Assembly: GCA_963281255.1 (NCBI GenBank)
Contig: OY725503.1
Location: 868,001 to 932,000 of the forward strand
From: Aphrocallistes beatrix
Taxonomy: Eukaryota > Porifera > Hexactinellida > Sceptrulophora > Aphrocallistidae
Reading direction: 5' to 3'
DNA length: 64,000 nucleotides
Part shown: positions 1 to 64,000 of the stretch, piece after piece
Numbering within the stretch: the stretch's first letter is position 1
Layout: each line of letters starts with the position of its first letter
Made by a program: the position numbers and the translations under genes
Notes under the pieces: generated by a model
The model's database searches: none
Told to the model about the DNA's origin: nothing
The model's input: the letters and a program-made list of their open reading frames with translations, nothing else

Positions 1-98
1 CTAGTTCAAAATACATAAAATGGTCCCACCAATCCTGATTCCGAGTCTAAGTGTGGAGATATGTATGTACATGCTAATAACTCATTAGGGGTTAAAAT

Positions 99-332
99 AT
101 GAAAATATGTTTAAAAAGTGGGAGTGATGGAATTTCGCAGAAAAAACCCATAAACAGTGCTACGTATTTACAATATAAAGAGATCCTACATGCGAAATTT
201 GATAGAAATCGGATAGTTAGATTTCGCAGTAGCACGCGTAAGAGCATACTACATACAAAAACATATATCCATAAACATGTACATACATCATCATGTCATA
301 ATTTTGTGCCTAAGGATGGTAAATATGAATAA
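99..332 (+). other. Upstream 77-codon ORF, copy 1 (doubtful)
   Basis: A 77-codon open frame upstream of lipase copy 1 is kept open in copy 2 at 2959-3192 with about nine residue changes. It has no recognisable domain and a basic, low-information composition. Overall identity of the duplicated DNA is enough to explain why both stay open. It is recorded because it is the only other frame conserved between the units. Confidence 0.12.
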
Positions 333-438
333 TCTATTTCAAGAATTATTAACAAATGCTTATATACATCGATTTCCAAAGTGGTGAATTGAGATCTTCA
401 TTTTAGTAAAGGACAGCCATACATTGACTAGCACATAG

Positions 439-812
439 CACCAACATCTTCCGCGGAAAATGTTGGTGCCAGTAATATATGATTGTACCTGATTAATAAT
501 ATTGGTTCCTGGGGACTTAATCGGTGCTTCATTTAAAAACGCGGATAAATGTATGGCACTATGTAGGTAGATTAGTTAAATTTCTGGTAACATACTGAGC
601 TACAAGGAAAAAAACGGAGCCAAAATGTCTGATATGATTCGTACGCATAAAATTACGACAATGAAGGACAGCTTAAATGTTGCAATATCATGAAGTAGCC
701 TCTTTATACGCAATCTAAATGCATACGGAATGAAATAAATCAGCCAAAAGTAGCCAAAAGTAGCCAAAAGTAGCCAAAAGTTTATAAAGAGAAATTAGCA
801 AAAATATATAAA
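439..812 (+). promoter_or_regulatory. Conserved upstream region of lipase copy 1
   Basis: An imperfect palindrome at 439-469 has arms CACCAACAT and ATGTTGGTG around CCGCGG. Four decamers of the form TAGCCAAAAG follow at 741-780, immediately before a TATAAA-like box at 783-788, about 150 bp upstream of the ATG at 934. The same order recurs in copy 2. Promoter function is inferred from position and conservation; no transcription start is visible. Confidence 0.4.
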
Positions 813-933
813 CTACACTTACGCAGCTTGCATCAACTTAAATCACTCATCAGTAATCATTACTCCATCAACAAGTTCACATATAAAATACATATGTTGA
901 CATAGGGAGCTAAGCAGTCAAATTGAATTCACA

Positions 934-2223
934 ATGAATACTCTCATGTATTCTTACATCTTTATCTTCATTGGCATAACCGTATCTACCATTTCGGGAT
1001 CAAAAGAGGTAACTCCATATGTACTGGTCAGCACGCCAAATGTTGATTCAGATCCTGACGACAATATCACAGAAGTAACAGAGCTGTATTCAGTAGAATT
1101 CAACTGTGACACAGAAGAGATCGCTAGGTTAGGTGAGGCAACTAATGTTAACGAACTTAAACCCTCTGATGTAGGAGTAGTAGCAGCGATAGGTGATTCA
1201 ATGACTGCTGCTCTGTTCGCGAAAGTGAAAAATGTCATAGGCCTTATTCCAGTACTTTATAACAAACACTCACTGGAGTTCAGGGGAGTATCGTGGAGTA
1301 TAGGCGGAGATGAAGGAGCAACAACTCTACCTAACTTAATCAAACACTATAATCCTAATCTACAGGGATATAGTGTTAAAACAGGGAAAGAAGGTACGGC
1401 AAATGCAGCATACAATTTTGCAGTTAGTGGAGCTGTAGCTTCAGGTTTGTTAGAACAAGCCACTCATTTAGTCGATAGAATTAAATCAGATAACTTAAAT
1501 GGGAAATGGAAAGTAGTCACTCTGTTCATTGGGGGTAATGATCTCTGTGCAATGTGTGAAGACACTAATACATTTTCACCAGAAAATTTTTATAACAATA
1601 TCCTTGCAGCAATACAAAAATTATCTGAACTTGACAAGGTGTTCATAAATTTGGTGCAAACAGTGGATATAACTAAAATAACAATGCTGGCCAAAAAATG
1701 TAGATGCAAAATTTTACAAGGTTTAATGGTATTATCTGATAAATGCAGTTGTGTTAATAATCCAATTACCCACGAATACCATGAAGAGTACCTAGAAAAA
1801 ATCTACCAACTCGAAGCTTTCGCTAGAAAGGAATTAGATCGCGATGATTTCACTGTTGTTGTCCAACCATTTTTTGGCATAACAACTATACCTGAGAAAA
1901 ATCCGTTCAGTTACTTCGCACCAGATTGTTTCCATTTGTCTCAAAAAGGACTTCTAAATGCTGCGGTTGCTCTTTGGAATAATATGCTGGAACCAGTTGG
2001 AGGGAAAACACACGAATTTTTAGTTAACCAACCTATCAAATGCCCGACAGTAGCAAACCCTTACTTTTACACGAATAAAAATAGTCCATCAAAAACTTTG
2101 GGAGTGGAAAGAGAAGAAGCAGGGAACAACCAGGGATTGTCAAGTGGAGGAATTGCTGGTGCAATATTTGGGACTCTAACGACTTTAGCTGGTTGGATGT
2201 TTTACAGGAGAATGAATCCGTGA
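934..2223 (+). CDS. GDSL-family phospholipase B-like enzyme, copy 1 (C-terminal membrane segment)
   Basis: A single-exon protein of 429 aa resembling animal phospholipase B1 (membrane-associated, SGNH/GDSL hydrolase fold). Residues 1-22 form a hydrophobic signal peptide, so the enzyme should enter the secretory pathway. Family blocks in order are IGDSMTAAL with nucleophile Ser89, the Gly block SWSIGGDEG near 120-128, LFIGGNDLC with oxyanion Asn202, and DCFHLSQKG with Asp331 and His334 completing the triad. The C-terminus has a short hydrophobic stretch (IAGAIFGTLTTLAGWMF) followed by RR, which looks like a membrane anchor or GPI-type tail. Expected activity is ester hydrolysis of phospholipids or acylglycerols; the substrate cannot be read from sequence. 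The start is the first ATG (934), preceded by ACA and directly followed by the signal peptide. The paralogue lies 1.6 kb downstream. Confidence 0.9.
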   Translation: MNTLMYSYIFIFIGITVSTISGSKEVTPYVLVSTPNVDSDPDDNITEVTELYSVEFNCDTEEIARLGEATNVNELKPSDVGVVAAIGDSMTAALFAKVKNVIGLIPVLYNKHSLEFRGVSWSIGGDEGATTLPNLIKHYNPNLQGYSVKTGKEGTANAAYNFAVSGAVASGLLEQATHLVDRIKSDNLNGKWKVVTLFIGGNDLCAMCEDTNTFSPENFYNNILAAIQKLSELDKVFINLVQTVDITKITMLAKKCRCKILQGLMVLSDKCSCVNNPITHEYHEEYLEKIYQLEAFARKELDRDDFTVVVQPFFGITTIPEKNPFSYFAPDCFHLSQKGLLNAAVALWNNMLEPVGGKTHEFLVNQPIKCPTVANPYFYTNKNSPSKTLGVEREEAGNNQGLSSGGIAGAIFGTLTTLAGWMFYRRMNP

Positions 2224-2876
2224 GATCTCTCAACTTACAGACCTGTTTGGTATTTTAGTAGTATTTAGGACTTCAGGCAAAAAAACTTTTGTTGGAAAAA
2301 AATTGCCTAATTTTAGATGCTAACTCTTGGCTATGTTTCAGTTTGTGTGTTGTTTAATATTAAACATTTACATACGTTTTTAGATGTTTTAGATGTCAAT
2401 ATTTTAGTGCAGCTCATATAGGGAGATTTCCTAATGGCATGATGATGTACCTGTACCACGTCTGTTGTCTGTATCCGTGATTCTATGAAATTTAAGTCTA
2501 ATTTCTCCCTAAACCCACAGGAGAAGAGTGCTCTCCAAACGCTACTGCTAATAATCAATTTGTGAGAACTAGAAGAATTAGTGTTAGTAGATAGAGCCAC
2601 TGCAAAAAACTTTATAATTTATCTTTAGTTACCAGCAATTAAAAAAATCTCTGTAACCTATGCTCCCAGTCTTCTTGCCATGACAATGATGCAGTTTCCT
2701 AACACACTAGGTTACACATGTAGCACTCATACCTACGTATTTTATGGTTTATATCAATTACGTAACTAATTCATGATGAGTTTAGGAATTATTCGATTAT
2801 TGAATTCTTATTAATGATAATCTAAACGTAATTTGTAAAGGATTTCATCGTTTATTAGCCATAATACGATTTGTCC
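2224..2876. other. 3' flank of lipase copy 1
   Basis: AT-rich noncoding sequence. The part at 2430-2590 is shared with the 3' flank of copy 2. No further gene is seen. Confidence 0.6.
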
Positions 2877-3298
2877 AAAATGGTCCCACCAATCCTGATT
2901 CCGAGTCTAAGTGTGGAGATATGTATGTACATGCTAATAACTCATTAGGGGTTAAAATATGAAAATATGTTTAAAAAGTGGGAGTGATGGAATTTCGCAG
3001 AAAAAAAACTTAAACAGTGCTACGTATTTACAGTATAAAGAAATCCTACATGCGAAATTTGATAGATATCGGATAGTTAGATTTCACAGTAGCACGCGTA
3101 AGAGCATACTACATACAAAAACATATATCCATACAAATGCACATAAATCATCATGTCATAATTTTGTGCCTAAGGATGGTAAATATGAATAATCTATTTC
3201 AAGAATTATTAACAAATGCTTATATACATCGATTTCCAAAGTGGTGAATTGAGATCTTCATTTTAGTAAAGGACAGCCATACATTGACTAGCACATAG

Positions 3299-3661
3299 CA
3301 CCAACATCTTCCGCGGAAAATGTTGGTGCCAGTCATATATGACTGTATCTGACTAATAATATTGGTTCCTGGGGACTTAATCGGTGCTTCATTAAAAAAC
3401 GCGGATAAATGTATGGCACTATGTAGGTAGATTAGTTAAATTTCTGGTAACATACTGAGCTACAAGGAAAAAAACGGAGCCAAAATGTCCGATATGATTC
3501 GTACGCATAAAATTATCATAATGAAGGACAGCTTAAATATTGCAGTATCATGAAGTAGCCTCTTTATACGCAATCTAAATGCATACGGAATGCAATAAAT
3601 TAGCAAAAAGTAGTCAAAAGTAGCCAAAAGTAGCCAAAAGTAGCCAAAGGTTTATAAAGAG
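3299..3661 (+). promoter_or_regulatory. Conserved upstream region of lipase copy 2
   Basis: This has the same arrangement as copy 1: the CACCAACAT/ATGTTGGTG palindrome at 3299-3329, then five rather than four degenerate TAGCCAAAAG decamers at 3601-3650 abutting a TATAAA-like box. The ATG is at 3804. The decamer number difference is the main structural change between the two upstream regions. Confidence 0.4.
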
Positions 3662-3803
3662 AAATTAACAAAAATATATATACTACACTTGCGCAACTTG
3701 CATCAACTTACATCACTCATCAGTAATCATTACTCCATCAACAAGTTCACATATAAAATACATATGTTGACATAGTTAATTAAGCAGTCAAATTGAATTC
3801 ACA

Positions 3804-5048
3804 ATGAATACTCTCATGTATTCTTACATCTTTATCTTCATTGGTATATCCGTATCTATTATTTCAGGATCAAAAGAGGTAACTCCACATGTACTGGTCA
3901 GCACGCCAAATGTTGATTCAGATCCTGACGACAATATCACAGAAGTAGCAGAGCTGTACTCAGTAGAATTCAAATGTGACACAGAAGAGATCGCTAGCTT
4001 AGGTGAGGCAACTAATGTTAACGAACTTAAACCCTCTGATGTAGGAGTAGTAGCAGCGATAGGTGATTCATTAACTGCTGCTCTATTCGCGAAAGTTAAA
4101 ACTGTCATAGGCATTCTTCCTGCAACTTTACATATTTACAGACATCGGCTGGAGTACAGGGGAGTATCGTGGAGTATAGGCGGGGATGAAGGAGCAACAA
4201 CTCTGCCTAACTTAATCAAACACTATAATCCTAATCTACAGGGATATAGTGTTAAAACAGGGAAAGAAGGTACGGCAAATGCAGCATACAATTTTGCAGT
4301 TAGTGGAGCTGTAGCTTCAGATTTGTTAGAACAAGCCACTCATTTAGTCGATAGAATTAAATCAGATAACTTAAATGGGAAATGGAAAGTGGTCACTCTG
4401 TTCATTGGGGGTAATGATCTCTGTGCAGTGTGTGAAAACACTCGTAAATTTTCGCCAGAAGTTTTTTATGAGTATATCCTTGCAGCAATACGAAAATTAT
4501 CTGAACTTGACAAGGTGTTCGTAAATTTGGTGCAAGTAGTGGATGTAACTGAATTAAATAAATTGACCAGTATTGGATGCGAAATTATGCACGAGTTATA
4601 TAAAATAATTGATACATGCGAGTGTATTGATAAATCAGTTACTCATGAATATCATAAAAAATACATGAACAAAATAATTAAACTCGAAGCATTCACTAGA
4701 AAAGAAATTGAACGCGATGATTTCACTGTTGTAATCCAACCATTTGCCGGCTCAACAAAAATGCCCAAAAAAGACCCATTCAGTTACTTCGCACCAGATT
4801 GCTTCCATTTCTCTCAGAAAGGTCATCTAAACGCAGCGGTTTCTCTGTGGAACAATATGCTGGAGCCAGTTGGGAAGAAGGAAGACAAATTTATAATGAA
4901 TCAACCAATCAAATTCCCCACAAAGGCACACCCTTACTTTTACACACATAAGAATAGTGAATCAAAAATCTTGGGAGTGAAAAGAGAGAAGATAGAAACC
5001 GAGGAATGCCAAGTGGAGGAATTGCCAGTGTCACATTTGGGACTCTAA
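3804..5048 (+). CDS. GDSL-family phospholipase B-like enzyme, copy 2 (C-terminal anchor lost)
   Basis: A paralogue of the preceding gene, 414 aa, single exon. The signal peptide and all SGNH blocks are kept: IGDSLTAAL (Ser), SWSIGGDEG, LFIGGNDLC (Asn) and DCFHFSQKG (Asp-His). The first 200 residues are almost identical to copy 1 except for a short variable stretch after residue 100; residues 210-330 are much more diverged. Near the 3' end an indel of net 4 nt shifts the frame. The hydrophobic C-terminus of copy 1 is replaced by about 20 polar residues and an earlier stop, although DNA similar to the old tail continues past it. In the ancestral frame a TAG would also end the protein. The product is therefore probably soluble and secreted. 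Confidence 0.9.
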   Translation: MNTLMYSYIFIFIGISVSIISGSKEVTPHVLVSTPNVDSDPDDNITEVAELYSVEFKCDTEEIASLGEATNVNELKPSDVGVVAAIGDSLTAALFAKVKTVIGILPATLHIYRHRLEYRGVSWSIGGDEGATTLPNLIKHYNPNLQGYSVKTGKEGTANAAYNFAVSGAVASDLLEQATHLVDRIKSDNLNGKWKVVTLFIGGNDLCAVCENTRKFSPEVFYEYILAAIRKLSELDKVFVNLVQVVDVTELNKLTSIGCEIMHELYKIIDTCECIDKSVTHEYHKKYMNKIIKLEAFTRKEIERDDFTVVIQPFAGSTKMPKKDPFSYFAPDCFHFSQKGHLNAAVSLWNNMLEPVGKKEDKFIMNQPIKFPTKAHPYFYTHKNSESKILGVKREKIETEECQVEELPVSHLGL

Positions 5049-5690
5049 CTATTTTAGCAGGTTTGTAGTTTTACAAGAGAATGAATCCGTGAGATCTCTC
5101 AGCTTACGGATCTCTTTGCTATTTTAGTAGTATTTAGGACCTCAGGCAAAAAACTGTTGTTAGATTTAAATTGCCTTATTCTACTTGTAGATGTTAACTT
5201 TATGTTTTAGTTTGTGTGATAGGCTTTGTGTGTTGTTTAATATTAAACATTTACATAGGTTTTTAAATGTTTCAGATGTTAACACTTTAGTGCAGCTCCT
5301 ATGGGAACATGGGTAGGGAGGAGGGGCAACTGGGCGGCTAGTCACCCCCTAGGAAATTACTGGTACAAAATTTTTTAATACAAAACTATGATTTATCAAG
5401 ATGTACGAGTAAAGTTTAAAATTGTAAGTGATGTTCTGTGTTAATTTCAAAAGTGAACAATAAATAAAATTGATTTTAGCCATTTTCTTATATTAAAGAT
5501 GTTGCCAGCGCCAGAGGGAGATGTCCTTATGACAAAGACGGTATACCGCGTCTGTTCGTCTGTATCCGTGACTCTATGAGATTCAACAGTTTAATTTCTC
5601 ACTAAACCGACAGGAGAAGAGCGCTCTCCAAAGCTATTGCTAATAATCAATTTGTGAGAATTAGAAGAATTTATAGAAAGTGTCGTATGC
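5049..5690. other. 3' flank of lipase copy 2
   Basis: Contains the remnant of the lost C-terminal coding tail (5049-5090) and a unit-specific insertion at about 5300-5510. Sequence shared with the flank of copy 1 follows, up to about 5675. No gene is seen. Confidence 0.55.
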
Positions 5691-5775
5691 TTATGCGGGG
5701 TGTGAGAATTTCAAATATATACAAAATATAATAATACAAAAGGAAAATAATATACAATCTAAATCTAAAAATAAA

Positions 5776-6542
5776 TCTTATATATTAAAACGGATTTTTT
5801 GTTTGTTTGTTTGTTTGTTTGTCCGAATTGATTGAAGAATTGGCAAGTCGTAGAGATATGAAAATTGGCATGTAGTAGGTGTCAAATGATGAATCTAGGA
5901 TTAAGTTCGAAGATCTAAGCGAAATGTTCGCACATCGCTGAGATAGGTGACAAAATGTGCTGACCAATCAAATTCGATTATTTTATAGTGCAAATACATT
6001 GGAATAAAATAGTAGTGACTTATGCATACAATCAAAAGAACTATTTGTGATTGAAATTCATTGGTTTATGTGAGAACCAATCAATTATCATCCTTTTATA
6101 ATGCCATTCACACGATTCTATTTCATATAAATGATTGAATACTGCTATTTTGAGTCTATAATTTGATTGTTAACAACAATTAAAGTGTGTTATATGCTAC
6201 GATCAATCAATTCGATCATAAAATAACTTTTAACGACATGGACTGGAATTGATTATTTAAGTATAATAATCTTTAGCAATGTGAACTTTGTGTATTCAAA
6301 TTGAGCTTACATTCAGGATTAGTTGACTTAATACGAAGTAAATTATATTTATCACGAAACAAAATTTCTGCTACAGTTCTGATTTCATAAATGTAACCGT
6401 AGACAAATGACAATCCAGCGTACATAGTATAAAACAGGAAAGCGACGTATTGTTTCTCTAATATCCGCAAGCGCCCACTGGGGAAATCTGCAGACACGCA
6501 GTGTCTGCAAGCCGCGCAGCGCAAACAAGCGAAGAGCGCTTG
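5776..6542 (+). mobile_element. Helitron/Helentron-like non-autonomous element, copy A
   Basis: It starts with TCTTATATATTAAAA and a TTTG microsatellite. A family-specific body follows (TTGATTGAAGAATTGGCAAG, AAAATTGGCATGTAG). It ends in a GC-rich segment with nested stem-loops, GCAGACACGCAGTGTCTGC and AAGCGAAGAGCGCTTG. The same start, body and GC-rich end recur several times in the window. There are no terminal inverted repeats, an AT-rich 5' end and a 3' terminal hairpin, which fits Helitron/Helentron (DINE-1-like) non-autonomous elements. The class call is inference from structure. Confidence 0.6.
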
Positions 6543-6700
6543 AATAGTTATATAATAATTATAAAATAATTATATAATAATTATATAATAATTATATAAT
6601 AATTATATAATAATTATATAATTATATAATAATTATATAATAATTATATAATAATTATATAATTATTATATAATTATTATGTAATTATTATATAATAATC
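6540..6700. repeat. AT-rich tandem repeat (ATAATTAT type)
   Basis: A near-perfect array of ATAATTATAT units between two Helentron-like copies. Shorter pieces of the same array recur near 7045-7090 and 7250-7285. Confidence 0.9.
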
Positions 6701-8069
6701 TTATATATTAAAACTCTAGGATTTGTTTTTTGTTTGTTTGTTTGTCCGAATTGATTGAATAATTGGGAAGTCGTAGAGATACGAAAATTGGCATGTAGGT
6801 GTCAAATGATGAATCTAGGATTAAGTTCGAAGATCTAAGCGAAATGTTCACACCTCGCCGAGATAGGTGACAAAATGTGCTGACCAATCAAATTCGATTA
6901 TTTTATAATGCAAATACATTGGAATAAAATAGTAGTGACTTATGCATACAATCAAAAGAACTATTTGTGATTGAAATTCATTGGTTTATGTGAACCAATC
7001 AATTATCATCCTTTTATAATGCCATTCACACGATTCTATTTCATATATAATTATTATATAAATTATTATATAATAATTATATAATAATTATTTGTTGCAA
7101 CATGTGTTGCTACACGTGTTGCAACACATGTAGCAACACGTGTTGCAACACATGTAGCAACAGGTGTTGCAACACGTGTTACAACATGTGTTGCTACACG
7201 TGTTGCAACACGTGTAGCAACAGGTGTTTCAACACGTGTTACAACACATAATAATTATATAATTATTATATAATTATTATATCTTATATCTAAAAATGCT
7301 AGGATTTTTTTAAAATAATGGAAAACAATTTTTCACACCTTTTCTATACAAAATAAATGACTACACTATCACAATAGAAATCATTGTACAAGTACGACAC
7401 TACAATAGATCGTTAAGGTTAATAATACTCCAAGCCACAACTTATGTTTGAAATCTTAATTGCATTGTAGTGTATGGTAATAAAAAAGATTATCTGCATA
7501 TTTTCACACCTTTATATACATATTTTCACAGCATTTGATGAATTTTGAAAATAATGCTAGAAATCAGCTTCCAACGGTTGACATGGGGTTTTTAGGAGTG
7601 TAGATTTCGAATATCATATTTTCAGATTTATATGATAAATTATTTGTTTACTTTTGTTTACAATAGATACATAATGTATACAAATCTCAAAAATAGTCTA
7701 TAGACTAGCTTCCAACGGGTGACATGGGGTTTTCATGGGTGTAGATTTCGAATATCATATTTTCGAGTAAATTTGATGATCAATTTTTTTACTTTTTTTA
7801 CAATAGATACAAAAAGTAAAAAATTTACGAAAAATGGGCTGGAGACTAGCTTCCAACGGTTAACATGGGGTTTTTAGTGCTGTAGATTTCGAATATTATA
7901 TTTTCGGATCCATATGAAAAATTATTCGTCGACTTTGTTTGCACAATATTTATAAAGGAAAAAATTCCAAAAATATGTTAGATTGAGTGACTCCAGGCGC
8001 CCGCAGGGCGACTCTGCGGACACGCAGTATCCGCAAGCCGCGCAGCGCAAGCACGCAAAGCGTGCTTGT
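6699..8069 (+). mobile_element. Helitron/Helentron-like elements, copies B and C (composite)
   Basis: Copy B begins with TCTTATATATTAAAA at about 6699 and matches copy A until about 7045, where AT repeats and a palindromic minisatellite interrupt it. A second 5' end (TCTTATATCTAAAAATG) at about 7281 starts copy C. Copy C contains three or four degenerate internal units of the form AGCTTCCAACGGTTGACATG GGGTTTT, spaced about 140-170 bp apart, and ends in the GC-rich hairpin region at about 7995-8069. It is probably one element with internal expansion or two nested insertions. Confidence 0.5.
7092..7250. repeat. Palindromic minisatellite, core GTGTTGCAACAC
   Basis: About 14 overlapping copies of a self-complementary dodecamer (GTG-TTGCAA-CAC) and variants such as TGTTGCTACACG and CATGTAGCAACA, with a period of about 11 bp. 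Every unit can form a hairpin or pair with any other unit on either strand. Confidence 0.9.
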
Positions 8070-8096
8070 AATTATATAATTATTATACAATAATCT

Positions 8097-8270
8097 TATA
8101 TATAAAAACCCCCCACAGACGGGATGGAAGTGTGCTTCCAAATCTCATAAGTCACCTTAAGTCACCTTTATTATACTTAAATAATCAATTCCAGTCCATG
8201 TCGTTAAAAGTTATTTTATGATCGAATTGATTGATCGTAGCATATAACACACTTTAATTATTTAATTTAA
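8097..8270 (-). mobile_element. Helentron-like fragment, reverse orientation, copy D
   Basis: The plus strand reads CCCCACAGACGGGATGGAAG and onward, matching the reverse-oriented copy at 15950-16100. This is the internal or 5' part of the same family. It abuts the 3' end of copy C. Confidence 0.5.
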
Positions 8271-8479
8271 TTTTTGACAAACTCTTTGAAAACAAGGGAT
8301 GTACTTTCTGCCATAAAAATATGAGATAATCGTAATTTTTGATTATTTATTATTGTAGAAAGCCTATTTATAGATTAGTAAATAGTAATACAGTACATAC
8401 TTGTAAATCGTATTGTTGTTATTTGACACTGAATAGTGTATTTGTAAGTTACCATTGTAAATACGATCTTGTTTCCAAG

Positions 8480-9909
8480 TACAGTACACCCTCGGTTATC
8501 CGAACACCTCCGTTTGTTAGCTCAAAGATTGGTGTTCGGATAAGTGAAATCGTTCGGATAAGCGAAATACGTATTTTACGCTCTTAAATGCACATGTACC
8601 AACTTAGATATTAAAGAACGTATTATGATTTGAATACTACTACTTACACGTATGTATAGCCAAACAAATTAACAATGCTACGCACAATTTTGGAATATAC
8701 ATTTTTAAGGAATTGATTTATTAAACATTATTTCAGTTATCCGAACACATATTTCAGTTATCCGAACACATATTTCAGTTATCCGAACACATATTTCAGT
8801 TATCCGAACACATATTTCAGTTATCCGAACACATATTTCAGTTATCCGAACACATCATTTCAGTTATCCGAACACATCATTTCAGTTATCCGAACACATC
8901 ATTTCAGTTATCCGAACACATATTTCAGTTATCCGAACACATATTTCAGTTATCCGAACACATCATTTCAGTTATCCGAACACATCATTTCAGTTATCCG
9001 AACACATATTTCAGTTATCCGAACACATAGTTCAGTTATCCGAACACATCATTTCAGTTATCCGAACACATATTTCAGTTATCCGAACACATAATTCAGT
9101 TATCCGAACACATCATTTCAGTTATCCGAACACATCATTTCAGTTATCCGAACACATCATTTCAGTTATCCGAACACATATTTCAGTTATCCGAACACAT
9201 ATTTCAGTTATCCGAACACATATTTCAGTTATCCGAATACATCATTTCAGTTATCCGAACACATTATTTCAGTTATCCGAACACATATTTCAGTTATCCG
9301 AACACATATTTCAGTTATCCGAACACATATTTCAGTTATCCGAACACATATTTCAGTTATCCGAACACATATTTCAGTTATCCGAACACATCATTTCAGT
9401 TATCCGAACACATCATTTCAGTTATCCGAACACATATTTCAGTTATCCGAACACATTATTTCAGTTATCCGAACACATCATTTCAGTTATCCGAACACAT
9501 CATTTCAGTTATCCGAACACATCATTTCAGTTATCCGAACACATATTTCAGTTATCCGAACACATCATTTCAGTTATCCGAACACATATTTCAGTTATCC
9601 GAACACATCATTTCAGTCATCCGAACACATCATTTCAGTTATCCGAACACATATTTCAGTTATCCGAACACATTATTTCAGTTATCCGAACACATCATTT
9701 CAGTTATCCGAACACATCATTTCAGTTATCCGAACACATTACATATTTCAGTTATCCGGACACATTATTTCAGTTATCCGAACACATTATTTCAGTTATC
9801 CGAACACATTATTTTCACAAATTCGATTGAAAAGTATTTGATAAAATGAGTGGTACTCGAACACACTGTTCGAATAATCGAGGTGTCGGATAATCGAGGG
9901 TCTACTGTA
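8480..9909. mobile_element. pogo/Tigger-type MITE with internally amplified terminal motif
   Basis: The ends are inverted: ACAGTACACCCTCGGTTATC on the left and, read inward from the right, ACAGTAGACCCTCGATTATC. Both are bordered by TA, the target duplication of Tc1/mariner-pogo elements. The TIR style resembles Tigger/pogo ends. The interior also has inverted GTTCGGATAA/TTATCCGAAC motifs. There is no transposase frame. Nearly 1.1 kb of the interior is a tandem array (separate entry). Confidence 0.75.
8733..9812 (+). repeat. Minisatellite of about 50 units, TTATCCGAACACATATTTCAG
   Basis: A head-to-tail array with a unit of 20-23 bp. The constant part is CAGTTATCCGAACACAT; the linker varies (ATATTT, ATCATTT, ATTATTT). 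The constant part matches the inner TIR motif of the MITE that contains it. No spacer diversity is present, so it is not CRISPR-like. Confidence 0.95.
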
Positions 9910-10060
9910 GTGTGATTGGTAATTATAAGGAAATTGTTCAATTGCTTAAACATAGAGTAGACATAACACTAAAGTTTCGGGATCCCGGGATTGAAATATC
10001 GGGATCGGGATTATAAAACTAATCCCGGAGGTAAAATGGACCGGGATCCCGGGATTGTAA
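9910..10060. other. Spacer with GGGATCCCGGGATT repeats
   Basis: Between the MITE and the satellite lies unique sequence, then four or five degenerate copies of (CC)GGGATCCCGGGATTG, themselves palindromic, immediately before the TTATAAC satellite begins. A 165-codon open frame running into the satellite is only repeat translation. Confidence 0.7.
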
Positions 10061-12640
10061 CCCCTAGTTATAACTTCAGTTATAACTCCAGTTATAACTT
10101 TAGTTATAACTTCAGTTATAACTCCAGTTATAACTTCAGATATAACTTCAGTTATAACTTCAGTTATAACTCCAGTTATAACTTCAGATTTAACTTCAGT
10201 TATAACTCCAGTTATAACTCCAGTTATAACTTCAGTTATAACTCCAGTTATAACTTCAGTTATAACTCCAGTTATAACTTCAGTTATAACTCCAGTTATA
10301 ACTCCAGTTATAACTCCAGTTATAACTCCAGTTATAACTTCAGTTATAACTCCAGTTATAACTTCAGTTATAACTCCAGTTATAACTCCAGTTATAACTT
10401 CAGTTATAACTCCAGTTATAACTTCAGTTATAACTCCAGTTATAAGTGTTATAACAGTGTTATAACAGGTGTTATAACAGTGTTATAACAGGTGTTATAG
10501 CAGTGTTATAACAGGTGTTATAACACTGTTATAACACCTGTTATAACACTGTTATAACACTGTTATAACACTGTTATAACACCTGTTATAACACTGTTAT
10601 AACACTGTTATAACACTTATAACTGGAGTTATAACAGGTGTTATAACAGTGTTATAACAGTGTCATAACAGTGTTATAACAGGTGTTATAACAGGTGTTA
10701 TAACAGTGTTGTAACCAGGCTTTCATCCAGGCGTACTGGGCGCGCCTAGAGGCGCGTATTTGATCCCATGGATCATAATTAGGCGTATGAGTTTTTTTGG
10801 GCTAGGCGCGCGGCATACGCCTACTTAGGCGCGTGGCATAAAATATATATAAAAATGCAGAGTCTAGGCGCGTAGAAAAATGGTGGCGTCCATTTAGGCG
10901 TATGAATTTGTAAAGCTGGACTACACTGTTATAACACCTGTTTTATAACAGTGTTATAACAGGTGATAATGATAACACCTGTTATAATACTGTTATAACA
11001 CCTGTTATAACACTGTTAGAACACTGTTATAACACTTATAACTGGAGTTATAACTGGAGTTATAACTGAAATTATAACTGAAGTTATAACTGGAGTTATA
11101 ACTGGAGTTATAACTGGAGTTATAACTGGAGTTATAACTAGAGTTATAACTGAAGATATAACTGGAGTTATAACTGAAGTTATAACACTGTTATAACACC
11201 TGTTATAACACTGTTATAACACTGTTATGACACTGTTATAACACTGTTATAACACCTGTTATAACACTGTTATAACACTGTTATAACACTGTTATGACAC
11301 TGTTATAACACCTGTTATAACACTGTTATAACACCTGTTATAACACTGTTATAAAACCTGTTATAACACTGTTATAACACCTGTTATAACACTGTTATGA
11401 CACTGTTACAACACTGTTATAACACCTGTTATAACACTGTTATGACACTGTTATAACAGTGTCATAACAGTGTTATAACAGTGTCATAACAGTGCTATAA
11501 CAGTGTTATAACAGGTGTTATAACAGTGTCATAACAGTGTTATAACAGTGTCATAACAGTGCTATAACAGTGTTATAACAGGTGTTATAACAGTGTCATA
11601 ACAGTGTTATAACAGTGTCATAACAGTGTTATAACAGGTGTTATAACAGTGTTATAACAGGTGTTATAACAGTGTCATAACAGTGTTATAACAGTGTCAT
11701 AACAGTGTTATAACAGGTGTTATAACAGTGTCATAACAGTGTTATAACAGTGTCATAACAGTGCTATAACAGTGTTATAACAGGTGTTATAACAGTGTCA
11801 TAACAGTGTTATAACAGTGTCATAACAGTGTTATAACAGGTGTTATATAACAGTGTTATAACAGTGTCATAACAGTGCTATAACAGTGTTATAACAGGTG
11901 TTATAACAGTGTCATAACAGTGTTATAACAGTGTCATAACAGTGTATAACAGTGTTATAACAGTGTTATAACAGGTGTTATAACAGTGTCATAACAGTGT
12001 TATAACAGTGTTATAACAGGTGTTATAACAGTGTTGTAACAGTGTTATAACAGGTGTTATAACAGTGTCATAACAGTGTTATAACAGTGTCATAACAGTG
12101 TTATAACAGGTGTTATAACAGTGTTGTAACAGTGTCATAACAGTGTTATAACAGGTGTTATAACAGTGTTGTAACAGTGTCATAACAGTGTTATAACAGG
12201 TGTTATAACAGTGTTATAACAGGTGTTATAACAGTGTTATAACAGGTGTTATAACAGTGTTATAACAGGTGTTATAACAGTGTTATAACAGTGTCATAAC
12301 AGTGTTATAACAGTGTTATAACAGTGTTATAACAGGTGTTATAACAGTGTTATAACTTCAGTTATAACTCCAGTTATATCTTCAGTTATAACTCCAGTTA
12401 TAACTCCAGTTATAACTCCAGTTATAACTCCAGTTATAACTTCAGTTATAACTTCAGTTATAACTCCAGTTATAACTCCAGTTATAAGTGTTATAACAGT
12501 GTTCTAACAGTGTTATAACAGGTGTTATAACAGTATTATAACAGGTGTTATCATTATCACCTGTTATAACACTGTTATAAAACAGGTGTTATAACAGTGT
12601 TATAACAGTGTTATAACACCTGTTATAACACCATTTTCTT
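10061..12640. repeat. 2.6-kb palindromic satellite built on TTATAAC, with strand switches
   Basis: Two unit types share the core GTTATAAC: a 12-bp unit AGTTATAACTCC/TTC, and an 11-bp unit GTGTTATAACA(G). Orientation, read from CAGGTG versus CACCTG and CTCCAG versus CTGGAG, flips repeatedly. It is forward at 10061-10510, reverse at about 10515-10620, forward to 10705, reverse at about 10925-11455, forward at 11456-12555, then mixed. A unique 205-bp insert lies at 10716-10921. The array can fold into very large hairpins. Confidence 0.95.
10716..10921. mobile_element. Short MITE-like insert in the satellite
   Basis: A non-repeat segment with imperfect inverted ends (CCAGGCTTTCATCCAGGCGT left; ...AAGCTGG right). 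It contains four or more copies of an AGGCGCG/AGGCGTA motif. Its GC content and sequence are unlike the surrounding satellite, so it is probably an insertion. Confidence 0.45.
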
Positions 12641-12782
12641 ATTAATTAACAATGTTCTAATATGGTACATGTATACTGATCCTGCAAATGCTAATATAAA
12701 TACAAATTTTGTTACAACATTTGAAATTTTATTCTGATTGGGGGTACATGCCTCCTGTACTATCATGATTATAAATAATATG

Positions 12783-12926
12783 TACAGGGTGATCCAAAAG
12801 TTCTGCAACAATTTTTGCTGAAGTATTATACTTACACATGAGGATATAACATCCGATATTTCGTTTTACTTGAAAATTATAAGGATTATCCTTACTATTA
12901 AAACTCGATTGTTATTTGTGTATATA

Positions 12927-12986
<60 letters not shown>

Positions 12987-13970
12987 GTAACGAATTGATT
13001 GAAGAAACTGCCGGGCTCAGAAAGCTGATTTTTGGCATGTGGGAGTCTTTTGGCTATGGCTCCAGTAAGTTCTGAGTTCAGAGCAAAATGTCGACTCATC
13101 ATGGAATTATGACGTCATTGTCACATTTTTAAAAGTTAAGCAACACAGTTATTCGGGCATAACTCAGCCATTATAGGAGATAGAAGGCTGAAATTTTAAT
13201 AGAATCTGTGTACTAACATACCCCACATATGATGCAACTATCATCAAAAAATGATGACTCATCACTTTGTTATGACGTCATCATTACGCATCAAAAAATT
13301 TTAAATTCACAAATTTGGTGATTTTTCGAGTGATATCGATTAGCACAGTAGGACAGACATATTTAGAGATGTTATCTCCCTTATAATTAACCAATGTTAC
13401 TCCAGGCGACCGAAGGGAGCCTCCGGCGGACACAAAGTGTCCGCCAGCCGCGCAGCGCAAGCAAGCGCGAAGCGCGCTTGTTTCAATTATTTTGCAATCC
13501 AATTGCCTCTCTTTCCTAATATATTTGCTAAGGTGGATCATAAATGTGTGTGTGTTCAGAAAAAAGAGAAAAATCAAAAGAAAAAAATCTCGAATGCTTG
13601 GTACATTCTATGATTATACTTTAACAATTGTTGTTCTTATTGGTGATTTCCGGTCAATAAACCAAAAGAAATACTCATATATTAGTATTTTGAATTAATA
13701 ACTGACTATAGGAAGATATAAATATATTTAAACAGGAGAAAAAAAGTTTTTTCGAACTTGACATTTTTGAAATCAGATTATTGGAGTCCCGGGTATATAA
13801 TATTTCAAAAATTTGTATAAAAAATATTTTGCGCAATGAATAGTGTTCATTTCTAAACTAGACGGGTGGTAGATTCCATAGATGCAAACCGATTTAAAGT
13901 TAGACTAAATTATCTTAGTCAAATCAATGAAGTAGAATTTATAGTTGCAGAACTTTTGGATCACCCTGTA
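12783..13970. mobile_element. mariner-type MITE (TIR ACAGGGTGATCCAAAAGTTC) with nested Helentron copy
   Basis: The ends are perfect inverted repeats over at least 24 bp, ACAGGGTGATCCAAAAGTTC at 12784 and its complement ending at 13969, bordered by TA. No transposase is present. The interior is mostly a nested Helentron-like copy (12890-13481) plus filler. The TIR and the TA target site indicate the Tc1/mariner superfamily. Confidence 0.75.
12890..13481 (+). mobile_element. Helitron/Helentron-like element, copy E (nested)
   Basis: The 5' end is TCCTTACTATTAAAACTCG, followed by a (TA)n microsatellite at 12928-12985. The family body TTGATTGAAGAA...GGCATGTGGGAG is diverged from the other copies. 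The 3' end contains GCGGACACAAAGTGTCCGC and the terminal hairpin CAAGCGCG-AAG-CGCGCTTG plus T. It sits wholly inside the mariner-type MITE, so it inserted later. Confidence 0.6.
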
Positions 13971-14059
13971 TTTCGCCTGAAGGCCTTTCGGAAGGAATAT
14001 GCCATTATACCTTCGTTTGAAATTTAGGAATATCATGGCATCCGATTTGCATACCTTAC

Positions 14060-14357
14060 CTTGTCAACAGGACAGCACTTGCGTAGGATATCCATCACGA
14101 TGATCTGGGAGGAGACGAAGAGTACCCTCCTTTCAGGTAGAGGGCCTCCCGATCCTTGGCTGAGAAGTCACTGGTGACAGACTTAGGTGTCAAGGTAACT
14201 CCTTCCCTATCCAGCTGTTCCATTATGTAATACTCCTCAGTGGGATACGCGTTCAGGACAAAAACGAGCCCAGACGGCTCGCAATGGAGCTTCAGTAAAC
14301 TGATCATTGACCGGTGTAGTCCTAAACCGCGAGCCATGACCACTAAACTGCTGCCTT
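14060..14357 (-). pseudogene. ERCC4: Truncated, frameshifted XPF/ERCC4 N-terminal fragment
   Basis: Minus-strand sequence encodes SLVVMARGLGLHRSMISLLK and on through LHCEPSGLVFVLNAYPTEE. This matches the N-terminal helicase-like region of XPF, the nucleotide-excision-repair endonuclease subunit. After ...ALYLKGG the open frame is lost. A one-base shift restores VLFVSSQIIVMDIL...CPVDK, again XPF-like, directly followed by a canonical donor GTAAGG at 14059. A retained splice donor means this is a DNA-level copy rather than a retrocopy. The true XPF start is missing: the fragment joins ABC transporter sequence at about 14357. It is too short and broken to be functional. Confidence 0.75.
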
Positions 14358-16003
14358 AATTACTTCCCCATTCCCCATCACCAGGATCTCATCATAATTT
14401 CTTACAGTCTGGATGCGATGTGCAATCGTTAGCACAGTAGAATTTTTAAACTTTGATTGCAAGAGACGTTGGATTCTGCTATCTGTAACTGTGTCAACGT
14501 AATAAGTGGCCTCATCTAGCATCAGAATCTTGGTTTGTTTCAGAATTGCTCGTGCTAGGCAGAGAAGCTGTTTTTCTCCAACACTGAAATTAGAACCACC
14601 CTCAGACACGATGAATTCAGGTTGTCCCTCGAGCCCTCGGACTTTCTCTCCCAATTCAACTTCTTCTAGCACTTGCCAAAGCTGACAATCTTCAAACAAA
14701 GAGAACGGATCCAGTGCGAATCTGATTGGTCCGCTAAAAAGAACAGGATCCTGTGGAATAATAGAAACTTGGTTTCTCAATTCATGGAGGCCTAACTCCG
14801 TTATATCGACTCCATCAATATAGATATGTCCAGACGTCAACTCAATGAGTCTGAGAAGCGCATTCTGGAGCGAACTCTTCCCAGCCCCCGTCCTACCGAC
14901 TATTCCTACTTTTTCACCACTTCTTACTTTGAAGGAGACACCTTTCAAAACAAGAGGTAGCTCAGGGGAGTATTTCATTTGAACATCTTTAAATTCGATT
15001 TCTCCTCTGGTCACATGGAAATCTGATCCATTGGAATGTAACGGAGCCTCTTGGGGCAGTTCGATATAGTCAAGCACCCGTTCTACCGATACCATGTTCA
15101 TCTCAACTTCTGCGCTTATTCGCAAAGCATGTTGTGTCAGACCCAATAAACTTAACACTTCAATAAAATGAAGGCAGACACAGAAGATGAGATGCTATCT
15201 CGTAACAGAATAAGAACGATCGCAACTAGAAGTGAGTAAATTGCGATGAGTGAATCCACCTGAAAAGCAAAGAAACGAAGATAGCCATAAAATACTCTCC
15301 AACACTTCAAGTGAGTGTCCTGATGAGTTTGCATTTTAATAATCTGGTGTGATTCCAGACTCAAAGAGTGGATTGTTGCAAGTCCGTGGAGGGTGGAAGA
15401 GACGTGAGCAATCACGTCACTTTTTGCTGCGGACTCGAGTCGTTTTAACTGACGAATAGTCCTCACCAATTGGAAACGGTAGAGAATTAGGAATCCGATT
15501 AACAAAATACATGGCACAACTGTTAACCAATGTGCTATGACTGTGGCAATAAAAGTGAATAGGAGATAAAACATCGTAAAAATATAGATTGAATAGAGTC
15601 TAGGCAGGAGGTTGTCCATGGTTGCAATATCTTTTGAAAACCTGTTCATGATTAAACCAATGGAATTTTTAAAGAAGAATGTGCTCGGAGCTCTCAACAC
15701 CCGCCACAACATTCTATAGTGGAGATTGTGAGAGGCATGTGTGGTAACCCAGGTGTCAACGATTGAAGAAGCAAACAGGAGAAGACTCAAAATTACGCAA
15801 AGTCCAATAAACAAGTATATGCGAGTATCAAGTGAAACATTAATGAGCGGATTCAATGGACTGCTAATGTTACTAGTATTATCAATCACAGATTCTGTAT
15901 TCGCTTCTATCCACCATATTAGGTAATAGTTATGTCCCAAAATCATTCCAAAAAAAAACCCCACAGACGGGATGGAAGTGTGCTTCCAAATCTCATAAGT
16001 CAC
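14343..16003 (-). pseudogene. ABCC (MRP4-like) transporter, C-terminal half fragment
   Basis: The second half of an ABC subfamily C exporter. From 15960 down it encodes TMD2 (WWIEANTES..., SSIVDTWVTTHASHNLHYRM, NRFSKDIATMDNLLPRL, RLESAAKSDVIAHVSSTLHG). From 15158 down it encodes NBD2, with Walker A GRTGAGKSS, Q-loop SIIPQDPVLFSG, signature NFSVGEKQLLCLARA, Walker B ILMLDEATYYVDT and the H-loop LTIAHR. A single-base deletion near 15156 separates the halves: the two frames overlap and align without gaps once shifted. The signature has E where Q/R is usual, and Walker B is followed by YY rather than AN. The protein stops after GEVI, where it fuses to XPF. The N-terminal residues before GMILGHN are Helentron sequence. 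Best matched to ABCC4; it is a captured or duplicated fragment, not a working gene. Confidence 0.85.
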
Positions 16004-16540
16004 CTTAAGTCACCTTTATTATACTTAATTAAATAATCAATTCCAGTCCATGTCGTTAAAAGTTATTTTATGATAGAATTGATTGATCGTAGCATATAAC
16101 ACACTTTAATTCTTGTTAACGATCAAATAATAGACTCAAAATAGCAGTATTCAATCATTTATATGAAATAGAATCGTGTGAATGGCATTATAAAAGGTTG
16201 ATAATTGATTGGTTGTCACATGAACCACTGAATTTCAATCACAAATAGTTCTTTTGATTGTATGCATAAGTCACTACTATTTTATTCCAATGTATTTGCA
16301 CTATAAAATAATCGAATTTGATTGGCCAGCACATGTTGTCACCTATCTCGAAGAGGTGTGAACTCGGCGAGGTGTGAACACCGAGGTGCACATCTCCATA
16401 TCACTTTGCATCTCCTGTAAAAATTTCAAGACGATATCTCTTAAACTCTGGTCAGGACACGAATTTCGGACGGCCGGCCGGCCGGAACATCCTCATTTTA
16501 GTACTGTGCATCCTATACTATTAGTATAGTAGCTATGCTA
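15953..16540 (-). mobile_element. Helitron/Helentron-like element, copy F, reverse orientation
   Basis: The reverse complement matches copies A and G (e.g. AATTCGATTATTTTATAGTG, GACTGGAATTGATTATTTAA). The ABC transporter fragment abuts it with no gap at CCCGTCTGTGGGGTTTTTT. No 3' hairpin on the minus strand was found on the far side of the gene fragments. Confidence 0.55.
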
Positions 16541-16558
16541 CTATACTAATACTATAGG
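16511..16558. repeat. Near-perfect 46-bp palindrome
   Basis: CCTATACTATTAGTATAGTA faces TACTATACTAATACTATAGG around GCTATGC. It is a strong cruciform candidate at the junction of the reverse (F) and forward (G) Helentron copies. A GGCCGGCCGGCC run lies just upstream (16470-16485). Confidence 0.8.
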
Positions 16559-16567
16559 AAGCACACT

Positions 16568-18562
16568 AAAAATGCTAGGATTTTTTTTTTGTCCGAATTG
16601 ATTGAAGAATTGACAAGTCGTAGAGGTACGAAAATTGGCATGTAGGTGTCAAATGATGAATCTAGGATTAAGTTCGAAGATCTAAGCGAAATGTTCACAC
16701 CTCGCCGAGATAGGTGACAAAATGTGCTGACCAATCAAATTCGATTATTTTATAATGCAAATACATTGGAATCATTTAGTAGTGACTTATGCATACAATC
16801 AAAAGAACTATTTGTGATTGAAATTCATTGGTTTATGTGAACCAATCAATTATCAGCCTTTTATAATGCAATTCACACGATTCTATTTTATATAAATGAT
16901 TGAATACTGCTATTTTGAGTCTATAATTTGTTTGTTAACAACAATTAAAGTGTGTTATATGCTACGATCAATCAATTCGATCATAAAATAACTTTTAACG
17001 ACAGGGACTGGAATTGTTTATTTAAGTATAATAATCTTTAGATCAGTGGTTCTCAACCGGGGTGCCATTTGCTTCCTCTAGGGGTGCCGCAGGCCTTACC
17101 ACACTTACATACTGCTTTATTTTATTTTCTATTGATACCATTGTCAATGTTGAATTTGATGATTGTCCTCTGACAATCCTCTGGAATAATTTATTACACA
17201 ATATTCACAATAATTTCCTAGTTTATTAATTAGTTATTCTATATAGTGGTGCGGCATAGCAAAACAATTGTGCATTTTGTGATAAAAGCACCAAAATTGG
17301 TACACATGTACTTTGATATACTATGAACATTTTTGGATATTGGGCCACCTGATACGATGCCTATGTCAGCCATGACAGCTGGCCCCAAATTATCACGTCC
17401 GATAGTATTGCCGGAATTGTCCTCTATCAATAACTTCTTTTAATCACACCATATCATATTTTTGTTAAATTCGTGTCCAGCACAAAATTTCCAGCAATTT
17501 GATATATATATTGACCATATTTGGAGAATCTTTTTGGTTGCCCGTTCCTAGCAACTGCCTGGAATGTTGAAAAATTCCGATCTCTAAATTTTTGAGGAAC
17601 CATATCGAGTGACCCCTTGTTCTTCTCGGCTAGATTCAGCGAGTACGAATATGCTAATTAGAACGCTCTGATATATCATATGTACAGAATATATGAATGT
17701 TTTACCACATTCAACTATACCTTCCACTATGGCATACCACAAAACTTTCATATATTCCACATATGACATATCAGAGCATTCTAATTAGCATATTCGTACT
17801 CGCTGAACCTAGCCGAGAAGAACAAGGGGTCACTCGATATGGTTCCTCCAAAATTTGGAGATCGGAATTTTTCAACATTCCTGGCCATTGCTAGGGACAG
17901 GCAACCAAAATAATTCTCCAAATATGGTCAATATATATATCAAATTGCTGGAAATTTCGTGCTGGACAAAATATGATCTGTTGTGATTAATTAATTAAAA
18001 GAAGTTATTGATAGGGGACCATTCCAGCAATACTATCAGACGTGGTAATTTGGGGCCAGCTGTCATGGCTGACATAGGCATCGTTTCAGGTGGCCCAATA
18101 TCCAAAAATGTTCATAGTATATCAAAGTACATGTGTACCAATTTTGGTGCTTATATCACAAAATGCACAATTGTTATAAATTTCATGCTATGCCGCACCA
18201 CTAATAATAAAGTCGTAATAATTCAAATCAATCTCCACTTTTACTATCATTTGTTCATTGCCCTGCCCAAGTCAAATTAAGGGGTGCCGCTGAAAGGTAT
18301 AAGTTTAGAAAGGGTGCCGCGAGAAGAAAAAGGTTGAGAAACACTGCTTTAGATACATAAAGTAAACAAATTTAAAAAAATAGGCTAGATATTTTCGGAT
18401 CGATATGAGAAATTTTTTGTTAACTTTTGTTTAAAATATTTATATGAAGTAAAAACAATCCCAGAATAGGTTAGATTGAGTATCTCTAGGCGCCCGCAGG
18501 GCGACTCTGCGGACACGCAGTGTCCGCAAGCCGCGCAGCGCAAGCAAGCGAAGCGCGCTTGT
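16568..18562 (+). mobile_element. Helitron/Helentron-like element, copy G, split by a hAT element
   Basis: The 5' part (16568-17043) matches copy A closely. The 3' part (18355-18562) ends in GCGGACACGCAGTGTCCGC and the hairpin AAGCGAAGCGCGCTTGT. The 1.3-kb hAT element between them carries a target duplication of this element's own sequence, which shows the order of insertion. Confidence 0.65.
17044..18346. mobile_element. hAT-type foldback element with 8-bp TSD CTTTAGAT
   Basis: The TIR is CAGTGGTTCTCAACC on the left and GGTTGAGAAACACTG on the right. Both sides carry a perfect 8-bp duplication CTTTAGAT (17036-17043 and 18347-18354), diagnostic of hAT insertion. The body is a long inverted repeat: sequence at about 17245-17660 returns in reverse at about 17780-18205 with a short loop near 17700-17770. 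It has no transposase frame, so it is non-autonomous. Confidence 0.9.
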
Positions 18563-18585
18563 AATGTATAAAAGCAGTAGAAATC

Positions 18586-21500
18586 CTATTCTGTTTGAGA
18601 TGGGAATGATTTGAAAGGCACGAGCCGTGGGAAGCAGATCAAGAGTAGTAAAATAGCGATGAAGATAACTCCAACAATAACTGAGAATGTAACCTGTGGA
18701 CCTGTGTACACGTACAGATGCGCCAACCCTACCGGTCCGACGACTCGAGCGAGAGCTCCCCCGGATGTGAACACACCCATCATCACCCCAGGGGGATGGG
18801 GACCCAGCACCTTTGAGAAGATAGTTATCAATAGAATGCCCACCATTGGGAAACTCAATGAAAATATTATAGGACCAAGCCAGTACTGAAAATCGCGTAG
18901 TTTAGGTACAGAGGAACACCAAGGCTGTGCTAAAAAGTCACACCCGACCAACTCGTGGCTGCTATTGCCTAATGTGGAAGAGGCATTTATTAGAGAAGGC
19001 TTTAAGTACGGATATTCGCCTGGCCACGGGATGAAGATATACACCCCAGTCGCAAGGACTAATAGCGCACCAATGAGTAGTGTACGTTCTTGAATTCGTT
19101 TAACCAAAACCTTTGCTACGGTAAGAACGATTAATGATAGAACACCGTTGATAGCGAAGATGATGTTATTATAGAAAATAGCTTCCTGGTTACTCCATGC
19201 GAACTCGTCCATCGAGTAAGGGGTGATAAGTGTCTCAAATGATGTCCATACCATTGTAAATAAACCGCATTCGAATATGCATATAGCAGCAGCTAATCTG
19301 TCGAATGGATGAGATGGAGCCTTCCTATCATTTATTAGAGGGGTTTCCTCGCCGTTTAAAGTTGGAGAGTTTCGTTGTGATTTCTTCTTCGAGTTATCTT
19401 TGAACCAGATGAAAAAAATTAAATTACATACCCCCAACACTGTACAAAGGTACGCCGGTCCTGTGTACAGGTTGAACATCAACCGCAGATGTGGTATCGT
19501 GAGACCCGGGTACCCGATAGGTTGGAAGATAAACCCGACCACGGGACCAAGGATAAATCCTAAAGATCTGGCGACGCTTAGATTCGCGAGCGAACTGGTT
19601 CGTTCTTTTTCGGTTGTAGCAGTTGAAATGAATGCACGCATCACTGAAGTCATTCCGAAACTGAATCCGATGAAAAACCGCGAAACAAGTACAATATATA
19701 TAGCAAGAGAAGATGGAAATATGTTGCAATAAGCGTATAATATATTAGATAGAGAAGACAGCAGTAAAGCGAAAGCAATAGGCTCCCTTGCAGGACGAAA
19801 CTGGGACCAAAATCCGAATAAAGGAGCTGAAATGAATTGTCCAATTGAAAATGCAGCTACGACCCAGCCATAGTAACTCTTTGATGTGTTCTGATTGATG
19901 GGTGTGAAGTTAGCAGCACGTTCAGCAGCGAAAAGTGAGCAGGGTATAATTAGTCCCAGTTTCACAGTGCCTTGTAGGATCTTGATCAAATTTGAAACAG
20001 AACATTAAGAGCGAGGTAGCTTTGTGTCATTTTAATATCTAACGCCTACTAATTAAAACCACTTGACAATGACGATGCAAATTTGATGAAATTTCTATAG
20101 GATTTCAGTATAGCTCAAAGTGAGCAGGGTATAACTATTTCTAGTTTCACAGTACCTTGTGGGATCTTGATCAAATTTGAAATAGAACATTATGAGCGAG
20201 GTAGCTTTGTGTCATTTTAATATCTAACACCTCCTGATTAAAACCACTTGACAATGACGATGCAAATTTGATGAAATTTCTATAGGATTTCAGTATAGCT
20301 CAAAGTGAGCAGGGTATAACTATTTCTAGTTTCACAGTACCTTGTGGGATCTTGATCAAATTTGAAATAGAACATTATGAGCGAGGTAGCTTTGTGTCAT
20401 TTTAATATCTAACACCTCCTGATTAAAACCACTTGACAATGACGATGCAAATTTGATGAAATTTCTATAGGATTTCAGTATAGCTCAAAGTGAGCAGGGT
20501 ATAACTAGTTCTAGTTTCGCAGTGCCTTGTAGGATCTTGATCAAATTTGAAACAGAACATTACAGGCGGGGTAGCTTTGTGTCATTTTAATATCTAACGG
20601 CTACTGATTAAAACCACTTGGCAATGACGATGCAAATTTGATGAAATTTCTATAGGATTTCAGTATAGCTCAAAGTGAGCAGGGTATAACTAGTTCTAGT
20701 TTCGCAGTGCCTTGTGGGATCTTGGTCAAATTTGAGACAGGACATTATGAGCGAGGTAGCTTTGTGTCATTTTAATATCTAACACCTCTCTATTGAAAAA
20801 TATTGCGACAACAGTCACCTGATATTTCAAAGCCAAATGTGACCATGACCAACCGTTGGGTCATGACGTCATTAGAATTGAATACATATGAGTATAATAT
20901 AAGTGTTAATTCATGATATTAAATTCTACAAATTACTAATAGTGCTTCCGATCTTCTGGAATTTCAATGTGCAGAGGAAACCTGGAATTCATACAGTTTA
21001 ATGCGATGATTTCGAGTCTTGGTCAAACCTGTTTATGATTATCGTGAGATTAACATCCAGTGAAACCAAAACTTAGTTTTCCGCGGATGATGATGAATAT
21101 GGACTAATACAATATAACTAATTAATTGATATCACTTATGATTAGCCAATGTGAAAATAAATGTAATATGGTTTCAAATGAAAATAGCATATTTCCAAAA
21201 TATAGTCATATTTAAATGATAAAACTATCTAAAATCACTAAAATTTGATACTTATACAATTCACTGTCAATAAATCGATTTGGTTCATTTGATGTCTGCA
21301 GATTACTCGAATGGTCAGTTTTTATTCTTAGGATTTCCATCATAGCTAAATAGATTTTAAAATTCTTTTTTTAAAATTTTAGAAGATGATGATAACAAAT
21401 TTATCATTTGTCAGAATCTACCGTCGAAGATACTAAATGCTTTATCGAAATTTGAATTGTGTAAATTCACTGTACTGGAAAATCTTAACATGACTAGAAA

Positions 21501-24500
21501 TTGGCGTAATCCGTTTGGTTTCTGGGGAAAGCTCGCAAAGATGGTATATGGTCGAAATCGTCTAGAACTACGAGCAAAGCTTATGAATATATGGCGCAAC
21601 AACAGATACAACATTCAATCACAGGTTCAAACAAATTTTATCACTACATCCTTACCTATAAGTATTAAATTTTCTGATCTACCGTGTGAAATTTCTTCAG
21701 ATTTTGTAAGTATATCGTGTCCAAGTTCGCCATTAGCAGAAAATAATTTTCGTGATGATGCAATCTTATCAAATAGGAATGATGCAACCCATGAGATTGA
21801 ACAAGGCGAAATTCATTTAACAATGCATGAATGGTTAAGAATCTCAAAGTTTTTGGAAATTAAGAACAAATTAGAACCAGAATGGACAAACATATTGAAT
21901 GAAAAGATGTCAATGAAATATCCATTTTGTGTACTAAAGTTCTTATATCATAGGATTAATAAGAATAGTACAAATAGCAATAAATGCTCTTTTCTTGTAG
22001 CTGCCGCAATTTGCAAATTTAGCGATTGTTTTAAGTTCAAGTTTATAATGGAAGAACCTGAAACGAATGCAAATAATGTTTTCGTAATTACATATTTTGT
22101 CACTGGATCAATTTCAAAAGATCATTTCGCGAATCAAGTATCACAAAGCCGTCATTTAGCAGGCGAGAGAAGGGAAACTATATCTGAACAACTCGAGAAT
22201 AGAAGTGTTTCAAATTTCCATTATTCTCTGTTCACTAAACCTGACATTTTTACTGCTGCAAAACATGGTAACTTTAATTCTTTGCATTCAACTGATGTAC
22301 TCAGAAAAGTAAAATCCCAACACATGTCAAAATCCAGGTTTAACAATGACATGTGGCAAGACATAGTCAGTACCCAACTATCTTTTAAAAGCACTATCAT
22401 AGGTGACAAAATGAATGGTTATATTCAAACAATATCCCATACTCCATTCGTAATTCACTTGTATAGCGAAGAACAAATCTCTTTATTGAAATACTTGGAA
22501 AAGAAAAGTTTGACATTTCATCTTGATGCAACTGGCTCGGTCGTTAGAAAGTTAGAGAAGTCTCAAGATAGAATACTCTACTATGCGTTATCTGTTCAAC
22601 ATCCTGAATCCCATGTAAGCCCAATTCCACTTGCAGAAATGATATCAAGCAAACAAACAAATGTGGAAATATCACATTTTCTTAAGCAGTGGCTGTATGA
22701 TGTCAAGAAAGTTACAAACAGTGAAGTTACACCAAGTCAAGTAGAAGTTGATTATAACTGGGCAATGTTGCACAGCGTTTGCAATAGTTTCAATAAACAA
22801 ACTCTAGAAGATTATCTGGCTACATCTTGGCAAGTTATTCATACTCCAAAATCGATCAAACCCCCGAAAACGATCATTCACATATGTTCAGCACACATCA
22901 TGAACCGCTTAAGCTACAAACTCAGCCGTAAATTTAGAATCGATCAACTACGAAAAAGAAAAGTCATGTTTATAATGGCACGATTTGTTAGCTGTACAGC
23001 GTTAGACGAACTGAAGCAACTTTTTGTTGCATTATGTATCACAAGTCTAGCTAAAAAGAATTACCCAGAAATTGAGGATTTTTTTTCATAAGCTTGACAA
23101 TGCCATTAGCCTAAGTAATGACGAATATAATATTGATCTGGAATATTTGGAAGACCTTGATGAAGAACTAGACAATAATTTGGGAGATAGCAATACCTAT
23201 AAAACAAGATCACCATTTGGTATCTATTTTCAGAGCGAACTAAACAAATGCACACAATTTATTACTGAATTAGAGAAGAAAAAACGGACCGACCATTGCA
23301 AGGAAAACATACACTTTCTACCGAGTCTACCCACATTCCTAGTAACACATTACATGCCCATATGTTCCCTCTGGTCAGGAATCATATTAGGTCCGAATTT
23401 ATTTCCAAATAGTGCAAGAATTACATTTACAAATGCGGTCGCTGAGAACTGGATGAGAATTGTCAAAATTACAAAACGAATCCAAACTAAGGCCGGGAGA
23501 TTTTATTCGTAAAATACGCGAAGACATTGTCGGTAGAATCAGAGCATTTCGGTTTGCATTCGAACCATTAAGTGATAAAATTATAAAAAGAAGAAAAATA
23601 AAATTCAGAAGCGATGATCAAATAGAAGAAATTTGGGCGAAAAAAAAAAAGAAGCGAAGTTATTTTGAACCTGGAAAGGTTTCAACTTCTCAATCACTAT
23701 CCAATCGAATCCCTGCCATCCCTCCTTGTTCTGAATCCTATCTACAAGTGATCGAAATCCTTCAGCTGAACATAAACCAATCGGAAAAATGGAGCAATGC
23801 ATTATGATGATAGCCTTGATGACGAACCTATCTCCGTTGAAGGGATTACATTCTTTTATCACGGAAATTTCAAGCCAGTAACACAAAGCTGGCAGAAAGA
23901 AAAATGCAAATTTCTGCAAATGACGTATACAAAGGGTGTTTTGTATAAGAACGAAGCTATTGAAAAATCCCTGGAAATTCGACAGCTAATACCTTCTAGA
24001 GAGAAAAGAATCTCACCAGATGGCAATTGCCTATTTAGATCACTGTCTTACGTAATTGCAGGGACAGATAGCTATCACCAACAAATAAGAGGGCTCTTAA
24101 TACAAAAAATGAAAGGAGAATATAGAGAAACATGCTCCAAGTATTGTAAAGCTCGAAATGATTTGCTACCCGAAGCGCGTTGCAACACAATAGAAGAATA
24201 TCTCAAAATAGCTTGATGGACCGATTAGGATCTTGGGGTACTGACTTAGAAATATTCTTAGCAGCACAGATCCTAGGTACTGACATTTTTGTCTACAAAG
24301 ATGAAAGCAAATGTTGGATGAAATTTTCAGGGTATGGGTTCAATGATAAACATTCTTCTCATAACCTGACAGAGACTAGGATTTACCTGAGATTGTTTAG
24401 AAATCATTTTCAACCAGTAATACAGGTGAAAGAAGTTGGAAGCATACAAATTGGATCACAAACCAAACTAATTTGATCATTTAGGATGAAAATGTTAGTT

Positions 24501-25501
24501 AACGATATTTACATGTACAAGGATTAGCCTTGACACATACATTAGGATAGCGTATTGTGAAATTAGAAGCTATAGAATCATCTAAATGTGTTATATTGTT
24601 AGTCAGTAATCAATTCAATAATTGCACATTGCAAACTAACTATAGTGAGTTAAATAGAAATGTCCATTTTTTGCATCGTCATTGTCATGTGGTTTTAATC
24701 GGGAGGTGTTAGATATTAAAATGATACAAAGCTACCTCGCTCATAATGTCCTGTCTCAAATTTGACCAAGATCCCACAAGGCACTGCGAAACTAGAACTA
24801 GTTATACCCTGCTCACTTTGAGTTATACTGAAATCCTATAGAAATTTCATCAAATTTGCATCGTCATTGTCAAGTGGTTTTAATCAGTAGCCGTTAGATA
24901 TTAAAATGACACAAAGCTACCCCGCCTGTAATGTTCTGTTTCAAATTTGATCAAGATCCTACAAGGCACTGCGAAACTAGAACTAGTTATACCCTGCTCA
25001 CTTTGAGCTATACTGAAATCCTATAGAAATTTCATCAAATTTGCATCGTCATTGCCAAGTGGTTTTAATCGGGAGGTGTTAGATATTAAAATGACACAAA
25101 GCTACCTCGCTTATAATGTTCTGTTTCAAATTTGATCAAGATCCTACGAGGCACTGTGAAACTGGGACTAATTATACCCTGCTCACTTTTCGCTGCTGAA
25201 CGTGCTGCTAACTTCACACCCATTTCTGATTGAGAGTTTTGAGGTAAGGGTAGATATTCGTTACAACAATCGTGAAGCTGATAGCACTTAAGAACATTGT
25301 CAAATAGATCAAACGAATTGACCACCATTTCTTCGAGTTTGCGATTGAAGGAGTGTCTTTAGCTTGAATTAATTCTCCACTCTTATCTGCATTGATAGGC
25401 ATATTGACAGGAAGTGATTGCGATTTCATGTTCACACTGTTCTCACTTGGAACAACTGATTCAGCAATTTCATCTTTCTCCTGTGTAGAAGACTGGATCA
25501 T
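18586..25501 (-). CDS. MFSD8: MFSD8/CLN7-like lysosomal transporter, reading frame split by a transposon
   Basis: The coding parts are 25501-25224 (N-terminus) and 19888-18586. Joined at the 9-bp target duplication they give one open frame of 526 codons plus stop (human family member about 518 aa). The first part has a charged cytoplasmic N-terminus (about 60 aa) and then SIRLIYLTMFLSAISFTIVV, the first membrane helix. The second part has GWVVAAFSIGQF (helix 2), SVMRAFISTATTEKERTSSLAN (MFS loop motif), SLGFILGPVVGF, a loop with an acidic dileucine EETPLI (lysosomal sorting type), ETLITPYSMDEFAWSNQEA, a glycosylatable lumenal loop (NASSTLGNSS) and GVMMGVFTSGGALARVVGP. The family are 12-helix major facilitator proteins of lysosomes. 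The ATG at 25501 is preceded by an in-frame TAG. No substitution breaks the frame; the only lesion is the 5.3-kb insertion. Confidence 0.9.
19898..20795 (+). repeat. Left inverted terminal region with five 185-bp units
   Basis: The marker GTGAGCAGGGTATAA occurs at 19935, 20120, 20305, 20490 and 20675, an exact 185-bp period. The units differ by a few substitutions each. Confidence 0.95.
21457..23512 (+). pseudogene. MULE/NOF-like transposase remnant
   Basis: The open frame runs 21457-23091 (first ATG 21490, 533 aa from there) and continues one frame over from about 23090 to 23512. The break falls in a run of eight T at about 23081-23088. Residues numbered from 21457 suggest a DDE core: Asp357 in FHLDATGSVVRK, Asp432 in VEVDYNWAMLHSV, a C-x2-H motif at 477-480 (ICSAHIMNRL), and a late Glu in TNAVAENWMRIVK (codon at 23444) in the second frame. 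LDATG followed by a YYALSV strand, then DYNW, is the pattern I associate with NOF-type/MULE-related animal transposases. It should cut and rejoin the element's ends in the nucleus. At least one frameshift makes this copy inactive. Confidence 0.65.
23460..24476 (+). pseudogene. OTU-type cysteine protease domain of the transposon (frameshifted)
   Basis: Three overlapping frames (23460-23807, 23797-24216, 24180-24476) follow the transposase. The second contains RISPDGNCLFRSLSYVIAG, the OTU catalytic Asp-Gly-Asn-Cys block. The third contains GSWGTDLEIFLAAQILGTDI and ends in LRLFRNHFQPV with the expected C-terminal His. OTU domains are deubiquitinating cysteine proteases. Their attachment to large eukaryotic transposons is known in general, but the role in transposition is not. 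Frameshifts near 23500, 23800 and 24205 (in CTCAAAATAGC) break it. In the intact ancestor it was probably the C-terminal part of the transposase protein. Confidence 0.7.
24640..25223 (-). repeat. Right inverted terminal region with three 185-bp units
   Basis: The marker complement TTATACCCTGCTCAC occurs so that its GCTCAC is at 24811, 24996 and 25181, again an exact 185-bp period. The orientation is opposite to the left region. Confidence 0.95.
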
Positions 25502-26220
25502 TGAATAGCTCTATCACCAGGGATGAATTGCTATAAGCAGTAGTCTTAGTAAATACGTAATATTTTGTGGAGCGGAGCGGAGCTAGAAATTAGGGGGGGG
25601 GGTATCTGGCGTTTTTAAAAAAACGAGCGGAGAGAATATGCATTTCCTCTGATATCTTATGGAAAATGTAGATGCTAGATAATCAATGGATAATATGCTA
25701 AATTTAGTAAAAGGCTGGGTGGGTATAGACAAGTTACTATTCGCATGCGAATAAGAAACAATTACGAATCAGATTCAAGGAACTGTTATACGAAAAATAG
25801 ACACCCCCAGAATGGTTCCCACCGGTCCATATATTTCGTAATATTTGGACCCCCTTGGAACTAATATTTCAGTGTTATCCTCTAAAATATAATGGACCAT
25901 CATTATACAGAGGTCAATTGTAATAGGAAAGTCGACCATGGGACAATTTTTAAGCGGATGGAATGTACAGGTGACCGCTATAAAAATTTGTTCAATAGAA
26001 TATTGTAAAATCGGGATGTCCCGCCAAGAACGGAATGGGTGGCGTGTATGGAAGGCTTTTTAGTTGTCATAGTACAGTAAACAAATGCTCTCTGTGACTA
26101 ATAGTGACTCTAGTCATGATATACGTCAGGGCCGTAGACTCGAGATGAGGATTGGTAGGGTCTTTGGGCAAGGACTAAAAAATTTAAAAAGTTATAATTC
26201 GAATGCTGACATCTGTCAAA
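25502..26220. other. Intergenic, upstream of MFSD8
   Basis: No gene. It holds a short GC-rich inverted motif near 25565-25630 (GAGCGGAG runs either side of a G10 tract) and a single TATTCGCATGCGAATA palindrome at about 25743. A segment at about 25800-25920 has relatives in reverse at about 28940-29050. Confidence 0.5.
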
Positions 26221-26221
26221 A

Positions 26222-26612
26222 CCATAGGCGCCAAGTGTGGGTACCTGGGGGGGATGGCGCCCCCCCCAGGTCTGGACCCTGGCGGGGGCCGTGGTACTGG
26301 GCAGTGGAACAGTGGAGGAAGCTATGGTATGGCAGGAATCCACACAAACTTATAGGTTACAACTAAACCCCAAAATTATATTAATTGAGTCTAAATATAT
26401 ATCCCAATTACATTTTTGCTTCCACTATAGTCTGAGTATTTCTTTTCCCTAGGTAACAACAATTGCTGTATATCAATATTTGAGCATCTAAGATTTTAAA
26501 AAATTTCTGGGGGCTTGCCCCCCAGACCCCCCTTACCGTAGCTCGCTTCGCACGCTCTTAGCCCTCCCAGGTTTTATTCTATTTTCCAAAACTTGGCGTC
26601 TATGGTCAAAAC
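26222..26612. mobile_element. MITE with CATAGGCGCCAAG/CTTGGCGTCTATG ends
   Basis: The left end is CATAGGCGCCAAGTGTGG and the right end CCAAAACTTGGCGTCTATGG. It has a C/G-homopolymer-rich interior (GGGGGGCTTGCCCCCCAG-type). A second copy lies in opposite orientation at 56650-57025 within a CDKAL1 intron. There is no coding capacity; overlapping open frames here are low-complexity translation. Confidence 0.65.
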
Positions 26613-26934
26613 GCGAATGCAGAACCCACACTGCCAAAACTAAATAACTATCCCAAAAATACCCAGTGCCATTCGTTTGTGCTCAACTGGTTTTCGAAAC
26701 ATAAGTAGGCAGAATAGTTACAAAGGGGGTTTGAAATAATACCAAATGGCACGCGATAGTGGTATTTTTATTTCGTGAGGGGGTGGTGATTGTCATTTAG
26801 TATTTGTTAGAATGAATGGGAGAATGAAAGTGAGGATTCGATCATTTCATTCAAAGAAACATCAACGACGAAACATCCGCCATTCGTTATTAACCAAGTA
26901 GGATATAACGAAATGAGGAGGTATTAAAAAGTCC

Positions 26935-27300
26935 AGACAAGGTTGGATTCGGTTAACCGGTTAACCGCCGTCAATCTGGGTTAACGGTTAAGGAAATCTT
27001 AGATCGGTTAGCCGATCTGCTTTATTTTCCAAATATTCACATTAATTTCTTTGTTTCTCGAAGGAGATTCAAGAATATTACTTCTAAAAATTTGTGACTG
27101 TAATAGAATTCCTATTTTCTAACCACAAAGTATATTTCGAGACCACTGAAAATTATCAATTTTTTCAATATCAGGTTAAAGCTTTGTCCAAAATCCATAT
27201 TTCAACCAATTAATACTGGTATCGGTTAACCGGTTAACCGCCCTGGAGGAAACCAAAATAACCGAACCATAAAATCGGTTAACCAACCCCAGCCCTGGTC
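26935..27300. mobile_element. MITE-like repeat rich in GGTTAACCGGTTAACC
   Basis: Inverted and direct copies of TCGGTTAACCGGTTAACCGC lie at 26950-26970 and 27220-27240, with outer GTTGG...CGGTTAACC and GGTTAACCAACCC ends. It has no protein frame; the superfamily is unknown. Confidence 0.5.
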
Positions 27301-27765
27301 CAGAGAACATGTACCCCCGACATTTATGTGCCTGCGGACAAGATTTCACGCCTCTAGAGCTAGCACGATCCATCCAACTAACGTCCGGCCCAGTTCAGAT
27401 CGAGTGTATACCACATGGAAGAAAACTGAGTCCGCAGTCCAATAGGACTGACACGTCTTTTTGGTTGTATTTTTAGTGAAAAAGTCAATTTGATTAATAA
27501 CTCTTTGCAATAGTGTGGCAACTATGTGACACAATTTACAATTATCATTATTAAGTATCGTACGTGTAATTAATATTTGGAGCAGCTCTAATGTCGCCAT
27601 ATTTCTCTCCAAAGCAATGATAATTTAGCTTCATCGATTCCCTTGGGAGAGCGAAATGATGTCCTTTTTTCATCCTTACTCAATAATGAAAACTGAAATA
27701 ATCTGATTATTTGCTCCGAACGACAGAGTAGTTGGACAACACTTCTGGCATTAGGAAAATCTTGC

Positions 27766-27856
27766 ATACCTACATGCCAACCGTCCCGGGGTTTTTTCAC
27801 ACTTCTCCTGAGTTAATTTTGACAAGTGTCCCGTTTTTACATGAAATCTCCCCATG
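27766..27856 (-). mobile_element. Truncated GGGAC-family MITE
   Basis: The plus strand reads CATGCCAACCGTCCCGGGG... and ends in ACATGAAATCTCCCCATG. It matches the right half of the full copies at 34694-34883 and in CDKAL1. Confidence 0.6.
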
Positions 27857-27939
27857 TATATATAGTATATAGTATATATTGTATACATAAATAAATAAAT
27901 AATTTATCATACAGTTGCGGAAATAAAATATTCGGAATT

Positions 27940-28050
27940 ATGTGTAATTACATGTGTAATTACACGTGTTACTACATGTGTAATTCCATGTGTAATTACA
28001 CGTGTAATTACATGTGTAATTACATGTGTAATTACACGTGTTATCACACT
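27940..28050. repeat. Palindromic minisatellite, core GTGTAATTACAC
   Basis: About nine overlapping copies of the self-complementary dodecamer GTG-TAATTA-CAC and its CATG variant, period 12 bp. The architecture matches the arrays at 7092-7250 and 10440-12640. Confidence 0.9.
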
Positions 28051-29214
28051 TAGTTACTCTTCTTCAAGATTAAGTGTTTTCAGCATTTGCTTTCTTATGC
28101 CACATGTCGCGAGTGATCACCATTGTATATGATGGCATTGGTGGTATGAGTTTGAAAATATTTAACCTTGTGGGATTGTAAACTAGTTGAAAGATGAGAA
28201 AGTGAGTAATTCGAATATGGAGTATTCGAATTTGAAGTTAAATTAAGCGTATCTCTTACCAATTAAATACCTTGACTCGCTAAATAAATCAGTATTATAA
28301 CTATTTATATGGGGAATTATGGGGTGTACGAATACTTTTGTTCAGGCAGTGTATATCTGCCAAAATGCACACCAGATGAAATATCTTTTCGACGTAATTT
28401 CCATCGATAAAATCTCCGTCGATGTTGTGTCCTCTATTCCATTTTAGCTAAATAGGCCGGATTTAATTATCCTTCTTTGTCCATTGCAAATCATCTCGCG
28501 CACTGACGTATCATATTTGAGTTGTAATTGTACATTCAGCAAAGTATCATATTTGAGTTGTAATTGTACATTCAGGAAATTCAATAGCATAGCTATGTCC
28601 CATACATTGACTGATTTCACTGTATTTCTTGATACGTAGTACTTCTATTGGATACGTCAGGGTTCTATCTGCAGGGGGAAACTTCCCCCCCCCCCAATTT
28701 AACATCCTAGATAGAACCTTGTACGTACTGTACTACCATGTACAGGGCTATCAACCTGAGGTCACGAAATCTTGAGATTAGGTTTTTACTTTTTGAGATT
28801 AGGTTCTTAAATCGTGAGATTAGGTTATTATACGCAGATAAGAACCTAGTTTTTCAACTAACTTCCAACAATCCTCAAATATATGCAACAATCATTATCT
28901 ACATACTCAAGGATCATGATCTCCATACTCGCACTTAAGGGAGACCGATCATTTAAGAGTGGTCCATAGATTTCAGTATAACTTTGAAATATTGGTTCCG
29001 AAGGGTCCAAATATGTCGAATTGTAAGGACCGGGGGATACCATTCCAGGAGCCGTAGACTCGGAATGAGGATTGTGTGGGGCCTTTAGGTTTGCATGATT
29101 GGTATTCATGTAAGGCAAAGGCCTACCAACCCGACTGGAGCCTACGCCTATGTCATTCTGTGGGAGTCCAAAATCTTTGTGACATTTCCTTGAATATGAT
29201 CCATAATTGTAATT
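28051..29214. other. Intergenic, short repeats only
   Basis: A direct duplication of about 37 bp (ATCATATTTGAGTTGTAATT...) lies at 28507-28576. A small inverted repeat GGTTCTATCT/AGATAGAACC surrounds poly-C at 28662-28720. There are three direct copies of GAGATTAGGTT at 28773-28825. No gene is recognised. Confidence 0.5.
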
Positions 29215-29350
29215 TATTTGCATATGCAAATAGTAGTAGCTTATTCGCATGCGAATAGTAGCTTATTCGCATGCGAATAGTAGCTTGTTTGCATGCGAAT
29301 AGTAGCTTATTCGCATGCGAATTGTAGCTTATTCGCATGCGAATTGTAGT
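29215..29350. repeat. Tandem palindromic repeat TATTCGCATGCGAATAGTAGC
   Basis: About six units of 21 bp, each containing the perfect 14-bp palindrome ATTCGCATGCGAAT. The first unit reads ATTTGCATATGCAAAT, two inverted octamer (POU-type) motifs. A solitary unit is at about 25743. Confidence 0.9.
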
Positions 29351-29841
29351 TTTTAATACCTCACCTAGTTAGCTAATAGTATACGAGTAGTGGTTCTAGC
29401 TGAAGCTACACACATACACTATTTAAATGCGCCCATTGTATAGAAAAATGCATGGAAGAATATCCTAACTTGCTCTATTTATAAACTAATTATTAATTAA
29501 ACTCAAGTTGTTTATTGCATTCTAACTATGGAATATCCGTGAAATGATCCTGAGTTGATTAGATGCGTTTTGTTGTTATATAAGTAGCTTTTTAGAAAAA
29601 GCGATAAAATGCTTTGCATATTATCCTAGGCCTATAATTTCACTGTCATTCTAAAAGTAAGCAATGCTTTTCAGACATACACAAACCTTATAAAATTTTA
29701 AAAAATCCACACACACATACACGTGTACCATATACGTATATTGGATATAAGAATTAGCAAGTAGATGATGAACAATCAATATTTAATGCATCTGCTTCAG
29801 GGATATAACAATATTATTCAAATCCTAGTAATAATAGGACA

Positions 29842-30654
29842 ATGGCTGACTCAGGTGGTCTTATTTACTCTGCATGGGACTCCCTGTACACTGCTTATCT
29901 CTACGACATGATGTACAAGGGCCAGGCTTGCAGAATGTGTAAAGAGAAGAACGACGGTACAAGGCTAACACCTTTACAGGTCGATAACAGAATCAAGCAA
30001 CTAATGTCAACCGTGAAAACTAAACCCCAAACACCCACCAATAATGAACAGATACAAACTCCAGCACGGTATAGAGGGTATAAAACGCAACGGGCTAGCT
30101 TTCTGAGACGTTTAGCTGCAGATATAGTCGATCAGTTGTTTGTATCGTTCATTCTGATAGTCTCAATCAACTCCTTCGATGTTGTAGTCAGCGATATTAT
30201 AGAAAAAATCAGTGACTCTTCTGAAATTTTATTCAGTAAAAAAGGCTTGTTGAATATGACTTTTTTACAGGTTGATGATTTAGAGATTTTTCACATTCTG
30301 TTTATGCTTTCAGTCTCAAGCATAATTATCCGTCTATTTGTGTCTGTTTACGAATGGCTATCCATATGGTTATACGGCACAACAATTGGAAAGCTGATGG
30401 CAGGTCTCTTCGTGGTAGAGTGTATTGAGGTAACTTCTGAAATGCGAGATGACATTATTATCGTAAATCCAGGAACGAAAGTTGGATGCTATTCATCACT
30501 AAAAAGATCAGTTGTTAAGAATGTTCTGCGGCATTTCATACCGCTTATACTCTGCTTCATAACAACAAAAGGTGGAAGGACACTCTATGACGAGGCAACT
30601 AAAACAGCTGTCGTATACGAGCGGGCTCTTTGGGAACCGAATATGATACAATGA
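29842..30654 (+). CDS. FAM8A1: FAM8A1-like RDD-domain membrane protein
   Basis: A single-exon protein of 270 aa. A short N-terminal region (WDSLYTAYLYDMMYKGQA) precedes a linker and an RDD domain from about residue 85: FLRRLAADIVDQLFVSFILI has the Arg and two Asp that name the domain. A second hydrophobic pair follows at about 152-185 (HILFMLSVSSIIIRLFVSVY), then the conserved YGTTIGKLMAGL and a last helix HFIPLILCFIT followed by RTLYDEATKTAVV. In mammals FAM8A1 is an ER membrane cofactor of the HRD1 ubiquitin ligase in ER-associated degradation; the same role is inferred. It is shorter than the mammalian protein, lacking the long low-complexity N-terminus. The ATG at 29842 is the first in frame. 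Confidence 0.88.
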   Translation: MADSGGLIYSAWDSLYTAYLYDMMYKGQACRMCKEKNDGTRLTPLQVDNRIKQLMSTVKTKPQTPTNNEQIQTPARYRGYKTQRASFLRRLAADIVDQLFVSFILIVSINSFDVVVSDIIEKISDSSEILFSKKGLLNMTFLQVDDLEIFHILFMLSVSSIIIRLFVSVYEWLSIWLYGTTIGKLMAGLFVVECIEVTSEMRDDIIIVNPGTKVGCYSSLKRSVVKNVLRHFIPLILCFITTKGGRTLYDEATKTAVVYERALWEPNMIQ

Positions 30655-32190
30655 TTTTGTACATAGAATTAGGTCTGTGTTATTTCACACTATCACTCAA
30701 TTGTTGTAACAATGTGTGATTCATTAGAGTTATATCAAATATTGGTTGAAGTCCAATTTGGTCGTATTGCATATTAAACATTATTCTTGTTTGGTTATTA
30801 ACAAAAATATCTCAGAATTGTTTGTAATTAATCTATACTGGAGTAAATTAAACTAAACATGGAGTAATATCCAATTAAAAGTTCAGTTTTACACTCAAGG
30901 AATGAAATCGCAATTAATTCTAACAAAAGTATTAGCTTACAAATTAACAGTACTAATTTCTAGTGTTAATTGCCTGCATTGTGTAGTATAAAATTAAGTA
31001 TGATTGTGGCATGATTGTATACGCATCCACTGGTTTGGCTTTGAGGTCACTAAACAAAGCCCTTTAAATTCCAACATAGGCACTGTAAAACAATTCCAGT
31101 CAGCTCTATCGTATATCCTAATAGACCATTCCATGGTTTGTTTGAGTCGATAATAGTAATGCCTTTATGGAAACGATATTTTTATGGCTAGTTCTAATAT
31201 CACACGTCATGCATCTTAGAATAAAAGATTCGGTAACAACAATAGGTACAGTCAAATTTAACCAAGTTTATTTTTCAGTGGAGTTGGAGTGAATATTTGC
31301 AAGTAAGTTTATCTTGATTTATCAACTTTTAACTTTGATAATTTCACTTAAACATGTAAACGAATAATCAAATTTATTTCCGCAATCAAAATTCAGCATC
31401 AAACATTTCATATATCCGACAGGTATAACCCATAATTATTGCCAATTTGTGTTTGAATCCTTTTGTCGACTTTTTTGATGTTTCTACTTTCTCAATTGAT
31501 AACCTAGGCCCTTCCGATCGGGAAACCCTAACCCCAATGTGAGGAAGAGCTATTCTGGTACTCCCATGTGGTCCAATCATAATGTACAACGGTTCATTCG
31601 TAAGGCATTGGCTTCTGGGAGGTTTATCTATCCACATTGGGAGAATGGCTGTTGGTTCATGGAAAATTCTTTCGGGATCGCTAATTGTAAGCCGAAACAA
31701 TCAAATAATTTGATTTCTATAACTCTATCTTGATGAAACTCCGTAGCGAAATGATTTCAGTTGAAAGGCTCGGATTGAGAGATTCGCTGAGCTCCCTGGT
31801 CTTCTCACTACGTTACTACCAAGATATCGATCGATGGAGACACCAGTCAGTGAAACTTTGAGGGTTTCCCAACTCAGTCACTAAGACCTGAATTTGTAAA
31901 TAAATATTTAAGGTTATCAATGTCCGCTAATTGTATAATCGGGAAAGTTAGACAACAAATTAGCTCGGCTTGCCAAAATGGCCTACAGCCGCATATGATT
32001 ATCAGCATGGAAACCCTGGACTAGTACAACGTATGGTAATGGTGTTAGTTGAGATCAGGCACCACGATTCTTCAAAAATTTCACACTACAATGCAGTCTC
32101 AGTTATCACCAATTTGATAGCAGATAACTTGTCCTACTAAATTTTAGAGATTATAGCTTCATTTTCCCGAACTAAATTTTGAAAAATGTT
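30655..32190. other. 3' flank of FAM8A1 and intergenic DNA
   Basis: AT-rich noncoding sequence with one unrecognised minus-strand open frame (31386-31700, listed separately). No repeat family of note. Confidence 0.4.
31386..31700 (-). other. Unrecognised 104-codon ORF, possible exon
   Basis: The frame ends in CRIYEMFDAEF-stop and contains LPHIGVRVSRSEGPRLSIEK. Its composition is protein-like, without repeat bias, and there is no TE match inside the window. It could be the last exon of a minus-strand gene that also uses the exon at 33487-33678, but I cannot name a family and no splice link is proven. Confidence 0.2.
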
Positions 32191-32221
32191 GGACTGTAAT
32201 CAACAGCGGCTCCACAGGGGG

Positions 32222-32402
32222 GCCTGTCAGGCCAAAATTGGTCCGAGGTACCAGATTTGGTCGCCATAATTGGTCCGGGGGACCAGTTTTGGCAGTCAAA
32301 ATTGGTCCCCCCCTAGCTAAATTTGGTCCCCCCCGGACCAGTTTTGGTCACCAAAATTGGTCCGGGGGGACCAGTTTTGGCAGCCAAAACTGGTCCCCCC
32401 GA
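32222..32402. repeat. Palindromic minisatellite of TTTTGG/CCAAAA and GGACCAG blocks
   Basis: Alternating GGTCC(N)GGACC and CAGTTTTGGCAGCCAAAACT palindromes, about eight half-units. Open frames crossing it on both strands are repeat translation. Confidence 0.85.
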
Positions 32403-33486
32403 GTATTGTACTATCAATTACGTATATTACGTAGAGATATGAAATCGTATCGCGCATTATAAGTTTTCCTAAACGAGATGAATACGTTTTTGTAAATGTG
32501 AAGATCTTATCTACCATTAAATATCCAGAAAGAATTATTATTTTTTACAAAAAAGTTAAATATTTGACATTATCAAGAAGTTCGAAAATCACTGCGCACA
32601 ATATTTATCAACTAATTGAAATACGTAATATATTAAGGCTGTTTTGTAAACAGAGGAGATTTAGTACAGATTTTCATCATCTCATTAATACAGAGAATTG
32701 TTTCCATCCTCAGAAGATAGTACACTAACCGGACAAAAGCATTCGTACACTATCATACTCCCATACAAATAGTACTAAATTGGATCTTTTCATCGAGGGG
32801 AATGTATTCAAACTCTAAGAGATACTAAGAGTCTGATTTAAGATTCGAAATCTACACATTCGAATTAGTAATAGTTGAAGATTTCTAATAAATTGCTCAA
32901 CTCCATAAGTAAAATTATCAATTTGTGGTACAAAAGGTAATTAAATTACATCACCATCATGTATGTGGTAAATAGGGACATATGTGGCACAAGGTGGCAG
33001 TGATTGATAATTTGAAAACATTGGAAATTAATAATTGATTAAAATGTTCTACAATAACTAATTCGAATGCGCAGATTTCGAATTTGAAATCCGATGACAT
33101 GTCTCACTTAACATTTAGCAGTTTCGATCTTCATGAATATACTCATTTTAGTATTAAATGCACTGAAATAATGAAGTAAACAAATACTTTTATCCGAGTA
33201 GTGTATACAGGATAAGTAAAAAACTAAACTTTGTCTTTAACCGTAGAATGAGCCCACTGGGGACACAGTGTCCCCGATATTGCGGATGTCTCCCAGCCAT
33301 TTTCTATGGCACTGAAGCCATAAAAACCATATAAATGCTAGGCATTCTATAGTTAATTAATCTATTGCATCACTACTGAAATAAAGCGAGTCATTTAGTT
33401 CCACTTGGTGAAATGCTTTCATCTAATTTCATTCTTGGTGCAATCAAATTCTTCAAATTAATAAAGGTTAAATATTCACACCACAG

Positions 33487-33678
33487 GGCTAATCCTATTT
33501 TAAACTATTACTTTGTGAAATATGTTGAATCAATTGATAGGTGAGTTCTAGAGTTTTTCGACTTCTAAAACGAATCGAATCTTTTCTAAACGAATAAATA
33601 TCAGCTTCCAATTTTGTATCAGTGATTAGGCTCCAACATAACAGAGGAATCACGCTATCGCCCTGAAATGTTAAAAAA
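33487..33678 (-). other. Candidate terminal exon of an unidentified minus-strand gene
   Basis: On the minus strand a good acceptor (TTTTTTAACATTTCAG) precedes an open frame encoding GDSVIPLLCWSLITDTKLEA and then DIYSFRKDSIRFRSRKTLEL, stopping after QSNSLK. The branch-like TTTTTAAC and C/T tract followed by 63 open codons look like a real last exon. The protein family is not recognised and no upstream partner exon was secured. Confidence 0.3.
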
Positions 33679-34154
33679 TCCACTAAAAGAAGCCACAGTG
33701 TAAGAACACAATTTAACACTTATGAGGTCGAATTATGGCTAAATTCTGACAAATAAGTTTAATTTACACCTTAAATTTTGAAAGAATTTCTTAAAAATTG
33801 ATGTCGGTCTTTTGTCGGATTAATAATTCATGCTTTCAGAAGAAGCGACAGCATAGTCACGGATCTACTATGGCTACGCGATTACTTCTCGATCCACTCT
33901 CGATATGTTTGCTTCATTCGAAATCTCGACAAATGTTCCTTATTAGTAATTACACACAGACATACATCTAGGTGTCCTAACCATTGATCCACTGTATTTC
34001 GGGTTTGATTCCTGATATATTAAAACGCATGCATACATTTAGCTGCAATAAGTCCCGTATGAGTTAAAGTTAATACATTAATTGTATTACAGGAAAATCG
34101 TGTAGCACAAAATTCAGCGGGTACGTGTGACAGAGTTGCAACTTTTGTCGAGAG

Positions 34155-34440
34155 TCCCTATCAGGGTATAAACAGCCCTCCAAAGATATGCTCCTAGCCT
34201 CAAACCCATAAATTTGGTATTGCGAAATAGTTCGACTTTTCGAAAAAGGAAATAGTTCGACTTTTTAGCATTAGGATTAATGGTGGTTTTTATGTGAACT
34301 ATTTCCTTTTTTGGAAAGTCGAACTATTTCCACCATACCATAAATTTTAATACGCCTAAATCGCTAAATAACATTATTATCTAGGCTCCTAGGGTAATAG
34401 GGTAATATTCTAAATTTTCACGCTCCTAAATAATTCCTTG
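34155..34440. repeat. Interspersed repeat with second copy at the window end
   Basis: ACAGCCCTCCAAAGATATGC and TACGCCTAAATCGCTAAATA recur at 63826-63960. Inside this copy lies an inverted repeat, AAATAGTTCGACTTTTCGAA and its partner GGAAAGTCGAACTATTTCC (about 34225-34332), absent from the other copy and so probably a nested insertion. Confidence 0.6.
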
Positions 34441-34693
34441 GTCCCTATACAAAGCGTGATTGAGGAAACATTCAAGTTTGAACATATCCTAATGAATAAT
34501 GGTGAAGTTTGTATATAAGACTGGATTGTGGTGTGATTCTATCGAGAAGAGGATTTTCTCTTCGCTCTCGATCTTCCCTACTGATGTCTGATATTTCCAA
34601 CAAATTAGTCATCTGCGACTTTTTATCCTACTTTTGATCTAAGAATTCTATTTATACACCTGAAGTTGGCTTGCCTTTTTTGAAATGAGAGTA

Positions 34694-34883
34694 ACATACA
34701 TGCCAGCCTGAGCCATGATAAAAGCGGGACGCGGTGTTTAATTTCTCGGGACATAATAGAAAAGTATATTATACATGGAATCAAAAAATCTGGACATAAT
34801 GAGGAGATTTCATGCAAAAGCGGGACACTCGTCAAAATTAGTCCAATAGAAGAGTGAAAAAAGCGGGACGGTTGGCATGTATG
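34694..34883 (+). mobile_element. GGGAC-family MITE, full copy
   Basis: The ends are ACATACATGCCA and its inverse TGGCATGTAT. Internal repeats are GCGGGAC(G) and CGGGACA. It has about 190 bp and no coding capacity. Related copies lie at 27766 and in CDKAL1 introns at 53325, 53846 and 57056. Confidence 0.7.
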
Positions 34884-37311
34884 AAGTAATCTATAAAGGT
34901 TAGAATTCAGCCATGTTTGATCTTGTTTCAATAGAGAAGTATTGTAATTCTCTCTAAACACCGTACGTACCTCCTAACAATGAGCGAAATTCGCAATTAA
35001 GTAATATATTCTATGTATGACCATTATTCCGTTCCTAGAGACCGGTATCCCAATTAAGCGGAATCAACCGTATTTACAGTAGAATATTGCATTAATATTA
35101 ACAGCTAAATGCTTCAGTATATTGATATTAAATATATTTACTAATGTTTCCTCATTAAGTAATCTAAATAAACAAACAAATACACACTCACTTTTTATAA
35201 TAATATCAGTAGTACAATATCTCCTTTAGAAATTTCTAAACAATAGTTTCATTCCTTCGTAATACATATTACAAACACGTGTGGTTAGTTCACACATTCT
35301 AATCAAACTGCACAATGCATACAAGACCTTGGGTACTAATTGACTCGTGAGCAATACAATATATTATTTTTATCCGACCATGTTATGACCACTACAAGTG
35401 CAATGCTAATAAGATTATCATATCACAATGTAGGATCTAATTTTAGAGCAGGCACTATAAACCACCAGCGATTTCCAAATGCCATGACTTAAATAGGATA
35501 CCAGTGAACTACATCAAAATTAGGCTGTTAGCTATTCAAATTATCAAATGCAATTATCATACATTACTTTCTATTCAGTTACAGTCACGAAAATCAATTT
35601 TCTCACCAGAAATGTATTCAGACTGTTTTGTTCTGAAAAATGGATAAGATAGAGCCCTGGAACGTATCCAACGAATTTGTTCTATAATTAGAATAGTGTA
35701 CTGACACCATTATGCCATGTTATCATATGATGTAATAATTATTCTTACACTTTAGCTCAATGTTTACTTGTACGAATTTATTCTTAAAATTTTATAATTT
35801 TTAGATTGTCAAAAGTCAAGACAGCCAGAACATCTCACGTAAGTCAATATTTATATTACCAAAATCAATATATTCATAACCACAAACACACAAATATACT
35901 TATAAACAGCTGCATAAGAAGGTAAAGTGCGAATTCTCTTGATGAGCAAAAATAGACGAAAGTTCCATCCTTACTCTCCGAGAGAGATGGTTCTCTCCAG
36001 TTTGGAATTCAATTTATATTATCTTGAAATCATTAAAGACTATGGATGTTTCCAGATATTACCTTTCAACCGAGACCGTCGGTTGTTGGTGCAGTAGGCA
36101 ATCTCGCCTTTCAACGGCTGGCTGTACCTGTTTCAAGATATCATTTTGAATCTTTAAAGCAGGATAATGTATGTGTATCAGCGGCGTACCCATGGGAGGG
36201 GAGGGGGATGGGGCCATGCCCCCCCTCCTCCCCCGAAAGAAATGTTTTCGAGTCGCCATATAAATTAAATACGATTATTATTTCATATAAAAAGTTTGCT
36301 TTTTCTGGCTACGCCATTGAGGTGTAGCTGGCATATCACATTCTATATCCAATCACCAAAATTGTAGGATTGAGACAGTTGCTTAGAAGCTGTGGTTCTC
36401 TTTCGTCCGTATCCTCCACGCTTTATTAGTTCATATTAAAACCGGTCATAGCTCACTACACCACTGAGAGAAGTCATCAGTGATAACATATATATAAAAC
36501 CTGACAACACAATGCTTCTATGTCGTCACTGGTGATCTACGAGATTACTCATTATGACGTGACAAGTATAGATTGCTTATTATATAAGTAAAATAGATGT
36601 CTTCATGTTCCTCTCATCCACTCTTGCTTTACAATGAGGAATGTTCATGTAATTTTAAAAAAGAATTTTCTGAAAGAAACCGCAGATGTGACTCGGTTCA
36701 TGAAAACATGTGATTATCCTATCAATTCGCATGACCAACAATTTAAAAGCGAAGCACTATCAAACCTTTACAAAATTTAGCATCATATGGTTCTCTTAAT
36801 GGTAATAAGCCATCTAAGATTACGTAGTTAAGTAATCTTGGTTTTTATCAAGTTGAGTGATAAGACCAGGAATTTAGTATTAAAATTTGAATTAAGTATT
36901 CATACTGGCTCTACACACAGCTGGTATTTTCCAAGGCTGTCGCGTACTCAAATTAGAAGTTAGTTTTCTGATTGTTTGAGTATTTAACAGGGCTGAGTCT
37001 AAAAAATTTCAGAATTGAAAGTAAAACAGATTTAAATACTGCATTTAATGATATCAGAATGTTCCGACATGAACTTAGTGACTAGTAGGTTATTCTCAAA
37101 ATGTTAATTTATTGAAAAAATAACAAACTCCATACTAATTAATTCCAACAACTTAGATAAGAGTTCAGAACTATTCTGCAGGATACGAATTTTACTAGAA
37201 CCCATAGGGTACTCGTTTACATTAACGTTTATTATGCTTCACATGATACCTTAGAATCTCCCCTTGTAACTTATCCATTATAATTGCTCGCCTTTGACAG
37301 GGAGAGTTGAT
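34884..37311. other. Intergenic / possible 5' exons of the MED9-like gene
   Basis: Mostly featureless. A small exon-like block on the plus strand (35804-35838) has an acceptor TTTTTAG and a donor GTAAGT. A MITE-like element at 36178-36326 has ends CAGCGGCGTACCCA and TGGCTACGCCATTG and a GC-rich hairpin (GGGGAGGGGGATGGGGCCAT). Nothing else is supported. Confidence 0.35.
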
Positions 37312-37656
37312 ATGGCAGATGCAAGACCGATCGCGACAGTCCCTCCTCCCACTCAGCCCACCCAGCTAGACATAGACAACTTCAGAGGAGCATTCAACTC
37401 CCTCCTGACTCACGTGTTTATCATAATCAACAACTGCAGTAAGGAAACGAAGGAAAATGAGACCAGCAACCAGAACGAACTCATTTCCAACTTCAGTCGC
37501 CAGCTGAGTACTTGTCATGACATGGTCGATCAGATGGAAGGGTTGGATACGACACCACGAGAACTAGAAGATAACATCTCTCTAGTGAAGCGGCAGATTG
37601 AACAGCGAATTGAGGTAATCAAACAGTGTAGAGACGAAGGCCTGTTTATTCCTTGA
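37312..37656 (+). CDS. MED9: Mediator subunit 9-like protein
   Basis: A 114-aa protein from ATG 37312 (MADARPIATVPPPTQP), just after a splice-acceptor-like CTTTGACAG, so a 5' noncoding exon is likely. A Pro/Thr-rich start is followed by a helical first half and a C-terminal heptad-rich coiled coil: NELISNFSRQLSTCHDMVDQ, then LDTTPRELEDNISLVKRQIE, ending RDEGLFIP. The last 60 residues align without gaps, as I recall the family, with the MED9 C-terminus (short helix, G-x-x-x-S/TPEE turn, long helix, closing F-x-IP). MED9 sits in the middle module of the Mediator complex that couples activators to RNA polymerase II. The identification rests on this short region. Confidence 0.55.
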   Translation: MADARPIATVPPPTQPTQLDIDNFRGAFNSLLTHVFIIINNCSKETKENETSNQNELISNFSRQLSTCHDMVDQMEGLDTTPRELEDNISLVKRQIEQRIEVIKQCRDEGLFIP

Positions 37657-39457
37657 GGTACTTAGTTGTCTTATGAATGAATGCAGCTTGAATCAATGAT
37701 GTTACGCTCTCACATTCCGCTACATTTTAACTCTAAAACGTGATAATTAATTATTTGACAGAAATATATATTTGCTCGTAGGACCAAGGTACACGAGACA
37801 AGTAGAGACATCGAAACATGAATAACGAATTGGTATAGTTGATTCAATTAATACTTCACACATAAAACGACGAAATTTCTACAATCCCACACGATTCATT
37901 ACATATCCATGTTTGCTTTAATTTAATTACGTTAGGTCAAAGACAAACACATTCCTCTTTCTGAACTGCTCAAAGAGAATTCTCATTTGCTATGGGGCTC
38001 TACACGTTTCCCATCTCTATCACTAAAATTGTATCGAGACTAGTACAAAAGTCTATACCCAGCAGAGTTGATTTGTTTTTACTCTTTATTGTGGGAGTAA
38101 AGTTAAATGCAACCAAATGAAAGCTATAACGCACATTGTCCTCGCATACTTCTGGAAATACTGAGATAAACAAGTTCTAACTGTCTCTTAAACTCCACAT
38201 TGGAATTCCAATCTAGTCAGCATATTTTCCACATCATCTAATCAAATGATATCATCATTAAGCCACTAGATTCCAATTATGTCGAAAGGCATTTCTTTCC
38301 CGAAACCGCTAAATTACATAGACTGAGGATATTTCCATTCATTTATTTTCCCAGTTAATAATGCAGCCGATTAACTGTTAGTATATTGAATCGGCTAAAT
38401 GTGGAATGTTTTTTATAGCCGCATTTTTTGCAGTTTCCAACGGAGAGAGAAGCAGTAAATTGGAATGTAGATCCGAATAAGCGCCATCTTAGCTGAGTTT
38501 GCTTCCATAAAGAGAAGAATATCATTCAATTTCAAACTTGTCACTGTTATTTCGTAGTAGAATCTTATTTCGGTACTTTTGACTCGAAGTGAATAATCAG
38601 GAAACATTGCAAGTTGTAAGGTTGGTTTATTATTTGTATTAATACAGGCCGAAGTCGTTTTCTTTTTTCCATCGGATTTTTTTTGTCGCCTTGGCTATGA
38701 ACTCAATTGAACATAAACAGCAACTTTACTGTATAATTTTTTCTTAATTCCAATACTAATCTAACTTAACAAAAATTTCGTTTCGCAAGCATTAATGAAT
38801 GCATCTCAAATCTGAATAGAGTGTTAACCACGATTATCTTAATGATTTCAATCATTTCTTGAAACCTGAAGAAATTTGGAGTATTTTCCTTCTTAGCAGT
38901 ACAAACTTGCATCGATTTGCAAATATTAACTAAAACACCGAAACAAATTACATTGAATTTTGTCCAATTATAGTGTATGGTATTGGAGGTATGGCGTATT
39001 TAGACCAAATTTAATAATTGATGAAATAGTTTAGTTTGAAAAACTAATCAACACTTGAACTGAAACGTGCAGAATCATTCTCATTCTAATTATACACACT
39101 GAATGCTCACGTGGCTATCTACAACATTAAAATCTAATTGATCAACAGCACTAAGCACTTGCATCTACTCTTCAACTTAGTTAATATTATGCCATGATTA
39201 TGTTAAAATATAGCAATCGTCCCAAATGGTTGAAATGTGAAACCAATAATTATAATCCCGTCAAGTTTTATAACCAATTCTAAATATGGCAATAGCCCAT
39301 GAGGTGGAGTTGACTAGTTTCCAGTATGCATACTCTTTCTAAGGATGATCACTGTGTCTGCGTTTCTCGAATATGTAATTAAAAGGCGTTTATAGTATCA
39401 AATCGAATACGAATGAAATATTAAAAAAAAAATCCGTAGGCACTATATTTGAAGCAG

Positions 39458-39716
39458 GGACGGTCGCAGGAATTTTCTAAGCCCAGGGTGAGGCGGGGCC
39501 AAAGAAAACAATCCGGGGGCCTTACTATGATTTGGCTTAGGTCGGTCCAATTAAATCCGGGGCCGCAGAATCAAACTCGGGGCAAATGCCCCGGATGCCC
39601 CCTTCTGGTTTGAAGCGGTCCAGTTGGGACCAGTCCGACCGTACAAATATGAATTTTTTATTAAATTGGTCAAAAGTGGTTAGATTGAAACCGGACCGGT
39701 AGCTACGGCCCTGACA
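39458..39716. mobile_element. Putative MITE (GCAGGGACGGTCGC / AGCTACGGCCCTG ends)
   Basis: Imperfect inverted ends flank a GC-rich interior (GCCCCGGATGCCCCC, GGGGCCTTAC) that stands out against AT-rich flanks. It has no coding frame. Confidence 0.4.
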
Positions 39717-41372
39717 AGGAATGTCAAGCATAAGTTATACACTTTAAACGTTCACTTATTTATTGTTAAAGTATCCGTTTTTCAGAATTCTTCTTTATTT
39801 CCCAAAAATCGTGTTTACTAACTTTAAATCTACTCAACTATTTCAAAGCGTTTTTTACAATAAGCATGACTCCATACAGTGTAGCATATTCTAATTAGAT
39901 TATTACTATGAAACAGTTGACAAATCAACAATGTGATATTACTCGGAACTGTAAGTATAGCCTAGGTATAGTTTCAAAACGGATTTAGAGCATGTTGTTT
40001 TGGCCAAGTGAGTAGAAATCGGTTCTCGTATGACCAACGGAACTTCTGTCTGCGGTGGGGTAATACGTACGTAAAAGGTAAAACATGAAACTTAACCTCT
40101 GTGATTTTTCTCTTCCAAATGCGACTGTTTTTCAACCGATATGGCGCTTTAAATGCTTGAGCTCCAGGGGATTTTGAGCACGAAAAAATGGGCTATGGTG
40201 TGAGGCTTGTATCGACCTAGGTGCGAATTTGTGGGGTTAGTTTGGGGTGGCGATGTGTACCCGAAAGCCTAAATCTGGTCCACACCCTTTTCTACAACCG
40301 ATACCTTCTCATGTCTTAGCAATGGTAGAATCCGTCGAGATATATTATCATTTGTGGCATTATAAACCCAGGAATGGGAGGAGAGAAGCATTAGATTCCA
40401 GTTACGGAAAATTTTAAAGAAGTTGGTGGATTTTATTTCTTTACTGTGAAGTTCAAAATGCAGTAATGTGATATCTCTTAAATTGAGCTAGAATTACCAG
40501 GGATACTTTGGGAAATGAAATTATCTTAAAATTTGTTGCGATATATTCTTTCAAATAGGTGCCAAAAGCACTCCCCTAATTACCTTCGGTAAATAATCCT
40601 TTCCGTGGCCTTATAGTTGTTATCTCTGTATAGTATTGTGTGGACACAGCAAGGTCGTTACTAGTTTTAAATATACATCCTAATATTAGGGCATCTTACC
40701 CACGCGAACTATTGAAAAGTATTGAACAGACACGACGTAAGTGTCTGAAACCATGACAATACACACTACTCTGGTCATACTGAACCTTTCCCTAACATAC
40801 GTCATCCGTTGTAAAGAATGAGCATAATTACTTGGCATTTCGTCACTAGGTTCTGTTGCTATGCATCATTCATACCTGATTTAGAAGTGTAATGGAAGAA
40901 GTGTGTAATGTGAAAAGCAAATATTTGTAGGCATAGAATGAAGTCATTCGATTAAATTAAGCAATAGAGGTGTATTCCATAAAATTATTTTGTCTCATAT
41001 TGTAAATTGATCGTTTGGACTGGGTGAGTTTTGATGAGTTGAGTATGGATCAGATTTCTTCTGATTGAAACGTATCCCTCTCTATTTGTGAAAAGTCTAC
41101 GTGTGCTAGAAAGAAAATATTTTATCCTTTTCCGGTCATTATATATCCTGATAAGTTGAATTCGAGGATGTTTGATATATTGAGCTGTAAAGTCTAGCTC
41201 ATACCTTACACAGCTGTTGGGAGTCCTTCTTCATTGCATTTGTGTACCCTGCAATCTCTGCTGGTAAAATTTCCCCAGATACAAATGCTTGTGTATTAAC
41301 TGCCCTTTCCTAAACCTACGAAATTATTGGTGCAGAATTGTGTTCCGATCAATTTGGATATATATATTGAGA

Positions 41373-41735
41373 GCAAGGTTGAAACCGATTGGACCGAATA
41401 TCAGTATTCATGAATAGTTTTCCTAACCGAATAATATTCGGGTACTTCATAAATTATAATACTGCGCGCAGTTGAAATAATCTTTAATAGAGGACTGTGA
41501 AATGTTATAGTACTGTATGTGTTGACCTATTTTACAGATAGTGACTGGATATGATAGGTAAATTAGTTAGAAAATATATTATCACGAAGGTTGAAACCGA
41601 TTGAACAGGATATAAGTATTCATGAATATTCTCTAACCGAATACGAATACTGATATTCGGCTAACGAATATAAACTATTTGGTAAATAGTATCTGGTATA
41701 ACCGAATATTGAACTATTCGGTTGCAACCTTGATT
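41373..41735. mobile_element. Putative MITE (AAGGTTGAAACCGATTG ends)
   Basis: The left end AAGGTTGAAACCGATTG is repeated internally near 41588 and inverted at the right as CGGTTGCAACCTT. The interior is rich in CCGAATA/TATTCGG inverted pairs. Confidence 0.5.
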
Positions 41736-42024
41736 GAGACCAACTTTGGGGAAAATGTTCTCTAAGATAAAAGTTCTCAAGTTAGTAATCTCGAGTTTAG
41801 TCTACTTACAAAGCTAACATCCGTTGAGTTAGTATCAGGTTATAACTAATTCTGCCGATCTTTGGTATTATGAACATTGGGAAGAATTAACTTATAATTA
41901 TGTATATAAAAGGGACTGATAATAAATTTGAATTCTAGAATGACGAATTAAGGGTCCAGAGCAGTTATAAGAGTCTCAAATTCCAAAATTCTTATATATC
42001 GAAGGGATCAAAGTCCTAACCTAG

Positions 42025-42213
42025 TACAGTCAGGTTCGCTTATTATGAACCCGCTTAATATGAACATTCGTTTATTGTGAACAAACTCTCTGGTCCCAAT
42101 TCAACAGGTTCCATAGGATTTGTATTAGGTCAAGTTCGCTTAATATGAAGTATCTCTATTATGAACAGACTTTTTGGTCCCCAAGGTGTTCATAATAAGC
42201 GACCCTGACTGTA
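42025..42213. mobile_element. pogo-type MITE (TACAGTCAGGTTCGCTTATT)
   Basis: Inverted ends ACAGTCAGGTTCGCTTATTA and AATAAGCGACCCTGACTGT, bordered by TA. Internal GAACCCGCTTAATATGAAC motifs repeat the end sequence. Confidence 0.75.
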
Positions 42214-44893
42214 GTGTCTTTATATTTTAACATTTGTGTACGTTGTATTTCAGGGTACTGTATAAACTTTCAAACTGCTACTGAGTTGATGGTACGCGAA
42301 TCGCCTAAAAAGAGTTATAATGTAATCAATCTCATCTGGAAAATTTCCTACTTTATCCTAATGATGCAGCTTATGAACTTCCATTAACAGCAGGAGCATG
42401 AACGTTGTCGTTTAGTGTATCGACGATAGTATCATTCACGGCCTTAATCCTAGCTTACACCCATAGTTTCTGATTCTAATACGTAACCTGTAAACAATAA
42501 ACATAACGATGAAGAATATAAATAGTGGGGGGGGGATTGTCCGAATCCCTCTGTTTGGTATACATCGGGCTGTAAGGAGTTCCTCCTAATTAATTCCAGG
42601 TCGTAATAAAATGTATCCAGTGGTTCACCATCATAACACCAAGTTCCTATGTTTGTTAAACACATTTATGATAAAACAAAACAAACGAATTTCGAACGAA
42701 AAACTCAGATCCAGTTAACTGCTTAGCACCTGAACTTTACAAAGGAATGCTGCGAGGTTAACGTGTAAGGCTTTCCACTACGTACTATATTGAAATATTT
42801 TATTTGTAGTTAATACCACGTGGCCATTGAAAGGATTGAGATATATTGAATTTTGTTAGTCACCTGATATTAAACTTTTAATATGCTTTCTTAAAATATT
42901 GATTGATTAGTCCTCCTATTATAATTTCCATATGAAATATTTCCTCGCCCTACAATCGCAGGAAGTAACTTGACAGCTGATGGCAGTTAATCAGGTTTAA
43001 GCCTGTTACTACAACTTCTGGGCTATACAAATTTAACTTAAGAATGAGAACTCAGCTTCTACACTCAAACCTTCTTGCTGTTCTAAAGAAAGTTCGCTCT
43101 TTTAGGTTAAGTTTCGAATAAGTAGGAGAATGCGGACTGTTATTGTATTGGAAGATTTAAAAACAGTGGAAGTAAGCTAGGCATGAACAATTGAATACAC
43201 GGGAAATAATGATATTTAGAATCGATTAGACTAAGTGTACATCGTAACCTATTCTATCGTTTGAAATATTCCGTTTGGTTCAAAACTTTATAATCGGTGT
43301 AAAGAAGCAATTTAAACTTAAAATTCTTACTCATCACCGAAAATGGACAATAACATCATTTTGATATATTTTACTCGGAAATTTCACAAAAAATCGGCTT
43401 CGAATTAAAAAAAAACATAGAAAAAGAGACGTCATATGATTTGCATTGTGAAAATTTGACCTATATGATATATTGTATTGTATCAAGTGGCAGGGGTTAT
43501 ATTTAGTAATATCATGCTATTTTAATTTTGAATGGTGTTTACCAATGTGTCTAAAAATAACTACGAGAGTGGAACAGGTCATCACTTTTGATTTTGTAAG
43601 TGTTATTTCGTATAAATAAGTCCAATCTATTTTATACGCATATTTGGCAATTAACAAATTGCTCGTTTATATATGGCACAATAGCATGAGAGAGACAATC
43701 CAACTTTTCAATGATATTCCTATCAATATAGAATCTAGGAGTAACACTGTGGTACATGACATAACAACACAAAGAAATACGTAAGGACAGGGATCAAATT
43801 TTCAGGAATTTTGCATTACGTAACGTTTGAATGACCGATAGATACGCGAAATTAGTGTATTCTAAACCTATTAGTTTTTGATATTAACTTATAATATCTT
43901 AATCCAGTTGGGATATTATAATTCGTAATTCTTCTACTTTGAAAGTACAAAGTTTTATTCCCACTTCAATTCAAGTAGCCCAGCTTGCAGAATATAATCT
44001 GAGATTCTAATTCCACGAAATGTTTTCAGAGATTTTAGCAGATCCCTTTGCAACCTCTCCTCTCTGCCACTGAGATTCCTCAGGTACGAATCGTGATGCT
44101 TTCCTGAAATTGTATTATTGTATTTTAAAATGTTTAGAATCTCAGCTAGGTCAGAATCCTGTCATAACAATTAGGCTAATATGAAGCATATGATTTAGAA
44201 TTCCAACTTGTACGAGGTATCACACGTATTAGGGAAATTTAATTAATTATAGATATTTCATAGGCTTGTTGTCTATGTATTTTCATTAATGCCCAAATTA
44301 AAAATGAAATTCTGGTGAAAGGAGAATGTTAATATAGATACTTTTGATAGATATATGTTCCTTTGCACACCTATCCCAAAATTGAGAAATGCTTTGTGCA
44401 CTAATATACTGTTTGTTTCGTCTACTTTGGTTAATTTCTAAATTAAACATTGACAATTATAAGCAATTGGTTGTGGTCACAAAAATCTACTTCATTTCTT
44501 ACCTTGAGATAACATCAATTAGGCTCACATTCATTCAAATAACATGCACTATGCATACGACATATTCGTCCAATTTTTTTAAAACTATTTGATTAATAAT
44601 CAACTTTCAACCTCTTTTCGCGAAATACCAACGTGTGAATTGATATATGTATGCCTAATCATTTTTACGACAAAAAATGATTACATAAATGTATTTTAAC
44701 ATCAGACAGGTTAGTGAGATCTTGGTAACAGGGCAAGCTTACTGGAATTTAGACAGTTGGCTTCGATGTGGTATCTTATGTATAAATAACACAATCTCCC
44801 AATTATAGGCTTCCACCGTAAACTGTAATTACAAAGCAGTTCATTTTTCAACTTAGCTCTTTCTGATAAATACTCGTGGCTACTACACTGACC

Positions 44894-46480
44894 ATGTCAA
44901 CGGATCAACCCGGCCTTGCGGTGCAAGTCAATCAATCAAATAGCGGTCTACAACCTGTTGTAACCAACCCAACGAAACCTAACGAAACCATAAATGTTCC
45001 CTCCTCACTGCTCAACCCAAACCCAATTAACCTTGAGCAAGTAATTCGTGCACATTCAAGCCCTAAACCAAGTTCTCCACTCTCAATACAAAATCCCCCC
45101 ACCTCAAACTCACACGGCTCCAACAAGCGAGATATCATCCTGGTCTTAGATCCCGGAGATTCGAACAAACCGAAACATGTGAAACTCGAAACTAATAGGC
45201 CTGAAATGCTTGCTAGCAACGATAGTATCGAGGAGTTGAAGAAACAGATAGAAGAGGAGGAGGCGAAGCTAAAAGCGATGAGACAACTACGGGTACACAA
45301 AGTGGTAACGACGCATTCGCCACAACTCATTACTACACTCCCTACGACATCGATGAACTCCGCACAGAACAGGTTTAGGTCTAAGCCTCCGATAATAATT
45401 CACGGATCGAACGACCTCAATAGGAACATATCCGGGAAGAAATACCTGATCAATTCGGAGGATCATAAGCCGAACAGTATCATCATAACGCGGCCAGACA
45501 ATGACGGGAATAAACGCGTGGAATCGAAACCTACAATCATCCATGGTATGCATAAAGATAATAAACTGATACAGCAATCAGTCCAAGCGGAGGCCATCAG
45601 TCCGAGTGGACTGGAGCCGGAGGAATTCAAAGAATTGAAAGAGTTACAAAGTAAGATCAAATCCATTACACAGAAATACTCCATCCCAATGCCTACCTCC
45701 AAGCATAACAACCTCTTCATCTCCAAACACAACCACCCTAAAAGGCAGCTGAGCAAAATGATCGAGCGTAAGCTCATCAAGGCCCAGCTGCCCCCTACTA
45801 ATAGACAGGTCTGGCCCATCATTCCATTCGCGGATAACAACTTCCAGTACGCTGTTGGCTTGGAAGAAGCGGTACTGTATGTTACCGGGGAACCGGATGA
45901 ATTTTCTGAACTGCACAAGAAAAGCCGAATTGTTTGCATCGCCTGTGGCTGTGATTTCGGTTCATGCTGGCAAGGCTCTAAATCTGCTTTCTTCTGTGAA
46001 GCATGCGACTCGGCTCGTCAAATGAAAGAGCATAGAAACGCACTCGTTACACACTTGAACACTCTGATGAAAGAAGTAGATGCTGACGAGAAAGAGTTCG
46101 ATAAGTACACAGATATATTACTCAAACAACAGACGAGACTACAACAGACACAGCAGCAACAGCAGCCAGAAACCTATGCCATTCTGTCTCAGCTGTCAGA
46201 TGGCAAATACCATATACCAGCCAATACCATCACTCTGTCAAACGCAAGCGGACAACGCATCAACACAGGAACTGTTATACACCAAAAGCAAGATAACATA
46301 CAGTACGTGGCCGTCAACACATCGGATAATAATACTAAACTGCAACCGATCGCAGGTTTCTATATTCAACAAAATCCAAACGAAAAGAGCAAAAACGGCC
46401 AAGTTAACACGGGCCCACTACGTACAGTCTATACAACCCAAGTCGAAACGAAACCCGTCCTAAGCTCACACAAGAAGTGA
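44894..46480 (+). CDS. GATAD2: GATAD2/p66-like subunit of the NuRD chromatin complex
   Basis: Single-exon, 528 aa from ATG 44894 (MSTDQPGLAVQ; a stop TAA lies in frame 27 bp upstream). A Ser/Pro/Asn-rich start precedes a coiled coil at about 112-140, SIEELKKQIEEEEAKLKAMR. This is the CR1-type helix that pairs with MBD2/3 in p66 proteins. At about 285-325 comes KRQLSKMIERKLIKAQLPP, then NNFQYAVGLEEAVLYV, the conserved stretch before the zinc finger. The GATA-type finger CIAC-x16-CEAC is followed by a long helix (KEHRNALVTHLNTLMKEVDA) and a Gln-rich tail. p66 bridges MBD and CHD4 parts of NuRD, a deacetylase-remodelling repressor in the nucleus. Finger spacing matches the family, but the residues between the cysteines are diverged. 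Confidence 0.9.
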   Translation: MSTDQPGLAVQVNQSNSGLQPVVTNPTKPNETINVPSSLLNPNPINLEQVIRAHSSPKPSSPLSIQNPPTSNSHGSNKRDIILVLDPGDSNKPKHVKLETNRPEMLASNDSIEELKKQIEEEEAKLKAMRQLRVHKVVTTHSPQLITTLPTTSMNSAQNRFRSKPPIIIHGSNDLNRNISGKKYLINSEDHKPNSIIITRPDNDGNKRVESKPTIIHGMHKDNKLIQQSVQAEAISPSGLEPEEFKELKELQSKIKSITQKYSIPMPTSKHNNLFISKHNHPKRQLSKMIERKLIKAQLPPTNRQVWPIIPFADNNFQYAVGLEEAVLYVTGEPDEFSELHKKSRIVCIACGCDFGSCWQGSKSAFFCEACDSARQMKEHRNALVTHLNTLMKEVDADEKEFDKYTDILLKQQTRLQQTQQQQQPETYAILSQLSDGKYHIPANTITLSNASGQRINTGTVIHQKQDNIQYVAVNTSDNNTKLQPIAGFYIQQNPNEKSKNGQVNTGPLRTVYTTQVETKPVLSSHKK

Positions 46481-48778
46481 GAATTCAGCATAACGCATTG
46501 CATAGAACACAATTAAGCAAATCAACAGTGCATTCAAGCTGTGCATTGGAATTTATTTTCACTTGATTACTAGTGGGTGTCTATGCATGGGCGATTAGAC
46601 TTGCATTGCTAGCTTATTGTATAGACTACCTTATGATGTTGTGGAGATATATTTAATGAATGAATGGAAGTTTATGGTTCACATCTAATCTATTGATTTA
46701 TGGGAAATACGGTATCTGTGGCTTGGAGTAGGAAGTTTTAATTAAGCTGAATCATTCGTTGCAGCAATTCATACCATCGTACCGGACTTAACAATCGCCT
46801 TGATTAGAGGGGGCTAAATTCCTTTCAGTAATCAGCAATATTTTAGAAAAATAAATATAACAAGTATTACCTTTTTCTATCAAACGCGACCATCGAATTA
46901 CATTTATTGGACTAGCTTATCAAAAGAAATTCCATCAGGTAAATAGGGCTAAAATGTATCAATCCTCCGACTATCGTTCAAGGATACGCTATTAACATAT
47001 ATACGTATATTACATACCTAGATAATATCAGAATTAATATTCAGGACTCAGGATACCAATACAAAATCTCCTTTGTAATATTCATACTACCACATCACGA
47101 GGAATACCTTTATTAGCAAAGTGATTAAATGATGATTGGCCTGTTGAAATATTTAAAATACGCCTAGAATTTATAATCTCGTCATGCTTAAACCAATCTG
47201 CTCAAGTCATCTTGGTTGAATTATTAATGTTCGCAAACAATTTCGTGGCTATTAGCTTGACAACGATTCGTGACTTGAGTATTCTAAAATATCTGTCAGT
47301 CATAAGATTAAGATTTACACACTCAAACTAAAACATTTTCAAGAATCTATAAAAAATGCTCTTATTTGCATTCAATATACACAATCAATTGGGGGACATG
47401 CAAAAAAAAGTAAATTCACCAAATTCACCAATTTGAAAGTTTAATACTAAGTATCCTCACATTGTTAAACTTCCTAATTAATTAATAAAAATCTATAGAA
47501 CAAACTGCCTCCCTCCATTTTCGATAACCTCAAGAGTAATTTCTTCTCGGCATTGTTGTAAAAGTACAATTTGTAACAACAACACTCAGAATTAATTGGG
47601 TCTAGTTTTAATATAGCAACTTTCTTTGTATTAAGGAATCACATCTAATATGTTACCACAATAACAAAGAAAAATACTTTAAATGATTTACTTCTCCGAA
47701 TTGAAGTCCTCGAAAATTATTTCTGATAAAAATATATAATTCCTATTATGGGCTTATATGTTGAAGACAATTCTGTACTAAAACTATGCAAATATATGAT
47801 TAAACCACGATCGGCCAGCTGTTAACGAATAAAAATTCGAAAAGAACATAAATTATAACACTTCACAAGACATAAATTATAGAAATATTATCAAATTAAT
47901 GTACGATTTGAATCTGTAGGAATAGAATAAAACAGAAAAGTACCATCAGTGGAAGGTAGTAGAGGATATTCCTTTTGAAATTGGCGCGTGTATCTGTCTG
48001 GCCCTGGAAGGAAAACAGATGTTTAAAAAGGCGCCAATCTGGGTATGAAAGTACTATGTCTTCATTTTTTAAAATTGAACAAGTTTCTTATCTCTAATCT
48101 TGAATTCGAAATTGTGACTTTATAGCTTTAACCTTAGATTATCGAAAACTCGTGATATCGCGGATGTCTCCAGCCATTTCCAATGGGAAAGAAGCCATAA
48201 AGTTATACTACTGTGGTACATTTCGGTAGTCTTAGGTTATTTGTAAGAGATAGCATTTGGAACCGACATTTTTTTTGACAAACCAGTTCAATTAAAAATC
48301 TCATTTTATCTAAATGTTTCTATTTACCCCCGGATGGCTTGGGGTATTTCCTATTTATAGTAAATACCCCAAATTTTTATGGCTTCCCCATTGAAAATGG
48401 CTTAAACCGGAAATGACGCAACACATTCCTGTGGCAAGCGAGGGTTTTAATCAATGGTATAAGATAGGGCTGTTACAGATGTCTAGCGATTAAAGTGCCT
48501 ACGAGGTATGTTAATTAATCCAAATTCATTCATTTTACGGGATATTTCACACGCTTTCGTTCCCATCAGATTTTCCATTAGTTCTAGCTATCAATTAAGT
48601 TTTAGCAAAATGTCCTCACTTTATCAGTGTTTGTCCTTTGCCCACCAGCTTGACAAGTATAGAAATAGATGGGATTTGAATTTATTATTCAAATATTCTA
48701 ACATTGGCGGGAGTTCAAATATCAAAAATATGTATTGATAAAGGTATGGGTAAGAAATTACATAAATTCAATATTTAC
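46481..48778. other. Intergenic between convergent GATAD2 and CDKAL1
   Basis: AT-rich with no supported gene. Repeat pieces are GATATCGCGGATGTCTCCAG at about 48152 (relative at 33276) and a MITE-like segment at 48285-48440 containing GGCTTAAACCGGAAATGACG, also found at 55130-55250 and 59035-59150. The last CDKAL1 exon may lie here but was not resolved. Confidence 0.45.
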
Positions 48779-51251
48779 CTCTACGTTTTGACTATTCAAT
48801 TTTGCGTTGGTATTTTCATCATTTCTTGGTTCATTAATAACTTCTTTTGATATGATCGCTTCCATGTGATGCTTCCCTGTACCGGTTATTGTCACCTCGA
48901 CTTGTTTTCCCATTAACTCTTCTCGCATTGGAAGTAGGATCTATGCAGGGAAATCCTCTGTTTAATCAATTCCTATTATTGAAAACGTTCGAATTTCAAA
49001 CGAATTAGAGTGTTAACAAATAATTTGACTGAAGATTCGCTACGTTAGTGATTCTGTGATCTACTCAGACTAAATCGTATACAGTAGAACCTGCATAATC
49101 CGCCACCCGTTGGGAAACGAAAAAATTGTGGGGGATTACCAAATTGTTGGATGATACAATGCAATTTCTAATGTTCAACGCCAGTTATGATAGAAAACGA
49201 TGTCGGATTATGGAGGTTCTACTGTATATCGAATGGTATCCGTATAAATCAAGGCTACTGGTACTAATGCACCTTTACAGATAAAATCAATGAACTTTAA
49301 CAAGAAAGTAAACAGGTAGAATGATTATATTCCCACATGCTGTGTAGAAAATATATGAAAACAGGCAGTATTAGATCACAAGAAACAATTAGACAACACA
49401 CGATGGTGCAACTGAGTATTGTAATTGTAGAAAAAAGTATTAAATCATCTCAACATAGACACATTTAGCTCAACTTCACAATGTGACTACAGTTGCTTAT
49501 TTACCTGCTCGTAGAACTTGTTGTGTCCGACAAAGTGAAGTTTATCATGTGCAAGTTCTGTGACAAGCACTTTTTGAGTCTCTCCGACCTAACAGACAGT
49601 AATTCCACATAATTAGCATGGAATTTAAAATATTTCGTCGTTCATTAAGTGTTAAAATTATCTGTGTAATCATATATCATGTAAAAGGATTCACGCAATG
49701 CATGTAATGCTGAAATGGGCGGTTCTGATAAATAATCATGAAATTGATCCACTTTGCAGTTTGGTGCCATACCTACCACCCTCTTGTATTGACAAGCCAA
49801 CTATCTATAATTAGTAAATAGGAACTAGAATACGGATAAGACACGTGCACGTACTCGAGTAGTGGCTGGGGAAATATTAATTTTTCCTTTTATGTACTCA
49901 GGTTAGACTGTAATCGTATGCAGAAATTGCTCCCTCTATAACTTATTCACACTGGAACCTTGCGGAACAGTAAGTGTATCCAAACTCTATACATAATCAT
50001 TTGTAGTAATCGAGTTCTGAGTATCTCATACATATTGGACAAACTAAGCTTAGAACGCTGATTGCTACAAAGCTTAGAACGCTGGTTGCTACATACGGAG
50101 ACGACTAACTCAACTGGAGTTCATTTACTAGATATCCAACATCTAGCAGAAGTCCGAGAAGTTTGAAAACTCCAGAACTCTGGTGCAAGAGATGACTGCA
50201 CATGGAAAATAAGGGATTATAGGAACGGAGATAAAATGTACTTGCATTAACATTCTGTAAGATTAGACACATCCCACATGAAAATTTGATACATAGATAG
50301 ATGCAAAGTTTCAAACCCATTTTTGAATGCCAATCATATTATATATATATATATATATGCAGTCGACTCCGCTTAATAGGGTCATATTAATCGGGTCACT
50401 TTTGGCAGGACCGGAATAGCTCTCACACATAGAGGTTAATACAAAATACTTTCGGTTAATAGGGTTCTCCGCTTAATCGGGGCAAAATGTCCTCTGACCG
50501 ATGTGACCCTATTAAACAGAGTCGACTGTATATTTCTTTATATTATAAGCAACAGACGCGACAATCTAACAATCTGTAAAAGGAACTTGTACGCACAAAC
50601 ACTATATTTCTACCTAGAACGACCATATTAAGATGTTACTAAATTCCATAGATGCAGTGTGTTAATTGCCAATTGCATAACATTGCATTAGTACATTAAT
50701 TATGCATGGCACTGAACAATGCTAAAATAAAGTAACACAGATGGTGCCTTAGACATTTTTCTGAGAATTCTTATTTGAAGTAATCACATGTTATTACTAA
50801 TTCAAAGAATATAGATGGAGCACCTCTGTACGAATCTAGTTATGTCTAATCTAGTCTCATTCAGTAGAGTGGAAGTTCCACCAACAGATCCGACAAAATC
50901 GAATTTGGTGGAGGCAACCATATTTTTATTGTTTCTGGTAGCTGAGAACCACCAACAAATTGCACTATATAAACGGACCAACATTTTAAATTGGACACAA
51001 CGCTCAAGATTTTAGTGGTTATGCCACTGAACCACCAAACCACCAAAAAATATTTCCAAGTGTGGGGACTATACTCGTTTTCCTTCTTTTTATTAGTTGG
51101 AATATAAACGGGATCGGTCGGGTAGTGATGTGACCCCCAGTGACATCTAGCAGAAATGTCTGTTCTGGTTTGATCCTGTCGAATATTTACTTAGTTGGCT
51201 ACTTTGTTGATTACTACAGTGGTTACTTAAGTCGAGTGAATCATAATCAGG

Positions 51252-51282
<31 letters not shown>

Positions 51283-54200
51283 AACAAGTATGTCTATTCA
51301 GTATAATGGAACTGGATCCGTTCAAATCTGTATAAACGTATATTAATTCCTTACTTTATGGTCATAAGGAGTGTAAGAGTTGAAGAGTTCTGTCAACTGT
51401 TTCGACCTCTTTTTAACCTAGAATTGTATTGAAAAATATCATTTAAGAAATGCTTTATGATGATTTCGTAACAGAAACTTAGCAATTTTGAGCTAAATGA
51501 GGTCATAGCATGTCAGAGACAGGAGTATCAGCTTAAAATTGTAAATTTATTGATTTATCAGGACATCATATTATCTGTGTGCGTAATCGGTACTTGATCG
51601 TAACATTTTGGCGCTTAGATGTTTTGTCGTAAGGACATTTTGTTGGTTACAATTTTAACTACATTTGATATACGTATAAGGATTAGTTTCATTTCACATA
51701 ATAACTTTTTAACAGAGTTTCTTTGTACAATAATATACATATTGATGTGATATGTTAAGGGTAATTTTGAGAGAAAGAAAACATTGATTTTTATTAACTG
51801 TCATCAAATTTCATTTGCAGTTTCTCCACTAACACCTGTCCTTGTCATCATATTTTTAAATACCACTAGAGACAAATACGTATATACTGAATAGTAGTCG
51901 GAATAATCGCCTCTACCCCAAAATAGATGCTATTTGTTTTATTCCTTAGATTAGAGTAAAGTTTTACACAATGCTAGTAAATTATTCCCTTCAAAGTATC
52001 TTATACCTGAAATATTAATCTCTCTTCAGGTGTTAAAAGGGGTTTAATCACCCCGGCTACTATTCAAGGATATACGGTATATATACATATGTTACAGTCA
52101 GATTGTGAAATTAGGGATTTCATGAAGTGCCTAGTGATCTCACGAAATTACTAGGCATTTCGTGAAATAACTGATTACACAGATTACTGTAACGTATATA
52201 CAGTCGAAACCGGTTTTTTCTTTCTATTTCTTTACGGGTTCAAACAGTAAGAAAAAAACGATAGTAAGAAAAAACCGATGGAAATTAATATAGATTTGGA
52301 ATTTTTTACATAATTAAGATTCTGAAATAGTAAGAAAAACCGACAAGTAAGGATAAACCGGAGTGAGAAAAACCGGTTTCGACTAGACTGTATATTATTT
52401 AGTTTGGTCTGTATGTACCTCATGCGTTGGTAGCCGCTTCATTCTCGCTGCTACAGTGCCAGGTCGGGGGTAGAATTGGTTGATGAAGAGACTCGAGAAT
52501 TTGTACTTTCCACACAAAGAGAGAGTTTGAGTAAAATCCTACTTAAGAAAGATTACTTCAACACTCGTAAATGTTCGTTAATTAAAGAGTGGATTAGCTG
52601 TGGGTAGATAGTTCAAGGTTTATAGCCATGTAAACATTTTTTAAAAGTTACCCAAAACTCACTTCTTCTGTTTCAGTTGGAAAACCACATATAATGTCTG
52701 TTGCTATGTTAATCTCAGGAATTCTATTGAGACAATGGATATGGTGAATCTTCTTTGTTTAGAAATACAGATTTTTGTCGTTATTTGATCGAATTGAATG
52801 AAGAAAAGTGAAAACGAATATTAAAATTGGCATGTAATGTCTAATGATGAGTTTCCATGTTTGAATATCTAAACGAAATTTCCACGGCTCTGCAAAAAGG
52901 CAGTAAAAATTTTTCACACCTCTTCTATCAATATGGCATCATACAATAGACATCGAAAGATGTCCATTACAGTGTATTGATACGTGTAAATCTTATTTCT
53001 TGTGAAATGATGCATATAACTACCTATAAATCTGTGTTATAAATTCAATTTTATCCCAGCATTAACTTTCAGCACAAACTTCAGCACAAACCTTTCTTTG
53101 AGATATTCGACTATATAAGTGAAGTCGTGCACAGTGTATTCCCTCTTCATCTCCTCCAGCACTGCATCAGAACCAGCTTGCACTGGGATGTGCAGGAAGC
53201 TGTAGATTCTAGGGTGCTGGAGAATGAGGGACATCTCCTATAGAGCGTAGTGCATTGAATGGGGAATAGAAGCGCACGGAATTAGAACTTGAAAATTGGA
53301 AGGTATATATTGCATACATAACTTGAGCTAACTTGAGCCATGATAAGAGTGGAATGCGGTGTTGAATTTCGCGGGACATATCGGTACGTAATAGAAAAGT
53401 ATTATACATGTCATCCAAAGAAAGGCATCATGGAGGAATTTCATGTAAAAACGGGACACTCGTGAAAATCATATTCCTGGTAAACCCAAGGTTAATATTT
53501 ATGGTTGTCGTCCGTTTTCCGTAAATCGATACAAAGCCAAATATTGTTAAATGAGATATCAAACGTTCGTATTCTATCTAAGAGGGTACTACCTGTAAGT
53601 GCTCCAGTATGTAAGGAGGGTTCGTCATTCCTAGCCTCATCATGCACCCCACTGGAATCACCTCCACCAGCTGCCAGAGGAGCTGAGGGAGAGTGACTCC
53701 GATATCGTATCCGTAAGCTCCCAAATCTTCACTGGTCAACCAAAGCTCCACCACTCCCTCTTGATCAGAAATAATACCATGAATACGTACTACAACCTTA
53801 AAGCATACTAGCAAGATAAAGTAAAGCAAAAGGGTCTAACTCAAATCAACATTCCAACTTGAGTCATGATAAAGCGAGACGCGGCCATTATTTTCGCGGG
53901 ACATGGCGGGACGCAATAGAAAAGTGTCATACAAATAATTTTTTTTAAAGGGACATCATGGAGAAATTTCGTGTAAAAACGGGACACTCGTGAAAATTAG
54001 CCCAATAGGAGAGTGAAAAAACGGGACGGTTGGCATGTATGTCTAATGTAGTCATTTAATTTGTTATTTTAGAAAATAATTATTTGTTTAGTCTCTAGTG
54101 CAGCGGTTTTCAACCTTTTTGGGCTATGGACCCCCTATAAAATTTTTCCTATATTCTGTGGACCCCCTCCAATTAACCATAACACAAAATTTCGAATCCT

Positions 54201-57200
54201 GTGGACCCCCTGATATCTTCTGTGGACCACTAAGCTAAGTTGACTAATTCACGAATTAATGAATTATTCGAATAATTCGAATAATTCATAATTCATCAGG
54301 CCAGAGAAGAATTATTCAAAACTTTTAAAAAAAAGTTTTTTACAAGAAAATATCATTAATTATATGAATGAATTTTTCGAACAATTCATAATTCCTGAAT
54401 TATGAACTATTCGAATAATTCATATTTCAGGAATTATGAATTATTCGAATTTTTCAATAATTCACGAATTAGTAAACCTAGCTTATGATTGACTAATTCA
54501 TGCTTGAATTATGAATTATTCGAATAATTCATAATTCTTTGCCATTTTTTAATGAATTAGTCAACTTAGCCACTAAGGTGTCCATGGACCCCAGGTTGGG
54601 AACCACTGATCTAGTTTAATGTCTTTAAGCTAATGGAATCGAATCTCATAGCTTAGAGAACTCTGTCATGATGGTATGGTGTCTGCTTGTGGGTAGAGTA
54701 TATACTTAGAACCGCACTGACCATTAAACGCTTGCTTCGCTCGAGAGATGATCTCCTCAGGCTGGTAGCTGCCCAGGTCTCCTCTCGCATGCTTTGTTTT
54801 GCAGTACGTGCAGTTGTTCAAGCAGCTAGAAGATACAGCTAACTCAAGCCAGTACATCCCAGATCTGGAAATTGGTTTCAGGAATGACCATTGTGTAAAT
54901 TTAGCCTTATAAAAGTCGTTTTTACTAAAACACACATCGTCGTTTTTCAGGTTCCATAATAACAGGTTCCAAGCGGGCATCGGTTGAAGCATTGCTATTA
55001 CTGCAATCACATCCTTACCATCAACTCTCGAGCTGTGAATAATACTTCTCATTAAAGGAATTAAAAGGGTGCGAGAAACATAATAAGCAGGGGTGCCTTG
55101 AATTTATACAGTCGACTCGGCTTAATTAATAATTATTAAACCCAAAAGTTGCCCCAGAAATTCGTTGCGTCATTTCCGGTTTAAGCTATTTTTAACAGGG
55201 AAGCCATACAAGTTTGGGTAGTTGCTATAAATAGAAAAATCCCAGGGGCAATTAATTAATTGGGACAAGTCTCCTGAAATGGAATATTTCGTTTACATAG
55301 AAGCTAATATTAAATTATATCGCTTAATTGAGAAAGATATCTAGTCTCGATGTGTCCCGATTAAGCGAACTCAATTGTCTGTGCGTATAGTAAGTTTGTC
55401 AGTGTTATACACGGTTAAAAGCACTAAGAAAGTGTATTAATATTGTCGGTTTTTGCAAAAAATGCATTGCTGTTAGAATATTTGTGGTTTGTGGGTAATT
55501 ACAGTTAGTAAATGATTTGTGGTCAGCACACTTTTGTGGTTATATATTTCATGCTTATTCAATCAAATATTCTATTAAACTAAGAAACCAATGGAATTTC
55601 AGATGATTTGGTATGGAATGTTAAACAAAGCACAAATTTCAGATACGCACATTCCCATTCAACAAGTAGGTAACTATGCTAATACCCTGTGTTTATGGCT
55701 ATTATCTCGATGTAAGGGTTCTTGCGGATTTTTGGAAGATCAAGTTTCGCTCCACCAGTTTTCTTCCCGTCTACTTTCTTCGTTTGAAACAGACGGACGG
55801 AATTACCTATAATCAATTAAGGAGACGTAAGATTATATGTAAAACTTCAATGTACTAATAAGAATAGTGTTATACCTTTCAGCGTCTCTTCTACTACTTC
55901 TACAACTCGATCGATTTGTTGGACCTAAATGGGTGTACTTCAACTGAAAGTTGTGGCGTTTACGATAGTATTTCACGAGATGATGGAAATACCGTCATTA
56001 GCCATTTATCTTAAATACAATTTACCATTAAAAAGTGTGAAATATGACTATCATTCAAAATCGGGTGATTATATACATAAATTCGTCAGAATAAAAGTGA
56101 GTCCAGCTTTCCTTCCTTATACCGTTTCGTAAATAAATATCCATTGATAGGATATACAAGTCAATTTTGACTTCGGGACAATAAAATTTAAACTCAGAAG
56201 AACGTCGGAGTGAAATGATCATGACAAATCACTAAGAAACCATTTTAACCAGGATTATCCAGGAATCCCGTCGAATAATGCGCAAATTGCAAGCAATATA
56301 TTCTTAAAAAGAAATCCTGTATCAGTTAAGACAGGCTTTCCATCGAGTAGTTACTCGTAGGAGGAGGCTGATAAGTTAGTTGGAAATTGCGTAATATAAT
56401 TTCTGCACATCTGCACACACAGTATACTATAATGGCAAAACTAAGTGTGAAGATTAATGAAAAACAAACACAAGTAAACTATGGATATGTCGGGAGTTTG
56501 AGATTTCAATTGAAAAATTTTTAAATTGTAAACATTAATCCAAACAAAATGATTAGTAATTTTGAATAATGAATCTGTAGCGGAAATATTTTGTCAAATC
56601 TATAGTACCAAATACGATTCCTGAATGAGAGTACAGAGGGGTAGTCAACATAGGCGCAAAGTTTTGGAAAATAGAACAAAACCTGGGGGGCTAAGAGCGA
56701 GCGACGGTAAGGGGGGGTCTGGGGGACTTGTCCACCAGGAAATTTTTTAAATCTTAGATGCTCAAATATCGATATACAGCTATTGTTGTTACCTAGGGAA
56801 AAGAAATACTCAGACTATAGTGGAAGAAAAATGTAATTGGGATATATATTTAGACTCAATTAACATAATTTGGGGGTTTAGTTGTAACCTATAAGTTTCT
56901 GTGGAGTCCTGCCATACCACAGCTTCCTCCACTGCCCCATTGCCCAGCACCACGGTCCCCCACAGGCTCTAAATCTCGGGGGGGGCGCCCCCCCGCCCCC
57001 AGGTATCCACACTTGGCGCCTATGTCAACTGAATTTCAGAGTGCGGTACAAAATTGCTCACTTGAGCCCTGATAAAAGCGGGACGCAGCGTTGAATTTCG
57101 CGGGACATGGCGGGACGCAATAAAAAACTATTATACATAAATCAAAAAAAGCGAGACACTCGTGAAAATTAGCTCAATAGAAGAGTGAAAAAAACGGGAC

Positions 57201-58786
57201 AGTTGGCAAGTATGTGAGGTGTTGGCCGCATGCGCCACATCCCCGCCACGCCTCTCTCTGGACAAACTCATACATATCTCTGTCCTTACCCCGACAACGG
57301 ATATTCCCTCAATGTCTGAGTTAGCTCTGTCTGCCTGGGGCACACAGCCTGCTACCACGACATACTTATCTCGACTCTTGGCGTCTCTCACGAAGTTCTT
57401 GAAGCCATCTTCTGAGGGAGTTTTCACGGTACAGCTGTTTAGCAGCCAGAGATCAGCTCTCTCTTTATCCTCTGCAGACGAAAAGAATAATTATTTTCAG
57501 TTGACAGACAGATATAGTTAGTAGAACTCGGTTTAATAATAAACGAAGACTGATTGAAACGTGATTGAAACTTGAATGAATAGCTAAGAATAACTAAACA
57601 GAGAAAAGTAGTCTCAATTCTCACTTTCATCTTCCTGTATAATCACTGAGCAGATTTGTAAGACATGTAATAATCCATGGTTAATTCTAACCTTGATGAA
57701 ACGTATAAATTTGGGTATATATGTATATTAATTATGTTATAACATCGCTCTTCAATAGTGGATTATTGGTATATACAATCGTACTCCATAATATTTTAAT
57801 ACTGAAATGAAACCAATTCCTCATCAATGATTGAGGCGTTTAGTTACAGTGAAAGTATCTCATGGGGTAGGAGCTGGAGGGGCAGGGGCCACTTTTCAGG
57901 CCGACCACAGGCGCCGAACCTGCTGGGGGGGCTCGATTCCCCCTGGACCCATAGATGATCCATAAACTCACTACAAAATTTTGGAAAATTCTCGTCATAC
58001 TTCAACTCACTTCTAAGTATTCTGGATTCATTATTACTACGCATATTCCAGGAAAGAAGAACAAGTCTGCTCAACGATGTTAGAACCTAAGTTGACTAAT
58101 TCATGAATTATCAATGAATTACTTAAAATTTGAAACTAAAATAATGAAAAAAATATTTGATATTTCGCTTAGGGACTGAGCAATGTTAGAGGTATATAAC
58201 ATGAGCAACCTTTTAACCACTTTTGGGCATAGAATCTGCACTAATGTTTGATATTTGAATTATTCATTAATTGAATTATTCATAATTCTTCATCATCTTT
58301 CAATGAATTAGTCAACTTAGGACTTAGAACATAGTCGGGCAGACTTGTTCTGTTTCTCCCAAATTTTCTTCTGGGGGGGGGGGGAAGATCCTCTTTTTCT
58401 TCTGTGTTCCTATTGTATCTTATGCACCCTTCTGATGCCCCCCCCCTCTCCGATAGCCTCCTACCCATGTATCGTACCCATGTAGGAGACTGCAGCATAC
58501 CTGTGATGTGATAGCCATAGGCCGCCAGCTGTCCAGCCATGTACTCCCCGTCACTGTGGTTGTGAGAACAGCCCCAAGTCTTCACGTAGATGGACCCCAC
58601 GCCTGGAATGTTCGATTGATGCAAATCACTCAGAGTCAAGATTGATTCTCTTTCTGTTTCCTGCTTGTTAGATTTCGCAGTTGGCTTAAGTTTAACATTC
58701 CTGCGTGATAGGTTGTATCTAGGCACGTCTAGATTCCCATCCCCTGCCGATATATCTTCAATATCCATTACGGCACTCGCAGCCAT
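48779..58786 (-). CDS. CDKAL1: CDKAL1, tRNA(Lys) t6A37 methylthiotransferase (12 exons resolved)
   Basis: Exons on the minus strand: 58786-58501, 57471-57290, 55924-55876, 55806-55686, 54825-54722, 53759-53593, 53237-53092, 52723-52663, 52538-52419, 51417-51355, 49588-49505, 48940-48779. All have AG/GT borders and matching phases, giving 515 codons without a stop. The ATG at 58786 has an in-frame TAG upstream. The UPF0004 domain has three cluster cysteines ([27 protein letters not shown]). The radical SAM domain has [16 protein letters not shown] (C-x3-C-x2-C) and then [43 protein letters not shown] and [17 protein letters not shown] domain begins at VGETQKVLV. The enzyme adds methylthio to t6A37 of tRNA-Lys(UUU) using two Fe-S clusters and SAM. 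Mammalian CDKAL1 ends in an ER tail anchor; the corresponding last exon was not found. Confidence 0.93.
49080..49226. mobile_element. pogo-type MITE in CDKAL1 intron (ACAGTAGAACCTGCATAATC)
   Basis: Inverted ends ACAGTAGAACCTGCATAATC and GGATTATGGAGGTTCTACTG, TA borders, 147 bp. The style is the same as the 8480-9909 element but a different subfamily. Confidence 0.8.
50358..50530. mobile_element. pogo-type MITE in CDKAL1 intron (CAGTCGACTCCGCTTAATAG)
   Basis: Inverted ends CAGTCGACTCCGCTTAATAG and TAAACAGAGTCGACTG inside a TA-rich site. Internal inverted GGTTAATAGGGTTCTCCGCT motifs are present. A longer relative lies at 58896-59190. Confidence 0.75.
52199..52392. mobile_element. pogo-type MITE in CDKAL1 intron (CAGTCGAAACCGGTTTTTTC)
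   Basis: Inverted ends CAGTCGAAACCGGTTTTTTC and AAAAACCGGTTTCGACTAGACTG, TA-bordered. The internal AGTAAGAAAAAACCGA motif repeats five times. It ends 26 bp from the exon at 52419-52538. Confidence 0.75.
52745..53030 (+). mobile_element. Diverged Helentron-like fragment
   Basis: TTGAATGAAGAAAAGTGAAA...AAAATTGGCATGTAATGTCT resembles the body of copies A-G but lacks the GC-rich 3' end. It lies in a CDKAL1 intron. Confidence 0.35.
53325..53470 (+). mobile_element. GGGAC-family MITE, truncated, in CDKAL1 intron
   Basis: It runs from TTGAGCCATGATAAGAG to AAACGGGACACTCGTGAAAA and lacks the right end. Confidence 0.6.
53846..54042 (+). mobile_element. GGGAC-family MITE in CDKAL1 intron
   Basis: A nearly full copy ending in ACGGGACGGTTGGCATGTAT; the left end has lost the ACATACATGCC terminus. 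Confidence 0.65.
54101..54608. mobile_element. hAT-type MITE in CDKAL1 intron
   Basis: TIRs CAGCGGTTTTCAACC and GGTTGGGAACCACTG. The flanking 8-mers CTCTAGTG and ATCTAGTT match at six of eight positions. The interior has GTGGACCCCC repeats and is interrupted by a second MITE at 54235-54569. Confidence 0.8.
54235..54569. mobile_element. Nested MITE with 8-bp TSD CCACTAAG
   Basis: Perfect inverted ends CTAAGTTGACTAATTCA and TGAATTAGTCAACTTAG. The flanks carry the perfect 8-bp duplication CCACTAAG (54227-54234, 54570-54577), lying within the host hAT sequence. The interior is made of GAATTATTCGAATAATTCAT palindromes. The 8-bp duplication suggests the hAT superfamily. A second copy of the family lies at 58087-58320. 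Confidence 0.9.
56650..57025. mobile_element. MITE with CATAGGCGC ends, reverse copy of 26222-26612
   Basis: The ends CATAGGCGCAAAGTTTTGG and CACTTGGCGCCTATG and the interior C/G tracts match the 26.2-kb copy in opposite orientation. It lies in the CDKAL1 intron between exons 2 and 3. Confidence 0.65.
57056..57216 (+). mobile_element. GGGAC-family MITE beside CDKAL1 exon 2
   Basis: It runs from CTTGAGCCCTGATAAAAGCG to GGGACAGTTGGCAAGTATG. Its right end is about 74 bp from the donor of exon 2 (57290). Confidence 0.65.
58087..58320. mobile_element. MITE, CTAAGTTGACTAATTCA family, second copy
   Basis: The TIRs are the same as in the nested copy at 54235-54569. The left flank TTAGAAC recurs just beyond the right end. 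It lies in CDKAL1 intron 1. Confidence 0.8.
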
Positions 58787-58895
58787 CAAAATCTAATAGA
58801 CTAGAAACAGAAGCTAGATTTGAAAATACAGTATAAGCATTACTAATCGTCATACACAGTCGATGATATACTCTGGAAATTCTAGCGTAGAGGCA

Positions 58896-59190
58896 TACAG
58901 TCGACTCCGCTTAATAGGGTCACATCGGTCAGAGGAAATTTTGCCCCCATTAAGCGGAGAACCCTATTAACCGAAAATATTTTGTATTAGCTTCTATGTG
59001 TGAGAGTTATTCCACTCCTGCCAAAAGTGGCCCAATTAATGCCACTTTTAGCTGGGGTCTTTTCTATTTATAGTCTGGACCCCAAATTTATATGGCTTCC
59101 CCGCCCAAATGGCTTAAACAGGAAATGACGCAACACATTCCTGGTATAGGCGGGGTTAAACAGTGACCCTATTAAGCGGAGTCGACTGCA
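58896..59190. mobile_element. pogo-type MITE upstream of CDKAL1
   Basis: Inverted ends ACAGTCGACTCCGCTTAATA and TTAAGCGGAGTCGACTG, as at 50358-50530. The interior has an extra segment at 59035-59150 (GGCTTAAACAGGAAATGACG) shared with 48285-48440 and 55130-55250, probably a further insertion. Confidence 0.75.
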
Positions 59191-59527
59191 TATATTCCTA
59201 AGGGGGGGTGATTTGGGGGTATGAAACTTTTCGGGATACAAAAAGTTTCTGTTTTCCAATTAATTGGTGTTTCATATGGGTTTTAAAATAAAACTGTTTA
59301 TAACGGCCACCCACATAGCTGTCAATATAATGTGTAGATTCAGGAAATATGCCTATAAATTAGATTTAGCAGCTTCATTAATGGGAAATTAACAAACCGG
59401 TTTAAAAGTAGACATTTATATTTCTCCCATAAAGTCTAGAGGTCTACTGCCAACATGACTTGAGTCGTTGACATTTTTTAAATTATTCTAACAGTTCATA
59501 TAATACAAATAACGCCCTTCAAAAGTT

Positions 59528-60229
59528 CTAAATATGAGAACTGCCCACAGCTAAGTGTGAGGTATCGCGATCCACAAAACATTTCACACTCATTATCTTC
59601 GCACTCGCATCCTTCCTCACTTTTACAAGGAATGTTGTCACGGATGTGTTTTGTATCATTTTTTCTTTCGCAGATAACACTTCTAACTTGAAATCATCCT
59701 TGAAAAGTTTCAGAACTGAAGCAATCACGCCTCCATGAGTTACAACTAAGATGTGGATTGGATTGGAAGTGTCTGTTTCCGGGGAAATTTCACACTTCGT
59801 AGCAACAAACACACACAAATCTTTCATGAATAACTTCACACGAAGAAACAAATCGGGCAATGTTTCCACACCAATCTTTGGTACAGAATGAGTTTCTCCA
59901 ACTTTCACTCCCTCCCATTTCCCGAAAGCTCTCTCCATCAGCCTTCCGTCCAGTTTGATATCATACTCGAACCTATTCAATGCGAGTCCATGCTTGGCTG
60001 TTTCCTGTGCTCTCCTCAGTGGACTGCACACCACAAGTCTGTATTTATCTCGACTGAGACGATTTGCTAATCGTTTAGCTTGAAAAATACCTTCTTCTGA
60101 TAATTTCGTATCAGTTTGTCCTTGAATAATGCTCAATTTGTTCTCTTTAGTCTCTCCATGTCTGATAAGAGTGAGTTTGAAGGTAACCGAGTCAGTTCTG
60201 CGTGAGAGACCGGGAAGAGAAGTCGCCAT
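59528..60229 (-). CDS. TIGAR: TIGAR-like histidine phosphatase
   Basis: Single-exon, 233 aa, histidine phosphatase (phosphoglycerate-mutase-like) superfamily. LIRHGETKEN carries the catalytic His24; IIQGQTDTKLSEEG and SPLRRAQET contain the phosphate-pocket Arg. DGRLMERAFGKWEG supplies the general-acid Glu, and HILVVTHGGV the second catalytic His at about 170. The IIQGQ-x-D-LSE-G pattern and length favour TIGAR (fructose-2,6-bisphosphatase type) over cofactor-dependent mutases. TIGAR lowers fructose-2,6-bisphosphate and steers glucose to the pentose phosphate path; exact substrate is inference. The start ATG 60229 is the first in frame. The gene is divergent from the plus-strand gene starting near 60.8 kb. 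Confidence 0.85.
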   Translation of the reverse strand: MATSLPGLSRRTDSVTFKLTLIRHGETKENKLSIIQGQTDTKLSEEGIFQAKRLANRLSRDKYRLVVCSPLRRAQETAKHGLALNRFEYDIKLDGRLMERAFGKWEGVKVGETHSVPKIGVETLPDLFLRVKLFMKDLCVFVATKCEISPETDTSNPIHILVVTHGGVIASVLKLFKDDFKLEVLSAKEKMIQNTSVTTFLVKVRKDASAKIMSVKCFVDRDTSHLAVGSSHI

Positions 60230-60818
60230 AACTCAGTGGAAGCAAGTCTGGCAGAAAACGTGAAGATTCTTCAACAGGAAAAGTGCATTATCAGCTAAAA
60301 TACAAGGTTTTGTCTAAGTACGAAATCTCATTTTATGGTAGAACAGGAATTTCAGGGTTAACAGATTTGTAAGTGGAATTGTAAGGTTTAGACAGAATAT
60401 ACGTCTCTACTTATTATCTAACAAATTATTTAAAAAAACTTGCATTGTTCCAAATATTTCTGGAAATAGTAAAGCCTAAAACTAAACATAAGATCTGGTA
60501 AAATGAAAACGGGACAAAGTCACGCTAGAAATTAGTCTAAAACGCAATTGAGGAAATGGATATAGGATTTTGAACTGTTTCAGAACAAAAAGAATTACAT
60601 AAAAAATAATTTTCTTGAATCTCAGTTTTAGTTCAAATGTATTCCAAGGCATAATATAAGCGATTACCAAGTTTGTTTATATTCTCGTAAGTTAGACTTT
60701 TCATAAAGTGGATGGTGAGTACAAGATTCGAAAAAGTCAATGAGCTCCTACACTTGCATCCATAGTACATGCAGCATAGTGCAATATGAAGCAATGACAG
60801 TGTTGATTATATAAACAG

Positions 60819-61087
60819 GAATTGACTGAATCTGTATTACCAACCTGGAGTAAACCCAAATTTGAATTTTTGAAATTGATCGCTAACTCTCAGAAAATAG
60901 GCGTTGCTATTACTCACAGACTACAATCTATTCACTCTAAAGTGTTCTTGAATTATTTTGGATTATATCGACTACGAATTTCTCAATCAAATACCAAACA
61001 GGATGATCGAAACCAGTTACAGAATCCCGATCTCAGATGGTTTTACGCCCGCCCCTTCTGTCATTGCTTTTCAAAGGAACGTTCTAG
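60819..61087 (+). other. Candidate internal exon, family unknown
   Basis: Acceptor ATATAAACAG precedes 89 open codons (ELTESVLPTWSKPKFEFLKL..., ...LRWFYARPFCHCFSKERSR), followed by a donor AG|GTAAAT. It is protein-like and uninterrupted. Its 3' phase (2) does not fit the next dystrophin-like exon at 62089 (which needs phase 1), so an exon is missing between them or the two belong to different genes. Confidence 0.45.
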
Positions 61088-62088
61088 GTAAATATTTTTT
61101 TTAAATATTACAAACTCACATACTCGATCGAAAATTCACATTCAAATGCCTCGACAGTAATTATAATGCAACAGCGTCGTATTCTCGAGTGAAACACTTA
61201 CATTATTCGCAGTTATGTTGTACATACAAATCTGCCAACTGCTTCAGTATTTTATCAATTTATTTTCGCGATTGCTCCTAAGTATTCCACTCTCATTATG
61301 GCTCCCAACATAAGTGCAATACACAGTATGTACATTATAGCAACAAGTCATCCCAATACTCCTATTGCATTCCCGTTTGTCACGTAACCTACGTATTGCT
61401 AACAACTCAGTCACGAGGTGACGCAACTAAGCAAAATGGATGTGTGAGAAATAAAATATTTGGACTACGTAATGTCTATACTGAAATTTATTTCACTTTG
61501 AAGTGTTGTGAGAAATCTATTATAGAAAGATAGTCAGCTCGCGTTGTGCAATTTGTGTGAATGTCTCAGTCGCTGACTGATATGACTGAGTTTAGATGAT
61601 GGACGGAAATCATAATAAAATCCAAACAGATACACCTCACTACGTAGATCCTACATTGATAACACAGAGTTATAATATTATTGAGTTCTCTTGTAATGGA
61701 TAGCTGACTTGTGCTTAGTTGTGATATTAAAATTGATTCAATACAATATTTCGGACCTTGATCCTAGAATTTAAGATGAATTATTAAATATTTTAGTTGA
61801 ATATTTGAAACATTGCGGATGCATTTAATTTGCTTAATCCAATGAATAATAAAAATTTGACAAAAATGAGGCTGTTTTAAGATGTTAGAAACAATGTGGT
61901 AATGTTGCACACTTATTTATTGATCGAAATAGATTGCTATCATTGCGCTCCGAGGTTTCTGTGCCAACGAGACAAGCATCCTATTAATTACAATTCCACA
62001 ACTTAACACTACCTAGAATAGTATTGGAATGTACGGCTAGATAAAAGAACATTTTTCCCAGTTTGTTTAAAACATAATATTATTCTAG
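61088..62088. other. Intron or spacer, nothing recognised
   Basis: AT-rich sequence without a repeat family or supported exon. Confidence 0.4.
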
Positions 62089-62163
62089 ATACACACAACG
62101 ACATACAGTTTCCAAGCTATCGAGCCGCGTTCAAACTGAATGAGCTGAGGGAGAGAACACTAT
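62089..62163 (+). CDS. Dystrophin/dystrobrevin-family exon (partial gene)
   Basis: A 75-bp exon bounded by TATTCTAG and GTAAGT. It encodes THNDIQFPSYRAAFKLNELRERTL, matching the start of the first EF-hand-like region shared by dystrophin, dystrobrevin and dystrotelin (pattern h-R/Q-F/L-S-x-YRTAxKLR). The phase links it exactly to the exon at 63492. These proteins join the cytoskeleton to the dystrophin-associated complex. Confidence 0.55.
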
Positions 62164-63491
62164 GTAAGTTCAGTAACACATTCAAATTCACATTTATTTT
62201 CCAATTTTTGTCATAATTCATTCAACTTAATTACTGTTAAACCTAATTTGAACAGCACACTCTACTCACAGATATACATTTGTATAATTAGCAGTCTGCA
62301 TGATCAAGTAGCACCCAGATAGTTCAGCTGGTGATACATTGAATTTCACTTTTGTCCGTCACTAACAAGATTCTATCAGCGTCTCGGTTCAGTTTGATAA
62401 GAGGAGTTTATTTAACCCGATTTATTACAACGAATCTCTCTAACGCGTTGGAATTTAGGGCTATAGAGCTGTATTCCATTCGATAGAAGCTGTTAAATAA
62501 TGTAAATTATTTGCAAACTTTGATTTATGATCAAAGAACACAAGTTCCTTTTGACCTGAAATTTGTTCGTCTGTCAACAGCAGGGATAGCTATGCGTCAG
62601 AATTATCTTGGATATGTTGCTTTTTTAGATTATCAACTAATACGAATCTAAAGATTGATAAGACTCAAATCTTTTGATTGTTAAATATTTCACAATTGCT
62701 TGAGATTTAAAAATTACGATTATTTCACTTGATTTGAATGCAATAATTGCTCAATGCATGCTCGGATGTTATAATATTAAATAGCTACTTTATCAAATCA
62801 TAATTGTTTCAACAAGATAGATATTGCTGGAGGTACTTCACCCAAAAAATGTATAACATATATTCTACATAAGATAATAATGAAGCAGTACGAATGCTAT
62901 ATTCTTACAAGTGATATACAATTTCTTGAAAGGGTAATTTACATTGAGGAGTGATTTGGAATGAAATCTTACGGGAACTTTTATCATATGGAACATACTG
63001 TCTTAGCACACCATATTTGGTAATAATAGAATTTAACATTACCTATGAATACTGGGTTTGCTTGATATCTTTACTTCTTATAAAATAATTACACCAGCTA
63101 AGTCTTCGTATCAGCTAAATGCATATAGATTGACAAATTCTTTAATTTTTATACAACTCACACATCTTCGTGCTAGCATATAAGGGTGTTCCATCCGAAT
63201 TATTAAAACGCAGCATCGGAATTTCGAATCACATGATCTGTTATACTATAGAAGAGTTGATGAGAGTTCACTGTACATTCCTTAATAAATATTTTCTATC
63301 AGATTGTAGCAAATTGTTATGTATTTCCATTAGACATATTTACATAACAAATGCCTCGACATACCTTTTCAAGTGCAGATTTGCAATCAACACGAATCCC
63401 ATTCAAGCATTAATTAGTTCTTCTATTTAGATAACATATAAGCTAAACATAACTCGTGGATATCGTCTATTATTACTGAATCCTGTTGTAG
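62164..63491. other. Intron between dystrophin-family exons
   Basis: Bounded by GTAAGT and TGTTGTAG. A spurious 86-codon open frame (63170-63430) lies inside it. No repeat family is recognised. Confidence 0.45.
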
Positions 63492-63765
63492 TGTGTCATC
63501 TTGATATACACGGATTCGCTGTCGTATGGCAGAGTTTCGAAGAAGAGATGGAACGACTATTTACCCTCAAACAGCTGATTCCTTCAGAGGCGTTACTGTT
63601 CAGTTCAAATTTTGCACATAAACAAGAAGCAGAACTCAGTTACAACAATCTCAATCTCTGTCTTAAAAAGATGTACAAGCATATACAAGAGCGATCTCTT
63701 CATGATATTAATACTGAGGAGGCTAGACAGTTCTTATTCGACTTTTTAATATACTGCTTCGATAG
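63492..63765 (+). CDS. Dystrophin/dystrobrevin-family exon, EF-hand region (partial gene)
   Basis: A 274-bp exon between TGTTGTAG and a donor AG|GTAAAT. It continues the preceding exon in phase and encodes CHLDIHGFAVVWQSFEEEME, a helix pair with LSYNNLNLCLKKMYKHIQER, and TEEARQFLFDFLIYCFDR at the end. The last piece corresponds to the family's NWLLNVYD-TGR turn before the second EF-hand domain. It is diverged, with an insertion relative to dystrobrevin, and closest assignment within the family (dystrotelin or dystrobrevin-like) is open. The gene continues past 64000 or into the remaining 230 bp. Confidence 0.55.
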
Positions 63766-63825
63766 GTAAATGCCTTAAATTTATTAGAAAGAAATATAAT
63801 AATCAGTTAACACTAGGGTACTAAC

Positions 63826-63960
63826 CAAGGTATTATACAGCCCTCCAGAGATAGGCTCCTACTCTCAAACCTCTAAATTTCCATACGCCTAAATCGATAA
63901 ATAACATTATAATATAGGGTAAATTGGGTATTATTCTGGATTTTCACGTTCCTAAACACT
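63826..63960. repeat. Second copy of the 34155-34440 interspersed repeat
   Basis: CAGCCCTCCAGAGATAGGCT and TACGCCTAAATCGATAAATA match the 34.2-kb copy in the same orientation and spacing, without its nested inverted repeat. Confidence 0.6.
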
Positions 63961-64000
63961 TCGAACTTAAAATCATACGCATAAAGGAGCGTCTCGCGCT

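Follow-up and report, generated by a model that had tools for sequence, protein, structure and literature searches.

A young Foldback-type transposon within an otherwise undamaged MFSD8-like gene of a glass sponge

The window analysed here, a 64,000-nt stretch of the Aphrocallistes beatrix genome, contains a transporter reading frame that is split by a transposon and bears no other damage. As an event the insertion is ordinary; what is unusual is how clean its state is. The locus lets one ask directly if a DNA transposon can turn into an intron in a single step.

Anatomy of the insertion and identity of the gene

The earlier note on this DNA had proposed that two coding parts meet at a 9-bp target duplication to give exactly 527 codons with no other lesion. 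Our recomputation reproduced this result: minus-strand segments 25501-25224 (278 nt) and 19888-18586 (1,303 nt), joined at TTCTGATTG, make up 1,581 nt and form a single open frame of 527 codons, including the stop, with no internal stops (Table 1). The 5,326-bp insert likewise has the inverted ends described for it, with tips that are identical over 75 bp when counted from 19898 and 25223, and the arms 19898-20451 and 24670-25223 are 94% complementary across 554 nt. Both structural features of a Foldback element are present, namely inverted ends built from 185-bp tandem units and a target duplication (9 bp) within the range of 8-10 bp. One extra base (A) also matches beyond TTCTGATTG.

Table 1. 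Positions of the gene parts, the transposon and the candidate splice signals within the window
Feature	Positions	Strand	Details
MFSD8-like gene, 5′ coding part	25224..25501	-	92 codons plus two bases; ATG at 25501
MFSD8-like gene, 3′ coding part, to stop	18586..19888	-	contains PF07690 MFS_1
Target duplication, left copy	19889..19897		TTCTGATTG, 9 bp
Target duplication, right copy	25224..25232		TTCTGATTG, 9 bp
Foldback-type transposon copy	19898..25223	+	5,326 bp; transposase on the other strand from the MFSD8-like gene
Left inverted arm	19898..20798	+	185-bp unit x4.6 at 19932-20788
Right inverted arm	24670..25223	-	185-bp unit x2.8 at 24670-25189
Broken transposase frame, N-terminal 544 aa	21457..23091	+	motifs HLDATG, EVDYNWAM, HICSAH
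Frameshifted rest of transposase frame	23092..24476	+	includes OTU-like region
Candidate 5′ splice site TGG/GTGTGA, right tip	25218..25219	-	sequence and splice model
Candidate branch-point-like CTGCTAAC, left tip	19909..19916	-	sequence
Candidate 3′ splice site CAATCAG/AAC, inside left target duplication	19891..19892	-	splice model

A chance duplication, which the earlier note had allowed for, is ruled out because 12 of the 14 two-ended family copies that we cut out (the split-gene copy counted; L020 and L023 are the exceptions) are flanked by a perfect 9-bp duplication at the tips seen here, with boundaries that fall on the same base as in the split gene. An ancestral intron at the site is also rejected, since the two coding parts are continuous in the predicted proteins of six relatives (P0002-P0007) and in a paralogue on contig C19 (below, C19). 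Finally, a lone assembly error is unlikely, because a second contig of 635,302 nt, which may derive from the same specimen, encodes an identical left junction (P0001) and an identical broken transposase frame (P0026).

The 3′ coding part matched PF07690 (MFS_1) with an E value of 2.1e-31 (Pfam, query 18589-19887), identifying the product as a transporter of the MFS family, and a PDB search with the same part returned only MFSD10 (E 1.3e-7). NCBIfam returned 15 transporter models, each far below its own cut-off. The name MFSD8/CLN7 that the gene had been given stands at the level of the family, which the split gene shares with animal MFSD8/CLN7 and in which several of its relatives carry NCBI names of the MFSD8-like kind, but not as a statement of orthology. 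In our tree, which was midpoint-drawn with no outgroup, the split gene did not group with named animal MFSD8 proteins; it clustered in a separate clade with P0002-P0007 (support 98/96), whereas an intact gene on another contig, C1, sided with ten mostly bilaterian MFSD8-like proteins (split 100/99). On this tree the split gene is a paralogue of the MFSD8-like kind that belongs to a sponge-type clade, not the gene that groups with animal MFSD8.

The transposon family and its transposase

The transposon family is recently active. Five copies are 99.8-100% alike and have an open stretch of 1,041 codons. In the split-gene copy the 544-aa frame ends at a +1 shift in a T run, which is absent from the seven copies compared. 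The protein of an open copy, L021, contains an OTU domain at residues 857-964 (Pfam, E 2.8e-9), and the corresponding region of the split-gene copy gave a sub-cut-off match inside 23791-24216 (E 0.0049). A PDB search with the L021 protein produced weak OTU-type matches alone (best E 0.015).

Apart from this OTU-like domain, Pfam does not recognise the transposase. Neither L021, with its open 1,009-aa frame, nor eight relatives matched the MULE transposase domain PF10551; a genome search for the same domain, in which 150 of 168 candidates were scored, gave at least 121 matches, and no listed match falls at this locus; and an hhalign comparison with a single canonical MULE from this genome was not significant (probability 0.1%, E 0.51). 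Canonical MULE identity is thus not supported. Pfam likewise found no PHD finger in the L021 protein, nor an integrase match up to E 1; the sole PHD match, in a sea cucumber relative (P0054; E 3.3e-4, 21 bits), lies under the 24-bit cut-off. The L021 protein does contain the motifs HLDATG (355), EVDYSWAM (430), HICSAHI (475) and AENWMRI (662), and the order D, D, C-x2-H, E is retained in most long relatives, up to proteins from a sea cucumber and a fish. Such an order is expected of the catalytic region of Mutator-like transposases, and these residues are candidate catalytic ones. This transposase group merits proper classification.

Age of the insertion and fate of the gene

Read without splicing, the split gene meets a stop after 95 aa, in the element tip and ahead of most of the transporter, and the allele is therefore most likely a loss-of-function allele, as judged from its sequence. 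The insertion is young: across 3,858 alignment columns the element has just 9 private substitutions. If lesions arise as fast as in the pseudogene C19, and under rough assumptions, the time since insertion predicts 0.10-0.33 lesions for the gene, with a probability of none of 0.90-0.72. Youth alone can thus explain the intact frame on these estimates. The tandem-unit arms, the 9-bp duplication and the few private substitutions bear out the description of a young Foldback-type element; as for the suggestion that the frame is intact through recency, polymorphism or tolerance by splicing, recency stands, but neither of the other two is needed.

We consider it probable that this is a loss-of-function insertion by a young Foldback-type transposon, with the gene undamaged through youth. 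The anatomy shows that a copy of the recently active family inserted, by cut-and-paste, into an intronless MFSD8-like gene after codon 92, the staggered cleavage leaving the 9-bp duplication. The inserted copy was, or soon became, incapable of making its own transposase, given several frameshifts in its frame, and the near-identical copies elsewhere, whose frames are open, could have moved it in trans. The undamaged look of the gene would then reflect the youth of the insertion, as its low divergence suggests, and not continued protection. The element copy does carry 4 frameshifts absent from the seven copies compared; if all post-date the insertion, ∼2.1 lesions would be expected in the gene, where 0 were seen (P 0.12). 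This weak hint could point to protection, to an already broken copy having moved, or to sequence errors.

A second reading, which we regard as possible though less likely than not, is that the insertion is heterozygous or somatic, a rare polymorphism with an intact gene on the other haplotype. Its youth and the lesion-free gene are consistent with this. On the other side, the second contig carries the same left junction (although it may be the same specimen), and our search found no uninterrupted allele in this assembly, although assemblies often contain one haplotype. What that search did find was a paralogue with an empty site, C19, which is 91% identical to the split gene and the only other close copy found in the genome, but is itself broken by two deletions, of 4 and 2 bases, and by a stop codon at position 520 of the frame. 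The earlier note would have reduced the locus to a dead duplicate had a second intact MFSD8 been present and this copy shown relaxed selection. Intact family members do exist, at 45% and 42% identity to the split gene; the nearest copy, however, is C19, and because it too is broken, the view that the locus merely duplicates an intact gene and has died is not supported.

The broken state of C19 can also be read as a sign that the gene was dispensable, already under relaxed selection, before the transposon arrived. We think this rather unlikely. Of the 57 amino-acid differences between the two copies, 13 are cases where only the split copy deviates from the relatives and 18 are cases where only C19 does, which fits dispensability. 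Against it, dN/dS for the pair is 0.39 (0.054/0.140), and of the 264 columns invariant in six relatives the split copy keeps 212 and C19 206, so both copies were constrained for much of their divergence.

Rescue by splicing is improbable, though the sequence would permit it. In our model the element would be spliced out within an intron of 5,329 nt (25219 to 19891, minus strand). The right tip would supply the donor and the target duplication the acceptor, and the left tip contains CTGCTAAC, which resembles a branch point. The modelled message remains in frame without an early stop (...LNQKWNTSKSYYGW) and would add two codons (Lys-Trp) to an otherwise whole protein. GTGTGA is not out of range as a donor because the donors of a CDKAL1-like gene in the window, placed by eye at the exon edges, are also loose, and the loss of C19 as the only other close copy found would favour rescue. 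Several observations weigh against it. When 1,491 insertion sites were tried in the coding sequence, the first AG met in a span of 30 nt gave an equally good rescue at 339 (22.7%), and at 109 (7.3%) the rescuing AG fell inside the duplication. GTGTGAAG is retained in only 21 of the 28 tips of 14 copies; in the remaining 7 the GT is replaced by AT or CT, so the family does not preserve it as a splice signal. For the 11 other duplication-bearing copies, no frame running across the insertion site exceeds 138 codons (600-base flanks), and perfectly paired tips would probably hide both splice sites in a hairpin. More doubtful still is the full claim of a one-step intron, in which a multi-kilobase Foldback element supplies donor and branch site from its mirrored tips, the duplication supplies the acceptor, and the protein is saved with two additional residues. 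If true, it would represent the birth of an intron in an animal gene in one step, at a cost of two extra residues in an MFSD8-like protein.

The least credible reading, and a highly improbable one, is N-terminal replacement, whereby transcription from the element would allow the 3′ part to be translated from a left-arm start with ∼23 element-coded residues in place of the first 92: the 3′ frame does remain open into the left arm, and a gene caller predicted P0001 (459 aa), placing its start codon 68 bp into the element, but that open extension contains no ATG and the first codon of P0001 reads as Val in the frame, so that translation would have to begin at a codon other than ATG, and a hydrophobic stretch conserved in six relatives would be lost.

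Comparison with known systems

In one genome the clean insertion comes together with an empty site, its transposon family and near-identical open copies, which makes good material for timing a transposon burst in an early-branching animal. We did not find this element in literature on Foldback, Phantom and OTU Mutator elements, introners, Rehavkus, FB-NOF and glass-sponge transposons, or on spliced insertions and MFSD8 in sponges, which does not prove its absence there.

Introners also have DNA-transposon ends, and it is described for them that one splice site is their own and the other comes from the duplication, or that a few codons are added (PMC9860276), as splicing would have it here. Their family medians are 30-654 nt (PMC9860276), however, far shorter than 5,326 bp, and the present family shows neither a family-wide presence in coding frames nor a kept donor at its tips. 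With 1 of 12 duplication-bearing copies sited in a long conserved frame (600-base flanks) and the donor kept in 21/28 tips, an introner family is not supported.

Ginger1 transposons carry OTU or Ulp1 domains, and the OTU cysteine-protease domain lies C-terminal to the transposase (PMC2836005), as here, but their transposase is integrase-like (PMC2836005), whereas the L021 protein gave no integrase match in Pfam up to E 1. Rehavkus, compared by description only, shares the 9-bp duplication, the single frame and a tandem repeat near the inverted end (PMC6446971), and the sub-cut-off match in P0054 is a further likeness; that no PHD finger was found in the L021 protein is a difference. The duplication also falls within the 8-11 bp of the MULE superfamily (PMC6446971).

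Tm1 of root-knot nematodes (PMC3169594) and Tetris of Drosophila virilis (PMC4079207) are Foldback-like elements of the Mutator group. Tetris copies have no conserved frame (PMC4079207). Tm1 has both coding and MITE-like members (PMC3169594). Tm1 differs in its repeat unit (∼14 bp as opposed to 185 bp) and in its Phantom-like transposase with a MULE domain, where the present element has the OTU-like domain and no MULE domain recognised by Pfam. Like the element in the split gene, both Tm1 and Tetris have inverted ends with internal repeats and target duplications of 8-10 bp, mostly 9 bp.

The split gene and its insert

The locus holds a real, young insertion of Foldback type, a structural class with inverted ends built from tandem repeats, which most likely disables an MFSD8-like paralogue. 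The earlier note had described a split minus-strand frame of 527 codons, a 9-bp target duplication and a 5,326-bp element with identical tips, and our analysis confirmed these features: the two gene parts join into a single open frame, TTCTGATTG flanks the insert at both edges and the element tips are identical over 75 bp. The arms, 94% complementary across 554 nt, are both made up of a 185-bp unit, present in 4.6 copies on the left and 2.8 on the right. Read without splicing, translation of the gene ends after 95 aa (...LNQKWV).

Features of the interrupted gene, its insert and their surroundings in the window
Feature	Position	Strand	Remarks
Two similar adjacent frames	934-2223 and 3804-5048	+	First matches the GDSL lipase model (Pfam)
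SYNF/SYNS repeat frame	9991-10488	+	165 aa; looks more like a tandem DNA repeat than a clear gene
ABC transporter pieces	14343-16009	minus	Transmembrane region and ATPase domain; other half not noticed among frames listed for 13.5-18.4 kb
Inverted-repeat unit downstream of gene	16026-17028		Probably another hairpin-type element; arms 16026-16214/16840-17028 (94%) and 16216-16363/16693-16840 (93%)
Inverted-repeat unit downstream of gene	17263-18175		Probably another hairpin-type element; arms 17263-17444/17994-18175 (96%) and 17474-17692/17750-17968 (92%)
MFSD8-like gene parts	25501-25224 and 19888-18586	minus	Joined, 1,581 nt; 527 codons including stop
Copies of the flanking word	19889-19897 and 25224-25232
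Insert (element)	19898-25223		5,326 bp

A probe of 301 bases spanning the left junction, run against the window's own 100.5-Mb genome, gave at least 145 matches, each tandem unit being counted separately. Thirty-four match rows extend to the element tip, including both tips of the window locus, and the tip-reaching matches, the query excepted, start at the element's first base or at most 4 bases outside it. Stretches excised around 32 of these rows (C15:3008782 and C12:3282417 were left out) yielded 14 two-ended copies, the window copy included, and 4 one-ended copies (L032, L033, L034 and L036). An exact 9-bp duplication, different in sequence each time, flanks 12 of the 14 and is absent from L020 and L023. 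Among these 12 sites, analyzed with 600-base flanks, only the window copy interrupts a long conserved frame (292 codons); the longest frames crossing the other 11 are 138 codons at L027, visibly repetitive, and 115 codons at L022, without a Pfam match. At L020, a 166-codon frame over the joined flanks also has no Pfam match. The insertion is ordinary in kind and very clean in state.

Identity and constraint of the interrupted gene

A protein search with the gene returned six uninterrupted predicted relatives (P0002-P0007) at 52-60% identity, and several of the more distant matches are named MFSD8-like. In a family tree of 22 proteins, midpoint-drawn without an outgroup, the window gene groups with P0002-P0007 (98/96), the paralogue on contig C11 joins a group containing a protein from the glass sponge Oopsacas minuta (100/100), and the paralogue on contig C1 lies on the side of named bilaterian MFSD8-like proteins (split 100/99). 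Such relatives suggest that the host is itself a glass sponge. From this placement, the gene nearest canonical MFSD8 is the C1 paralogue, which appears intact, and the interrupted gene is a second, sponge-type MFSD8-like gene; the MFSD8/CLN7 label given previously thus holds as MFSD8-like and not as canonical MFSD8. Beside the C11 paralogue (L019, C11:4434000-4439500) lies a 527-aa frame that we take, from its sequence, to be ATP-synthase-beta-like.

The nearest copy of the gene, on contig C19, is 91% identical over 1,805 aligned columns, a span that also takes in 186 bases before the ATG, and is continuous through the insertion site without the insert. The proposed search for an uninterrupted paralogue thus did find an empty site, but C19 is itself broken, by a 4-base deletion, a 2-base deletion and a stop at codon 520, and the apparently intact C1 gene is a different, MFSD8-side gene. 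Over 518 codons, the window gene and C19 differ with a dN of 0.054 and a dS of 0.140 (dN 0.065 and dS 0.120 for the 88 codons of the 5' part, dN 0.052 and dS 0.144 for the 3' part). At the 57 amino-acid differences, a relative is matched by the window copy only in 18, by C19 only in 13, by both in 6 and by neither in 20, and of 264 columns invariant in P0002-P0007, the window copy retains 212 and C19 206. These values suggest that both copies were constrained through much of their history; constraint on the window copy seems not much above that on C19.

Age of the insertion and its consequence for the gene

The age of the insertion was estimated from an alignment of the element's internal part in the window copy and seven others, in which L021, a copy with an open transposase frame, represents five near-identical copies. 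Of 3,858 columns with at least three other letters, 9 (0.23%) show a substitution private to the window copy; this sets an upper bound on insertion age, since some of these changes may precede the insertion. Assuming that the three lesions of C19 accumulated along its whole branch, or along only the final 30% of it, with branch length set to half of dS, 0.10 to 0.33 gene lesions would be expected since insertion, with a probability of none of 0.90 to 0.72. By this reckoning, the young age is enough in itself to account for the undamaged frame. Hence, of the earlier suggestion that the insertion is recent, polymorphic or tolerated through splicing, recency stands and the other two are not needed.

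Four frame-breaking indels in the transposase are private to the window copy (+1 at 23079, -8 at 23467, -1 at 23736 and -1 at 24209); a -1 at 23789 is common to it and four of the seven compared copies (L020, L035, L037 and L038), and its 30-base gap at 21044 and +2 at 24533 fall outside the transposase frame. If all four private frameshifts postdate insertion, 2.1 gene lesions are expected and the probability of none is 0.12. This gives a weak hint in the opposite direction; other explanations are that the element was already broken when it moved, or that some of the indels are errors in the sequence. The frame of P0026, a protein predicted on a different contig, stops where the window's does, so the first of these frameshifts is not an isolated error. 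Both P0001 and P0026 correspond to frames of the window but are recorded with a longest contig of 635,302 nt, against 4,072,311 nt for the contig of the window, indicating that the insertion is present in another assembly or version, possibly from the same individual.

A bolder but unlikely reading is that the element would serve as a one-step intron: a hypothetical splice from TGG/GTGTGA in the right tip to CAATCAG/AAC in the left duplication would, as modeled, regain the frame with two additional codons. Donors read by eye in the window's CDKAL1-like gene, located by comparison with a human sequence, are loose, which leaves room for a right-tip donor. However, the rescue is less striking than it appears: among 1,491 trial positions along the gene, the identical model (first AG within 30 nt) rescues 339, any AG within 30 nt rescues 521 and a first AG within the duplication 109, and GTGTGAAG is kept in 21 of 28 element tips. 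Translation of the 3' part from a start inside the left arm, into which its frame stays open and where a gene caller predicts P0001 (459 aa, start codon 68 bp within the element), is very improbable because the open extension contains no ATG.

The transposase and known elements

A 1,041-codon open stretch is found in L021, L022, L023, L024 and L025; the longest alignment between any two of these copies shows 99.8-100% identity. The L021 stretch, read as a protein of 1,009 aa, contains an OTU-like domain (residues 857-964, E 2.8e-9, Pfam) and otherwise no match above the Pfam cut-off. Its relatives include proteins from sea cucumber, medaka and, very distantly, whitefly, and most of the long ones retain the motif order HLDATG, EVDYSWAM, HICSAH, AENWMRI, resembling the D, D, C-x2-H, E order of Mutator and some other DDE groups. 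The MULE model PF10551 did not match the transposase, although the genome has 121 listed matches to this model at other places, and comparing profiles with a single canonical MULE from the same genome gave no significant result; we thus leave the superfamily unnamed, and Foldback-type refers to structure. More distant relatives of the transposase region (64-71% DNA identity) occur in the same genome at C15:2632825, C11:1131774, C3:6286116, C17:1534415 and elsewhere, so the transposon seems to exist as several lineages. The distant protein relatives P0052, P0058 and P0059 carry UCH, OTU plus Ulp1, or Ulp1 domains, a recurrent association with ubiquitin/SUMO-protease-like domains.

Foldback elements seemingly are mostly Mutator members, with exceptions (PMC4079207), in Tm1 a Phantom-like transposase goes together with composite ends and 9-bp duplications (PMC3169594), and Rehavkus has a PHD finger, a minisatellite ahead of its 3' end and 9-bp duplications (PMC6446971). 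OTU and Ulp1 domains are described in several transposons, Ginger1 among them (PMC2836005). For the one-step intron, introners are reported that take one splice site from the element and the other from the duplication (PMC9860276). A weaker parallel is a large CACTA element that lies within a soybean intron and is removed together with it by splicing (PMC4219821).
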